This document shows, piece by piece, positions 1 through 44,205 of a stretch of 44,205 nucleotides of DNA (position 1 is its first letter; each line of letters starts with the position of its first letter). This DNA comes from a virus. The notes under the pieces were generated by a model, which made no database searches, had not been told where the DNA came from, and worked only from the letters and a program-made list of their open reading frames with translations. A program made the position numbers and the translations under genes. The DNA lies in the IMG/VR virus record IMGVR_UViG_3300008108_000170, positions 1 through 44,205 of that record; one strand, 5' to 3'.

Positions 1-138
1 TTACAAAAAAGTTACGAAGCAGCGTGTTACTGTTATACGCGCCAGGGATGGTTACCCTTTCTACCCTGGTTCTGGGTTGAGGAAGCCGTAGAGCAGTGTT
101 TCTTCGGTGGTTAGGTCTTTGCGGCTTTCTCCCCAGAG

Positions 139-519
139 TTATTCAATCCGCAGCGGCGGCAGTGAATCAACTTGTTCCATTAAAGACGGGACCCATTTGC
201 CCAGCCACTCCATCATGGCTTCATTTACTTCTTCTTCGCTATCTCCTTGTTCAAGTAAATCTTCCACAACACTTTGGATAAGTTCATCTGGAAATACTGC
301 GACATAGCGCTTGTCATCAAAGGTTGCAAACACCTGGGGTGTGTGGCCATCTTCAAGCGAAACCATCGGGACTCTATACATAACCATGTACTTACCTGAG
401 TCCTTGTCCTGAACCGCGCCGATGTGATGCGGGTCCTTGATGTCCAACTCCTTGGTCACATGGTCCAGAAACTCAGTTGTTGGGAAATTGTCATCCTCTT
501 GATATTCCATGTCATCCAT
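139..519 (-). CDS. Hypothetical acidic protein
   Basis: A 126-residue protein that I do not recognise. It is rich in Asp and Glu, especially near the N-terminus and in the last third, and is probably a soluble cytoplasmic protein. The start is supported by a strong Shine-Dalgarno (GGAGG) 4 nt before the ATG on the minus strand. It lies alone: the window edge is downstream and a copy of the CCACCACCGT repeat lies immediately upstream. No catalytic motif, membrane segment or cysteine pair is visible. Confidence 0.75.
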   Translation of the reverse strand: MDDMEYQEDDNFPTTEFLDHVTKELDIKDPHHIGAVQDKDSGKYMVMYRVPMVSLEDGHTPQVFATFDDKRYVAVFPDELIQSVVEDLLEQGDSEEEVNEAMMEWLGKWVPSLMEQVDSLPPLRIE

Positions 520-536
520 ATTACCTCCGTGGAATT

Positions 537-571
537 CCTTTCCACCACCGTTGACCTTTGAATGAAGCGCG
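537..571 (+). repeat. Boundary repeat, divergent copy
   Basis: CCTTTCCACCACCGT followed by CTTTGAAT and AGCGCG, a variant of the 27-bp repeat found at about nine other gene boundaries. A GGCCCCG 7-mer follows at 581. Confidence 0.6.
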
Positions 572-653
572 CTTTGCTGCGGCCCCGAGATTTTTTCTAG
601 AAGCGCAGAGGATTTAGCCTGGCGCTCGCTACTTCTTTGCTATTGTCCTTGAC

Positions 654-1028
654 ATGGACAACATCACGCGGTTTGAATTGACCCTTAAAGCACTCAATGG
701 TTTCAGCGAACGGGAAGGCCACCTCCGTGTCCCTGCCGTGCACACTGAGTTTGTTGAAGGAACTGAAGTCCCGCTTGGTGCCTGGGTTGGTTACCTTCGG
801 CAGCGCCGTCGCAAGGGGCAACTTGCTCCTGCGCGCATCGCTTCTCTTGAGTCGCTCAATGGATGGCAATGGGGACCGTTGCGTCCTGGTCCGTCCACTA
901 ACTCCGACAGAAATGTTCTCATCATGGAACTCCACAGCAGCGGTAAGTCTCTCCGCCAAATCGCGGACCAATTTGATTTGAGCCGTCAGCGCGTTCATCA
1001 AATCGTTCGCAAGAATGTGATGGTCTGA
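654..1028 (+). CDS. Helicase-associated domain plus HTH DNA-binding protein
   Basis: A 124-residue probable DNA-binding protein. Residues about 38-72 read like the helicase-associated (HA) domain: LGAWVGYLRQRRRKG, then LAPARIASLESLNGW, close to the family pattern of W-xx-xR-xx-xx-G-L-xx-R-xx-L-xx-gW. The C-terminus (LRQIADQFDLSRQRVHQIVR) is a clear helix-turn-helix of the sigma-70 region 4 / LuxR kind. The ATG lies 7 nt after TATTGT, so the message is probably leaderless. A long frame on the opposite strand overlaps it completely, but this strand has the recognisable domains. The role is probably transcriptional or DNA-structural; the target is unknown. Confidence 0.8.
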   Translation: MDNITRFELTLKALNGFSEREGHLRVPAVHTEFVEGTEVPLGAWVGYLRQRRRKGQLAPARIASLESLNGWQWGPLRPGPSTNSDRNVLIMELHSSGKSLRQIADQFDLSRQRVHQIVRKNVMV

Positions 1029-1029
1029 T

Positions 1030-1269
1030 ATGTGGGACGCGCCAACGCCGTCAGTTGATGGCGGAACTAAATCAGCACGCACTCTTGGATTGTTCTTCTT
1101 TTGTATTTCCAATGTTTTGTATTCCTTTGTCTTCTGGTTTGTTCTGAGGACCGCAAATAACAGCGGTGTAATTTCAGGTTATGTGTCTTGGTCAAATGTT
1201 TCTTACTGCGTTTGGATGTTGCAGTTCCTTCGCATATGGGACAGAGCGTTTATAAACAACAAGTCGTAG
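1030..1269 (+). CDS. Possible small membrane protein (doubtful)
   Basis: A 79-codon frame opening 1 nt after the stop of the HA/HTH gene. It has one strongly hydrophobic stretch (LGLFFFCISNVLYSFVFWFV) that could be a transmembrane helix; the rest is unremarkable. No Shine-Dalgarno is seen, although the TGATATG junction could allow re-initiation. It ends just before a boundary repeat at 1271. It may be a chance frame. Confidence 0.3.
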   Translation: MWDAPTPSVDGGTKSARTLGLFFFCISNVLYSFVFWFVLRTANNSGVISGYVSWSNVSYCVWMLQFLRIWDRAFINNKS

Positions 1270-1270
1270 T

Positions 1271-1299
1271 CCTTTCCGCCACCGTCAGGCTTTGAATAA
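1271..1299 (+). repeat. Boundary repeat (CCTTTCCGCCACCGT)
   Basis: Perfect CCTTTCCGCCACCGT core followed by CTTTGAATAA, as in the copy at 537. A GGCCCCG 7-mer follows at 1316. Confidence 0.75.
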
Positions 1300-1408
1300 C
1301 CTGCGGCCGCATTTCGGCCCCGCGTTCTCGTTTATTGAGAAGACGAACTGAGAACCACCAGATGAGATGTCCCATCTGCGAAAGTGTGAATTCCCAGTCC
1401 GTCTACTC

Positions 1409-1444
1409 GGCGTGCGCCCCAACAACCACGAAAGTGCGCACGCC
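1409..1444. repeat. 9-bp inverted repeat downstream of VWA gene
   Basis: GGCGTGCGC (1409-1417) and GCGCACGCC (1436-1444) are perfectly complementary around an 18-nt loop, 8 bases past the minus-strand stop of the VWA gene. It probably forms a 3'-end hairpin for that operon, though there is no U tract. A second small palindrome (CAGATG/CATCTG) lies near 1360. Confidence 0.6.
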
Positions 1445-1451
1445 ACATCTG

Positions 1452-2960
1452 TTACCTGCCGACTGACTGAAGTTTACTCATTCCACCAATGTTTTCAATC
1501 GTGTGCCTAAAGTATTCAGGCCACTTTCGTTCCACTGGTTTGCGTGAGTTGAGTTTCTTTAGCGCATCAACTGCTTCGTCTGCATCTTCCACACAGAGAA
1601 CATTATGTTTCTGCGCAGTCTTGATACAAGCGACAGCCAAGCGAGGAGCCCAGCCACCACCTGCAGTGCAGACGCCACCGTCTGTTACCCAAACGACTGG
1701 AGTACTGCCACGCTCTCGTTGCTTGATTGCCCACTCAAGTGCAGGCAAGTCACAACCGTTGCCAGCGCCAAAGCGAGGCATCTCTTTGTCTGAAGCAACC
1801 ATTTTCCCGTCCTTGGCAAGGATGTGAATGTTTGGCTTCTCGCCTTTACCCTCGTCCATGTCTGAATAGATTGCGACAATAGCGCCTGGTGATGCTTCAA
1901 GAATTCTCAAAACATTTTTATGTGACAAAGTCATAGAGCCACTTCCGTCAATCAACACGACTCCACCGCTACCTCGTTGCACTCTGTCAAACACACGCAT
2001 CTGCGGGTCTGTGAGTAATCGTTGTATACGGCGTGGATTCTTGCCAACTGCTGAAGCAACACGCTTGCGACCAAGTTTGCCATTTGCAACACGATGCAAT
2101 GGGACCTTGCCCCAAACCAGTTTTGACCACTCGCCCATGTTTCTCCACGAGTCGTCATTCATCGGAACGATTTCACGCAACACTTCTTTGTAATCTTTGG
2201 TTGGGTCGTTTACTTTTTCTGTAGACCCAACGCCGACTTTTGTAGTGTCACCGTCGTCTTCTGATTCTGTTTCGCCACTGGTTGCATCTGCTTGCGTAGG
2301 TGCTTCTTCTTGTGGTGGATGTTCTGTGAGTCTGTCAATGTATTCGCCAAGGCGTTCAACATGGAGAAAACCCTCGGGTGCAATCCCTGAACGACTTACT
2401 CGTGTTGAATAGAGATTGTTCCGTTTCTTTTCTGCACTAGCAAGTTCTTTGAGAACACGCTTTTGAATTTTTGCCAAAGCGTCAGCCCACTTCTTGTTAT
2501 GTCGGCGTACGCCAACCAAGAATTTTTTGCCACCGCCTGTACCAGCAGTACCCACAGCGAATCGCACTGCAGCATCCCACTGTTCATGGATTGCGCAATA
2601 CTCTCCGTCTGCATCTTCGTTGTTGTCAGTGAGACCGCTCAAGTCAAACCCAAGTTGTGTCAAAGCCATGTTCACACGAACCTCTTCAACAGCAATCATT
2701 GAATCTTTTGTTGCGATTGCACGGTTGACCCACTGTTCCCAATCGTCTGCTGGAGAAATCTTTGCATGCATGAGTTCATGCGCACGAATCAATCTGTCCA
2801 ACTCACTGGTTCCAATCGGCGCTACTACACGGCGACCAATTGGGTCTGTGTATGCTTCGCCTCTCTTCGGAGCGCATTCTTCAACTGTCCAACGACCCAT
2901 TTCTCGGTCTCGGCGTGTGATGAAGTTAGGCTCAGCAATCTGCTTTACCTTTTTGCTCAT
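1452..2960 (-). CDS. VWA protein with HExxH motif (DUF2201-like), MoxR partner
   Basis: A 502-residue protein. The C-terminal third is a von Willebrand A domain: VVLIDGSGSMTLS near residue 338 is a textbook MIDAS (DxSxS) for divalent metal. Near the N-terminus HELMH (residues 61-65) fits a zinc HExxH motif, the arrangement described for DUF2201-type VWA proteins with a putative metallopeptidase domain. The middle (about 235-260) is acidic, Thr/Ser-rich linker. Its ATG overlaps the stop of the upstream AAA+ ATPase by 4 bases, so the two are co-translated. MoxR/CobS ATPases and VWA proteins act as pairs that remodel or insert metals into a client. The client here is unknown, and peptidase activity is inference from one motif. 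Confidence 0.85.
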   Translation of the reverse strand: MSKKVKQIAEPNFITRRDREMGRWTVEECAPKRGEAYTDPIGRRVVAPIGTSELDRLIRAHELMHAKISPADDWEQWVNRAIATKDSMIAVEEVRVNMALTQLGFDLSGLTDNNEDADGEYCAIHEQWDAAVRFAVGTAGTGGGKKFLVGVRRHNKKWADALAKIQKRVLKELASAEKKRNNLYSTRVSRSGIAPEGFLHVERLGEYIDRLTEHPPQEEAPTQADATSGETESEDDGDTTKVGVGSTEKVNDPTKDYKEVLREIVPMNDDSWRNMGEWSKLVWGKVPLHRVANGKLGRKRVASAVGKNPRRIQRLLTDPQMRVFDRVQRGSGGVVLIDGSGSMTLSHKNVLRILEASPGAIVAIYSDMDEGKGEKPNIHILAKDGKMVASDKEMPRFGAGNGCDLPALEWAIKQRERGSTPVVWVTDGGVCTAGGGWAPRLAVACIKTAQKHNVLCVEDADEAVDALKKLNSRKPVERKWPEYFRHTIENIGGMSKLQSVGR

Positions 2961-3691
2961 GAGATTGAATTCACTTTCATTGCATCAAGGATTGATGATG
3001 CACGGTCGGTGAAGATGATTTTTGCTGACTGCTCGTCGCCCAACTTCTCACGCAACTTGTCAAATGCCATGAATTTGCGCAATGAGATACGCTGTTCACC
3101 TGCATCAGCAAGTTGTACCGCAATGGTGCGCAAGTCACGAGAAAGCAGTGCAATTGCATCGGGATGTGGCTGGTTGATGCGAATCGCAACAGGGAATCTG
3201 TCGCCAAGCGCTTCAGGCAATTCAGCCATGTCTTCAATGTTGGTTGTCATGATTGCAGAGAATCCTGCTTGTGGTCGGTAAACCTGATTGGTGTTTGGTT
3301 GCTCCCACGATGCTGATTCAGGACTGTCCAACATGTTGAGCAATGAAGCGAACACATCGGCGCCAGCCTTGTCAATTTCGTCAATGACGAGACGACCGCC
3401 AGTCTTCCAAGCCTTTAGAGCGGCTCCCTGAATCCAGCCCCATGCGCCATTGTTGCCCGTAGGCATCAACGCTCCAGTGACTTGCAGGTCTGTCATGTCG
3501 TCTGTACATGTGACACGGTATGCACCGTTCGCCACATTGCCGTAGTTCATCCCAGCAAAGGTCTTGCCAGTTCCTGGAGGACCATAGAGGATTACTCGGT
3601 CAATGCCTGCATGCAGACAATCTTCTAGTGCTTGCCAGCATTCGGGCAAGCCTGTGCGTTTTTCAATTTGTGGTGTTGTTTGTGTTTCCAT
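2957..3691 (-). CDS. MoxR/CobS-type AAA+ ATPase
   Basis: A 244-residue AAA+ ATPase. Walker A is GPPGTGKT (residues 37-44), Walker B LVIDEID (101-107), and MTTNIEDMAELPEALGDRF carries sensor 1 and the arginine-finger-like region typical of the MoxR/CobS group. It is short, little more than one ATPase core. It is the first gene of a two-gene operon with the VWA protein. The promoter is a copy of the repeated AATAACGG type whose -10 (TACATT) ends 7 nt before the ATG, so translation should be leaderless. In known pairs the ATPase forms a ring that works on substrates recruited by the VWA partner. Confidence 0.9.
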   Translation of the reverse strand: METQTTPQIEKRTGLPECWQALEDCLHAGIDRVILYGPPGTGKTFAGMNYGNVANGAYRVTCTDDMTDLQVTGALMPTGNNGAWGWIQGAALKAWKTGGRLVIDEIDKAGADVFASLLNMLDSPESASWEQPNTNQVYRPQAGFSAIMTTNIEDMAELPEALGDRFPVAIRINQPHPDAIALLSRDLRTIAVQLADAGEQRISLRKFMAFDKLREKLGDEQSAKIIFTDRASSILDAMKVNSIS

Positions 3692-3698
3692 GTAAATG

Positions 3699-3727
3699 AA
3701 TGTATCCGTTATTAGCGGTAATCACAA
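3699..3727 (-). promoter_or_regulatory. Repeated promoter, minus strand, for AAA+ ATPase
   Basis: -35 TTGTGA, 17-nt spacer with AATAACGG, -10 TACATT, 7 nt to ATG 3691. The -35 overlaps the stop codon of the upstream gene (3722). Confidence 0.88.
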
Positions 3728-4213
3728 CCCTGCTTCACGGTCAGCCTTGGCATCGCGCGCTTCCCACAGTCCGCGCTTGATAGCACGGTACGAACCAGTC
3801 ACCTTGAGGTACTTGACGACCGTCGGATACGACAGTCCCGAGATTTCAACCAGTTGCTCAGTGGTGAACTGCTCAAACACATGTTCCTTGGCGTACTTGT
3901 CCAACTTGGCGTACTTGTCAGAACGCTTCTCAGTCTTGACAATCTCGTCAGCCTTTGGAGCCTCAGAGGCAAAGTCGGGTGCATATGTCTCCAGTACATA
4001 GGTGACGGCACGGTCACGAACCATGTAGTCACGGAACAGTTTGACGGGACTGCTGTTGCCATCCCACTTCTTCAGGATAAACAGGGCACGCTCTATTTCG
4101 TAGATGTCGTCACGCTCATCACGGGGGACATCAAAAGCGTTGCCGTACTCCCCTTTGGCTTTATCCCAAAGGAGAGCAGACTGTGCCTCTATGAACGAGT
4201 CGGTAAATTTCAT
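3722..4213 (-). CDS. Hypothetical protein with C-terminal HTH
   Basis: A 163-residue protein of unknown function. The last 50 residues contain a helix-turn-helix-like stretch (FTTEQLVEISGLSYPTVVKYL) followed by a basic helix, suggesting DNA binding. The N-terminal half is mixed helical without motifs. The middle has a lysine-rich repeat-like segment (KYAKLDKYAKEH). Its ATG overlaps the stop of the upstream gene (ATGA junction), so it is the second gene of a two-gene unit started at 4460-4488. It could regulate neighbouring genes; the operator is unknown. Confidence 0.8.
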   Translation of the reverse strand: MKFTDSFIEAQSALLWDKAKGEYGNAFDVPRDERDDIYEIERALFILKKWDGNSSPVKLFRDYMVRDRAVTYVLETYAPDFASEAPKADEIVKTEKRSDKYAKLDKYAKEHVFEQFTTEQLVEISGLSYPTVVKYLKVTGSYRAIKRGLWEARDAKADREAGL

Positions 4214-4452
4214 ACCACCCGCACCATGAGGTCTACCTCATTGGAAATTGGCTTTGGAATGTCGCCGTCGGTGATTTCGGTGATGTCCCATGCAATCGGC
4301 TCAAAGTAGCCCACCTCAAAAGTGAGGACGCTCTCTCGGAGTTGCTGGTCGGTCATGTTCTGAAAAACCTCGTCGGCTTGTTCCTGTGATTCGGCTTTCA
4401 CTACGAATTCGTAGTTGATGTCTCTGCTGGTTTGGTAAATGAATGTTTTCAT
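4210..4452 (-). CDS. Hypothetical small protein
   Basis: An 80-residue soluble protein, not recognised, rich in Glu, Asp and Gln with no cysteine motif. The ATG at 4452 lies 7 nt after the -10 of a repeated promoter, which argues against the longer frame that begins upstream inside the promoter. First gene of a unit with the HTH protein downstream. Confidence 0.75.
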   Translation of the reverse strand: MKTFIYQTSRDINYEFVVKAESQEQADEVFQNMTDQQLRESVLTFEVGYFEPIAWDITEITDGDIPKPISNEVDLMVRVV

Positions 4453-4459
4453 GTACCTC

Positions 4460-4488
4460 AATGTATCCGTTATTAGGACAAACTGCTA
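4460..4488 (-). promoter_or_regulatory. Repeated promoter, minus strand
   Basis: Spacer core AATAACGG, -10 TACATT, 7 nt to ATG 4452. The -35 position reads TAGCAG, the poorest of the family. Confidence 0.8.
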
Positions 4489-4517
4489 CCTGCCATTATG
4501 GTATTATTTATGCTTAT

Positions 4518-4772
4518 ATGCATAAGAAAAATCAAAAACCAGAGTTCGGGGCCACTGAGCCAAAGCACTATGTCGGTGAGCCAAATGCCGTAGAGCGTGA
4601 GGAAGCAGCCAAGGAAGTCAAGGTTGCAGCCGCAAAGCCAGCCGCAAAGAAGGTGGCTGCGCCAGTGGCGAGCCCCGTTGTTGAAGAGACACCAGCCCCT
4701 CAGCAAGACCTCGGTGAAGAATCACCAAAGGTCAAGCCGATTGAAGAGGATGTTGTTCCCTACAAGTTGTAG
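4518..4772 (+). CDS. Ala/Lys/Pro-rich low-complexity protein
   Basis: An 84-residue hydrophilic protein beginning MHKKNQ. The centre is a run of Ala, Lys, Val and Pro (for example KVAAAKPAAKKVAAPVAS), followed by an acidic tail; it is probably unstructured. It lies divergently from the minus unit at 4452 and ends tail-to-tail against the Api92-like gene with no gap. The chosen ATG (4518) sits a few nt after TATTAT/TATTTA-like sequence, so it may be leaderless, but the promoter is not clear. Function unknown. Confidence 0.65.
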   Translation: MHKKNQKPEFGATEPKHYVGEPNAVEREEAAKEVKVAAAKPAAKKVAAPVASPVVEETPAPQQDLGEESPKVKPIEEDVVPYKL

Positions 4773-5423
4773 TTAGAACGGAGCGATTGTCTCAACGAAT
4801 TTGTTGTAGGCATGAATCGCCTCATTCACCTTTTCGTAGTGTTCTTCCCAGTTGGGTTCTCCGTCGTCGTCCAACGACTCCTCAATGTCAGGGATTTCTG
4901 AATCGGCACTGTAGACGATTCCATCTCCCTCAGCAATGATGTAGCAACCCATGAAGTTCATGCCTGTTTCTGAGTAGGTATAAACCACATTCAGTTCAGG
5001 GAACTTCTCAGCGAAGTACTCCATAAAGGATTCGTTGAATGGCGACCATGCGGTAGTGAATGTGTAGGTGACTTCGTTGTCGGAGTCTCTAGTCAGAGTC
5101 CCCTCGTAGTCGCCCCACTTCGTTCCGTAATTGGCGTTAGACCACCCGTACCAATCACTGAATCCATACTTCTCTTTGTTCTGAGCATAGAGTCGGTCAT
5201 AGGCGAGTTGCGTTTCACTTGGAGACCCATCTTCGTTATTACCGAATGAGCCACTAGTGATTTGCAAATCCGCAGGGATTGGCTTTACGCAATGAGCGAT
5301 GTCAATGAATGTATTCGCTGTTCCATCATCTTCAATGCGTGTTCGTGTTATCTGTTGTATGAAGTTATCAAGGGCTAACTTACTACCCTTGACCCTCATC
5401 TGGTTTTCACAATGGTTTGGCAT
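4773..5423 (-). CDS. Api92-like (DUF1281) protein
   Basis: A 216-residue protein. The N-terminus MPNHCENQMRVKG is the hallmark of the Api92-like family (DUF1281, ferredoxin-like fold), and TAWSPFNESFMEYFAEKFP plus the later YTYSETGMNFMG match its conserved core. The family is common in phages and mobile elements; its biochemical role is not established. The start at 5423 follows the -10 of a repeated promoter by 7 nt; a longer frame to 5459 merely translates that promoter. Single-gene unit. Confidence 0.88.
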   Translation of the reverse strand: MPNHCENQMRVKGSKLALDNFIQQITRTRIEDDGTANTFIDIAHCVKPIPADLQITSGSFGNNEDGSPSETQLAYDRLYAQNKEKYGFSDWYGWSNANYGTKWGDYEGTLTRDSDNEVTYTFTTAWSPFNESFMEYFAEKFPELNVVYTYSETGMNFMGCYIIAEGDGIVYSADSEIPDIEESLDDDGEPNWEEHYEKVNEAIHAYNKFVETIAPF

Positions 5424-5430
5424 GTCAATA

Positions 5431-5459
5431 ACTGTATCCGTTATTAGACATAACGACAA
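5431..5459 (-). promoter_or_regulatory. Repeated promoter, minus strand, for Api92-like gene
   Basis: -35 TTGTCG, 17-nt spacer with AATAACGG, -10 TACAGT, 7 nt to ATG 5423. The -35 abuts the stop of the upstream gene at 5460. Confidence 0.88.
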
Positions 5460-5843
5460 CTAGTGAATTTGGATAACAGCGCCAGCCAACGAGAGTTGCT
5501 CAAGGACTGAGTCCGAGATTTCTCCAGTTACTTCCTTGCCGTTGATGAGAATTTTCTGCGTGCTTTTCAGGGGTGTAACAGAGTTTGCTGGGTCGTCGTT
5601 GATAACGATGTTCTTGCGTTCAACCCAGACTGTGTCGGCCCCGTCAATCGGAGTTACTTGCAGGTCAAGGTGTCCGTAGCGGCGACGAGCATCAACGATA
5701 CGAACATTGACTGTAAGTCCGTTTGCTTTGATGCTGCCTGTCAATCCGCAGTATGCCTTGTAGTCAATCTTGCCATCTGGTGTACGGGCGTACTTGATTG
5801 GTGTTACTGCGCCTTCAATGTCTGCTGTGTTTACTAGTTGCAT
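5460..5843 (-). CDS. Hypothetical beta-rich protein
   Basis: A 127-residue protein with alternating hydrophobic pattern suggesting beta strands (for example TVWVERKNIVINDD). Not recognised. An AAGGAAAA ribosome site lies about 8 nt before the ATG, so unlike its neighbours it is translated from a led message. A boundary repeat (5878) lies just upstream, separating it from the divergent plus-strand array. Confidence 0.7.
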   Translation of the reverse strand: MQLVNTADIEGAVTPIKYARTPDGKIDYKAYCGLTGSIKANGLTVNVRIVDARRRYGHLDLQVTPIDGADTVWVERKNIVINDDPANSVTPLKSTQKILINGKEVTGEISDSVLEQLSLAGAVIQIH

Positions 5844-5877
5844 GGTATTTTCCTTTTCTTAGTAGTAGCCCTCAATG

Positions 5878-5904
5878 CTTTCCGCCACCGTAACCCTTAG
5901 CGCA
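5878..5904 (+). repeat. Boundary repeat
   Basis: CTTTCCGCCACCGT, then AACCCTTAGCGCA: full 27-bp form. It precedes the first plus-strand unit of the array. Confidence 0.85.
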
Positions 5905-5957
5905 TGTGAATCACAACCTCGCCGCAAAACTTTTTATATTTGACAAATTTCACAGGT

Positions 5958-6008
5958 CCCAGAAGGCCCCGCCCCTGGTCCCTGATTCTGGACAACAGCG
6001 GGGCTGGG
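5958..6008. repeat. Inverted pair of GCCCCGC / GCGGGGC
   Basis: GCCCCGC (5966-5972) faces GCGGGGC (5998-6004), flanked by CCCAG and TGGG, so the region can fold back. It lies 23 bp before the promoter at 6031. Similar inverted pairs recur at other unit boundaries. Confidence 0.55.
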
Positions 6009-6030
6009 ATGCTGCATTCGGTGGAGCAGG

Positions 6031-6059
6031 TTGTCATTGCACCTAATAACGGATACGGT
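6031..6059 (+). promoter_or_regulatory. Repeated promoter
   Basis: -35 TTGTCA, 17-nt spacer with AATAACGG, -10 TACGGT, 7 nt to ATG 6067. Confidence 0.9.
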
Positions 6060-6066
6060 ATACCAC

Positions 6067-6435
6067 ATGAAAACAACCCACGAAACAACCATGGAAGAAT
6101 ACTGGGGCGATGTAGAAGATGCGCTCCAGTCCGCAGAACTGATTGCCTTTGACGGCTGTCACAAGATTTATCTTGCGATGGACGCCGAGCAGAGGGAGTG
6201 GTTCAGCAAGAACTACAACGAGAAAGAGTGCAGTACCTCGTGCAACTTTACTGGCTCAACGCAAGAAATGTTGACGAAGATAAAGCACTGGTGGAACGAC
6301 TCGTGCCAACTCCGCTTCATCTATGCGGTGGAGACGAACCACGAAGACCCTAACGCTGGCTTCATGGCTCTCATTCCGCAAGGTGCTGGCTCAGACTGGT
6401 ACGACGACGAGGACGAAGACGATGACGACTACTAA
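6067..6435 (+). CDS. Hypothetical acidic protein
   Basis: A 122-residue protein ending in an extreme acidic tail (DWYDDEDEDDDDY). Not recognised. The body has several Trp and Cys residues but no paired zinc motif. The start is fixed by the leaderless promoter spacing; a frame beginning at 6031 would translate the promoter. First gene of a two-gene unit overlapping the next gene by 14 nt. Confidence 0.75.
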   Translation: MKTTHETTMEEYWGDVEDALQSAELIAFDGCHKIYLAMDAEQREWFSKNYNEKECSTSCNFTGSTQEMLTKIKHWWNDSCQLRFIYAVETNHEDPNAGFMALIPQGAGSDWYDDEDEDDDDY

Positions 6436-6685
6436 GCCGTCAGAGTGGATTGACATCACCCACGACTGGTTCAGGTGCTTGTGTGGCAACGAACCGCATT
6501 ACGAGGGCTTCTATTCATGCGAGGTTTGGGGAGAAATAGTCTCCCCAACACCCGCTTGGACTAACGACCACTATGTATGTGGGCGCTGCAGTCGCATCAT
6601 TATCGGCGAGACGGGCATCGTAGTCGGTGTCTGCTCTGAGGAAGTTGCGTACAAGAACGCCAACTATGACTGGGACAAGTACTAG
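6422..6685 (+). CDS. Small cysteine-rich (zinc-ribbon-like) protein
   Basis: An 87-residue protein. CLCGN near the N-terminus and CGRC about 40 residues later form two Cys pairs that could bind zinc. The ATG at 6422 lies inside the end of the preceding gene, giving a 14-nt overlap and probable translational coupling; a frame opening at 6323 lies in shadow sequence. The gene ends just before the next promoter. Function unknown. Confidence 0.65.
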   Translation: MTTTKPSEWIDITHDWFRCLCGNEPHYEGFYSCEVWGEIVSPTPAWTNDHYVCGRCSRIIIGETGIVVGVCSEEVAYKNANYDWDKY

Positions 6686-6714
6686 TTGGTATTGTACCTA
6701 ATAACGGATACAGT
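6686..6714 (+). promoter_or_regulatory. Repeated promoter
   Basis: -35 TTGGTA, 17-nt spacer with AATAACGG, -10 TACAGT, 7 nt to ATG 6722. It begins immediately after the stop of the preceding gene. Confidence 0.9.
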
Positions 6715-6721
6715 GATTGAC

Positions 6722-6937
6722 ATGAACGACACAACAGAAATCAACTCCCGTCCCTACCTGCATGGCGTAGTCCATATTCACGGTGACCGCGCCAACTGTA
6801 ACGAGTGTGGCGACGAAATGACCGTGCGTGAGGAACACGCATACCCAGTGTATGACGGCGACTCAAAAGACTTCATGTGTAATGCGTGCTTCCACAACGC
6901 CTACGGCGTGTGGGCTACCCCATTGGAGAACGCATAA
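6722..6937 (+). CDS. Small zinc-ribbon protein
   Basis: A 71-residue protein with CNECG and, about 30 residues later, CNAC: two CxxC pairs typical of a zinc ribbon. His residues near the N-terminus (LHGVVHIHGD) are also notable. Leaderless start at 6722. Its TAA overlaps the ATG of the next gene (TAATG), so the two are coupled. It probably binds nucleic acid or protein; the partner is unknown. Confidence 0.75.
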   Translation: MNDTTEINSRPYLHGVVHIHGDRANCNECGDEMTVREEHAYPVYDGDSKDFMCNACFHNAYGVWATPLENA

Positions 6938-7131
6938 TGGGGCGCATCGCAAAAGTAAAAATTGAGTTCACCTACGACGAGGACTCTGTCATGGAACTAA
7001 TGGGCGAGGACGGGACTCCGATGACCGAAAAAGAATTGGTTGAGTACGCACTTGAGTCATTCATTGGGGACATCTACACGCTCGTGAAGTACAGCGAAGT
7101 AGAGCAAGCGGTTGATGTTGAAGTGTTGTGA
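6937..7131 (+). CDS. Hypothetical small acidic protein
   Basis: A 64-residue protein, not recognised, with alternating charged and hydrophobic residues (IAKVKIEFTYDEDS) suggesting an alpha/beta fold. The start at 6937 is chosen because ATG overlaps the preceding stop. The stop runs into the -35 of the next promoter. Confidence 0.7.
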   Translation: MGRIAKVKIEFTYDEDSVMELMGEDGTPMTEKELVEYALESFIGDIYTLVKYSEVEQAVDVEVL

Positions 7132-7154
7132 TTACGCCTAATAACGGATACCAT
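7126..7154 (+). promoter_or_regulatory. Repeated promoter
   Basis: -35 TTGTGA, 17-nt spacer with AATAACGG, -10 TACCAT, 7 nt to ATG 7162. The -35 overlaps the stop of the previous gene. Confidence 0.9.
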
Positions 7155-7161
7155 TACTGAC

Positions 7162-7332
7162 ATGACAACAACAACCATTACAGAAATTGAGCAGACACTC
7201 AATAGTTTGATTGACTACGCAAAGCGTTGCCAAGAGAACTATGAGGAGAACTCAATAGACCACGAATACTGGCGGGCAACTATCAACACCTGCGAAGTAA
7301 TCCAATTGCGTATCAACGCAGAAAGGCAATAA
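7162..7332 (+). CDS. Hypothetical 56-residue protein
   Basis: A short helical protein beginning MTTTTITEIEQ and ending in RINAERQ, not recognised. Support comes from the promoter 7 nt upstream and the tight 4-nt spacing to the next gene. Confidence 0.7.
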   Translation: MTTTTITEIEQTLNSLIDYAKRCQENYEENSIDHEYWRATINTCEVIQLRINAERQ

Positions 7333-7336
7333 CGAC

Positions 7337-7804
7337 ATGGGCTTAGACATGTATCTCTACGCAAACAAGTACATCTCCAAAGCGGAGTGGCGGGGCGAGG
7401 AAGCCAGCAAGCAGTTTGACGAAATCGTCAAAATCATGCAGGCAGACGAGTTCATCAGAAAGGACTTGCCGTCAGGTAATGTGACTTTTCAGGTCGCTTA
7501 CTGGCGCAAGGCTAACCAAATCCACAAATGGTTCGTGGACAATGTTCAGGACGGCGAAGACAACTGCAGGGAATACTCTGTAGACCGTGAGCAGTTGCAG
7601 AAACTTCTTGACACTTGCAAGAAAGTGAAAGCCGACGGCTCTCTTGCCGACGAGTATCTCCCGCCAAGCGAGGGCTTCTTCTTTGGCTCTAACGAAATTG
7701 ACGAGTGGTACTGGCAGGACATTGACAGCACGATTGAAATGCTGACAGACACGCTCACCCACACGCCCGAAGACTACGGGTTCACCTACCAGTCAAGTTG
7801 GTAG
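7337..7804 (+). CDS. Conserved MGLDMYLY-type phage protein
   Basis: A 155-residue protein. The N-terminus MGLDMYLYANKYI is the signature of a group of phage hypothetical proteins found in many unrelated phages; their function is not known to me. Other features are YWRKANQIHKWFVDNVQ and, near the C-terminus, GFFFGSNEIDEWYWQDI, which I also associate with that family. An AAAGG about 11 nt upstream may serve as ribosome site. Second gene of the 7126 unit. Confidence 0.75.
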   Translation: MGLDMYLYANKYISKAEWRGEEASKQFDEIVKIMQADEFIRKDLPSGNVTFQVAYWRKANQIHKWFVDNVQDGEDNCREYSVDREQLQKLLDTCKKVKADGSLADEYLPPSEGFFFGSNEIDEWYWQDIDSTIEMLTDTLTHTPEDYGFTYQSSW

Positions 7805-7807
7805 ACC

Positions 7808-8041
7808 GTGAAAGTCTCTGAAGCGATTGAGGTGTTGAGCAAGTTCTACAAGCCCGACGATGAGTTATGTATCTCATGGTGGGGCAAGGAACTATTCTTT
7901 GACGCCGACAACAATCCATGCACGGACGAACAATGGCAGAAAGCCGTAGACGACTTTGATGCCAACGAGGGCTACGAACATATCAACAACAAGATATGGG
8001 ACTACCTCAACTACGCAATCTACGAAGCGGGCGACTTCTAG
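7808..8041 (+). CDS. Hypothetical acidic protein (GTG start)
   Basis: A 77-residue protein starting at GTG 3 nt after the preceding stop. It is acidic and aromatic-rich (CISWWGKELFF; IWDYLNYAIYEAGDF). Not recognised. Last gene of the 7126 unit, followed by a boundary repeat. Confidence 0.7.
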   Translation: MKVSEAIEVLSKFYKPDDELCISWWGKELFFDADNNPCTDEQWQKAVDDFDANEGYEHINNKIWDYLNYAIYEAGDF

Positions 8042-8046
8042 GTTCG

Positions 8047-8073
8047 CTATCCGCCACCGTCAGAGTTAGCGCA
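8047..8073 (+). repeat. Boundary repeat
   Basis: CTATCCGCCACCGT, then CAGAGTTAGCGCA; one base differs from the core. CGGGGCT follows at about 8089. Confidence 0.8.
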
Positions 8074-8130
8074 ATAGCGTTAGCCTGGCGGGGCTGACGG
8101 CACGCCATCAAAACGCAATTGGATGGCAGG

Positions 8131-8159
8131 TTGCCATTGTGCCTAATAACGGGTACATT
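8131..8159 (+). promoter_or_regulatory. Repeated promoter
   Basis: -35 TTGCCA, 17-nt spacer with AATAACGG, -10 TACATT, 6 nt to ATG 8166. Confidence 0.88.
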
Positions 8160-8165
8160 GATGGC

Positions 8166-8444
8166 ATGACAAACAAGATAGCAATCGGCGCACATGCCGA
8201 AGTGTATTACAAGGACGACGGTAGTCCGAGCGAAACATTCAATGCCTATTTCTCGTTCGGCGAGGAAGTAGCAGACGAAAAAGGTGACATTGTCGGCGAC
8301 ACATTTGGCGTTGCAGACATCTACATTTTCTTCTATGCGTCAGGCGAAGACGAAATCAAAGGCTTCATGAACAGTTACATGTCCGTAAGCCACGAGGACT
8401 TCGTTGTTGAAGCGTACAGCATTGCCTACAAGGAGATTGACTGA
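8166..8444 (+). CDS. Hypothetical protein
   Basis: A 92-residue acidic protein with strand-like alternation (VADIYIFFYASGEDEIKGF). Not recognised. Leaderless start; TGA overlaps the next ATG by one base, so the pair is coupled. Confidence 0.72.
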   Translation: MTNKIAIGAHAEVYYKDDGSPSETFNAYFSFGEEVADEKGDIVGDTFGVADIYIFFYASGEDEIKGFMNSYMSVSHEDFVVEAYSIAYKEID

Positions 8445-8662
8445 TGATTAGCGAGAAAGAAAGACTCAACCTTCAGCACGGGGACATCGTCGCACGAAAG
8501 TTCCGTGGTACAGTCACCAAGTTTGTTATCGCTGGCATAACCAACAGCAGAAAGCACTTTTGGGTGCGGGACTTGCGCTGGGGCAACGACGGCTACTACG
8601 ACGAGAACCACAACCTAACTGAACCAAAGTGGTCGGTTGTGTCTATGGCTAATAACGGATAG
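8444..8662 (+). CDS. Hypothetical basic/aromatic protein
   Basis: A 72-residue protein, mildly basic, with a possible small beta-barrel pattern (HGDIVARKFRGTVTKFVIAG then KHFWVRDLRWG). Not recognised. Its final codons are the promoter of the next unit: the stop TAG is the first half of the -10 TAGAGT. Confidence 0.7.
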   Translation: MISEKERLNLQHGDIVARKFRGTVTKFVIAGITNSRKHFWVRDLRWGNDGYYDENHNLTEPKWSVVSMANNG

Positions 8663-8665
8663 AGT
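8637..8665 (+). promoter_or_regulatory. Repeated promoter inside a gene end
   Basis: -35 TTGTGT, 17-nt spacer with AATAACGG, -10 TAGAGT, 7 nt to ATG 8673. It lies wholly within the 3' end of the previous gene. Confidence 0.85.
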
Positions 8666-8672
8666 TATTTGC

Positions 8673-8990
8673 ATGACAACAATCAACGACAAAGCGGTAG
8701 ATACTTGGGAAGCCAAGTACAAGCCCATCAAAAACCACATCAACCCAAGTGCAGGCTGGGGCACAGACGACGAGGACGGCGTTCTCTTTGAGACTTACGG
8801 CGACGAGTTTGAGTTCGTCCGTGAGTACAACGAGGACAATGTTTGGACTTGGGTAGACGGCGACAACGGCACTTACATCGTCACAGGCTTGTGCATGGTC
8901 AATCGCATTGGCTACTTCATCACAGAAGAGCCTCACACATACACAGAAGAGTTTCAGGTGGACACCTACGGAGACGAGGATGACGAGTGA
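8673..8990 (+). CDS. Hypothetical acidic protein
   Basis: A 105-residue protein rich in Asp, Glu and Trp (WGTDDEDGVLFETYGDEFEF), ending DTYGDEDDE. Not recognised. Leaderless start fixed by promoter spacing. The next gene begins at GTG inside the last codons. Confidence 0.72.
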   Translation: MTTINDKAVDTWEAKYKPIKNHINPSAGWGTDDEDGVLFETYGDEFEFVREYNEDNVWTWVDGDNGTYIVTGLCMVNRIGYFITEEPHTYTEEFQVDTYGDEDDE

Positions 8991-9127
8991 ACATCCCACA
9001 GCACATGGTTCAGAGCGCACTGGAGCAGTTTGAAGACTGGCTACATGAGCACCTGCCTGAAGCGCAGGTGGAAGTAGACGGGGCTGGACAGGTCGTCGTC
9101 TACACAGGCGTCTACCTAGATGTCTAG
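8987..9127 (+). CDS. Small 46-residue protein (GTG start)
   Basis: Begins MNIPQHMVQSALEQF and ends YTGVYLDV. The GTG start overlaps the preceding TGA (GTGA), a typical coupled junction. The frame contains a CGGGGCT 7-mer. No recognised domain; one amphipathic helix then a strand pair is likely. Followed by a boundary repeat. Confidence 0.6.
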   Translation: MNIPQHMVQSALEQFEDWLHEHLPEAQVEVDGAGQVVVYTGVYLDV

Positions 9128-9131
9128 GTTC

Positions 9132-9158
9132 CTTTCCGCCACCGTGCCTCTTAGCGCA
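9132..9158 (+). repeat. Boundary repeat
   Basis: CTTTCCGCCACCGT, then GCCTCTTAGCGCA, 4 nt after the stop of the preceding gene. Confidence 0.85.
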
Positions 9159-9171
9159 TATTAGATTTGCC

Positions 9172-9242
9172 CCCAGTGGCCCCGCACCTTTGTCAATTCA
9201 GAATGTTTTCGTGGTTGAGAATTCTGAAGCGGGGCCGCTGGG
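9172..9242. repeat. Large two-part inverted repeat
   Basis: CCCAGTGGCCCCGC (9172-9185) pairs with GCGGGGCCGCTGGG (9229-9242), 14 bp with one G-U. Inside, TTCAGAAT (9197-9204) pairs with ATTCTGAA (9221-9228). The CGGGGCY 7-mer forms the core of the outer stem. It could act as a terminator-like hairpin or a protein site. Confidence 0.7.
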
Positions 9243-9271
9243 CTGAGGCGTCTACGGCATGCAGCATGCGG

Positions 9272-9300
9272 TTGCAATTGAGGCTAATAACGGATACAGT
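9272..9300 (+). promoter_or_regulatory. Repeated promoter
   Basis: -35 TTGCAA, 17-nt spacer with AATAACGG, -10 TACAGT, 7 nt to ATG 9308. Confidence 0.9.
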
Positions 9301-9307
9301 GACTCTC

Positions 9308-9577
9308 ATGACAACTACAACCACAAAAATACTCTCCATTCGTGGGGAACAAAACGGTCCCTTCGGTGGAATTGAATCAGAATGGCAATTGGATGTCTGG
9401 CAGGATGGCGCAGACAATCTGCGTGTTCGTCTCTCCAAAAACGGTAAGAAGTTTGCCGAGAAGACATTCCGTGACTGCGAGACACAGCACTCCGACTCCG
9501 AGCGTTGGGTAAACGACAAGGTCCAGTACCCCAACCCGTTCGCAGGATTCCTGCTCCACAGAATTTGGGAAGGCTGA
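9308..9577 (+). CDS. Hypothetical protein
   Basis: An 89-residue protein beginning MTTTTTKILSIRG. The N-terminal Thr run recurs in several leaderless genes here. The body has a strand-rich pattern (WQLDVWQDGADNLRVRLS). Not recognised. First of a two-gene unit. Confidence 0.72.
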   Translation: MTTTTTKILSIRGEQNGPFGGIESEWQLDVWQDGADNLRVRLSKNGKKFAEKTFRDCETQHSDSERWVNDKVQYPNPFAGFLLHRIWEG

Positions 9578-9578
9578 T

Positions 9579-9752
9579 ATGGCTCCCCCAGTGGGCAGGG
9601 TCCCCAGCGGGGCTGAGAATGCGCACCAGTTCATTCCAGTCCCTCGCAACACTTCACTCACCTATGACGAGTGGTGTGAGGAGTTTGGGCGCAATCACGA
9701 AAACGATGCGAACTACGAGGCGTACGAGCGTTGGGCTGAGAAGAACTCATGA
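9579..9752 (+). CDS. Hypothetical 57-residue protein
   Basis: Begins MAPPVGRVPSGAENA; the C-terminal half is acidic and helical (YEAYERWAEKNS). The ATG lies 1 nt after the preceding stop (TGATATG). Not recognised. A CGGGGCT lies within it. Confidence 0.65.
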   Translation: MAPPVGRVPSGAENAHQFIPVPRNTSLTYDEWCEEFGRNHENDANYEAYERWAEKNS

Positions 9753-9756
9753 ATTC

Positions 9757-9813
9757 AGCCCCGTCTTAATTCATTTAGACGCCTAAATTAATCGTTGTGT
9801 TAACGGCGGGGCT
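9757..9813. repeat. Inverted AGCCCCG ... CGGGGCT pair
   Basis: AGCCCCG (9757-9763) and CGGGGCT (9807-9813) flank an AT-rich stretch containing TTTAG/CTAAA. It sits just after a stop codon and 33 bp before the next promoter; possible 3'-end hairpin. Confidence 0.55.
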
Positions 9814-9846
9814 CTACCTACAATGCGCACCGAGCCCTATGCCAAG

Positions 9847-9875
9847 TTGGAGTTGTGCCTAATAACGGATACAGT
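9847..9875 (+). promoter_or_regulatory. Repeated promoter
   Basis: -35 TTGGAG, 17-nt spacer with AATAACGG, -10 TACAGT, 7 nt to ATG 9883. Confidence 0.9.
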
Positions 9876-9882
9876 TACACCT

Positions 9883-9924
9883 ATGAAAACAACAACCACA
9901 CCGAGGGAGGTCGCTAATGGCTAA
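9883..9924 (+). CDS. Leaderless 13-residue leader peptide
   Basis: ATG exactly 7 nt after the -10 opens MKTTTTPREVANG. The stop TAA lies within the start region of the next gene: its last codons hold the GGGAGG ribosome site and overlap ATG 9917. The arrangement suggests a leaderless mini-ORF that delivers ribosomes to, or controls, the downstream gene. A matching case lies at 11550. Confidence 0.6.
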   Translation: MKTTTTPREVANG

Positions 9925-10330
9925 GTCTATCAGCGTCAAAGTCCCCACCAAAAAAATCATCACTGAACTCAAGCGTGCCCGTGCTGAGCGTGAAAAGGCT
10001 ATTGCCGATTACGAAAAGGCAGAAAAGGCTCACGCAAAGGCTATGGACGAAATGAAGTCCAAAGTCGTTGCTCAAGTCAAAAACGGCAAGGCAACTGTCA
10101 CTGAAGTAGATACTTACGCGAGGTGGCATCAGGACGACAAAAACGCAACGACTTTCACTATCACGGTGAAAATCCCAAAGAGCGTTATGACCGAGCCTGA
10201 GAGCCCTGAGCGTCCGAGCACAGGCAGACACGAAATTGAGGAAATCTCACACGCTATTCGTGTCTTGGAAATGACGAACGAGGAGTTCGTGAACGCCAGC
10301 ACTTACAACGCTGTCATCAGATACCTCTAA
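9917..10330 (+). CDS. Hypothetical protein with N-terminal coiled coil
   Basis: A 137-residue protein. Residues about 10-55 are Lys/Glu/Ala heptad-like sequence (ELKRARAEREKAIADYEKAE) predicting a coiled coil; the rest is a small mixed domain. The start has a Shine-Dalgarno (GGGAGG) 6 nt upstream and overlaps the mini-ORF that opens the message. Unknown function. Followed by a terminator-like hairpin. Confidence 0.75.
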   Translation: MAKSISVKVPTKKIITELKRARAEREKAIADYEKAEKAHAKAMDEMKSKVVAQVKNGKATVTEVDTYARWHQDDKNATTFTITVKIPKSVMTEPESPERPSTGRHEIEEISHAIRVLEMTNEEFVNASTYNAVIRYL

Positions 10331-10343
10331 TCAACGGAGAGAC

Positions 10344-10380
10344 AGGGTGGGGGTCATCACGACCCCTGCCCTACTTTCCT
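10344..10380 (+). terminator. Terminator-like hairpin
   Basis: A 12-bp stem (AGGGTGGGGGTC / GACCCCTGCCCT, two G-U pairs) with a 5-nt loop, followed by ACTTTCC that merges into the boundary repeat. No long U tract. Confidence 0.6.
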
Positions 10381-10405
10381 TTCCGCCACCGTTACCCTTA
10401 GCGCA
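10379..10405 (+). repeat. Boundary repeat
   Basis: CTTTCCGCCACCGT, then TACCCTTAGCGCA; AGCCCCG follows at about 10421. Confidence 0.85.
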
Positions 10406-10532
10406 AGCGCTTCAGGGCGGAGCCCCGAGGTCCGTTCTTTGAGCGCATTTTTGACCACCCTCGCACGGGCGCACGCACGAGCGTAGCGCGGCGGGGCCGA
10501 CGCACGCACCCACGCACGAGGGGCACGGCAGG

Positions 10533-10561
10533 TTGTGTTTGTCCCTAATAACGGATACGGT
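10533..10561 (+). promoter_or_regulatory. Repeated promoter
   Basis: -35 TTGTGT, 17-nt spacer with AATAACGG, -10 TACGGT, 7 nt to ATG 10569. Confidence 0.9.
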
Positions 10562-10568
10562 AGTACCC

Positions 10569-10973
10569 ATGACAAACCAAACACCAAACCCTGAACAGGC
10601 GATAGTAGACGCTTATGCGTCTGCCTATGAAGCCCGTAAGCGTGCGGAAGCGGTTGAGGCGCAGGCTAAGGCTATGCTCACCGACTACTACGCACAGCAA
10701 GGCATTACCCGTGCAACGACCAGCAACGGCTCAACCGTTGTCTGCGTAGAGCAAGTGTCCAAGCGTGAGTTTGACACCGAAGCCCTGCGTGGCAAGGTCA
10801 GCGACAAGGTATTCACCGCAGTCACCAAGACCGCAGTAGACACCAAGTCGTTTGACAAGGCTGTCGGCAACGGCGATATCAGCAACGACACCGTAACGGC
10901 TGTCGTGTCTATCAAGCCTTACACACGGGTCACGGTTGGCGAGGCAGTAGCCGTAGCCAGCGTGGCTGTCTAG
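10569..10973 (+). CDS. Hypothetical Ala/Val-rich protein
   Basis: A 134-residue protein. The N-terminal half is a long Ala-rich helix (AYASAYEARKRAEAVEAQAKAM, likely coiled coil); the C-terminal half is Thr/Val-rich and probably beta. Not recognised. Single-gene unit between the promoter at 10533 and a terminator at 10988. Confidence 0.75.
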   Translation: MTNQTPNPEQAIVDAYASAYEARKRAEAVEAQAKAMLTDYYAQQGITRATTSNGSTVVCVEQVSKREFDTEALRGKVSDKVFTAVTKTAVDTKSFDKAVGNGDISNDTVTAVVSIKPYTRVTVGEAVAVASVAV

Positions 10974-10987
10974 TCCTTATCCGAGTA

Positions 10988-11021
10988 GGCAGGGGGTAAC
11001 TCCCCTGCCGAGTTGTTTTTA
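10988..11021 (+). terminator. Intrinsic terminator overlapping next promoter
   Basis: GGCAGGGG / CCCCTGCC, 8-bp stem with 6-nt loop, then GAGTTGTTTTTAT. The T-rich tail includes the -35 of the next promoter. Confidence 0.85.
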
Positions 11022-11041
11022 TACCTAATAACGGATACATT
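11013..11041 (+). promoter_or_regulatory. Repeated promoter
   Basis: -35 TTGTTT, 17-nt spacer with AATAACGG, -10 TACATT, 7 nt to ATG 11049. Confidence 0.9.
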
Positions 11042-11048
11042 TACTCTC

Positions 11049-11354
11049 ATGACAACAACAACAACACACATACACGCAAGCGGTGAGAACAAGCGCATTT
11101 TTGTCAGCGTCAGTAATCACGAAGTTAGCGAAACCTGCCGTATCCCCTACTGGAGTGTCAAAGTCTCCACAGGCGAAGTAATCGGCGCAGACACGCCTAG
11201 TCCGTTCGTCAGCACCAACACAGACACCGTCTTCTTTATCAACGAGAGCGACGCCCGTAGGTGGTTGGCTATCGCAGACGAGTTCGTCACTTGGAAGTCA
11301 GACGGAACACGAGAGAAAGTGGACTTCAGGGTAGAGGCTATCCCAGTCGTCTAG
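11049..11354 (+). CDS. Hypothetical protein
   Basis: A 101-residue protein, N-terminus MTTTTTHIHASG, then a strand-rich body (PYWSVKVSTGEVIG; TVFFINESDARRWLAIADEF). Not recognised. Leaderless start. It ends tail-to-tail with a possible minus-strand gene, the two sharing CTAG. Confidence 0.72.
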   Translation: MTTTTTHIHASGENKRIFVSVSNHEVSETCRIPYWSVKVSTGEVIGADTPSPFVSTNTDTVFFINESDARRWLAIADEFVTWKSDGTREKVDFRVEAIPVV

Positions 11355-11560
11355 TCAAGACGGCGGAAGCGGGACCGCTGAACAAGCGCAACCGCTTCTG
11401 CCAACTTGGCTTCGGCTTCGTCTAACTGAGCGAACACTCTCTCCATTTCAGCAGACAACTCAGCGAGACGCCGTTGGCGGCCCCGCTGCCGTGCTTCGTC
11501 TAGTGAGTGCAGGTTGTCATTGTCGCTAATAACGGATACCCTTCTACTTATGAAACACAC
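11351..11560 (-). CDS. Possible small coiled-coil protein (start uncertain)
   Basis: The minus strand stays open here and encodes a heptad-like helix (LSAEMERVFAQLDEAEAKLA) ending in RSRFRRLD. The tail-to-tail CTAG overlap with the plus gene is typical of real convergent genes. The outer start at 11560 lies in promoter and leader-peptide sequence of the next unit and is unlikely; the true start is probably within 11440-11510. It could be a chance frame. Confidence 0.3.
   Translation of the reverse strand: MCFISRRVSVISDNDNLHSLDEARQRGRQRRLAELSAEMERVFAQLDEAEAKLAEAVALVQRSRFRRLD
11514..11542 (+). promoter_or_regulatory. Repeated promoter
   Basis: -35 TTGTCA, 17-nt spacer with AATAACGG, -10 TACCCT, 7 nt to ATG 11550. 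Confidence 0.9.
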
Positions 11561-11582
11561 AACACGGAAAGCAGGCTTCTAA
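11550..11582 (+). CDS. Leaderless 10-residue leader peptide
   Basis: MKHTTRKAGF starts exactly 7 nt after the -10. Its TAA overlaps the next ATG (TAATG). It resembles the mini-ORF at 9883 in position and in its short basic/Thr-rich sequence. Confidence 0.6.
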   Translation: MKHTTRKAGF

Positions 11583-11992
11583 TGGGTCAATACCATATCG
11601 TTGCCAACCTAGACAAAAAAGAGTTCTTTACTCCACACCAACTCGGACTTGGTGCTAAGCAGTGGGAACACTTTAGCGGAGACGCAAGTATTCCGCAAGC
11701 AATTTACCTACTTATTACGGCTTCTCCAATGCGGGGCGGCGGCGACATCATCATCAGAGAAACTGACCCGTCTATTATCGGGCGTTGGGTTGGTGACAGA
11801 GTTGTCGTACTCGGCGACTACACAGAGGACAGCGATATGCCGTCTTACCCGAACTTCGGTAGCGTGTACGGCGAGACAAAAAGTTGGACTGACATCAGCG
11901 AGCAAGTTGCCACTGCGTTCAGCGAGATATTTCCAGTGACCTATTCGGGCACAGGTTGGAAGCAACGAGAGTTCTCGGAGAGCGAGTTCTAA
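11582..11992 (+). CDS. Hypothetical protein (MGQYHIV)
   Basis: A 136-residue protein starting MGQYHIVANLDKKEFF. It has the look of a conserved phage hypothetical: a short N-terminal strand pair, then GRWVGDRVVVLGDYTED, but I cannot name the family. It is translated by coupling to the 10-codon mini-ORF whose stop overlaps its start. The C-terminus is acidic (REFSESEF). Confidence 0.75.
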   Translation: MGQYHIVANLDKKEFFTPHQLGLGAKQWEHFSGDASIPQAIYLLITASPMRGGGDIIIRETDPSIIGRWVGDRVVVLGDYTEDSDMPSYPNFGSVYGETKSWTDISEQVATAFSEIFPVTYSGTGWKQREFSESEF

Positions 11993-12014
11993 TGAACGGG
12001 GCTACACTCGTCGT

Positions 12015-12215
12015 ATGAACATGCCAAACCTTTATTCATGCGACTTGTGTGGTGGCTCAATAGACCCCAAAGGCATGACGACTATCAGGTTCGTCAGCGG
12101 TTGGGTGAAGGGGCAGTCCCGCACACTAACTTCCATTGAGCAAGAGCATTGGCGTTACAGACACGACTTCTGCGTGGACAAGCAAGTGCGAGACCAGCAA
12201 GAGACATTGTTCTAG
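12015..12215 (+). CDS. Small zinc-ribbon protein
   Basis: A 66-residue protein with CDLCGG near the N-terminus; the partner ligands could be the later RYRHDFC residues, as in DUF/zinc-finger phage proteins of this size. The start lies 6 nt after TACACT, which is directly preceded by ACGGGGC, so it is probably leaderless but from a promoter lacking the AATAACGG core. Confidence 0.7.
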   Translation: MNMPNLYSCDLCGGSIDPKGMTTIRFVSGWVKGQSRTLTSIEQEHWRYRHDFCVDKQVRDQQETLF

Positions 12216-12257
12216 CAGCGGGGCCGACGCGCCATCTTCGCACGGCAAGGCGCAAGG

Positions 12258-12286
12258 TTGTCGTTATACCTAATAACGGATACCAT
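12258..12286 (+). promoter_or_regulatory. Repeated promoter
   Basis: -35 TTGTCG, 17-nt spacer with AATAACGG, -10 TACCAT, 7 nt to ATG 12294. Confidence 0.9.
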
Positions 12287-12293
12287 TACCCCT

Positions 12294-12725
12294 ATGACAA
12301 ACATAGAGCAAGTTACCCAGTTGGTTGCGGAGAAATATCTCCCTGCCAACCCATTAGAGCAATCAGTTACATCAAGCGAGGCAACCTTCTCGGTTGTTGC
12401 GCCTGACGGAACTTTCACACAGACCATCACGGGTGGAGATATCTACGACATTATCTACTCCGATGAGGCACGACAAATGGCGAGCAAGGCAGAGTTCATC
12501 GCTATCGTTACGCACGGTTGGGCAAGCCCGATTAGCAACGGCGATGAGTACAGCGAAGTTCCACCAAGCCAACACCCAGAGCGTAGGCGTGTAAGTATCT
12601 GCGCCGTAGCAAGCCGTGACGCATCAGTCCACTCGGCTATGCGTATGGCAGGCGAAGATGACTTCATCTTTGACAGCAGTGGTCGTGGTGCGTTGGCAGA
12701 CGCAATCTACGGCTTGTTCGCCTAA
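12294..12725 (+). CDS. Hypothetical protein
   Basis: A 143-residue soluble protein beginning MTNIEQVTQLVAEKY. The middle reads like an alpha/beta domain (EFIAIVTHGWASPI ... RRRVSICAVASRD), with GEDDFIFDSSGRGALADAI near the end. Not recognised. Single-gene unit closed by a hairpin at 12740. Confidence 0.75.
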   Translation: MTNIEQVTQLVAEKYLPANPLEQSVTSSEATFSVVAPDGTFTQTITGGDIYDIIYSDEARQMASKAEFIAIVTHGWASPISNGDEYSEVPPSQHPERRRVSICAVASRDASVHSAMRMAGEDDFIFDSSGRGALADAIYGLFA

Positions 12726-12739
12726 CAGCAAGTCCAACG

Positions 12740-12770
12740 GGGAGTGGTGGGGCAACCTGCCACTCCCTTT
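12740..12770 (+). terminator. Terminator-like hairpin merging into boundary repeat
   Basis: GGGAGTGG (12740-12747) pairs with CCACTCCC (12760-12767), 8 bp; a short TTT follows and forms part of the boundary repeat. Confidence 0.65.
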
Positions 12771-12793
12771 CCGCCACCGTTAGCCTTAGCGCA
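12767..12793 (+). repeat. Boundary repeat
   Basis: CTTTCCGCCACCGT, then TAGCCTTAGCGCA; GGCCCCG follows at about 12812. Confidence 0.85.
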
Positions 12794-12843
12794 AACACAA
12801 TTCCTCGGCGGCCCCGCGCGCGCGTGCGAGAGTTTATGCGTAG

Positions 12844-12872
12844 TTGGAATTGTTGCTAATAACGGATACGGT
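12844..12872 (+). promoter_or_regulatory. Repeated promoter
   Basis: -35 TTGGAA, 17-nt spacer with AATAACGG, -10 TACGGT, 7 nt to ATG 12880. Confidence 0.9.
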
Positions 12873-12879
12873 TAGGTAC

Positions 12880-13116
12880 ATGAACAAATTACACACCTTC
12901 GTACAGACAGCACCCAAGCCAACCACAGTCTTTGAGAGTTTGGTTATGACCCTAGCCCTTGTGGCGACGGCTGAAGACTTGCGGGACTTCGCAGAGGCAG
13001 AGAAAATGGCGTTTGAGTGCGCTGAACTTCTCACTGACGAGGAAGTCTCACGGGCACTCGCCATTGTTGAGGAGATGGAAGCACAAGACCAATTCTCAAT
13101 GGGTGGTGACGCCTAA
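12880..13116 (+). CDS. Hypothetical helical protein
   Basis: A 78-residue, largely helical acidic protein (LVATAEDLRDFAEAEKMAFECAELLTDEEVSRALAIVEE). Not recognised. Leaderless start; an intrinsic terminator lies about 55 nt after its stop. Confidence 0.72.
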   Translation: MNKLHTFVQTAPKPTTVFESLVMTLALVATAEDLRDFAEAEKMAFECAELLTDEEVSRALAIVEEMEAQDQFSMGGDA

Positions 13117-13149
13117 GACAGGTGAAGAGCAGCGCGAGAGCCCCGAGGG

Positions 13150-13290
13150 TTATCGTGGGCAACAATTAGACCGCAGTCGCAAGTTCGCTATAAAGCGAGG
13201 CTTCTGCGGTTTTTCTGTATCTACTGGCATGTCGGCAACTTCAGCGACTTCAGCGTCGGGTTGCGGGGCGTCAGAGTTGTCATCAGTCAT
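13150..13290 (-). CDS. Small acidic protein, minus strand
   Basis: A 46-residue frame starting MTDDNSDAPQPDAEV, acidic and Pro/Ala-rich, with a basic C-terminus (KPRFIANLRLRSNCCPR). The ATG is 6 nt after CATACT preceded by TG, a plausible extended -10 leaderless start. It overlaps a plus-strand terminator, which weakens the case. Confidence 0.45.
   Translation of the reverse strand: MTDDNSDAPQPDAEVAEVADMPVDTEKPQKPRFIANLRLRSNCCPR
13170..13214 (+). terminator. Branched intrinsic terminator
   Basis: ACCGCAG / CTGCGGT outer stem, inner TCGCT-ATAA-AGCGA hairpin, then TTTTT. It serves the gene ending at 13116. Confidence 0.75.
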
Positions 13291-13312
13291 GAAACAAGTA
13301 TGACATGGCTTC

Positions 13313-13357
13313 TAGCCCCTGCGCCTAGCATTGGGGGTGGGTAAGGCGCAAGGGCTA
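13313..13357. repeat. Strong inverted repeat between convergent and divergent units
   Basis: TAGCCCCTGCGCC (13313-13325) and GGCGCAAGGGCTA (13345-13357) pair over 12 positions with one mismatch, just past the minus-strand stop at 13364. Likely 3' hairpin of the KTSC gene. Confidence 0.65.
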
Positions 13358-13363
13358 AGAAAC

Positions 13364-13582
13364 TTAGTTCACTCGGACGAAGTCGTGGTTCGGCTTCACA
13401 ACCGAGTTCACGACAGTCCCGTGACTGTCTGCGTCACGAACGGTTTGCCATGTCTGGGGCGTTACCCCCGCATAGACATACTTACCGCCATTACGGAAGG
13501 TCACTTGGAGCGTCTTGTCCTTCGGCTTGTACCGCATTGACTTGACTGCCATTGAGTGGCGTGTCTTTTTTCTGTTTTTCAT
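13364..13582 (-). CDS. KTSC-domain protein
   Basis: A 72-residue protein. From MAVKSMRYKPKDKTLQVTF through GGKYVYAGVTPQTWQTV and the NSVVKPNHDFVRVN end, it matches the layout of the KTSC domain: a strand, then L-x-V-x-F-x-x-G-x-x-Y-x-Y, then V-P/T-x-x-x-W-x-x. KTSC proteins are common small phage and bacterial proteins linked to RNA or lysyl-tRNA synthetase contexts, without proven function. The start at 13582 follows the divergent repeated promoter by 7 nt. Confidence 0.8.
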   Translation of the reverse strand: MKNRKKTRHSMAVKSMRYKPKDKTLQVTFRNGGKYVYAGVTPQTWQTVRDADSHGTVVNSVVKPNHDFVRVN

Positions 13583-13589
13583 AAGTAGT

Positions 13590-13618
13590 ACGGTATCCGT
13601 TATTACGCCTAATTCCAA
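13590..13618 (-). promoter_or_regulatory. Repeated promoter, minus strand (divergent pair)
   Basis: -35 TTGGAA, 17-nt spacer with AATAACGG, -10 TACCGT, 7 nt to ATG 13582. Only 3 bp separate it from the divergent copy at 13622. Confidence 0.88.
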
Positions 13619-13621
13619 CTG

Positions 13622-13650
13622 TTGCTTTTGTACCTAATAACGGATACAGT
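13622..13650 (+). promoter_or_regulatory. Repeated promoter feeding a structured leader
   Basis: -35 TTGCTT, 17-nt spacer with AATAACGG, -10 TACAGT. No start codon follows at 7 nt; the predicted first base is G13658 of the structured leader. Confidence 0.88.
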
Positions 13651-13657
13651 AATAGTC

Positions 13658-13731
13658 GTCACCAACAACCACAAGTTTTGCCAACGGGGGCAGGGTGACA
13701 GTCCCCGTTGGCAAGGAGTTTTTGCCTTATT
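13658..13731 (+). promoter_or_regulatory. Structured 5' leader, copy A (pseudoknot)
   Basis: The predicted RNA begins GUCACCAACAACCACAAG, identical over 18 nt to copy B at 15244. Then comes a perfect 12-bp hairpin: TTGCCAACGGGG (13678-13689) with CCCCGTTGGCAA (13703-13714). Its loop holds GGUGAC (13694-13699), complementary to the first six bases, so a pseudoknot is possible. The AAGGAG ribosome site (13713-13718) overlaps the 3' strand, so folding could control translation. Confidence 0.75.
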
Positions 13732-13914
13732 ATGGATACCCTGATGAGAAAAGCATGGAGCATAGTCGGATACACCTATGAGGGTGCTTACTATTGCTTC
13801 GCCTGCGTTGAGCGCAAGGCAATAGACCACAAGCCTGCGGTGCGAGACGAGCCTTCGCCAGTGTTTTTGAGCGACGAGCATGACTTCACCTGCGAGAAGT
13901 GCGGAAGGCGGTAA
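13732..13914 (+). CDS. Small zinc-finger protein under structured leader
   Basis: A 60-residue protein with CFAC near residue 20 and CEKC close to the C-terminus, two CxxC pairs for a zinc site. ATG 13732 is the nearest in-frame start to the AAGGAG at 13713; ATG 13744 (MRKAWS) is an alternative. A degenerate copy of the promoter core (TTATTATGGATACCCT) lies across the start. Translation is probably governed by the upstream pseudoknot leader. Function unknown. Confidence 0.68.
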   Translation: MDTLMRKAWSIVGYTYEGAYYCFACVERKAIDHKPAVRDEPSPVFLSDEHDFTCEKCGRR

Positions 13915-13952
13915 GCCCCCGCACGGGCAGCCCCGCCGCCAATATCCGTAGG

Positions 13953-13981
13953 TTGTGAATATACCCAATAACGGATACAGT
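13953..13981 (+). promoter_or_regulatory. Repeated promoter
   Basis: -35 TTGTGA, spacer with CCCAATAACGG, -10 TACAGT, 7 nt to ATG 13989. Confidence 0.9.
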
Positions 13982-13988
13982 GGTACTC

Positions 13989-14126
13989 ATGAAACGCAGG
14001 TCATGGAACGAGATAGACCGTCAGGCTTTTGCTGATGGCGCACGAACCCGTGCTACTACTATCCCCGATAAGCGCAAGGCTAAAGTAAAGCGGGCTTGCC
14101 GTGACTTCAGATGGAAGGCATTATGA
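13989..14126 (+). CDS. Small basic protein
   Basis: A 45-residue, strongly basic protein beginning MKRRSWNEIDRQAF, with PDKRKAKVKRACRDFRWKAL at the end. Charge suggests nucleic-acid binding. Leaderless start; its TGA overlaps the next ATG (ATGA). Confidence 0.65.
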   Translation: MKRRSWNEIDRQAFADGARTRATTIPDKRKAKVKRACRDFRWKAL

Positions 14127-14416
14127 GTAGCAAACTCCCCCCTAAAGAAACCACCCGTGCCGATATTGAGGCGTACCTAGAAGAGCGGGGCGAGCATGCT
14201 CTGCTGATGGACGGCTTTGATGAGGCGCTAATTGGCTTTTCCCAACGGATAAACGAGCCACTTCTAGCCGTGTACTCATACAACACAATGGTTGATGTCT
14301 GCGTATTCCGAGATGGAATGTCTTACGAAGAGGCAGAGGAGTACATTGAGTACAACTGTATTGGTGCTTGGGTTGGCGAACAGACACCCATTATCGTTCA
14401 GGACTTCCTGCGCTGA
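14123..14416 (+). CDS. Hypothetical protein
   Basis: A 97-residue protein starting MSSKLPPKETTRADIEAYL, with GFDEALIGFSQRINEPLLAVYSY and GMSYEEAEEYIEYN. The latter pattern (A-V-Y-x-Y-x-x-M, then E-E-A-x-E-Y-x-x-x-N) is common in phage hypothetical proteins of this size. I cannot assign a function. The ATG overlaps the preceding stop. Confidence 0.75.
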   Translation: MSSKLPPKETTRADIEAYLEERGEHALLMDGFDEALIGFSQRINEPLLAVYSYNTMVDVCVFRDGMSYEEAEEYIEYNCIGAWVGEQTPIIVQDFLR

Positions 14417-14445
14417 GGAGCCCCGCCCCTCAGTTGCTCCCGTAG

Positions 14446-14474
14446 TTGCGTTTGTACCCAATAACGGATACAGT
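14446..14474 (+). promoter_or_regulatory. Repeated promoter
   Basis: -35 TTGCGT, spacer with CCCAATAACGG, -10 TACAGT, 7 nt to ATG 14482. Confidence 0.9.
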
Positions 14475-14481
14475 AATTCCC

Positions 14482-14814
14482 ATGAACGAAATAGCAATAG
14501 AACAAGCATTTAGGCTGTCGCATATCGCAAAAGAGTTATTTACTGCGTTGCGAACAACAGACTGCCTCTGCGTTGAGACTGAAGAGTACACCGAGTACCA
14601 AAAACGCTCTCAACAGTATGTCGCAGACAACACAACGGCGATGTCAGATATGTGGGAGAGGTCAGCAAAGCGCATTGAGTTCTTCATTACAGAGCCATTT
14701 GAGGGCAAAGAAGTAGAAGTTGAGTGCAAACGCTGTATGGCTATGGAGAAGTACGAAGACTTCTGCAGTGAAGACAATGGTGACGCCTATCTCTACATTG
14801 ACGGTCATGACTGA
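14482..14814 (+). CDS. Hypothetical acidic protein
   Basis: A 110-residue protein, mostly helical and acidic, with CKRC near residue 82 and another Cys nine residues later; an incomplete zinc site is possible. Not recognised. Single-gene unit followed directly by a boundary repeat. Confidence 0.72.
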   Translation: MNEIAIEQAFRLSHIAKELFTALRTTDCLCVETEEYTEYQKRSQQYVADNTTAMSDMWERSAKRIEFFITEPFEGKEVEVECKRCMAMEKYEDFCSEDNGDAYLYIDGHD

Positions 14815-14818
14815 AGTC

Positions 14819-14845
14819 CTTTCCGCCACCGTAACTCTTAGCGCA
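14819..14845 (+). repeat. Boundary repeat
   Basis: CTTTCCGCCACCGT, then AACTCTTAGCGCA; AGCCCCG follows at about 14863. Confidence 0.85.
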
Positions 14846-14902
14846 AACACACTTTCCCCTGGAGCCCCGAACTTGATTAGAAACTTTATGTTTAGGCACA
14901 GG

Positions 14903-14931
14903 TTGTCAATGGGACAAATAACGGATACGAT
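14903..14931 (+). promoter_or_regulatory. Repeated promoter for XRE gene
   Basis: -35 TTGTCA, spacer with ACAAATAACGG, -10 TACGAT, 7 nt to ATG 14939. Confidence 0.88.
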
Positions 14932-14938
14932 TTCTGGT

Positions 14939-15151
14939 ATGGAAACAAAACTCAAAAAAGTAACGCAACGACTAAAAGCCTTCAGAATTGAGGCGGGGCT
15001 AACTCAGCAACAACTCGCTGACTATGCTGGCATTGACCGCAAGACGGTGAACCGCATTGAGAATGGGCACTTCAGTCCTAACATTGAGACACTATTGCGC
15101 TTGTGCGTAGTCGTGTCAAAGAAGCCAACCGAAGTGTTTGAGGGTATCTAA
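14939..15151 (+). CDS. XRE-family (Cro/CI-like) HTH regulator
   Basis: A 70-residue single-domain regulator. LKAFRIEAGLTQQQLADYAG followed by IDRKTVNRIENGHFSPNIETLLRL is the classical XRE helix-turn-helix: recognition helix around DRKTVNRIE, then the N-x-x-x-x-P-x-x-x-T-L turn. It has no sensor or dimerisation domain, so it resembles Cro-type proteins. The start is fixed by a repeated promoter whose spacer differs slightly (ACAAATAACGG). It is one candidate for the protein that reads the repeated promoter core; that link is inference. Confidence 0.9.
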   Translation: METKLKKVTQRLKAFRIEAGLTQQQLADYAGIDRKTVNRIENGHFSPNIETLLRLCVVVSKKPTEVFEGI

Positions 15152-15207
15152 CACAGCGGGGCCGCCGCGTCGTCTTCAGACGCACGCACGAGTGGTTGAG
15201 TGGCAGG

Positions 15208-15236
15208 TTGTAAATGTACCTAATAACGGATACAGT
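15208..15236 (+). promoter_or_regulatory. Repeated promoter feeding a structured leader
   Basis: -35 TTGTAA, 17-nt spacer with AATAACGG, -10 TACAGT. The predicted first base is G15244 of leader copy B. Confidence 0.88.
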
Positions 15237-15243
15237 TATGAAT

Positions 15244-15310
15244 GTCACCAACAACCACAAGATTTGGGTGGCAGGGGTACGGTGACTGCCCTTGCCACCT
15301 AGGAGTTCTT
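15244..15310 (+). promoter_or_regulatory. Structured 5' leader, copy B (pseudoknot)
   Basis: Starts with the same 18 nt as copy A (GUCACCAACAACCACAAG). The hairpin is GGTGGCAGGGG (15267-15277) with CCCTTGCCACC (15289-15299), 11 bp with one G-U, a different sequence from copy A but equally paired. The loop carries GGUGAC (15281-15286), able to pair with the 5' GUCACC. AGGAG (15301-15305) follows the stem at once and ATG is 5 nt further. Confidence 0.78.
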
Positions 15311-15424
15311 ATGACACCTGATGAAGCAATAGCAAGCAACCGCTACGACGAGTGGCTGTGTTGCAAGAGGTGCGGGGAGTCATTCCCAAAGCACGACCGC
15401 TGGTGCGACAATCCCGACAAGTAA
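15311..15424 (+). CDS. Small zinc-ribbon protein under structured leader
   Basis: A 37-residue protein: CCKRCGESF and a later Cys (RWCDN) give a knuckle-like zinc site. The start has AGGAG at 5-nt spacing. Together with 13732-13914 it is one of two small cysteine proteins controlled by the twin pseudoknot leaders, which suggests related regulation. Function unknown. Confidence 0.72.
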   Translation: MTPDEAIASNRYDEWLCCKRCGESFPKHDRWCDNPDK

Positions 15425-15433
15425 TCGGGTGCG

Positions 15434-15685
15434 TCACGCCGACGGCGGAGCCCCGATAGTTCCTGCAATATCACCTAATGACTTATTTGCAGTTGCATTG
15501 GGCTGGTAGATAGTCACATACTTATTCACTAACACCTCTAATGAGGCAATCCGTTTCTCCAGTTCGCTAATGCGCTTACGCATCTCAGCCGTGTCCCTGA
15601 GTCCCGACTCAGCGTTCTTGCGCTCTAAGAAGCGTGCAAAGTCGTTGTTGTTCTCAAAGTCCCAATCGCCATTCTCTTTAGTCAT
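15434..15685 (-). CDS. Small coiled-coil protein
   Basis: An 83-residue protein: acidic N-terminus (MTKENGDWDFENNND), then a clear heptad helix (MRKRISELEKRIASLEVLVNKYV) and a small-residue tail. It is the one convincing minus-strand gene in this stretch. TACTAT preceded by TG lies 7 nt before the ATG, so it is probably leaderless from an extended -10 promoter without the AATAACGG core. Confidence 0.75.
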   Translation of the reverse strand: MTKENGDWDFENNNDFARFLERKNAESGLRDTAEMRKRISELEKRIASLEVLVNKYVTIYQPNATANKSLGDIAGTIGAPPSA

Positions 15686-15726
15686 GGCGAAGATAGTAGC
15701 ACTTTAGGCGGGGCCGACGCACGCTG

Positions 15727-15755
15727 TTGCAAATGTCCCTAATAACGGATACAGT
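15727..15755 (+). promoter_or_regulatory. Repeated promoter
   Basis: -35 TTGCAA, 17-nt spacer with AATAACGG, -10 TACAGT, 7 nt to ATG 15763. Confidence 0.9.
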
Positions 15756-15762
15756 TACTCTT

Positions 15763-15867
15763 ATGGAAATACAGACAATGACCCAGTGCGTTGAGTGCGG
15801 GCGTGTGTTTGACCTGACTGATGAAGTTCAGGCAAACAATTACTACTACGGGCACGAGTGCGAATGA
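15763..15867 (+). CDS. Tiny zinc-knuckle protein
   Basis: A 34-residue protein: CVECG near residue 9 and HEC near the end give a C-x-x-C ... H-x-C set. Leaderless start, ATGA overlap with the next gene. Confidence 0.62.
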   Translation: MEIQTMTQCVECGRVFDLTDEVQANNYYYGHECE

Positions 15868-16448
15868 CCAAACTCATTCCGTGCGACGCCTGCGGCGCAG
15901 AAGCCCCGACTCACAACCAAGACTCAATTCCCGACAACGGTTGGGTAATGCCTTACGAGGACTTTGGCTACTACGGTGGTTTCTCTGACCACGACACTTA
16001 CGGCAGACGACCTAAGTACTGGTTCATGTGTCACGACTGCGTAGTCAAATTCCTCAACACCTTCCCTGCGCTTGCCAAGAGTGTCGGGGCTGGCACGCAC
16101 GGGTGCGAGGACGACAAGCCATGTTGTAATCACGCATGGAGAGGAACTGAATTATTTGGACAAGATGTTTGGGGCGTTCACACGCAAAAAGCAGTTGATG
16201 GTAAGTGGGTTGATGACCCGCCTTCCAGCGCGCGCACTGGGGAGTCCCGAGAAGAGTTTGACGCTCGCACTCGCCCTAATGAGTTGTTGCATTATTACGC
16301 AAGCACAGTGACAGGAAAGACATATTGCTCGGCGTATTGTGTCAAGCGTGACGCAGTCGGTGAAGAAATCACTACTCGGGACTACCTGCCGAATGAGCGG
16401 GTTCGGTGCTCAAAGTGCGGTGATTACACTCGTCATAACAGGTTGTAA
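15864..16448 (+). CDS. Multi-zinc-finger hypothetical protein
   Basis: A 194-residue protein with several cysteine pairs: CDAC at the N-terminus, CHDC near residue 57, CC in the middle, CSAYC, and CSKCG at the C-terminus, so it probably holds two or three zinc sites. Aromatic-rich segments lie between. ATG 15864 overlaps the preceding stop. The final Leu-stop (TTGTAA) is also the -35 of the next promoter. Not recognised; nucleic-acid or protein binding is plausible. Confidence 0.75.
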   Translation: MTKLIPCDACGAEAPTHNQDSIPDNGWVMPYEDFGYYGGFSDHDTYGRRPKYWFMCHDCVVKFLNTFPALAKSVGAGTHGCEDDKPCCNHAWRGTELFGQDVWGVHTQKAVDGKWVDDPPSSARTGESREEFDARTRPNELLHYYASTVTGKTYCSAYCVKRDAVGEEITTRDYLPNERVRCSKCGDYTRHNRL

Positions 16449-16471
16449 ATGTACCTAATAACGGATACATT
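16443..16471 (+). promoter_or_regulatory. Repeated promoter with led message
   Basis: -35 TTGTAA (overlapping a stop), 17-nt spacer with AATAACGG, -10 TACATT. The first base should be about A16479, leaving a 20-nt leader with AAGGAG before ATG 16499. Confidence 0.88.
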
Positions 16472-16498
16472 GGTACTTACAACTAACAAGGAGTGAAA

Positions 16499-16654
16499 AT
16501 GTCATATTGGGACACCAACAACATCTACGACATGAAGCAGGAAGCAGAAGCCTGCCGTACTGGCAAGACGACCGAGGACTACCGTGAGGAGTACAAGGCT
16601 AATCGTGACAGGTACGACTACAGCCCTGCGGACTACGAGGGGGACGAGGAGTAG
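16499..16654 (+). CDS. Hypothetical Tyr/Asp-rich protein
   Basis: A 51-residue acidic protein beginning MSYWDTNNIYDM and ending YEGDEE, unusually rich in Tyr. It has a proper ribosome site (AAGGAG, 7 nt), unlike most array genes. Not recognised. Confidence 0.7.
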   Translation: MSYWDTNNIYDMKQEAEACRTGKTTEDYREEYKANRDRYDYSPADYEGDEE

Positions 16655-16656
16655 CC

Positions 16657-16860
16657 ATGCAACCCATGAACCACAACCACCCTTACCTGCGAGGCAAGAC
16701 CGAGGAGATTGAGCAGACTTGCTGGAAGTGCAAGCACGAGTGGGAAGACGAGTACGACTTAGAGCCCAACCTCAACTACACAATGGTTGATTACGAGTGC
16801 CCCATGTGTGGCGAGTACTGGACAGAGGAGTACGAACACCATCTGCGCTGGCGGGACTAA
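16657..16860 (+). CDS. Small zinc-ribbon protein
   Basis: A 67-residue protein with CWKC at about residue 22 and CPMCG at about 48, a standard two-knuckle zinc ribbon, flanked by His/Tyr/Glu-rich sequence. GAGGAG in the end of the preceding gene serves as ribosome site. Followed by a boundary repeat. Confidence 0.78.
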   Translation: MQPMNHNHPYLRGKTEEIEQTCWKCKHEWEDEYDLEPNLNYTMVDYECPMCGEYWTEEYEHHLRWRD

Positions 16861-16880
16861 TCTTTCGCCCTTCAGAGTTC

Positions 16881-16907
16881 CTTTCCGCCACCGTAAACCT
16901 TTGCGCA
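16881..16907 (+). repeat. Boundary repeat
   Basis: CTTTCCGCCACCGT, then AAACCTTTGCGCA; AGCCCCG follows at about 16927. Confidence 0.85.
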
Positions 16908-16960
16908 AAACACTTTCGGGCTTTGAGCCCCGCGGCGCTTATATTTACTAAAAGCGCTGG

Positions 16961-16989
16961 TTGTGTTTGTACCTAATAACGGATAAGAT
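16961..16989 (+). promoter_or_regulatory. Repeated promoter
   Basis: -35 TTGTGT, 17-nt spacer with AATAACGG, -10 TAAGAT, 6 nt to ATG 16996. Confidence 0.88.
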
Positions 16990-16995
16990 GGTGAG

Positions 16996-17187
16996 ATGAA
17001 CATAAAAGACCACTACAACACGCACAGGTTTGCGTGGGCAATATTCAGAGACAAGTACTCCGATATGGAAGCACGCTTGCTCAAGGCGTTGTTCGGCGGC
17101 GGGACTCCGCACGCACCAGACGACTGCGACAAGTGCCAGACCTACATTGACGGGTTGGTATATCGCCGAATAACGGATACGGTGTAA
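16996..17187 (+). CDS. Hypothetical protein ending inside a promoter
   Basis: A 63-residue protein starting MNIKDHYNTHRFAWAIF, with CDKC near residue 50. Its last residues (RRITDTV) are simply the translation of the next promoter, so the C-terminus may be a by-product of promoter insertion. Not recognised. Confidence 0.68.
   Translation: MNIKDHYNTHRFAWAIFRDKYSDMEARLLKALFGGGTPHAPDDCDKCQTYIDGLVYRRITDTV
17155..17183 (+). promoter_or_regulatory. Repeated promoter inside a gene end
   Basis: -35 TTGGTA, spacer with CCGAATAACGG, -10 TACGGT, 9 nt to ATG 17193, so a 1-3 nt leader is possible. Confidence 0.85.
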
Positions 17188-17192
17188 GAGTT

Positions 17193-17756
17193 ATGAGCGA
17201 CAACGAATTTGCCGACAACCCACGAAGTCTTTCCAGTTATTTGGAACGGCTTGTCACAACAACTCAAGGCGCAAAGACTGCGCTCTGCGAGCAAGAGGGA
17301 GGCCCCGCCGACGGAATGCCGTTGATGATGTGGATAACCGAGGAACACGGATTAGCCGTATGCGCTATGCCAATGCCTGACGCAGACGGTATCTCAATGC
17401 CCGAAATCATTGACTACGGGCTTCGTAAGGCGTTCGTAGACTTGGGCAAGCCAATGTACGGTGCGTTTATCGGCGAGGCTCTTGTCCGCCGTACCAACGA
17501 CACCCAAGAAATCGCAAATCACCAACGAGGAGATTTACAGCGTTCATTCCAAAAAGACCCAATGTCAGTATCCGAGTGTTTGACGATATTGGCATTTGAC
17601 GGGGCTGGCGAGATGCGCCACGCCTGCGTTACCTACAAGTACAACGACTTTGGAATGCCCGAATTTGATGAACCGACCTTCCAAACGGAAAAACCACAAG
17701 GCGCAATAGCCGAAACAGTAGACGCTTTCTTTGAGGTGTTTATCCGTGGCTGGTAA
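17193..17756 (+). CDS. Hypothetical protein
   Basis: A 187-residue soluble protein, no motif recognised. Two compact stretches look like domain cores: GLAVCAMPMPDADGISMPEI and SECLTILAFDGAGEMRHACV. Led by a repeated promoter. The next gene starts at GTG 11 nt before its end. Confidence 0.75.
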   Translation: MSDNEFADNPRSLSSYLERLVTTTQGAKTALCEQEGGPADGMPLMMWITEEHGLAVCAMPMPDADGISMPEIIDYGLRKAFVDLGKPMYGAFIGEALVRRTNDTQEIANHQRGDLQRSFQKDPMSVSECLTILAFDGAGEMRHACVTYKYNDFGMPEFDEPTFQTEKPQGAIAETVDAFFEVFIRGW

Positions 17757-17940
17757 AAAGAAAAAGAAGCACCTGAAACTAGTTCCACCCGTGGCTGAGT
17801 GGCAGCGGTGGCCCCGCGGTTACGAACCAACCGAAGAAGAGTTGGCGAAGTTGAGCGAAGAGGAGTGGATTGACTACATGAAAAATGAGTTCAGGCGTTC
17901 ACAAGAGAACCACCCTGCAGGTTGGAACTGTACCCAATAA
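17746..17940 (+). CDS. Small protein with basic N-terminus (GTG start)
   Basis: A 64-residue protein: MAGKKKKKHLKLVPP then an acidic helical segment (TEEELAKLSEEEWIDYMKNEF). The GTG at 17746 overlaps the previous gene by 11 nt. The stop TAA lies in the spacer of the next promoter. Confidence 0.68.
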   Translation: MAGKKKKKHLKLVPPVAEWQRWPRGYEPTEEELAKLSEEEWIDYMKNEFRRSQENHPAGWNCTQ

Positions 17941-17950
17941 CGGATACACT
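17922..17950 (+). promoter_or_regulatory. Repeated promoter driving a non-coding RNA
   Basis: -35 TTGGAA, spacer with CCCAATAACGG, -10 TACACT. No start codon follows; the downstream sequence is structured and ends in a terminator. Confidence 0.88.
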
Positions 17951-17957
17951 GATATTT

Positions 17958-18082
17958 AGGTAGGGAGACTGAAGAGTGTCCCATAACGCTAATCAGGGAA
18001 TGGAAATGTTCCCTGACAGGCTCTCTCTACCGAAACCCGATTACCGTCCTTGTTAGTAGCATTACGGTAGTCGGGTTTTTTA
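17958..18082 (+). ncRNA. Candidate structured phage sRNA (about 125 nt)
   Basis: Starts 7 nt after a repeated promoter's -10. GGTAGGGAGA (17959-17968) pairs with TCTCTCTACC (18022-18031) and encloses a perfect 8-bp hairpin, TCAGGGAA (17993-18000) with TTCCCTGA (18009-18016). An intrinsic terminator follows (18036-18081). There is no credible reading frame. The closed multi-stem form with its own promoter and terminator is what an sRNA gene looks like. I cannot match it to a known family. Confidence 0.78.
18036..18081 (+). terminator. Intrinsic terminator of the sRNA
   Basis: CCCGATTACCGT pairs with ACGGTAGTCGGG (one mismatch), loop 16 nt, then six T. Confidence 0.88.
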
Positions 18083-18120
18083 TTGCCCGCTATTCAGAAA
18101 CACGGGGCTAAGATGCGGCC

Positions 18121-20055
18121 GTGCGACTTTACTTAGATGACGACCACCTTGCACTTGACTTTCCTTATGACGCAAATCAAGTTGCTGAAGTCAAACGAAT
18201 AAATGGTTGCAAGTGGGACAAAGTTGCACGCATCTGGCGAGCCCCGATGGCGAGTCTGGCTGAAGTCAGGGAGTTTGCCGACAAGTACAAGTTCGTAATA
18301 GATACAGAAGTGCTGAAGTTCACGCTTCCAAAGCGAACGGGCGCACAAGACATTGGTGTCTACGAAAAAGACGGCGACATATTCATCTCTTTTCCTTACG
18401 ACCCAGTCATGGTGAGGTCAGTAAAGCAAATCCCCTCTGTTACTTGGGACAGCAAAACGCGGGCGTGGAAAGCCCCGATGACATCTATCGCTGAGGCAAT
18501 CTCTTGGGGAGAGCGGTTTGACAAGCAGGTTTCATCAGACTTGCTAGTGAAGGCAAGTCAAATCAAGAAAGAACTCTCAGTCCTCAAAGACGCAAGCCGT
18601 GCTGTTCATGCGGAAATAAAAATTGGAGACACGGGGCTGGAGGCCCTGATGCTCCCGTACCAAAAGGCAGGAGTTGCATACGCCTCGCAGGCAAAGCGTT
18701 GTTTCATCGCAGACGAAATGGGATTGGGCAAAACTCTTCAGGCAATTGCAACATTAGAAGCGGTTGCTTCATACCCAGCAGTAATCATGTGCCCACCCAA
18801 CTTGGTTCTGAACTGGAAGAACGAATACAAAAAGTGGTTGCCTAAACGCAAAGTGGTAGTTGTAACAGCAGGGAAGGGAATGAAAGAAGACTTTCCAGCC
18901 GACGGGACTTACGATGTTCTGGTTGTTGGATACTCAAACATCACCCATTGGGAGTCACGACTCAAGGGCAACCGTGCGTATGTGTTAGATGAAAGCCATT
19001 ACTGTAAAACTTTGACAGCGAAGCGAACCAAGTCGGCAAAGAAAATAGTTGCATCAGCACAGTCAAATGCAGTAGTATTACTACTAACAGGAACACCCGT
19101 AACAAATAGACCAGCCGAATATGTCGCACAGTTAGACATACTGGGAAAGATAAAAGACTTCGGTGGCACATGGGGTTTCTACCGCAGGTATTGCGCCGCC
19201 TTCCAAGACAAATGGGGACAGTGGCACCTTGACGGGGCTTCCAATCTGGAAGAACTCAACGAGAAACTACGCAGTGTGTGTTATATCCGTAGAACAAAGT
19301 CGCAAGTTCTAACCGAATTACCACCAATCTTCCATCAAGAACTCTTGGTCCCTGGCGCGTCGGCCCCGATGATTGAGTACAAGAAGGCAGAAGCAGACAT
19401 CGTTGAGTTCCTCGTAGAGAGGGCTAAACAGATAGCAGTGGAACTAGGTCAGTCACCACACTCGGCTGCAGTGAGGGCACGCATGAAAGCGGAGTCTGCA
19501 CAGAATCTTATTAGATTGTCCGTGCTACGGCGACTTGCTGCTAAGGCAAAGATGGAAACCATCAACGAGTGGGTGGAGCAGCGAACTTCGGACGGGGCTA
19601 AAGTCGTCATCGCTGCACACCATCGTGATGTGGTTGATGAACTTGCTAATCGCTTCGGTGGGCTGAAGATACAAGGTGGCATGAGCGTAGAAGATGTTGA
19701 AACTGCAAAGAAGAAGTTTCAGGAAGAGTCTTCCGCCACCGTAATGGTTTTGAGTATTCAAGCAGCCAAGACGGGGCATACGCTGACTGCGTCGCAAGAA
19801 ATTCTTTTTGTTGAACTTCCTTGGACGCCCGCAGATATTGACCAGACTTACTCTCGCCTGCACAGAATGGGGCAACGGGGCTCCGTGACAGCCACATATG
19901 CGCTGTGCGCAGGAACTATTGACGAGGAAATTTATTCTCTAATCGCCTCAAAGAGAAATGTCGTGAATTCAGCAGTTGATGGCAGCGGCAGCCCCGAGAG
20001 CGAACTGGAGATGGGGGCGCAACTAGTCCTGAACCTGTACACGAGGGGGTTGTAA
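18121..20055 (+). CDS. SNF2-family helicase with two HARP-like repeats
   Basis: A 644-residue SF2 ATPase. The N-terminus carries two similar units (about 1-65 and 85-145): LDFPYDANQVAEVKRI ... WDKVARIWRAPM and ISFPYDPVMVRSVKQI ... WDSKTRAWKAPM. This is the HARP pattern of SMARCAL1-type annealing helicases. The SNF2 motor follows: DEMGLGKT (about 198), DESH box (about 290), LLLTGTPVTN (about 322) and QTYSRLHRMGQRG (about 575, motif VI). It probably remodels or re-anneals DNA at replication forks. GTG start 6 nt after TAAGAT, which is preceded by CACGGGGC, so probably leaderless. Its stop TAA is part of the next -35. Confidence 0.92.
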   Translation: MRLYLDDDHLALDFPYDANQVAEVKRINGCKWDKVARIWRAPMASLAEVREFADKYKFVIDTEVLKFTLPKRTGAQDIGVYEKDGDIFISFPYDPVMVRSVKQIPSVTWDSKTRAWKAPMTSIAEAISWGERFDKQVSSDLLVKASQIKKELSVLKDASRAVHAEIKIGDTGLEALMLPYQKAGVAYASQAKRCFIADEMGLGKTLQAIATLEAVASYPAVIMCPPNLVLNWKNEYKKWLPKRKVVVVTAGKGMKEDFPADGTYDVLVVGYSNITHWESRLKGNRAYVLDESHYCKTLTAKRTKSAKKIVASAQSNAVVLLLTGTPVTNRPAEYVAQLDILGKIKDFGGTWGFYRRYCAAFQDKWGQWHLDGASNLEELNEKLRSVCYIRRTKSQVLTELPPIFHQELLVPGASAPMIEYKKAEADIVEFLVERAKQIAVELGQSPHSAAVRARMKAESAQNLIRLSVLRRLAAKAKMETINEWVEQRTSDGAKVVIAAHHRDVVDELANRFGGLKIQGGMSVEDVETAKKKFQEESSATVMVLSIQAAKTGHTLTASQEILFVELPWTPADIDQTYSRLHRMGQRGSVTATYALCAGTIDEEIYSLIASKRNVVNSAVDGSGSPESELEMGAQLVLNLYTRGL

Positions 20056-20078
20056 TTGTCCCAAATAACGGATACAGT
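20050..20078 (+). promoter_or_regulatory. Repeated promoter overlapping the helicase stop
   Basis: -35 TTGTAA (contains the helicase stop), spacer with CAAATAACGG, -10 TACAGT, 7 nt to ATG 20086. Confidence 0.88.
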
Positions 20079-20085
20079 AATTGGC

Positions 20086-20268
20086 ATGACACGAATGGAC
20101 AAGACAAAACTCGCAATGTGGGCAATCGTAGCCATAATCATTTGGGGAATGGGCATTAGCGTTACAGCCATACTCGCAATGGTCATCTACGGATACGCAT
20201 TTGAGCGTTCAAAGTCGTTCAGCCAAGTTCTTGACGCCTACATCAGTCACAAAGCAAACAATCCCTAA
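20086..20268 (+). CDS. Small membrane protein
   Basis: A 60-residue protein with one long hydrophobic stretch (MWAIVAIIIWGMGISVTAIL, extended by AMVIYGYA), probably one long or two short transmembrane helices, preceded by basic residues, so N-in topology is likely. The C-terminus is hydrophilic. Possible roles include holin-like or membrane remodelling functions, but nothing specific is shown. First gene of a two-gene unit with a LysM protein. Confidence 0.72.
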   Translation: MTRMDKTKLAMWAIVAIIIWGMGISVTAILAMVIYGYAFERSKSFSQVLDAYISHKANNP

Positions 20269-20295
20269 CATAGCCAAGTAGCAAAGGAGTCCAAT

Positions 20296-20631
20296 TTGGA
20301 CAGGTATACCTACACACGAATTAGAACCATGGTGCGCACCGTTTTTTGGGCGTCGCTGGTCGGCGGGACTATTTGGTTGATGTTTGATTTCCGCAATCGC
20401 CTAGAGGAATACACATGCGATTCAGCAAATGACAACACAGTCGTAAACCAAGGCGATACTCTGTGGCGAATCGTCACTGTGAACTGCAGTGGCAATCTCA
20501 GGTCAGCCGTTGACGACCATGTTGAGTTCTACGGAACTGATATTCAGGTTGGACAGGCAATCGTCCTGAAGCAAAACCAAGATTGCGAACTGCGCCGTAC
20601 TGACGGCGGTCAAGTGATGATGGAGTGCTGA
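20296..20631 (+). CDS. Membrane-anchored LysM-like protein
   Basis: A 111-residue protein: basic N-terminus, a transmembrane helix (VFWASLVGGTIWLMF, about 15-32), then an extracytoplasmic LysM-like domain (VVNQGDTLWRIV ... IQVGQAIVL, about 52-100). LysM binds peptidoglycan. The layout, one N-terminal helix plus LysM, is that of small cell-division inhibitors such as YneA, so interference with host division is a reasonable guess. TTG start with AAAGGAG 5 nt upstream. Confidence 0.72.
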   Translation: MDRYTYTRIRTMVRTVFWASLVGGTIWLMFDFRNRLEEYTCDSANDNTVVNQGDTLWRIVTVNCSGNLRSAVDDHVEFYGTDIQVGQAIVLKQNQDCELRRTDGGQVMMEC

Positions 20632-20662
20632 CGCGGCAGCCCCGACTCCAAGAAAAAGCAAG

Positions 20663-20691
20663 TTGTCATAAACACTAATAACGGATAGGAT
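20663..20691 (+). promoter_or_regulatory. Repeated promoter
   Basis: -35 TTGTCA, 17-nt spacer with AATAACGG, -10 TAGGAT, 6 nt to ATG 20698. Confidence 0.88.
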
Positions 20692-20697
20692 GAACAC

Positions 20698-20976
20698 ATG
20701 ACAGACAAACCGAGATACAAAGGTGACATTGTGCAAGCAAGTGTCATTATCAAACCAATGGACTTGTACGGCGTCCGCACAGAGTGGGCAGTCCGCTTCC
20801 ATGTCCAATCACCAACTGGGGACTCATCTGACTTCCTTGAGTTGGATATCCCAGCCGTAAGCAAGAACCAAGCATGCGCAATCGCAGACCGCTACAACAC
20901 GGTATCTGCGCCCGAAATGGTTGGTTTTTGGGAGCGGGACGGTTCGGAGTTTGACAGCGTACGCCAAACTGCTTGA
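20698..20976 (+). CDS. Hypothetical protein
   Basis: A 92-residue protein beginning MTDKPRYKGDIVQASVII, beta-rich in its first half and helical later (SKNQACAIADRYNTV). Not recognised. Single-gene unit followed by an inverted repeat. Confidence 0.72.
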   Translation: MTDKPRYKGDIVQASVIIKPMDLYGVRTEWAVRFHVQSPTGDSSDFLELDIPAVSKNQACAIADRYNTVSAPEMVGFWERDGSEFDSVRQTA

Positions 20977-20993
20977 TAAACTCGTAAAGCAAG

Positions 20994-21049
20994 CCACAAC
21001 CTGAGTTAGCGGTTTTCCCCTCCTTTGTACCGTTAGCCCTAGGTTGTGG
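20994..21049. repeat. Inverted repeat overlapping the HDAC-gene promoter
   Basis: CCACAACCT (20994-21002) pairs perfectly with AGGTTGTGG (21041-21049), with further partial pairing inside. The 3' arm contains the -35 TTGTGG of the next promoter, so it may be a terminator or an operator. Confidence 0.65.
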
Positions 21050-21072
21050 TTTTGCACTATAACGGGTAAGGT
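21044..21072 (+). promoter_or_regulatory. Repeated promoter, variant
   Basis: -35 TTGTGG, spacer with CTATAACGGG, -10 TAAGGT, 6 nt to ATG 21079. Confidence 0.85.
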
Positions 21073-21078
21073 AGACCC

Positions 21079-22005
21079 ATGAATATCTACCATAACGATA
21101 AGTACAACGGAACAGAAGTGGACTTTGAGACATTTCAGAAGTCTCGGTTCATTGCTGACGCAATTCGTGCAAACCTCATTTCTCCTTACGACTTACAAGA
21201 CCCAAAGTCAATGACGCCTATGGCGCATGTATGGGTAAAGAACAACATCACACCCGATTACTACAATGCGCTCATGACTGGCACGCCGTCATACTTGGCT
21301 TCATCAAACGGATTCCCTTGGGACGAGGGATTTATGCCAATGGTAATCAACTCAACTGCGGGCATTATGCAGGCAGTGGTAGATGTCGTCTCCGAAGGTG
21401 GGGTATCCGTGTCATTGTCTTGCGGAATGCATCACGCGGGGCCTGGAATGGGCGAAGGTTATTGCACTGTTAATTCATTGGCTATCGGCGCAATCTTTGC
21501 TAGTCAAGAGTTCAAGCGCAAAGTTACAGTTCTTGACTTGGACGCTCATTGTGGCGGTGGAACATACAAGTACATCTTGCAAGAGCGTGGCTTCCGTAGG
21601 AACTTGATAAATCAAGTAGATGTGTCTACATCTCCGTTTGACACCTACAGACCGACAAGCAAGAATGACTACTTGGATATTGTCACCTCTTCACACGGCA
21701 AAGCACCACAAGCCGAAAAGGACAGGCAGTACTTGGACGCAGTAGAAAAGGCATTGGAACACATTGCCTCGGATACCGAAATCGTTTTCTACAACGCAGG
21801 CGTAGACATCTACCCAGCAATATCTCCATCATGCGTGAAAGCCCGTGAGGAAATGGTTGCAGAAGCATTGCGTGACAAGCCAACGGTAATCGTCATGGCA
21901 GGCGGTTACGGAACAATGGAAGAAATCGTCCCACTCCACATGGCTACCTTGAGTTCATTCGCACGGCGGGACTCCATGGCGCCATGTTCGGTTTTGGGGC
22001 AATAA
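21079..22005 (+). CDS. Histone-deacetylase-fold amidohydrolase (AcuC/HDAC-like)
   Basis: A 308-residue enzyme of the arginase/deacetylase superfamily. GMHHAGPGMGEGYC (about 116-129) holds the active His-His pair. VLDLDAHCGGGT (about 151-162) gives the Asp and His zinc ligands of the D-x-H motif, and YNAGVDIYP (about 237) the third ligand. MAGGYGT (about 273) supplies the transition-state Tyr. One usual His after D-x-H is Cys here. Family members remove acetyl or acyl groups from lysines, polyamines or acetoin-pathway proteins; the substrate is unknown. Led by a repeated promoter; its stop lies in the next promoter's spacer. Confidence 0.85.
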   Translation: MNIYHNDKYNGTEVDFETFQKSRFIADAIRANLISPYDLQDPKSMTPMAHVWVKNNITPDYYNALMTGTPSYLASSNGFPWDEGFMPMVINSTAGIMQAVVDVVSEGGVSVSLSCGMHHAGPGMGEGYCTVNSLAIGAIFASQEFKRKVTVLDLDAHCGGGTYKYILQERGFRRNLINQVDVSTSPFDTYRPTSKNDYLDIVTSSHGKAPQAEKDRQYLDAVEKALEHIASDTEIVFYNAGVDIYPAISPSCVKAREEMVAEALRDKPTVIVMAGGYGTMEEIVPLHMATLSSFARRDSMAPCSVLGQ

Positions 22006-22015
22006 CGGGTAAGGT
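21987..22015 (+). promoter_or_regulatory. Repeated promoter, variant
   Basis: -35 TTCGGT (within the HDAC gene), spacer with GCAATAACGGG, -10 TAAGGT, 6 nt to ATG 22022. Confidence 0.82.
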
Positions 22016-22021
22016 ATACAC

Positions 22022-22264
22022 ATGACACCAAACGAAGCACAACTCAAAGTACGACAAACATTGCACGACTCAATGGTCATGCTGACGGCAGAAGACGAAG
22101 CGAATCCAACCGCAGAAGAATTACGAGACGCAGAAGAGTTTGCTGACTTCGTAGTTGCTGTTCTTGGAATCAGAGTAACTGAAGTCGGAACAGACGGAAC
22201 ATTTATGGCGAGACTTAGTCCTCGTGATAATCAGTTGAGTGCTGTTCCTTTCTCCCAACAGTAG
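22022..22264 (+). CDS. Hypothetical small acidic protein
   Basis: An 80-residue protein: helical acidic first half (LTAEDEANPTAEELRDAEEF), then VVAVLGIRVTEV and a basic tail. Not recognised. Leaderless start from the 21987 promoter. Confidence 0.72.
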   Translation: MTPNEAQLKVRQTLHDSMVMLTAEDEANPTAEELRDAEEFADFVVAVLGIRVTEVGTDGTFMARLSPRDNQLSAVPFSQQ

Positions 22265-22293
22265 TTGCGACGCGGGGGTCCCGCTGCTAGGCT
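22265..22293 (+). promoter_or_regulatory. ssb promoter
   Basis: -35 TTGCGA, exactly 17-nt spacer, extended -10 TGC-TAGGCT. It lacks the AATAACGG core. The message has a leader with AAGGAG. Confidence 0.72.
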
Positions 22294-22322
22294 GAGGGTT
22301 CACGCATAACTAAGGAGACGAT

Positions 22323-22775
22323 ATGTCAACAGCAAACCTGACCATTTCGGGTAATGTCACACAAGACCCCGAACTCACTTTCACAGCCTCTGGAGTTGCC
22401 CGTTTGGCATTTTCAGTTGCAGTGAACTACAACTACACCGACCAGTCTGGTGAAAAGCAGGAGAAAGTTTCCTTCTTCAATGTGACTGCATGGCGTTACC
22501 TCGCAGAAAACTCGGCAAAGGTTCTTGAAAAGGGAATTGGAGTCGTAGTGACGGGGCGTCTGGAGCAGCGCACATACGAAAAAGACGGCGAAAAGAAATC
22601 AGCAGTTGATTTGATTGCAGACGAAATTGGTATTGCAACTCGCTCAATTGAGGGGGTTACTCGTCGTCAGGCTCAGGCTGGTGGGCAAAAGAGTGCACCA
22701 CGCCCACAGAACTCGGCTTCACCACGAACCCGTCCTGCAGTAGCAACGGGCAACGAAGTAGACGAACCATTCTGA
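22323..22775 (+). CDS. ssb: Single-stranded DNA-binding protein
   Basis: A 150-residue SSB. The OB-fold opens NLTISGNVTQDPELTFTASG and continues with FFNVTAWRYLAENSAKVLEKG and VVVTGRLEQRTYEKDGEK, all characteristic. A Gly/Pro/Arg-rich linker leads to the acidic tip NEVDEPF that recruits partner proteins. It coats single-stranded DNA during phage replication and recombination. Start supported by AAGGAG 6 nt upstream; its promoter (22265-22293) differs from the array type. Followed by a strong bidirectional terminator. Confidence 0.95.
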   Translation: MSTANLTISGNVTQDPELTFTASGVARLAFSVAVNYNYTDQSGEKQEKVSFFNVTAWRYLAENSAKVLEKGIGVVVTGRLEQRTYEKDGEKKSAVDLIADEIGIATRSIEGVTRRQAQAGGQKSAPRPQNSASPRTRPAVATGNEVDEPF

Positions 22776-22789
22776 TTTAATCAGTAATT

Positions 22790-22846
22790 AAAAATCCCCC
22801 TGTTAATTTGCTACGGGATAGCAAGACAGGGGGTTTTTTTATTTAT
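22790..22846 (-). ncRNA. Possible short minus-strand hairpin RNA
   Basis: A reversed repeated promoter (22854-22882) would start an RNA at about 22846 that consists almost entirely of an A-rich 5' tail and a two-part hairpin (CCCCCTGT/ACAGGGGG outside, TTGCTA/TAGCAA inside) ending in UUUUU. No frame fits. It may be a real tiny RNA or just a promoter pointing into a bidirectional terminator. Confidence 0.5.
22791..22840. terminator. Bidirectional intrinsic terminator
   Basis: CCCCCTGT (22796-22803) pairs with ACAGGGGG (22826-22833); T7 on the plus side and A-run on the other give U tracts in both directions. Inner stem GCTA/TAGC. Confidence 0.9.
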
Positions 22847-22853
22847 ATGTGTA

Positions 22854-22882
22854 ATAGTATCCGTTATTGAGAACTATGACAA
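22854..22882 (-). promoter_or_regulatory. Repeated promoter, reversed, no gene behind it
   Basis: Minus strand: -35 TTGTCA, spacer with CAATAACGG, -10 TACTAT. It fires away from the gene at 22876, into the ssb terminator. Confidence 0.75.
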
Positions 22883-23286
22883 CCGAACATCGCAAAGCCC
22901 CTCGCCGCAGGATAAAAGAAATCCGTAAAGTCGGCACATGGGGAAAAGTTATGTACGAACACATACTTGAGTGTGGTCATACTGAAACAAGAAATCGCAA
23001 AGCAACAGTTCCAAAGATTGCTTGTGCTTGGTGTTTGAGAACAAGTGCAAAAGAAATAGAAATTAGGGCCCTGGCGAACCCAGCCCCGATGCCCGACGAC
23101 TACGACTCGCAGTTGCTGAAGTCGGAAACAGAGATTGACAGAGTGCGAGCAAAACTCTCACATGAGTTTCGTGTCCCACTTGAACAGGTTGATGTCACGG
23201 CTGTAGATGTCACAGGAAAGTTACAAATAAGTGGAGCAGTCATTTGGTTATCGGGTGCAGAAGTGCGTAGGATAGCCGACAACTAA
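22876..23286 (+). CDS. Hypothetical basic protein with cysteine pairs
   Basis: A 136-residue protein: basic start (MTTEHRKAPRRRIKEIRKVG), then ECGHTETRN and CAWC suggest a C-x-H ... C-x-x-C zinc site. The rest is helical plus a strand pair (GKLQISGAVIWLSGAEV). The N-terminal part recalls small phage HNH-less zinc proteins; no firm family. The start could also be TTG at 22867. It has no visible ribosome site. Confidence 0.7.
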   Translation: MTTEHRKAPRRRIKEIRKVGTWGKVMYEHILECGHTETRNRKATVPKIACAWCLRTSAKEIEIRALANPAPMPDDYDSQLLKSETEIDRVRAKLSHEFRVPLEQVDVTAVDVTGKLQISGAVIWLSGAEVRRIADN

Positions 23287-23307
23287 TTGCGACCACAAGG
23301 GGGACTT

Positions 23308-23934
23308 ATGCCTGATACAGATTTGCCAGCGGGACTGTCGCGGCGGAAAGTCTTCTCGGATGAAGAGAAGCAATTGATTGACAAGTATCGTGCGGAAAAA
23401 ACGCAGATTGAAGTTATTGCGACATTGATGGGATGTGGCAAAGAACGGATTCGTCGCTACCTCAAAGACGAAAAAGGCGAGACACTAAAGGGCGATTACC
23501 ACAAGACGAGGATTGCGTATCAAGCGAGAAATGTAGATATCAACTATCCTGATTTCTCAAACGCCTCTTGCAAAGAACATGATGGAAGCCTCTGGTTTCC
23601 TCGTAATCTTCCAGATATGAACGGGGCTCAGCGCGCGGCCGAATACGAACGCATCGCTCAAGCCATCAGCATTTGCAATTCATGCCCAATCCAACTAAAG
23701 TGTCTTGAGTACGCATTGCACGCAGAACCATTTGGTATTTGGGGTGGTGCTTCAGAAGCAGAGCGGGTTTACTTGCGTGCACGACACAACATTGAGTGCT
23801 TGCGTGAGGGCAAAGTATTCATCAACGGCATTGGTCGCAGGAATTCACAAACATCAATGATTCTTCGTGAGTCCTATGCAAAGCGATTCCTCAAATCAGA
23901 GGCAGTTCGTAAGTACATAGAGATGGCTTCGTGA
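23308..23934 (+). CDS. WhiB-family Fe-S regulator with N-terminal HTH
   Basis: A 208-residue protein. The C-terminal part is a WhiB domain: Cys88 (NASCKEHDG), then SICNSCPIQLKC giving Cys123, 126 and 132, four ligands for a 4Fe-4S cluster, followed by the GIWGG turn (about 145). WhiB proteins bind the primary sigma factor and redirect transcription. Residues about 30-55 (EVIATLMGCGKERIRRYLKD) look like an added helix-turn-helix, unusual for the family. AGGGGG ribosome site. Its TGA overlaps the GTG of the primase gene. Strong marker of an actinobacterial host; could control late or host promoters. Confidence 0.9.
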   Translation: MPDTDLPAGLSRRKVFSDEEKQLIDKYRAEKTQIEVIATLMGCGKERIRRYLKDEKGETLKGDYHKTRIAYQARNVDINYPDFSNASCKEHDGSLWFPRNLPDMNGAQRAAEYERIAQAISICNSCPIQLKCLEYALHAEPFGIWGGASEAERVYLRARHNIECLREGKVFINGIGRRNSQTSMILRESYAKRFLKSEAVRKYIEMAS

Positions 23935-25634
23935 ACCAAATTTCCCCCCAACTGGACAATGTCCTATCCCGCTTGCAGGGAGTAGTCCGTGTCGGTGACG
24001 GTTTCCAAGCGAAGTGCCCGTGCAGGAACGACGACGAGAACCCATCATTCTCTGTATCAGAGGGAGAGAGTGGAAAAGTCGTTATGTACTGCCACGCAGG
24101 TCGTTGCGACACAGCAAAGGCATGTGAGAGTATGGGTATCTCTATGGCAGACCTCTATCCACCTAAAAAGAAAGAGGAACTGAAACTAGTTGCCACATAC
24201 AGGTATCTTGATGCGAACGGGACTCTCCTGTTTGAGAAACTCAGGTACATTAATGAGCGAGGCGAAAAGACATTTCGTCAACGCAAACGAGATGGAAGTG
24301 GTTGGTCATACAAACTAGGTGACACCCCTCGGGTACTGTACAACTTGCCAATGGTTGTCAAAGCAGTAGCCAACGGCGAACCGATTTGGGTAGTAGAGGG
24401 AGAAAAAGATGCAGACACTCTCATCAAAATGGGTATATGTGCTACGACTATGCCCAATGGGGCGGGTACATGGTTGCCAATACATACAGAAGTTCTCGCT
24501 GGAGCGACGGTGGACATTGTCGCCGACAAAGACGCAGCAGGAACAAAGCACGCAGAGTCAGTTTACGAAGAACTAAAGGAGGCTGGTTGCGATGTTCAAG
24601 TATGGACTTGCACCCGTGGTAAAGACATTACGGACCATCTTGGTGCTGGTGGGTCTATCAACGATTTGGTTGCTTATCAAGCGAGTGATGTGGTTGAAGA
24701 ATCACCCGAACGACTGGAAGAGGAAGCCCCGACCCCAGAGTCAGGTGCGCTTACAGCAATCACCGAGTTATTACAGCGTTCCGACATTTCAGATACACAG
24801 AAACTTCTCAAAGCGGAATTATTAATTGCGAGGACTTCATCAACCAAGCCGATAGACACTGGTCGTCTTGTTGCGTGGAGCGAATTCGTAAATGAATCAG
24901 ATGACGATTCATACGACTGGGTAATCCCAGGATTATTAGAGCGTGGGGAGCGAGTAATTGTTGTAGCAGCGGAAGGCGTTGGTAAAACGATGCTTGCGCG
25001 ACAGGTGGCGATTTGTTCTGGCGCTGGGGTGCACCCGTTCACCTACCAGCCGATGAAGCCAGTGACCACGCTCACTGTTGACTTGGAAAACCCTGAACGA
25101 ATCATTCGTAGAACTTCTCGTTCTATTTACGGGGCTGCGGCCGCTGTGTCCCACACCAAGAATCATCAGTCTCATCTACTCGTCAAACCACAAGGTCTTG
25201 ACCTATTGCGCTTGGACGATAGGGCTGTTCTTGAGGAGCACTTGGAGAATATTCAACCCGACATTTTGATTATGGGTCCTTTGTACAAGGCGTTCCTTGA
25301 CCCAGGCGGTCGTACATCTGAAGCAGTAGCCATTGAAGTTGCACGGTATTTAGACACGATTCGTGATGTATTCAAGTGCGCGCTTTGGCTGGAACACCAC
25401 GCTCCGCTTGGAACATCTATGACTTCACGAGAACTGCGCCCGTTCGGCTCAGCCGTGTGGTCCCGCTGGCCCGAGTTCGGTGTCTCCTTGCAACCCGACA
25501 TGACTGGAATGCCATATCACTACGATGTGCGACACTTTAGAGGTGCTCGTGACGAACGCCAATGGCCTACTAGAATAAAGAGAGGGAAACGATTCCCTTT
25601 TGAGGTCGTGGAGTTTGCAAACCATTCATTATGA
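23931..25634 (+). CDS. Primase-helicase (CHC2 zinc finger, TOPRIM, RecA-like ATPase)
   Basis: A 567-residue fusion. Residues about 29-58 have CPC ... CHAGRC, a CHC2-type primase zinc finger. TOPRIM follows, VVEGEKDADTL (about 153) and VADKDAAGTKHA (about 195). An acidic linker leads to a RepA/AAA_25-type ATPase with Walker A AAEGVGKTML (about 345) and a Walker B-like ILIMGPL; EHHAPLG and the following region fit the hexameric helicase group. It should make primers and unwind DNA at the phage fork. GTG start overlaps the WhiB stop. Confidence 0.9.
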   Translation: MNQISPQLDNVLSRLQGVVRVGDGFQAKCPCRNDDENPSFSVSEGESGKVVMYCHAGRCDTAKACESMGISMADLYPPKKKEELKLVATYRYLDANGTLLFEKLRYINERGEKTFRQRKRDGSGWSYKLGDTPRVLYNLPMVVKAVANGEPIWVVEGEKDADTLIKMGICATTMPNGAGTWLPIHTEVLAGATVDIVADKDAAGTKHAESVYEELKEAGCDVQVWTCTRGKDITDHLGAGGSINDLVAYQASDVVEESPERLEEEAPTPESGALTAITELLQRSDISDTQKLLKAELLIARTSSTKPIDTGRLVAWSEFVNESDDDSYDWVIPGLLERGERVIVVAAEGVGKTMLARQVAICSGAGVHPFTYQPMKPVTTLTVDLENPERIIRRTSRSIYGAAAAVSHTKNHQSHLLVKPQGLDLLRLDDRAVLEEHLENIQPDILIMGPLYKAFLDPGGRTSEAVAIEVARYLDTIRDVFKCALWLEHHAPLGTSMTSRELRPFGSAVWSRWPEFGVSLQPDMTGMPYHYDVRHFRGARDERQWPTRIKRGKRFPFEVVEFANHSL

Positions 25635-26302
25635 GCGATAAGCCGATACTTAGCAAAGAGTTCCTTGCAGAAAGAGATGCGCGCATTTTCAAGATGCGTC
25701 AAGCAGGCGTTTCTGTATCCGAAATCTCCCGTCGCTTCAATGTATCCACAAGAATCGTGGGTTCAGCAATAAGCCGTCAGTTGGAGAAACTCAACCGAGA
25801 GACAGCACTTGCGTATCCAGAGGTTCTAAGAATGGAGTTGGAGCGTCTAGACGGATTGCAAGCCGCTATTTGGCCCCTTACGCAACATCGCAAAGAGACT
25901 CAAGATGACGGGACTGAGGTCCAGTTCCAACCCGACATGAAAGCCGTGCAACAGGTTTTATCTATTATGGATAGGCGTTCAAAGTTGCTTGGTATGGAAC
26001 AGAACAATGTGAATGTCAACATGGACATCACGCAGGTTGGTCAAACACCTATCCGTGCGACACTTGCTGGGCAAGAAGGCATGCAAAAGAGCATTTCTGC
26101 ATTTGACCCAGAGTCGGAAGCACGCGCACTCCTTACTCTCATGGGTGCATCTGGTGTATTACCAGCCGATACTGTCTCCAAAATGCTAGGTGAAGGCACT
26201 ATTGTTGACGCAGAGGTGATAGAAGATGAGCGAGATGGAAACGAATCCAGAAGAGATGGACAACTTGAAATCGGCGATGGACAAAGTAGCCGAGACGATT
26301 GA
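25631..26302 (+). CDS. HTH protein resembling small terminase subunit
   Basis: A 223-residue protein. Residues about 18-50 (MRQAGVSVSEISRRFNVSTRIVGSAI) form a helix-turn-helix. ELERLDGLQAAIWPLTQ and later MKAVQQVLSIMDRRSKLLGME match a pattern I associate with small-terminase-like phage proteins. The C-terminus is acidic and variable. It could recognise packaging sites, but no large terminase is in the window, so a regulator is also possible. ATGA overlap with the primase gene. Confidence 0.68.
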   Translation: MSDKPILSKEFLAERDARIFKMRQAGVSVSEISRRFNVSTRIVGSAISRQLEKLNRETALAYPEVLRMELERLDGLQAAIWPLTQHRKETQDDGTEVQFQPDMKAVQQVLSIMDRRSKLLGMEQNNVNVNMDITQVGQTPIRATLAGQEGMQKSISAFDPESEARALLTLMGASGVLPADTVSKMLGEGTIVDAEVIEDERDGNESRRDGQLEIGDGQSSRDD

Positions 26303-26555
26303 ACCAACAGTCTCCAGTATTATCAAGGAAGACGACGGCCCCGCCAGCGACCAAGTACTGATTCGTACAACCAAGGCTGAGAAGGCTCGTTGGAAGAAGG
26401 CAGCGGACACGCTTGGTATTCCAATGTCTCAATTCTTTAGGGAAGTAATCAATGCGCGCGCGGAAGAACTAATTGGTTGCACGCACCCGATGAACATGCG
26501 TAGATTTTACCCGTGGGCTCAATTCTGCAATAAGTGTAATACACGCCTCAAGTAG
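26226..26555 (+). CDS. RHH-like DNA-binding protein with zinc ribbon
   Basis: A 109-residue protein: acidic N-terminal 45 residues, then VLIRTTKAEKARWKKAADTLGIPMSQFFREVI, a typical ribbon-helix-helix (CopG/MetJ) pattern, and a C-terminal C-x(n)-CNKC zinc site. It overlaps the preceding gene by 77 nt, a lot, so a later start is possible. Likely a small transcriptional regulator. Confidence 0.7.
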   Translation: MSEMETNPEEMDNLKSAMDKVAETIEPTVSSIIKEDDGPASDQVLIRTTKAEKARWKKAADTLGIPMSQFFREVINARAEELIGCTHPMNMRRFYPWAQFCNKCNTRLK

Positions 26556-26557
26556 AG

Positions 26558-26815
26558 TTACTTGCGAGGGGCGAAGTAGTCCTTTTCGTCTTCATCTTCG
26601 TTATCGCGGAAGTAAAGAAAGAACGCTGTAACAGGGTTTTTATGTGAGCGAAGCCAGTAGATGCGCGCTTCTTCAATATATTTCTTGTACTTCTTCTTTG
26701 CTTCTTCCAATTCGTACTGGTCAAGTAGTGCTATGTACTTGTCAGACATGCTCTTTTTAGTCAGGGGTGGGTAGTTGGACAACTCACGGTAGTAGTCATA
26801 AATCTTTTGACTCAT
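26558..26815 (-). CDS. Hypothetical helical protein
   Basis: An 85-residue protein with a Lys/Glu-rich helix (LLDQYELEEAKKKYKKYIEEARIYWL) and an acidic end (DNEDEDEKDYFAPRK). Not recognised. It overlaps the giant gene by 4 nt (ATGA), so they form one transcript. Ends tail-to-tail with the RHH gene. Confidence 0.72.
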   Translation of the reverse strand: MSQKIYDYYRELSNYPPLTKKSMSDKYIALLDQYELEEAKKKYKKYIEEARIYWLRSHKNPVTAFFLYFRDNEDEDEKDYFAPRK

Positions 26816-29800
26816 TTCTTCTTCCTACTTTCACCCAGTGGTGCGCCAATGTAGCGGGCCCCAGGGCCCCGTTGTTTACCGTTGGACACGAACCGCTCTT
26901 GGCTCCAGTTTGCAAGCGTACGCTGTTTGCGCGAAGCCCGTTCAGTCTTGTAACCGCCCCCTGCCTCGCGGTACTTCTTGGCAAGGAGTTTTGCTTTGCG
27001 CGTCGTCCACTTTCCTGATGCTCCGCCTTCTGAACCATTGAGTATCTCTCGCTTCAGTCGGTTGCGAAGTATCGGCTTGGTATGTACGCCCTTCATTTCT
27101 AACGGCTGTTCGTTGATGAATGATTTAGTTGCGTAAGATACCCACGCATGACTTACTTTAGTCGTGCGCGACTCTCGTGTCAAGGATTTCTCTCCACGCC
27201 CGCCAGTCATCTTGCCTAGTGAGCGCATAAACGCAGCATCATTAGCAAGGTCTGGTCGGTAACGACGCATCGCAGCGACAGCCATAGCCTCTGCAACCCG
27301 TGCTTCGCTCTCAGGTGTGTTCTTGTGTGTTGCGAGACGCATCATTGACTGTATCTTGCGCAGTTGCGATGGCGGGACTTCCTCCAGACGGCGTGAAGAT
27401 GAGTACGACAAGCGGTCTTCTTCTGCAAGGAACTCTGCATCATCATCATCTCCATAGAGCAATGTCCCAAACTCATCTTGTAGGTCGCTGAGTATGCTTC
27501 GTACTCTGTCCTTGTAGTTGTCGTTATCGTAGACATCTGGCGTGTCAATGAAGTCTTGGTCTGGGTCGTCCCAATCGCCCGTGACTGCTTCTTCAATTAG
27601 TTTTGAGTACAACCAAGCGTCATCAAGACCGTCATCTAACTGCTGTTCAGCATTATCAATGACTTGACGGAGTCTGCGGCGTGCTTCTGCTGCTTGCTCA
27701 GGGGTATCAGCATTCAGGTCATTCATTTCGTCTAGAACCTTGCGTGCCGCTTCTACCTGCGCGCGCGTGTGAATCATCTTCTTGAGTGAGTAGTTGGCAG
27801 TACGAACCATTGCATCAAGGCGTGCCTCAATGTCGTTGGCAATCTCATCTGCTTCATAGAACTTTCTGTCAAGTGCCTCGTATGGAAGACCTGCTTCTTC
27901 TGCTTCAATGGCTTGCTGTTCAAGTTCGCGTGCGCGCTTGCGAGATGCCTTGTACTCCTGAAGCAATGACTTCATGTGTTCTTGTGTCTCTAGCGGTTTG
28001 CGCCACTGCCACAAGCGAGTTCCAGGCTGTATGAAGTCAGAGTCGTTGTTTGGCGTGCGGCCCGACGCGAGGCCCCGCGGTGTTGCGTTGGCGTATCGGC
28101 GAACGATTGACTGTGGGTCATCAGGAATGAGTTTGCTGTCAAGGGGCATCTCTACTTCAAGTTGCCAGTTATTGTCCCCAGCCATATTCTCAAGCCACTT
28201 GTTGAGAATTTTTCTCCTATTGCCAATAGCCCGTGCGCGTTCAGTATCGTATTCGGTAACTTCTTGGGGTATGGCGTCGTCATCAAAGAGGTTGAGTAGG
28301 GTGGTGAGGTTTAGTAAACCTGTTTCCTCAAGGTCGCGCATCCACCAAGTGAGTCGCGCTGCTTCTTCTTTGCTGTAAATAAGACCAGTACCTTGACCCT
28401 TGCCCTTGATGAAGTCGTTTATGTACCTTCTAAACAACGATGTCGTCTCTTGAACATCGTGTTCGCTGATGCGCGTCAAACCAGTTCGTGGGTCTGCCGA
28501 ACCGAATATTGCGTTGTAACCAAGTTTCGGCCAAACAAGAACACCGTCCATAGCGGCATCTCCGTATGCTGACTGGAATCCTGCTGCCTTACCCCATACG
28601 AACGAGTGGTATGGGATTAGCCCGAAATCCCCTTGCGACCTGTATTCTTCGTTGACTGTGAAATAGGTGAGAGTGAATCGTGGCTTATCACCATAGTCAA
28701 ATGACGCTTCGCGTTCAATGTAGCCGATTGTTTTCCCTTGTTTGTCAGCAAGAATCCCGTTGATATGGAACTTGAAACGGCCAGCATCGTCCCGCTTTAT
28801 CGTTACGAAGTCAAAGGTGTTGCGATACTTCTGCGGGTTTGACTCAATCTTGACATCGCTTCCTGGGATATTCGTGCCGCCCATGAACATATCGTTGATG
28901 TACTTCGTGCTACGAAGGAGGGATTCAAGTGTTTCCCTGTCTTGTGGTGTGAGGTCTACTTTTACTGGGACAGAACCCCAACCATCGTTTTCCCTGTATT
29001 TCAAGTTGTCGCGCACCCTCATTGGGTAAATTCCGTTTTCAAGCATTGACTCAATATCTTCAATAGTCATATGAGGTACTGCGTAGTCGCGTGTGCTTTG
29101 ATTGTTAGCCCAGTTGATTATGTCGTAAGCCTTATTGAACTTAGCGTTGTAATCTTTGACGGCAGCATCTAGCGTGTTGTTGAGCGCCGCCATACCTGCG
29201 TTTGCCTTTTTCCAATCGTCCCTGAATGTTTTTCCGCGCTCCACCCATGGGGTCTTGCCACCATACATTTTGCTAAAGAAGTTGCCAAGTTTCTCCATGC
29301 GCTTCTCGTGGCGCTTGACGAACTTATCTACGACCTTTGCCCTAAACGATTCCATTTCTACTGGGTCTAGCGTGTATGCGTCTTCGCCAATGAGTTCCAA
29401 CACTTCTTTGACTGCGTCTGCACGCTCTTTCTCGGTCGCCTCGTCTATGCGTCGTGACGCAAGACCTTGCTGTGATGCGAGACGCCGTGAAGCAAGACCA
29501 GTCCATGGTGGTGGTGCTGGAGTCGCAGCCGAACTGTTGCGTCGCATTCGTTCTGCTTCGCGTTCACGATTATAAGGGGTATTTCTAAGCGCAAAAAGTG
29601 GCATACCCTGTTCGTACCAAGGCGTTTTTGAGTCCATATCTGATGGATTACGCAAGAACTGGTTGTGCATAGGCCTGTCGTTTTCGTCCTTGACTGTTGC
29701 AACCAACTTCGCTGCTTCAACTGGGTTCTTGACCGTGTCCATCGCTACGACGCCCCGTCTGTTGAGCATCGTGATTCTTCCCACCAATGTGTCTTCGTAC

Positions 29801-32800
29801 CCGTCATACCCAAGCAGGACTGCAAGAGTTCCTTCGTTTGCATTGAGGATTAAATCCCGTGCTTTTTTAAGGTTGGAATCTGCTTCTGGGTCTTCTCCGA
29901 TTTGGTCGTTAATGCTTAGCGCGCGCGACAGAGCCATCGCTATATCATTTCTGGTTTCGTCAGAAAATAGTTCTGGTATCTCTCTGCGGATTCTCATGTT
30001 TCTGACTCGCAGGTCATCTCGGTCTAGCGGTCGCTTATATCCAATTGCTTTTTTGAATTGTTCAAGGTCAATGCTCTGCAGGAATATGCGGGCGTCACGA
30101 AGTTCGTTCCTCTTTGCTAAGCGTGCGGAAGGAGGAATGGCTACCAAGACTGACGGAATTTTATCTGGGTCGTATGATTTGGTAACTTCGCCAGAGATAA
30201 ACGCAATACCTGACTCAGCCCGTGTGTCTACCTGCATTCCCGCTCTACCAGCGAATGGCGGTGTGTCGCTAAAAAGCGTTGCCCGTGCGGCGTTCATGGC
30301 TTCTTCTGGCTTCGTGCCTATTGGAACGACATGACCGACCCTATGAGTTGGAAAACCATTTGAGTTTTGTGATATCAGCGCAACAAATTCTTCTTCTGTT
30401 GCTAATTGCGGCGGCAAGTTGTAGCCAGTGGCTTCAAGAAGAAAAGGCAACTCTTTATCAATGTGATTAACAGGACTACGGTCACGCTGTACGGGAGAAC
30501 TGTCAATTTCGTTTGCGATGTTTGCTAGTAGAGATGTGGTTTTCTCGTCAATAGGTTCGTTAATGGTATTGCCCCTAATATCAAGCGCGTGTCGCTGCCT
30601 CTGCACTGGGGTATCAACAGTTCCGTCTTTACTATTGCGCCATGCTCGTATGAAGTTGGTTGGGTCGTCAATAATCGTTTGGTATGGCAGGTGGTCAGTA
30701 GGCGCTTCACCCAAGTCAAGTACTAGTTCTCCGCTTGCAGGGTCAAGAGCGTCGGCAAGATACACTGCTAAATCGTTCCCACGCTCTCTATCGTCAATAT
30801 CAAATGAGTTGTAGAGCGTTACGAGGCTTGCCTTATGCGGTCTGTCTTCGGCAATCTGTATCCAAGCGGCTACACGCAGTGCTTCGTCGTCGTTCTCAAT
30901 GATAGATGGCAGTCCGTCTTGGTACTTCTTTACTTGTGCCTTTAGTCGTGGCAAGAGCCCATCAACGACTGCGTTGTGTGTGCTTCCTTCTCGTACTGGG
31001 AAACCAGAACGCACCCACACGAACGGCCCCGAACTTGCGGTATGGAGGGTGACCGACATGTTCCCATGCTCTTTGCCCCATAGGAACGCATGGTTGTTGA
31101 TAAGTGCCGCAATGCCTTTGCTCTTATACGCTTCTGCGATAAACAGCGTGTCGTTGAGTAGGCTAATGCTTCCAGTATCAAACCTAAGCGTTCTGCCCCA
31201 ACTTTCGGTTACTTTTCTGCCTTGTGCGTCAAAAATCTCGCCACTCATATAGAGGGCTCGCCCACTCATTCCGTACCCCGAAGTGCCGTCACGAACGATT
31301 GTGTTCGCTCGTGTCGCAAAAGTATATTCTTCTCCGTCAAGCATGACTGATTTTTCGTTGAGGTACATGTCTTGCATCTCATACATGGCGTCACGCATCA
31401 CCCGTAGAGCGTCAATGTCTTCTTTGGATAGTTCGGCAAGGTCCACATAGAGCGAGCCACCTACAGCGCCAGGTTCTCTGTCAAAAACTCTTGGTTCTAA
31501 TTCGCCTCGGTCAATGCGGTCAAGTATCGCATCTATCATTTCTGCTGTAATGCGTGGTTCTGGGGCAATTTTTGACCCACGACCTGGAATCATGCGACCA
31601 GGATTATCAGGGTCTGGCACCAACCTTGGCTGTTTGGCTGAATCTGCCAAGTATGCTTCCTTATTGGTTTTTGCCAACTTAGACAAGACGCTGTCTATCT
31701 CCTCACGCATTGCGTCGTACTTGCGAAACGCCTCTACGCCCTCTTTCCACGGTTTTTCATCTCCATAGATACCGTAAATAACTTCGGCAACACGAGAGAG
31801 ACGCTTATTTATGCGCTCTTGTACGAGTAGTTGAGTGCGCTCAATAATGGAGCGTGCTTCCTCTTTGTCTGCTTCTGTACTTGGATAGAACAGTCGGCGC
31901 AATATGTTTTTTAGCGGTTCTTTTTCGGCTGGAACAATACTCTCTAAGCGTCGCCCTCTGTCTCTGTCCATAGCAGTTGCTTCGTCATCTGTGTAACGAC
32001 GACTAGCAAGCCCACGGGCACGCCAAGTGCGAGGGTCGTCGCTTCCGTCGGCTACTGGTCGCATAGCGTCGTGTCGTGGGTCGTATGTTTCGGTGTGTTC
32101 TAGCGCGTAGAACAGAGTCCCGTCTCTTTCTTCCACATTGGCGACCCTGAATGTTCCCTGCGTTAGCCAGTTGTCGTCATCTGTCTCTAGCGCCCGTGCG
32201 CCCGCCCGTAGCGTGAGGTTCACTGAATAATCCATATTTGGCTTGCTTGTGAACGCTGTTATGGGTAATGGAAACTCGTCGTCTACTGCTAACGCTTGCT
32301 CAAACTGTGCTTGGAGCATTGGTACGGCACGATAAAGGTTCTCGGTCGTTGGCTCTGAACGCTGTATGCCTATGGCAATATTTACTGCGTCATTCATAGC
32401 ACGCTCTACACGGTCACGGTCATCTTTAGGTAGGTTGGCAACATTACCTGTGATAACGCCTCGCAACATCTCTATATCGTTGGGTGTTTCGTTTCCGTGT
32501 AGTTTAAAGTCGTCAAGCGGGAAACCTAGCGTTACTGCTGATAGCGCCCGTGTCATATCGGAGTGCGTATCGTCTGTGACGAAACGACTAGCGCCGAGTT
32601 TCGCACGACCATCTAAGCTTGTGTCGCCTATGAGGTGAACGCTTGGCGTAGCACGGTCATAGAAACGGTGGTCGCCTACGGTGAGTAGACGCTCACGACC
32701 ACGACCGTCGTAGATACTCGTAGGGTTCGGTAGGTCGTGTAGTCGGTCGCCGACATCTACGCCATTCGTCGTTGGCAGAATGTTCTGGTTCTGTCGTGGC

Positions 32801-34170
32801 TTGCGCTCTAGCGCTAGTCCGTTAGGCAGACGGTCTTGCGGTGGTACTAGATATTGCGAGTTGTAAGCCCGTGGGTCTGTTTTTCGGTTATTGCGACGCT
32901 TTTTTTCTAGTCCTAATAGTTCGGCAAAGTAGTCGTAAGTAAAGTCATTGACTAGTTCGGTAATACTGTCTTGGTCTGGTCGTACTACGGCGGAATACGC
33001 TTCGGCGAACATTTCCCAAGGGGCATCTGTTGCGTAATGACTGTCTACCCAAAGATAACTGCCGTCACGGGCGTCATTGCGTGCGCCTCTACTCCATTTC
33101 GGAGTTTCCTTTTCTGCGAACACTAAAAACCCAAGCAAGTCCTCTGAACTTTCTGCGCTTCTCGGATTATCTTCGTTGTCGTCAAACATAGGGTCGTGTC
33201 GCTTGACATCTGCGATTTCTCTTACCCGTGACGCTTGGAAACGCCTTTTCATTAGTTCGTCAATATAGTGACCGTATTCGTGGCGTAGGCTTCCCTCATT
33301 AGTTGGGTCTGCGTGACTTCTGCCGTAAATACCTTCTATCGTGTAAAACTCTGCGAAACCATTGTCGCCTGCCCTGTCTAAACTCTCTGGCGTCATAGTG
33401 ATAATGTTCTGGTGCGTTGAGTAAAACATCCAGTTGTCGGTGGTGTTGTGACCGTACTTATTCATTACTACTTGCGGGTGACCAAAGTTCTGAACGACCC
33501 AGTAATGAAGTGGGCTTGTCTCTAACGACTTCTGTACCAACGCTCTAACCCGTGCGATAGTTTCTGGCTCAAAGTCTGGCTCAATATATTGCGCCTGAGT
33601 TATTTCGCCTCGTTCTAACTTGCGCTTGTTCAGGAAGTCCATCATTTCCATATCCCGAAACTGGCTATCAGCCAACTCTTTAGCGGCTTCGTATGCGTCG
33701 TCACTTGCGTATGCTGAACGCTGTCCTGCTGCGAACAATATGTAAGCGTCTCTCGCTTCATCCATATTTGACGGCACTACTAAGCGTGCTATTTCCTCTG
33801 GCGTTCTACCGTGTAGCCACTTAGGGTGTCCTATCGGCTTGTCACCTTTACGCTTGCGTACCTTAGCCTTAGTCTTACTGATTGCCCTTCTGCTTACAAG
33901 TCCGCTAGGGCTACCCGTGACGCCTTCGTCGCTACTCGCTGTAGGCGTAGTAGTAGGCAACTTAGGTGCGCTAGGTGTGGCAGGGCGCTCAAAGGGCGTA
34001 CTGTCTTGTACGAAACCGTCGCCATCTCCGTCCTCTGCGTTAGGGTCAAAGCGTTCGTTCATACCGCCTAGCGTGCCACGACCACCACGACCACCACCAC
34101 GACCAATAGAACCGCCAAGTTTCCTTAGCGCACGATTACCTGCCTTAGCGTCAAACTCAAACTGCGTCAT
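26812..34170 (-). CDS. Giant multidomain polyvalent-type protein (2452 aa)
   Basis: Domain reading: Gly/Arg start and DPNAEDGDGDGF (about 43-53, Asp-rich Ca-like loop). Zinc metallopeptidase HEYGHYIDE (about 298) with WEMFAEAYS about 90 residues on. ADP-ribosyltransferase-like region LYRAVP ... ITAFTS (about 613-690). A unit of helices plus GNAT-like fold (about 730-1060; FIAEAYKSKGIAALINN), repeated at about 1575-1900 (VNEEYRSQGDFGLIPYHSFVWG). A second ART-like region (about 1280-1350; GRAGMQVDTRAESGIAF ... IPPSARLA). A coiled, basic C-terminus. GLASRR-like hexamers separate the blocks. This matches phage polyvalent proteins, thought to be packaged and injected with DNA to modify host targets. 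Confidence 0.85.
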   Translation of the reverse strand: MTQFEFDAKAGNRALRKLGGSIGRGGGRGGRGTLGGMNERFDPNAEDGDGDGFVQDSTPFERPATPSAPKLPTTTPTASSDEGVTGSPSGLVSRRAISKTKAKVRKRKGDKPIGHPKWLHGRTPEEIARLVVPSNMDEARDAYILFAAGQRSAYASDDAYEAAKELADSQFRDMEMMDFLNKRKLERGEITQAQYIEPDFEPETIARVRALVQKSLETSPLHYWVVQNFGHPQVVMNKYGHNTTDNWMFYSTHQNIITMTPESLDRAGDNGFAEFYTIEGIYGRSHADPTNEGSLRHEYGHYIDELMKRRFQASRVREIADVKRHDPMFDDNEDNPRSAESSEDLLGFLVFAEKETPKWSRGARNDARDGSYLWVDSHYATDAPWEMFAEAYSAVVRPDQDSITELVNDFTYDYFAELLGLEKKRRNNRKTDPRAYNSQYLVPPQDRLPNGLALERKPRQNQNILPTTNGVDVGDRLHDLPNPTSIYDGRGRERLLTVGDHRFYDRATPSVHLIGDTSLDGRAKLGASRFVTDDTHSDMTRALSAVTLGFPLDDFKLHGNETPNDIEMLRGVITGNVANLPKDDRDRVERAMNDAVNIAIGIQRSEPTTENLYRAVPMLQAQFEQALAVDDEFPLPITAFTSKPNMDYSVNLTLRAGARALETDDDNWLTQGTFRVANVEERDGTLFYALEHTETYDPRHDAMRPVADGSDDPRTWRARGLASRRYTDDEATAMDRDRGRRLESIVPAEKEPLKNILRRLFYPSTEADKEEARSIIERTQLLVQERINKRLSRVAEVIYGIYGDEKPWKEGVEAFRKYDAMREEIDSVLSKLAKTNKEAYLADSAKQPRLVPDPDNPGRMIPGRGSKIAPEPRITAEMIDAILDRIDRGELEPRVFDREPGAVGGSLYVDLAELSKEDIDALRVMRDAMYEMQDMYLNEKSVMLDGEEYTFATRANTIVRDGTSGYGMSGRALYMSGEIFDAQGRKVTESWGRTLRFDTGSISLLNDTLFIAEAYKSKGIAALINNHAFLWGKEHGNMSVTLHTASSGPFVWVRSGFPVREGSTHNAVVDGLLPRLKAQVKKYQDGLPSIIENDDEALRVAAWIQIAEDRPHKASLVTLYNSFDIDDRERGNDLAVYLADALDPASGELVLDLGEAPTDHLPYQTIIDDPTNFIRAWRNSKDGTVDTPVQRQRHALDIRGNTINEPIDEKTTSLLANIANEIDSSPVQRDRSPVNHIDKELPFLLEATGYNLPPQLATEEEFVALISQNSNGFPTHRVGHVVPIGTKPEEAMNAARATLFSDTPPFAGRAGMQVDTRAESGIAFISGEVTKSYDPDKIPSVLVAIPPSARLAKRNELRDARIFLQSIDLEQFKKAIGYKRPLDRDDLRVRNMRIRREIPELFSDETRNDIAMALSRALSINDQIGEDPEADSNLKKARDLILNANEGTLAVLLGYDGYEDTLVGRITMLNRRGVVAMDTVKNPVEAAKLVATVKDENDRPMHNQFLRNPSDMDSKTPWYEQGMPLFALRNTPYNREREAERMRRNSSAATPAPPPWTGLASRRLASQQGLASRRIDEATEKERADAVKEVLELIGEDAYTLDPVEMESFRAKVVDKFVKRHEKRMEKLGNFFSKMYGGKTPWVERGKTFRDDWKKANAGMAALNNTLDAAVKDYNAKFNKAYDIINWANNQSTRDYAVPHMTIEDIESMLENGIYPMRVRDNLKYRENDGWGSVPVKVDLTPQDRETLESLLRSTKYINDMFMGGTNIPGSDVKIESNPQKYRNTFDFVTIKRDDAGRFKFHINGILADKQGKTIGYIEREASFDYGDKPRFTLTYFTVNEEYRSQGDFGLIPYHSFVWGKAAGFQSAYGDAAMDGVLVWPKLGYNAIFGSADPRTGLTRISEHDVQETTSLFRRYINDFIKGKGQGTGLIYSKEEAARLTWWMRDLEETGLLNLTTLLNLFDDDAIPQEVTEYDTERARAIGNRRKILNKWLENMAGDNNWQLEVEMPLDSKLIPDDPQSIVRRYANATPRGLASGRTPNNDSDFIQPGTRLWQWRKPLETQEHMKSLLQEYKASRKRARELEQQAIEAEEAGLPYEALDRKFYEADEIANDIEARLDAMVRTANYSLKKMIHTRAQVEAARKVLDEMNDLNADTPEQAAEARRRLRQVIDNAEQQLDDGLDDAWLYSKLIEEAVTGDWDDPDQDFIDTPDVYDNDNYKDRVRSILSDLQDEFGTLLYGDDDDAEFLAEEDRLSYSSSRRLEEVPPSQLRKIQSMMRLATHKNTPESEARVAEAMAVAAMRRYRPDLANDAAFMRSLGKMTGGRGEKSLTRESRTTKVSHAWVSYATKSFINEQPLEMKGVHTKPILRNRLKREILNGSEGGASGKWTTRKAKLLAKKYREAGGGYKTERASRKQRTLANWSQERFVSNGKQRGPGARYIGAPLGESRKKK

Positions 34171-34344
34171 ATATCCCTAACGGCTGAACGGATTATCGGT
34201 GGTAACTAGATTATCTCATAGGGATACTGCGCTATTACACACTATGAGTTACCCGTAAGACTACCCGTGACGCTTGCGACGCTAGTGAAACAATAAGCGT
34301 GCGACATACTAAGACACTATGTTGTGTGCCTATGCCTATGGTGT

Positions 34345-34374
34345 GTGTACCTACTAGGCGTGTACCTACTAGGC
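34345..34374. repeat. Tandem 15-bp direct repeat
   Basis: GTGTACCTACTAGGC occurs twice in immediate tandem, just before a 14-bp inverted repeat. Confidence 0.85.
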
Positions 34375-34406
34375 AGTGTGTATCGTGGGGTCATACACAC
34401 TGCCTA
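34370..34406. repeat. Perfect 14-bp inverted repeat
   Basis: TAGGCAGTGTGTAT and ATACACACTGCCTA around a 9-nt loop (CGTGGGGTC), 10 bp past the minus-strand stop at 34417: a strong hairpin between the small gene and the giant gene. Confidence 0.85.
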
Positions 34407-34416
34407 TGTGGTATCG

Positions 34417-34581
34417 CTATGCGGTTGCTCTTGCTAGTTCGTTCTCTAAGAACTCAACTCGCCTAGCAAGGTAAGCGTGTTCGTTGCGTAGTTCGTTGTA
34501 AGAAACCGTTAGGTTCGTTGCGTGCTGTACTAGTTCATCTTTTTTCATCTGGCTAAGCATTGAGGTAATGGACTGTGACAC
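34417..34581 (-). CDS. Small coiled-coil protein next to the origin
   Basis: A 54-residue protein starting at GTG, MSQSITSMLSQMKKDELVQ, then a heptad-like helix (LRNEHAYLARRVEFLENELA). AAGGAG lies 8 nt upstream and a near-consensus promoter (34618-34646) beyond it, so this is a well-supported gene despite its size. It sits between the giant gene and the DnaA-box cluster. A DNA- or partner-binding coiled coil is plausible. Confidence 0.75.
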   Translation of the reverse strand: MSQSITSMLSQMKKDELVQHATNLTVSYNELRNEHAYLARRVEFLENELARATA

Positions 34582-34617
34582 TGTGGTTCTCCTTGTGGTT
34601 GTTCCTTATAGGTGGTA

Positions 34618-34646
34618 ACACTATCGTCTAGGCGTGTATGTGTCAA
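34618..34646 (-). promoter_or_regulatory. Near-consensus sigma-70 promoter
   Basis: -35 TTGACA, 17-nt spacer, -10 TAGTGT, driving the gene at 34581 and possibly the giant gene. It lacks the AATAACGG core, so it may be an early promoter. Confidence 0.82.
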
Positions 34647-34862
34647 GTATTTAGACGCTTATTTGTGTGACATTTGTGTAACTTTTCTATGCGATTTCTG
34701 TGATATATCTACGCTGTGTTAGGCGTGCCTTACAAGCGTTAGTCTGACCTTACAATTCGGTGCGAACAAGCGTTCGGCTGTGGATAACTAGGCACGATAC
34801 ACACACTATACACACAAGGCTGTGGATAACCATACGAACAAGCGTTCGCCTGTGGATAACCG
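34640..34862. other. Candidate replication origin with three DnaA boxes
   Basis: TGTGGATAA (reverse complement of TTATCCACA, the perfect DnaA box) occurs at 34779, 34821 and 34851, all in one orientation. Two of them end a 26-bp direct repeat (34763-34788 and 34835-34860) that begins with the palindromic CGAACAAGCGTTCG. An AT-rich stretch (about 34640-34720) adjoins and could be the unwinding element. No gene lies in it. Confidence 0.72.
34763..34860. repeat. Origin iterons
   Basis: Two 26-bp direct repeats differing at one position: CGAACAAGCGTTCG, two bases, then TGTGGATAAC, plus a third lone DnaA box between them. Confidence 0.85.
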
Positions 34863-34995
34863 TGTTCACTACCACCCCTAGCCGACCCCGAGAGCAGGGC
34901 AGAAGCCCCGTCAACTTTCCAGAGATGTGCTGGCTGTGTGGGGGCGCATATGACACAAATTTGGTGCCGCATTTTCTGAATAGATTTATCCAAAC
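34863..34995. other. Gene-free stretch beside the origin
   Basis: I see no supported gene. One AGCCCCG lies at about 34905. A 24-codon plus-strand frame beginning MCWLCGG is present but has no start signal. Confidence 0.5.
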
Positions 34996-36033
34996 CTAAA
35001 GCACGGTGGTGATGATATGGCCCTCTATTTGGTCCGCAGGTATCGGATAGTCCACCACTAGTGCGCGTTGTATCCATCGGTCGGTTCCGTCGTATCTGGC
35101 TGCAAAGGGTCGTCTGCCATGCACTCTGATTCGGTTGTTGAGCACCAGCAGGTCCCCGTACTCAAGCACAATGGATTCAATAGAGTTGTTGACCGCTTCT
35201 CGCAGTAGTTCTAGGGCATGGCTTGCTTCTTCATTTTTCCCCGACATGACCGTATCGTCGTATACGAGTTCCAAGCCTTTGCCATTGTCTTGCAGTACTG
35301 ACATAGTGAACTTTGCATCTGTTGCACCATTTTCTTTGAATGATGGGTCTATGCCTGTTTCAAACCATGGCTGTTTTAGTATCTCTATAGTTTCAGGGGA
35401 TAGTTTTCCCATGATTTCGTTAAGAGATGCATATGTAGTATGCGCCGCGCTGTCACCTCTCAAACACAGCAGGAGAAGGTATGAGGGCTTGTACGGGTGG
35501 AATGCCGTCTCTGTATGCAGAGCCAGTTCAGCCTTAGATGATGAACTGATTTGCTCGGTCTCATTCTTTTTGACTGGCAGCAGGTTCTGAATCAAAGCAC
35601 CCTTTTGCTCTTGGATGTATCCGATTGGATACCCAAAGTCGCGAGCGTGTTTGAGCAGCACTTGAGTTGCTGGCATGTCTGGTATGCCGTAAGGGGACGC
35701 AGGGGTAGGTGGAATTAGGTCATTGACAATCTTGAGTATAGTCAACTCAACATCCATGCTATTAGATGTATAAACATCTATCCGTACATGTGCTGGGACT
35801 GGTTCGTCAAAGATATGGATGGAGATGTGCGAGGTATCCAGCATGAGCGAGCCGATGAGCCCTCGCGCGCCCGCGCGCTTGCTGTAGCGCACGCGCGTAC
35901 CGCCGACACGGTGAACGCCGATGGTTTCGGCAATACCCTTGAGGAACTTGCGCAGTTGCCACTTACTGGTGATAGGAAATGCTGTCTCGGCATTAATCAT
36001 CAAATGGTTATGAGAGTACTTCTTCTTTGCCAT
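34996..36033 (-). CDS. SpeD-like domain fused to clavaminate-synthase-like 2OG oxygenase
   Basis: A 345-residue fusion (355 if it starts at 36063). Residues about 8-105 resemble S-adenosylmethionine decarboxylase: GLIGSLMLDTSHISIHIFDE aligns with the family's G-V-x-G ... E-S-H-x-x-I-H. The pyruvoyl Ser and the His are kept, but the Glu before Ser is Thr and the catalytic Cys of FTCG is Ser (YTSNS). The rest is an Fe(II)/2-oxoglutarate oxygenase of the clavaminate-synthase/VioC group: LHTETAFHPYKPSYLLLLCLRG with iron ligands H-x-E, and LVLNNRIRVHGRRPF ... DRWIQRALVV with the distal His and 2OG-binding Arg. It probably hydroxylates an amino acid or related amine; the decarboxylase may be altered or inactive. 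Confidence 0.8.
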   Translation of the reverse strand: MAKKKYSHNHLMINAETAFPITSKWQLRKFLKGIAETIGVHRVGGTRVRYSKRAGARGLIGSLMLDTSHISIHIFDEPVPAHVRIDVYTSNSMDVELTILKIVNDLIPPTPASPYGIPDMPATQVLLKHARDFGYPIGYIQEQKGALIQNLLPVKKNETEQISSSSKAELALHTETAFHPYKPSYLLLLCLRGDSAAHTTYASLNEIMGKLSPETIEILKQPWFETGIDPSFKENGATDAKFTMSVLQDNGKGLELVYDDTVMSGKNEEASHALELLREAVNNSIESIVLEYGDLLVLNNRIRVHGRRPFAARYDGTDRWIQRALVVDYPIPADQIEGHIITTVL

Positions 36034-36199
36034 ATGGATTTTCGGCTTTCTTGATGCAGTCATTCAGGGTTGATTCCGCCCAATAAACAAACTCTTTGAG
36101 GTCGGTTCCTGGGAACGGCAAGCGTAGTACATGCTGAGCAACCATGCGGTTATTAATCGCATCGCCCCTGTAGATGTCAATTTTCAAGCATATACGCAT
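36008..36199 (-). CDS. Hypothetical small protein
   Basis: A 63-residue protein from ATG 36199 (MRICLKIDIYRGDAINNRM), with PFPGTDLKEFVYWAESTLNDC, a short alpha/beta fold. Overlaps both neighbours by 23-26 nt, in a tightly packed minus operon. Not recognised. Confidence 0.6.
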   Translation of the reverse strand: MRICLKIDIYRGDAINNRMVAQHVLRLPFPGTDLKEFVYWAESTLNDCIKKAENPYGKEEVLS

Positions 36200-36380
36200 G
36201 TTCGTATTCGTGGCGCATTGCATCAAAATCCTTGAATTCCGCCCAGTAACTCATTTTGACTGCCGTTTTTCGCCATAATTCAATCAAATTTGCCGCATTT
36301 GTCGCATCATCGTGCATGAGGCATTTACTGACAGGATTTTTGACTCTGTCCAAAAAATCTTCATAAGTGATTTCAGTCAT
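36177..36380 (-). CDS. Hypothetical small protein
   Basis: A 67-residue helical protein (MTEITYEDFLDRVKNPVSKCLMHDD ...). Start 36380 chosen because it overlaps the preceding stop by 8 nt; the longer frame to 36416 lies in the upstream gene. Not recognised. Confidence 0.65.
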   Translation of the reverse strand: MTEITYEDFLDRVKNPVSKCLMHDDATNAANLIELWRKTAVKMSYWAEFKDFDAMRHEYEHAYMLEN

Positions 36381-36690
36381 TGATTGTCGCCTTTTCGTAT
36401 GCCTTAAGTGCAACAAGCATTAAATCATTGAAGCGTTGAGCAGAAAGGGTGTCGTACACATCGGGCTCATAATCATTTGGGTCAAAAGTACTCTGAAAAT
36501 TATATTCTTTTTCAGGGTTGCCTTCTGTTTCGTTATCGTCGCACCAGGTTCGCTGGTCTTGCCTGTACTGCTTGGAATCATGGTCGGGGTGACGCAACTT
36601 CCATTCATCTCGTAACCGAAGTCGCTCTGATAGGTCATCAGAGTAACTCTTCAATCTGTCAAATGATTCTTTTGCGAAATTCTCGCTCAT
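36373..36690 (-). CDS. Hypothetical charged protein
   Basis: A 105-residue protein rich in Asp, Glu, Arg and Lys (LSERLRLRDEWKLRHPDHDSKQY). Not recognised. ATGA overlap with the upstream gene, part of the 36008-38386 operon. Confidence 0.7.
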   Translation of the reverse strand: MSENFAKESFDRLKSYSDDLSERLRLRDEWKLRHPDHDSKQYRQDQRTWCDDNETEGNPEKEYNFQSTFDPNDYEPDVYDTLSAQRFNDLMLVALKAYEKATIND

Positions 36691-37142
36691 TTCTGAGCCG
36701 CCTGTTCGTAAACCTCCATCGCATCGTGTGGATTGCCTTCAACCAAGTACTGATGCATGACTCCAGCAAGATTGCACCACTTTTCCGTCTCTTCTCGCGC
36801 TTGGCCAGCGATTGCTTTCCAGCGGTCGCGTTCAAATTCAAGACTGAGCGCTTTCTTTGCCATGATTTCTGATTCAGATTCCCAGCCTTCAACTTCATTG
36901 TTTGTCAGTTTGGTGGCGATTTCTTTCCACTTGTCGCGCTCGTTCTCTGCGTCTTTCAGTTGGCGGAATGTTTCCATATCCATTTTTGCTACTTTTGATT
37001 TATCCATCATTTCCCTCGTTTCGTATTCTGCTTGTGCACCGCACTTACCAGTTCCTTCGTAGGAACATTGAGCCTTCCATGGCGTCATGTCGTAAACATC
37101 ACACCAGGAAACTCCACACTTTTCTGTTTCTGCTTCGTACAT
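36687..37142 (-). CDS. Hypothetical protein with N-terminal cysteines and coiled coil
   Basis: A 151-residue protein. Four Cys in the first 35 residues (CGVSWCDVYD; CSYEGTGKC) may bind zinc; the remaining hundred residues are helical and charged (LKDAENERDKWKEIATKL; LEFERDRWKAIAGQ), likely coiled coil. ATG 37142 lies 2 nt after the preceding stop. Confidence 0.7.
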   Translation of the reverse strand: MYEAETEKCGVSWCDVYDMTPWKAQCSYEGTGKCGAQAEYETREMMDKSKVAKMDMETFRQLKDAENERDKWKEIATKLTNNEVEGWESESEIMAKKALSLEFERDRWKAIAGQAREETEKWCNLAGVMHQYLVEGNPHDAMEVYEQAAQK

Positions 37143-37144
37143 TT

Positions 37145-37648
37145 TTACTCCCACCACCCATCATCTTGCTTCTTATTTAAAAACTCAACAAGAGTGCTGA
37201 ATGGGATAAGAATATCTTTTGGGGCGCTATAAAACCACTCGTTTATTTCTCGTTTTTTGTCAAATGCGCTGACTTTTCTCCACCTGTCATATGTCTTTGG
37301 GGAGATACAAACTATGCCGTGAGATATTTGTGAAATCAAAACATATGCTGCTGGTTTCTTGACCTTTGCATCGTAGCCAGACACGGTATCAACAAAAAGA
37401 GAATTGAATGGGTAAGAAAGAACATCGTCAGTGAAGTCCCTGGTTGATGATTTGACTTCAAGACAGTTTTCGGACCAGTCAAAAACAATGTCTTTTTCGT
37501 ACTTAGTCATAAATTCGCGCTCTTCATTGCTCTTGGCAATTTGCACTTCAGTTGCGCGGCAGCGAACACCGTTGTCATTCAGTCGGCGCGCTACTTTTTT
37601 AGCCCAAGTTCCACCTTCATAGAAGGAATTCACATAATCAAAAGCCAT
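37145..37648 (-). CDS. Putative PD-(D/E)XK-type nuclease
   Basis: A 167-residue protein. KDIVFDWSENCLEVKSS carries a D followed by E-V-K, the core of the PD-(D/E)XK nuclease fold, within a strand-rich context, and later strands (AAYVLISQISHGIVCIS) suit the fold. It lies directly after another nuclease-like gene. Such phage enzymes act in recombination or as holiday-junction or exonucleases. Activity is inferred from one motif only. Confidence 0.5.
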   Translation of the reverse strand: MAFDYVNSFYEGGTWAKKVARRLNDNGVRCRATEVQIAKSNEEREFMTKYEKDIVFDWSENCLEVKSSTRDFTDDVLSYPFNSLFVDTVSGYDAKVKKPAAYVLISQISHGIVCISPKTYDRWRKVSAFDKKREINEWFYSAPKDILIPFSTLVEFLNKKQDDGWWE

Positions 37649-37652
37649 ATTT

Positions 37653-38084
37653 TCAGTCGTACCTGTTGTTGTATAGCATGTCCATCACTTCGTCTGGTTC
37701 AAGCAGGAAACCTCGTGTTGGATTGTCTGAGTTACGAGCAAAATCACCCTTTGTTTCCTCGTTGAAACGGCCTGGATTAGCGCGTAAGTACCGCTTTAAC
37801 CGCTCAACCGAAACAATCACAAACGCTTCGCCAAGCGAGTAGATGTAGACCCACCATTGCGCCGTGGTTACATTGATTCCAGACTTTTTCCACCCTCTGT
37901 TATACGGGTTTTGGTCTGTTTCTACCACCATTCTGCCATTGCGATATCTATCGGTCTTTACTTCGCTTGAACCTGATATCAGACTCTGGAAAAACTTCTT
38001 TACCGACTCTTCACCTTGTTGACCAAACGCAAGGTCAGCATCAAAATTGGGGCTGATATCAAAGCCAGGGTTATAACCACTCAC
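37653..38084 (-). CDS. Putative nuclease (EVK motif, phage type)
   Basis: A 143-residue protein. EVKTDRYRNGRMVVETDQNPYNRGWKKS, followed by GINVTTAQWWVYIYSLG, follows the pattern of small phage PD-(D/E)XK proteins: E-V-K-x-D, then a strand ending in E, then S-G-I-x-x-T-x-A-x-W-W. Probably a DNA nuclease or recombination factor. Overlaps the upstream DUF6378 gene by 4 nt. Confidence 0.65.
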   Translation of the reverse strand: MSGYNPGFDISPNFDADLAFGQQGEESVKKFFQSLISGSSEVKTDRYRNGRMVVETDQNPYNRGWKKSGINVTTAQWWVYIYSLGEAFVIVSVERLKRYLRANPGRFNEETKGDFARNSDNPTRGFLLEPDEVMDMLYNNRYD

Positions 38085-38386
38085 TTTTCATCGGCTTCTT
38101 TTGTTACGCACTCCCAGCCGCATGCAGAGTAGCCAATTGCATCTTTCCAATGGTCCTCATTTTCTGGAGTCCATGTGAGGCGGGCAGTCTTCAGCAGGTT
38201 CATCATCGCTGCCACATCGTGAGGCTTAACAACCAACTTCCCGCGCCTATGAATGGTGCGTTCAAGGTATGTCTGCCAGAACTCTGCAGTTGTTGTGAAG
38301 TCGTCAAATGGTTCGCCGTACGAACTATTGCGCTCACCGTCAATGATTTTTGCTGTATCAACCAGGATTTCGCCACGAATATTCAT
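38081..38386 (-). CDS. DUF6378-like phage protein
   Basis: A 101-residue helical protein matching a widespread phage family: ILVDTAKIIDGERNSSYGEPF (family pattern I-x-x-x-A-x-x-I-x-G-x-R-x-x-x-Y-G), KPHDVAAMMNLLKTARL and DAIGYSACGWECV. Function of the family is unproven; it is often near nucleotide-metabolism genes. First gene of the overlapping minus operon. Confidence 0.8.
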   Translation of the reverse strand: MNIRGEILVDTAKIIDGERNSSYGEPFDDFTTTAEFWQTYLERTIHRRGKLVVKPHDVAAMMNLLKTARLTWTPENEDHWKDAIGYSACGWECVTKEADEK

Positions 38387-38403
38387 GGCTGGAGCCTACC
38401 TAG

Positions 38404-38892
38404 TTATTTGCATCTATGTGCATATTCAGGACCCCATGCGCACGGGTCCCATGGGTCCCAGCCAGCGAGCCTGAATAGTTCTCGTCCAACTATCAAGTTG
38501 TTGACAGGGTCAAGTAGGTCTTTTTGCTTGCAAAAGCCGAACTGGACGCACGCAATGGCGTTTTTGTTTCGGCTTATATCCCAGTTCACGCCGTTAATTT
38601 GGAGCAAACCAGAGTCCGACTTATTCGTTGCTTTGGTGTAGCCAGTTATGTTGCAGTTTTCGTCAACAATGGAACTACCAATGCGATTCGGGCAACCACC
38701 CGACTCGCGAAGAATGATTTGTCCCAACTTTTTCCAAGTCTTTCGTCTTTCGTCTTGCTTTTGTAACAATTGTGCTGATTGGGAGGGTTCTCTCCATGAA
38801 TCAACTGTCGGCACTGATGCCGCCTCGGCTGGTATTGCTACGCCAAGGGTGAAAAAAAGTAAAGAAATTCCCCATCCAGTAATTGTTTTCAA
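38404..38892 (-). CDS. Secreted lysozyme/transglycosylase-like protein
   Basis: A 162-residue protein with a clear signal peptide (MKTITGWGISLLFFTLGV, cut near AEAA, about 25). The catalytic region reads LGQIILRESGGCPNRIGSS ... SDSGLLQINGVNWD ... LLDPVNNLIVGRELF, the lytic transglycosylase / c-type muramidase-like pattern with Glu in RESGG as acid. Four or more Cys could form disulfides outside the cell. It probably degrades host peptidoglycan for release or entry. TTG start with AGGAG 8 nt upstream. Confidence 0.85.
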   Translation of the reverse strand: MKTITGWGISLLFFTLGVAIPAEAASVPTVDSWREPSQSAQLLQKQDERRKTWKKLGQIILRESGGCPNRIGSSIVDENCNITGYTKATNKSDSGLLQINGVNWDISRNKNAIACVQFGFCKQKDLLDPVNNLIVGRELFRLAGWDPWDPCAWGPEYAHRCK

Positions 38893-38997
38893 TTTTCTCT
38901 CCTGCTATCGGTGGATATGTCTGCGGCGTCCTAGTAATTACCGCGCTATGTATCTTTATCGCAAGTACATCTAGTCTATCAAATAATTACAGGCTGA

Positions 38998-39192
38998 TTA
39001 CAACTTCTGCGGATTTCCCTTAAAGTACTTGACAAATTCGTCTCCATCAATGATGATTTCAGGTATTAGTGCTTCAATTTGCAACAGTAAATCAACGACT
39101 TCGGTGATTTTGATGAAGTTTCTTTTACCCGCAATAGACCTAGAAAGCAAGTTTTGAATAGATTCGTCTATTAGTTCATAGATATTGGTCAT
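38998..39192 (-). CDS. Hypothetical small helical protein
   Basis: A 64-residue protein (MTNIYELIDESIQNLL ... VVDLLLQIEALIPEII), mainly helical. Not recognised. The ATG follows TAGGGT (preceded by TGCGC) by 6 nt, so it may be leaderless. Confidence 0.65.
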   Translation of the reverse strand: MTNIYELIDESIQNLLSRSIAGKRNFIKITEVVDLLLQIEALIPEIIIDGDEFVKYFKGNPQKL

Positions 39193-39279
39193 ATTCCCAC
39201 CCTAGCGCAATAATTGCACTACCAAAACCCTAAATGATGTAGTCCGCCTTTCGCTAGATTTATCCGATAGTATGTCTGC

Positions 39280-40302
39280 ATGGCACATAACATAGAAATC
39301 GGAAAAGACGGACGCGCCAAGATGGCGTATTCAAATAGGGAAATCCCATGGCACCGACTAGGCAAGCCAATGGACAAAGACGCACTCACGGCAGAGCAGA
39401 TGCTCGTAGCGGCTCAGGCTGACTTTGATGTGGTTCTTGCGAGCGTGGCCGCAATTGACGCAGAAGGCAATATGTTGCGCAACCCAGACGGAACCCCAGT
39501 CATTATTGACGACTCTAGAGCCACCGTGCGAGTTAATCCGAACGGAACATTTGATGGCCTGTCAACGGTGGGCACTCGTTTTGTTGTTCAGCAAAATCGC
39601 GAGGTCCTAGACCGTGCGCTGGATGTGGTTGGCGCTTCAAAAGGGGACGCTGTAGTTGACACCGTTGGAGTCCTTGACGGCGGTCGTGAATTCTTCGCCT
39701 GTATTGACTTGGGTGGGCTGATTATTGACCCGACTGGAGTCAATGACCAGATTGAGCGCTTCCTTCTCGTCCGCAACGGGCACAACGGAAAGACCCCAAT
39801 CACCTTTGCAAACACCTCAATTCGCGCTGTATGCAAGAACACCGTTATCGCAGGCTTAGACGCCGCTAGGAGCGTGTTTACGGCGCGCCACACCCGTAAC
39901 GCCGACTCTGCAATGGAAGAAGCACAGACGGTTCTGCGCATGTCTACAGAGTGGGCTGCAGAATTTAGTCGCACAGCAGAAAAACTGCTCGCAATCCCAA
40001 TGAATCCAGTAAAAATTGACAAAGTCATTTCTACTGCTTTCCCAAAAAAGACGCAAGAAACACAGCGCCAAGAGGAGAATCGCGAGCAAGTTTGGGCAAT
40101 CGTTAGAGACATCTACAAGAACTCAAACAATGCTGGTGGGTACGGCGAAAACGGCTGGTCAATGCTTAATGCAATTGGCGAGTATCTTGACCACTATCGC
40201 GATGCAGACATGCTTGACCGCGCAAATGCGTCAATGAACATGTACTCGTGGGTTTCAAAGACCAAGGTTCAATCTGAAAAATTTATTCTTTCGCTAGTTT
40301 GA
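39280..40302 (+). CDS. DUF932 / phage-plasmid-like protein (TIGR03299 type)
   Basis: A 340-residue protein. The N-terminus MAHNIEIGKDGRAKMAYSNREIPWHRLG is the signature of the DUF932 family, and YGENGWSMLNAIGEYLDHYR near the C-terminus is its conserved end. Members are widespread in phages and plasmids; proposed roles are in DNA processing, unproven. TAGTAT lies 6 nt before the ATG, so the message is probably leaderless. Confidence 0.9.
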   Translation: MAHNIEIGKDGRAKMAYSNREIPWHRLGKPMDKDALTAEQMLVAAQADFDVVLASVAAIDAEGNMLRNPDGTPVIIDDSRATVRVNPNGTFDGLSTVGTRFVVQQNREVLDRALDVVGASKGDAVVDTVGVLDGGREFFACIDLGGLIIDPTGVNDQIERFLLVRNGHNGKTPITFANTSIRAVCKNTVIAGLDAARSVFTARHTRNADSAMEEAQTVLRMSTEWAAEFSRTAEKLLAIPMNPVKIDKVISTAFPKKTQETQRQEENREQVWAIVRDIYKNSNNAGGYGENGWSMLNAIGEYLDHYRDADMLDRANASMNMYSWVSKTKVQSEKFILSLV

Positions 40303-40365
40303 CATTGCGTAATGCGATAATGTTCATGTCGCGCAAATATTTTTGTCAAACGAGATTGGATATCT

Positions 40366-40782
40366 ATGTCAGATTTTAATGACGGGGAAGAAATTCCAAG
40401 CAGAGACGAGTTTTTGGCGTTTCTCAGTGACTTCATTGCCAGTGCGCGCAAGTCAGACGAAATGTTTCGCTCTAATTACTGCGGTATGGTCGTCAACAAG
40501 GTCTATAACGACTTTGGGTATGAGGGTCTTTGCAACCTGATGATGGCAATTGATGACAGAGCACATTGGATTTCGGACATTTTGATTGAAAATTCCGATT
40601 TAGATGAAATCATGTTTGCAAAGTACGGGTTTTACGACTCAAAAATTACAGAGAAGGCTCGCAATACGCAAGCAATGCTTGAGTTGAACGGAAAAATCTG
40701 GAAATTGCGTCGTCGTTACGCGAAGTTGATTGTTGAAGAACTAATTAACGGCAGTCCAATGGAAGAAGAAGAGGCGAGATGA
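40366..40782 (+). CDS. Hypothetical acidic protein
   Basis: A 138-residue helical protein (FLSDFIASARKSDEMFRSNYCG ... KLRRRYAKLIVEELI). Not recognised. ATGA overlap with the next gene; start signals upstream are not clear. Confidence 0.72.
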   Translation: MSDFNDGEEIPSRDEFLAFLSDFIASARKSDEMFRSNYCGMVVNKVYNDFGYEGLCNLMMAIDDRAHWISDILIENSDLDEIMFAKYGFYDSKITEKARNTQAMLELNGKIWKLRRRYAKLIVEELINGSPMEEEEAR

Positions 40783-40988
40783 GCGGATTGGCGCGTCATA
40801 AAGTCGCTAGTTCAATATGGAATCGCTTTATTGACAAAACATTAGGCATGTCCGATGAAGAAATTTCGGAATGGGTTAAAAACAACTACCCAAACGGCGA
40901 AATTAAGAGTAAAAAAGACAGATTTGGCAAAACAATATGGTTTGTTGATGTGTCTTCAATCAATTTGGCATTCCCCACAGGGGAATAA
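40779..40988 (+). CDS. Hypothetical protein
   Basis: A 69-residue protein (MSGLARHKVASSIWNRFIDK ... GKTIWFVDVSSINLAF). Not recognised. Coupled to the preceding gene. A 218-bp stretch follows (40989-41206); it could encode a hydrophobic peptide (NLLFLFITVNPIF ... MIDLLPWTLAIFYLV) but no start signal supports it. Confidence 0.68.
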   Translation: MSGLARHKVASSIWNRFIDKTLGMSDEEISEWVKNNYPNGEIKSKKDRFGKTIWFVDVSSINLAFPTGE

Positions 40989-41206
40989 CACCGCTTTTTC
41001 TTACAAGAAGTTTTTTGGGTACATTTTGAACTTGTTGTTCTTGTTTATAACCGTGAACCCAATTTTTTCAATTTCTCTTACAAACTTCATGATTGATTTG
41101 TTGCCATGGACTCTTGCCATTTTTTACCTCGTTAACTAGTGATAGTACTAGTTACTGTCTACAGGCAAAAATGAAAAATGACAACCCTGAAACGGGGGTT
41201 TATTCC

Positions 41207-41374
41207 CTATTCTGGCTTCATGAAGTCTGGTGGAGCAATCTTTACCTCATCACGATGCAGGGAAAAGGCCCTACGAGCCTTTTTCGCGTCGTCCTCTGAG
41301 ATTTGAGTTGGGGAAATACCAAGAATGCCCGCCATGCGCGACCTAAAAGTCTTTGATTGGCGGTTCTTGCTCAT
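41207..41374 (-). CDS. Small basic protein
   Basis: A 55-residue protein starting MSKNRQSKTFRSRM, basic at the N-terminus, with ILGISPTQISEDDAKKARRAF. Not recognised. It starts 2 nt after the stop of the Lys/Ala-rich gene. Confidence 0.65.
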   Translation of the reverse strand: MSKNRQSKTFRSRMAGILGISPTQISEDDAKKARRAFSLHRDEVKIAPPDFMKPE

Positions 41375-41376
41375 GG

Positions 41377-41607
41377 TTACTTGGACAACCAACTCCGAAG
41401 ACGCTTGAGGATGCCCTTGCGTTCGGCAATTGCAATTGCCTCGTTGATTTGGTTGGTAAGTTTCTCACGAACTTCCTCAATTGCTTGTGGAACTTCAATG
41501 GTCACTTCTGCTTTCACTTTTTGTGGAGCAGCCTTTTTCTTTGGCGCAGCCTTTTTTGCTGGAGCCTTCTTAACTGCCTTTTTTGCTGTTTTCTTTTTAG
41601 TTGCCAT
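41377..41607 (-). CDS. Lys/Ala-rich basic protein (histone H1-like tail)
   Basis: A 76-residue protein. The first 30 residues are AxKK-type repeats (ATKKKTAKKAVKKAPAKK), as in histone H1-like or HupB tails of Actinobacteria; the rest is an amphipathic helix (EEVREKLTNQINEAIAIAER) and a basic end. It probably binds DNA non-specifically. TAGGGT lies 8 nt before ATG 41607; a start at 41637 is less likely. Confidence 0.72.
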   Translation of the reverse strand: MATKKKTAKKAVKKAPAKKAAPKKKAAPQKVKAEVTIEVPQAIEEVREKLTNQINEAIAIAERKGILKRLRSWLSK

Positions 41608-41667
41608 AACTATGAACCCTAGCCTATTATCCGCCACCAGCGGTGAAACTATTGCTAGTGTTCGTTG

Positions 41668-42288
41668 GTGGATTTATACGAAGATAGTTTTTCAAAAATT
41701 GCATTGACACTTACGGCGACCCAGGTTGCCAAGGGGCAAATCGTCAAAGAAGACGGAATTGGCGAGGAACTGGCTTTCAACTTCTTTGCCTGGCGCGATT
41801 CTGTCCCAAAAATATGCGCCCAGTTGGACACTCAGTACATGAAAGAAGTGCCTGGGGAAAGATTCCTAAGGTGCGTTGATTTAGTCAAAATGTTCCGCTT
41901 AAAACTGGGCATGGATGCGGTGACATTTATTGCTGAGGGGTATGTGTCAAACGAAAAACACGAAAAGCCGCTGCCAGAAGCATTTGTTGAAAACGACCCA
42001 GATGTACACGAGTGCCTAACGATAATGCATTGCGAGATGCGCCCTGGCTCGGACACTCCAGACATCTACCTGTTTGCAATGCCCTATGAGTACAAAATTG
42101 GGCGCGAAGTAATTTGGGGTAATTTAAGGTCATTCTCGCAAAATGCCGCTGAGGTCGTGTCTACATATTCTTACCCAAAAATGTTGTACACAGTTTTGAA
42201 GTACCCCTGTGGAGAACCTGTGGATAATCTTGACGAAGAGATGGTGGAACTTTTATTAAGTACTGGATTCCACATCCAAGAGTTTTAG
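41668..42288 (+). CDS. Hypothetical protein (GTG start)
   Basis: A 206-residue soluble protein, not recognised. Features include ICAQLDTQYMKEVPGERFL, MRPGSDTPDIYLFAMPYEYKIG and a C-terminal amphipathic end. GTG 41668 is 6 nt after TAGTGT with TG two bases before it (extended -10), so leaderless. The stop abuts the tRNA-like sequence; TGTGGATAA (a DnaA-box match) occurs near 42220 inside it. Confidence 0.72.
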   Translation: MDLYEDSFSKIALTLTATQVAKGQIVKEDGIGEELAFNFFAWRDSVPKICAQLDTQYMKEVPGERFLRCVDLVKMFRLKLGMDAVTFIAEGYVSNEKHEKPLPEAFVENDPDVHECLTIMHCEMRPGSDTPDIYLFAMPYEYKIGREVIWGNLRSFSQNAAEVVSTYSYPKMLYTVLKYPCGEPVDNLDEEMVELLLSTGFHIQEF

Positions 42289-42363
42289 TGCCCTCGGGTG
42301 GAATTGAACCACCGTGTACCCCTACGGTTTCCACACCTTATAAGAGTGAGCCGATACGAGGGC
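42289..42363 (-). tRNA. tRNA-like sequence (anticodon unresolved)
   Basis: 75 nt on the minus strand. The 7-bp acceptor is perfect (GCCCTCG / CGAGGGC) with A73, and the T-arm is perfect (GGTGG-TTCAATT-CCACC). The middle does not fold as normal D and anticodon arms. The best hairpin offers a canonical loop CTTATAA (anticodon UAU, Ile AUA) but leaves only 5-6 nt where the D-arm should be. No encoded CCA. Could be a degenerate or atypical tRNA. Confidence 0.5.
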
Positions 42364-42376
42364 GTATACTATTGAC

Positions 42377-42688
42377 ATGACCTTTTACCGACAGGATAGT
42401 TTTTCGCAGTCATTTGTCGGTGGGAACATACCACTCTCAAGAGCCGACAGGCAACCATGCCCAGTGTGCGGGCACCCAACTGGTGATTGCGTTGGTGAAT
42501 CAAAGAAGCCAGAGCATATTGCAGGCTTCAATCAAATTGAATCAATGAAATTAAATCAAACGGTTTTAGTTGAAGAAGATATTTGGGAAGAAATAATGTT
42601 GACACCTTTCACAAAGACAAAAATTCTTGTGTATCCAAAAGGAAAACAGATTCCAATCGCCGAAGCGGAAAAATTAGGATTAATTTAG
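42377..42688 (+). CDS. Small zinc-knuckle protein
   Basis: A 103-residue protein with CPVCGHPTGDC (residues about 28-38), a C-x-x-C-x-H-x(4)-C knuckle, then a beta-rich tail (LVYPKGKQIPIAEAEKLGLI). TATACT lies 6 nt before the ATG and directly beside the tRNA-like 5' end. This small zinc protein is common next to ribonucleotide reductase in this neighbourhood type, but I cannot assign a role. Confidence 0.72.
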   Translation: MTFYRQDSFSQSFVGGNIPLSRADRQPCPVCGHPTGDCVGESKKPEHIAGFNQIESMKLNQTVLVEEDIWEEIMLTPFTKTKILVYPKGKQIPIAEAEKLGLI

Positions 42689-42752
42689 ACCCTTTCAGTA
42701 TTTTCGGGTAGTGTAAACTCGTTAACCACTCGCTATTAGATAAGGGCCTATC

Positions 42753-44205
42753 ATGCTTGACCAGTCATTTGTAGATTCGTATTCCCTAAAATCAGCCCCA
42801 TGGGGCTTTAACGGCCTTGGCGAGATTGTTTTCCTGCGTACCTACAGTCGCAAAAAGGAAAACGGAGACACCGAACTTTGGCATGAAACCCTGCAGCGCG
42901 TAATCAATGGCGCAATTGAAATTGGCGCTCAGTTAACCGATGAAGAAGCACAAAAACTATTTGACCATTGCTTTAACTTGCGGGCATCTTTTTCTGGTCG
43001 CTCACTCTGGCAACTTGGAACTCCGCTTGTAAAGAAACTCAACGGAACTTCCCTAAACAACTGCTACTTCACGAACATTGAAAAGATTGAAGACTTTGAA
43101 CTCCTGTTTGAGTACCTGATGCTCGGCGGTGGAGTTGGTTTCTCGGTAGAGCGTTCAAAAATCCATGATTTGCCAAAGGTTAAAACTGGAGTGACAATTA
43201 CCCACGAGCGTTCAAATGATGCCGACATAATTGTTCCAGATTCGCGACAGGGATGGAAGCGCCTGCTGCATGCCGTACTGAAGTCGTACTTCCATACTGG
43301 GAAATCTTTCTCCTACTCAACAATTTTGATTCGCGAATACGGTGCACCATTGAATACATTCGGTGGTACGGCTTCTGGCCCTGGTGCATTGATTGACGGA
43401 ATTAAAGATATTTGCGGAGTGATGGATAATCGCGTTGGAAAGAAACTGCGCTCAATTGATGTTCTTGATATTTGCAACATCATCGGCCGAATCGTCGTAT
43501 CTGGTTCTTCGCGTCGTTCTGCGCAAATCGCAATGGGCGACCCAGATGATGTTCTTTTCCTTCGCGCAAAGAACTGGGGTTCTGGAAATGTTCCAGCATG
43601 GCGAGCGAACTCCAACAACAGCATCTATGCCGACTACTACGAAGAGATTCAACCAGAACTCTGGAAGGGCTACGACGGAACTGGTGAGCCTTACGGCTTA
43701 CTGAATCGTCGCCTCGCTCGTCGTTATGGACGCGCTGGAGAAGTGAATGTTGACAACTCTATTGAGGGATTCAATCCGTGTGCAGAAATCGCTCTCGCTG
43801 ATGGAGAGTCGTGCAACTTGGCAACACTGTTTTTGCCAAACATTGAGTCTTACGAGCAGTTTGTTGAAATCTCAACACTTCTCTACAAGGTCCAAAAGCA
43901 AATCACCCGCATGGAATATCCATACGAAAAGACGACTTCAATCGTGCACAAGAATGCTCGCCTTGGACAGTCTGTAACTGGAATCCTGCAGTGTGACCCA
44001 CAGAAACTTGAATGGCTCAGCCCTGGATATGTCGCGCTAAAAGAGTTTGACAAAAACTTCTCTGCTGCGAACAGTATTCCAGTATCTGTCCGCTTAACAA
44101 CGGTTCAGCCATCTGGAACATTGTCGCTACTCCCAGGAGTGACACCAGGAATCCACCCAGCGTACGCTCGCTTCTATACTCGCCGAGTTCGCTTTGGCTC
44201 GTCTG
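42753..44205 (+). CDS. nrdJ: Class II (B12-dependent) ribonucleoside-triphosphate reductase, partial
   Basis: 484 codons before the window edge. The sequence fits the monomeric Lactobacillus-type adenosylcobalamin RTPR. NNCYFTN gives the N-terminal redox Cys (residue 104). FNPCAEIALADGESCNL gives the thiyl Cys343, Glu345 and the second redox Cys354, with the same C-x-E and 11-residue spacing as C408/E410/C419 of the L. leichmannii enzyme. TTVQPSGTLSLLPGVTPGIHP is the conserved phosphate-site region. It makes dNTPs for phage DNA independently of oxygen, using host cobalamin. AAGGG ribosome site, 7-8 nt. The C-terminal redox tail lies outside the window. Confidence 0.9.
   Translation, partial: MLDQSFVDSYSLKSAPWGFNGLGEIVFLRTYSRKKENGDTELWHETLQRVINGAIEIGAQLTDEEAQKLFDHCFNLRASFSGRSLWQLGTPLVKKLNGTSLNNCYFTNIEKIEDFELLFEYLMLGGGVGFSVERSKIHDLPKVKTGVTITHERSNDADIIVPDSRQGWKRLLHAVLKSYFHTGKSFSYSTILIREYGAPLNTFGGTASGPGALIDGIKDICGVMDNRVGKKLRSIDVLDICNIIGRIVVSGSSRRSAQIAMGDPDDVLFLRAKNWGSGNVPAWRANSNNSIYADYYEEIQPELWKGYDGTGEPYGLLNRRLARRYGRAGEVNVDNSIEGFNPCAEIALADGESCNLATLFLPNIESYEQFVEISTLLYKVQKQITRMEYPYEKTTSIVHKNARLGQSVTGILQCDPQKLEWLSPGYVALKEFDKNFSAANSIPVSVRLTTVQPSGTLSLLPGVTPGIHPAYARFYTRRVRFGSS

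Follow-up and report, generated by a model that had tools for sequence, protein, structure and literature searches.

Twin leaders of two small phage genes with a predicted pseudoknot between the mRNA 5' end and a hairpin loop

Why would a phage whose promoter-driven genes seem to be mostly leaderless equip two small genes with one and the same elaborate leader, in which the mRNA's predicted 5' terminus would serve as one strand of a pseudoknot? The question arises from the virus record IMGVR_UViG_3300008108_000170, whose 44,205 bases form the window analysed here. The window encodes an SNF2-type helicase, a TOPRIM-type primase/helicase and many small genes. The closest kin of the phage are uncultured IMG/VR contigs; among named phages, the best matches of the helicase are in Arthrobacter phages, with approximately 30% identity. 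A histone-deacetylase-like protein (21079-22005) and a TauD-like dioxygenase with an N-terminal part similar to S-adenosylmethionine decarboxylase (34996-36063) were also predicted and would be unusual auxiliary metabolic genes. The reading of the two leaders favoured here, to which we give about an even chance, is that they are copies of one phage-specific cis-acting RNA control element, in which docking of the 5' end would keep translation low and/or shield the 5' end.

One phage promoter type, GTTG-N11-AATAACGG[AG]TANNNT, occurs in approximately 30 copies in the window. An ATG lies 6-7 nt past the TANNNT hexamer at 24 of 30 promoters (exactly 7 nt at 20), and an ATG at such a distance from the promoter is a hallmark of leaderless genes (PMC3160421). 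Most promoter-driven transcripts of this phage, approximately 24 of 30, seem to be leaderless. The two leaders belong to the few exceptions, and in both copies GTCACC, not ATG, is located exactly 7 nt past TACAGT. Since GTCACC occupies the place of the ATG in the other promoter-driven genes, the mRNA very probably begins with GUCACC, whose first G is the +1 predicted by promoter geometry. The first 18 nt from the leaderless ATGs contain 56% A and 27% C. The leader linker AACAACCACAAG has the same A/C-rich make-up, and the leader may be derived from a leaderless gene start.

The promoter GTTG-N11-AATAACGGATANNNT, mostly with leaderless genes, was also found in six other loci (L063, L064, L070, L096, L144 and L176), spread across several distantly related uncultured phages. 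Two leaderless mini-ORFs of 13 and 10 codons were identified on the plus strand of the window (9883-9924 and 11550-11582). Their stop regions overlap the ATG of the next gene (CTAATGG), and leaderless initiation at these mini-ORFs may feed the downstream genes by coupling.

The common start of the two leaders, reported by the first-pass annotation, was confirmed. Positions 13658-13675 and 15244-15261 carry identical copies of the 18-nt sequence GTCACCAACAACCACAAG, which has no third site in the window, even with three mismatches; the chance expectation is 0.02 matches, and none of 100 shuffles reached two. A MAFFT alignment of the two leaders, copies A and B, spans 62 columns and contains one gap of one base. 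Both leaders contain a hairpin that is far more stable than the folds of shuffled sequences (z of -5.5 and -5.3, with none of 200 shuffles as good), and its stem is 16 bp long in both copies, instead of the 12 bp (A) and 11 bp (B) proposed earlier (Table 1). The hairpin loop has 9 nt in copy A (AGGGUGACA) and, with a 17th pair counted, 7 nt in copy B (CGGUGAC).

Table 1. Features of the two leaders and their genes, in window positions.
Feature	Position	Strand	Basis or remark
Promoter, copy A, GTTG-N11-AATAACGGATACAGT	13621..13650	+	-10 hexamer TACAGT at 13645-13650
GUCACC, copy A; predicted +1, 5' strand of putative pseudoknot helix	13658..13663	+	7 nt past TACAGT
Linker, copy A; A/C-rich, single-stranded, AACAACCACAAG	13664..13675	+	identical in both copies
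16-bp stem, 5' arm, copy A; U tract pairs with Shine-Dalgarno AGG	13676..13691	+	folding, alignment
Loop GGUGAC, copy A; complement of 5' GUCACC	13694..13699	+	descriptor search, alignment
16-bp stem, 3' arm, copy A	13701..13716	+	folding, alignment
Shine-Dalgarno AGGAG, copy A; AGG paired in stem foot	13714..13718	+	13 nt before ATG
Gene A, 60 aa, two CxxC motifs; putative small zinc protein	13732..13914	+	
Promoter, copy B, TACAGT at 15231-15236	15207..15236	+	promoter match
GUCACC, copy B; predicted mRNA 5' end, 5' strand of putative pseudoknot	15244..15249	+	promoter geometry
Linker, copy B; A/C-rich	15250..15261	+	alignment of copies
16-bp stem, 5' arm, copy B	15263..15278	+	folding, alignment
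Loop GGUGAC, copy B	15281..15286	+	descriptor search, alignment
16-bp stem, 3' arm, copy B	15288..15303	+	folding, alignment
Shine-Dalgarno AGGAG, copy B; AGG paired in stem foot	15301..15305	+	5 nt before ATG
Gene B, 37 aa, CC-x2-C...H...C; putative small zinc protein	15311..15424	+	ortholog shares ATG

Other readings of these segments were rejected. An alternative hairpin in copy A (GGCAAG/UUUGCC, -6.3 kcal/mol) is far weaker than the main stem, and no U run follows either stem, as a transcription terminator would have. Copy B is open in frame from an ATG at 15242, but this upstream extension of gene B is non-coding, because the ortholog in L006 starts at ATG 15311; copy A is closed in the frame that matches the open one of copy B.

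The differences between the aligned copies are concentrated in the stem, which contains 15 of the 17; the other two are at the loop edges. The 5' 18 nt, GGUGAC, UUU and AGGAG are constant. All 16 stem pairs are kept in both copies, with none broken by the 15 stem changes: nine pairs differ, six by two-sided and three by one-sided changes, and seven are unchanged. The earlier statement that the stems differ almost completely while remaining paired therefore holds for the pairing and overstates the difference. When the 16-bp stem and the 6-bp knot are taken together, all 44 alignment cells are in standard pairs, and pairing falls to 36-52% once the partners are slid by one to three columns. The observed pairing values were reached by 5 of 500 shuffles, with two sequences being too few for a formal family covariation test. 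The strong covariation claimed at first concerns the stem, with its six two-sided changes; the GUCACC/GGUGAC helix is invariant and without covariation, which counts against the favoured reading.

The two segments might instead be a DNA-level inverted operator (GTCACC-N30/31-GGTGAC) or a duplicated remnant of a leaderless gene start that is now functionless. Over 52 nt, promoter included, the copies are 88% identical, and the linker AACAACCACA resembles the A/C-rich leaderless starts described above, for example that at 9883. However, free drift would not preserve 16 of 16 stem pairs while nine of them change, nor would it leave 18 of 18 positions identical in the 5' segment beside only 2 of 7 in the adjoining spacer ahead of +1. 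We consider an explanation of this kind quite unlikely.

The putative pseudoknot helix itself is backed by complementarity and by conservation beside strongly diverged sequence, rather than by covariation. The chance that a given 7-13-nt loop holds the complement of the 5' hexamer is p ~0.0005-0.002. In a collection of 786 natural GTCACC...GGTGAC pairs from viral and bacterial DNA, stem scores reach 9.5 at the 99th percentile, compared to 19 and 18.5 for the two leaders. Stacking of the 6-bp helix amounts to -12.2 kcal/mol, and in a simple pseudoknot energy model the estimated gain when the 5' hexamer docks is about -5 to -7 kcal/mol, consistent with the initial suggestion that the 5' GUCACC could dock in the loop.

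The same conserved loop could instead be part of an operator, in which a phage RNA-binding protein recognises the loop together with the single-stranded 18-nt segment and acts on both genes as a repressor or an activator, the complementarity being secondary. The T4 gene 43 hairpin operator likewise combines a conserved loop with a variable stem at the ribosome site (PMC3014915), and one leader on two unrelated genes is what a small regulon would have. In contrast to the gene 43 site, the loop in the window complements the mRNA's own 5' end, for which the chance value given above is low, and neither a known binding protein nor a candidate protein was identified. An operator of this type is unlikely.

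The ribosome site is located at the foot of the stem, as the first-pass annotation had noted. In both copies the AGG of the Shine-Dalgarno sequence forms the lowest three stem pairs with a U tract (UUU) as partner. In the nested fold AGGAG and the AUG are mostly paired in both leaders, with a mean unpaired probability of ~0.3-0.4, and the Shine-Dalgarno sequence is sequestered in this sense in both copies. Docking barely alters the accessibility of AGGAG in the nested fold; a switching effect is therefore not predicted by energy alone. The spacing from AGGAG to ATG is normal in copy B (5 nt) and long and unusual in copy A (13 nt), the latter being a point against a shared control element.

The knot could also serve as a 5'-end shield only, in which the docked terminus blocks RppH and 5'-end-dependent ribonucleases as a tag for long life, with no translational switch. 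The complementary strand corresponds exactly to the first six transcribed bases from the predicted +1, and RppH and RNase E need single-stranded 5' termini (PMC3997798). In addition, the strongly folded leader of a gene A homolog (L112:60-260, more than 100 nt) could begin with a 5-bp 5'-terminal hairpin, GATGG/CCATC, another hint of 5'-end protection for gene A. Stem-loop stabilisers of the ompA and papA type also have a base-paired 5' terminus (PMC3997798), as is predicted here. In those an adjacent hairpin shields the 5' end, whereas in the window leaders the 5' end would pair with a hairpin loop, the hairpin lying at a distance of 12 nt and including the ribosome site as well. For shielding, a simple 5'-terminal hairpin would be enough, and shielding leaves the conserved placement of AGG in the stem foot unexplained. 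Protection as the sole role seems somewhat improbable.

Both genes were initially described as encoding zinc proteins. The Cys/His spacing of their products agrees with this description, and neither the gene A nor the gene B protein has a Pfam match. Among small riboswitches, a pseudoknot leader whose stem includes the ribosome site is a frequent design, and the shape of the leaders together with the zinc-protein-like products could point to a metabolite- or metal-sensing riboswitch, e.g. for zinc. As in the preQ1-I, SAM-II and fluoride riboswitches, the loop would pair with a strand outside the hairpin, and the ribosome site is included in the fold. Unlike these, the window leaders have a perfect 16-bp stem, occur in a single genome, and contain no conserved unpaired core besides the helix strands. 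A search of the window against Rfam 15 at the gathering threshold gave no match to riboswitch, leader, thermometer or sRNA families, and at E<=10 the region 13600-15400 gave two meaningless matches only (E 3-6), in agreement with the first impression that the element belongs to no known family. The pattern, descriptor and covariance-model searches described below gave no sign of spread to other genomes. The riboswitch-like ligand sensor initially suggested is accordingly not upheld: there is no aptamer-like core, conserved family or second genome, and we regard such a sensor as very improbable.

Further copies were searched for at several levels. A descriptor requiring any +1 hexamer 5-8 nt past TANNNT that can pair with the loop of a hairpin whose foot has a Shine-Dalgarno-like sequence found two matches in 148 relatives' sequences (1.4 Mb, both strands), and both are the window leaders. 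Three block-shuffled control sets gave 0 matches for 6-bp complementarity and 0-2 for 5-bp. A covariance model built from the two copies and searched against 1.17 Mb of collected loci and 32 whole virus records recovered only the two copies (E ~1e-24), with the next-best site at E 0.04-0.06. The rest of IMG/VR was covered by pattern scans only. The exact 18-nt search gave three chance matches, none with the hairpin; the promoter plus GTCACC...GGTGAC matched 108 stretches, all of which lack a comparable stem; and all matches to the tightened GTCACCAACNAC...GGTGAC pattern were due to chance. The matches listed for the same pattern in bacterial genomes were of the coding-sequence 'VTNNH' kind with stem scores <=10, compared to 18.5-19 here. 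More than 100 loci reached via the SNF2-type helicase and the 101-aa gene between A and B contain no such leader, and the near-identical contig G024 begins at window position 20426, past the leader region.

The twin leader has so far been seen in one genome only. A covariance-model search of related phages had been proposed at the outset as one check, with a lack of further copies named as a refuting outcome, and the lack of copies weakens the broad claim. The absence is weak evidence, because there are almost no relatives with genes A and B whose sequence covers this neighbourhood. A distant homolog of gene A is present in L112/G022 (35-38% identity), and the homolog in L112 has a different, folded leader. 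Gene B has one ortholog (L006:4261-4374, 76-81% identity), starting at the same ATG, with a plain short leader AGAGAAAGGAGACACCTG containing AAAGGAG and no hairpin, a further point against the favoured reading. As the leaders of L006 and L112 differ, the twin leader travelled with neither gene in the genomes examined.

Several other structured RNAs were noticed. On the minus strand from 22868 to ~22780, a common-type promoter is followed by ~60 nt without an ORF and ends in a terminator hairpin, CCCCCTGT...ACAGGGGG-ATTTTT. This 80-nt stretch is 98.8-100% identical in L141, L152, L119 and L134, which are only 85-89% identical overall, and is likely a conserved phage small RNA. A second, candidate small RNA is located on the plus strand at 17936-18085, where a promoter precedes ~130 nt of strongly folded sequence (-58.7 kcal/mol) without an ORF; the stretch ends in an intrinsic terminator immediately before the SNF2 helicase gene. 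It matches no Rfam family and has no homolog in the loci examined. In L009 (~12048-11900) and L011 (~2385-2240), a promoter-like site on the minus strand, past the end of the SNF2 helicase gene and on the strand opposite to it, precedes a structured RNA that contains an internal pseudoknot. Its knot helix of 7-9 bp shows compensatory change between the two phages (GCGGTTC/GAACCGC versus AGCGGTTAT/ATAACCGCT), and it has no Rfam match. It appeared similar to the twin leader at first, but was rejected as a further copy, its knot being internal and not at the 5' end.

A close known counterpart is the gene 32 leader of T4, T2 and RB69, likewise in a phage mRNA; its H-type pseudoknot, like the one predicted here, is near the 5' end and precedes the ribosome-binding site (PMC3014915). 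The T4 gene 32 product is a zinc protein (PMC3014915), as the products of genes A and B putatively are. In T4 the knot, 67 nt upstream of the start, is the nucleation site for gp32, which binds cooperatively over an A+U-rich stretch (PMC3014915). By comparison, the window stem runs directly into AGGAG, and the mRNA 5' end itself would be in the knot. Neither an A+U-rich tract at the ribosome site nor an ssDNA-binding product was found, and no gene 32 relative is involved.

Under the favoured reading of a cis-acting control element, also the most economical one, transcription would start, as we infer from the promoter position, at GUCACC. The 62-nt leader, with its conserved 18 nt and compensated hairpin, would form the 16-bp hairpin whose lowest pairs occupy the AGG of AGGAG in the stem foot. 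The 5' GUCACC could then pair with the complementary loop GGUGAC to give an H-type pseudoknot, with the A/C-rich linker spanning it. Once closed, the leader would most likely reduce initiation at both small genes and simultaneously conceal the 5' end from 5'-end-dependent decay, the direction of the effect being presumed. Both messages would thereby be stable and little translated until the knot is opened, and the trigger, if any, may be the ribosome, a phage factor or changed conditions. Control of translation by phage leader pseudoknots is established for T4 gene 32 (PMC3014915), and the shielding of 5' ends from RppH and RNase E is also established (PMC3997798).

Structured phage 5' leaders are already known, and leader pseudoknots that control translation have rarely been documented in phages. 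A docking strand formed by the 5' end of the mRNA itself would be a real novelty, at present a predicted one. More tentatively, and with considerable doubt, the twin leaders may represent a phage translation switch of a new class: the first six nucleotides of the mRNA would be the regulator, and their docking would couple 5'-end protection with closure of the ribosome site, setting two Shine-Dalgarno-led genes apart from a mostly leaderless transcriptome. If this is true, 5'-end protection would be joined to translation control within ~62 nt.
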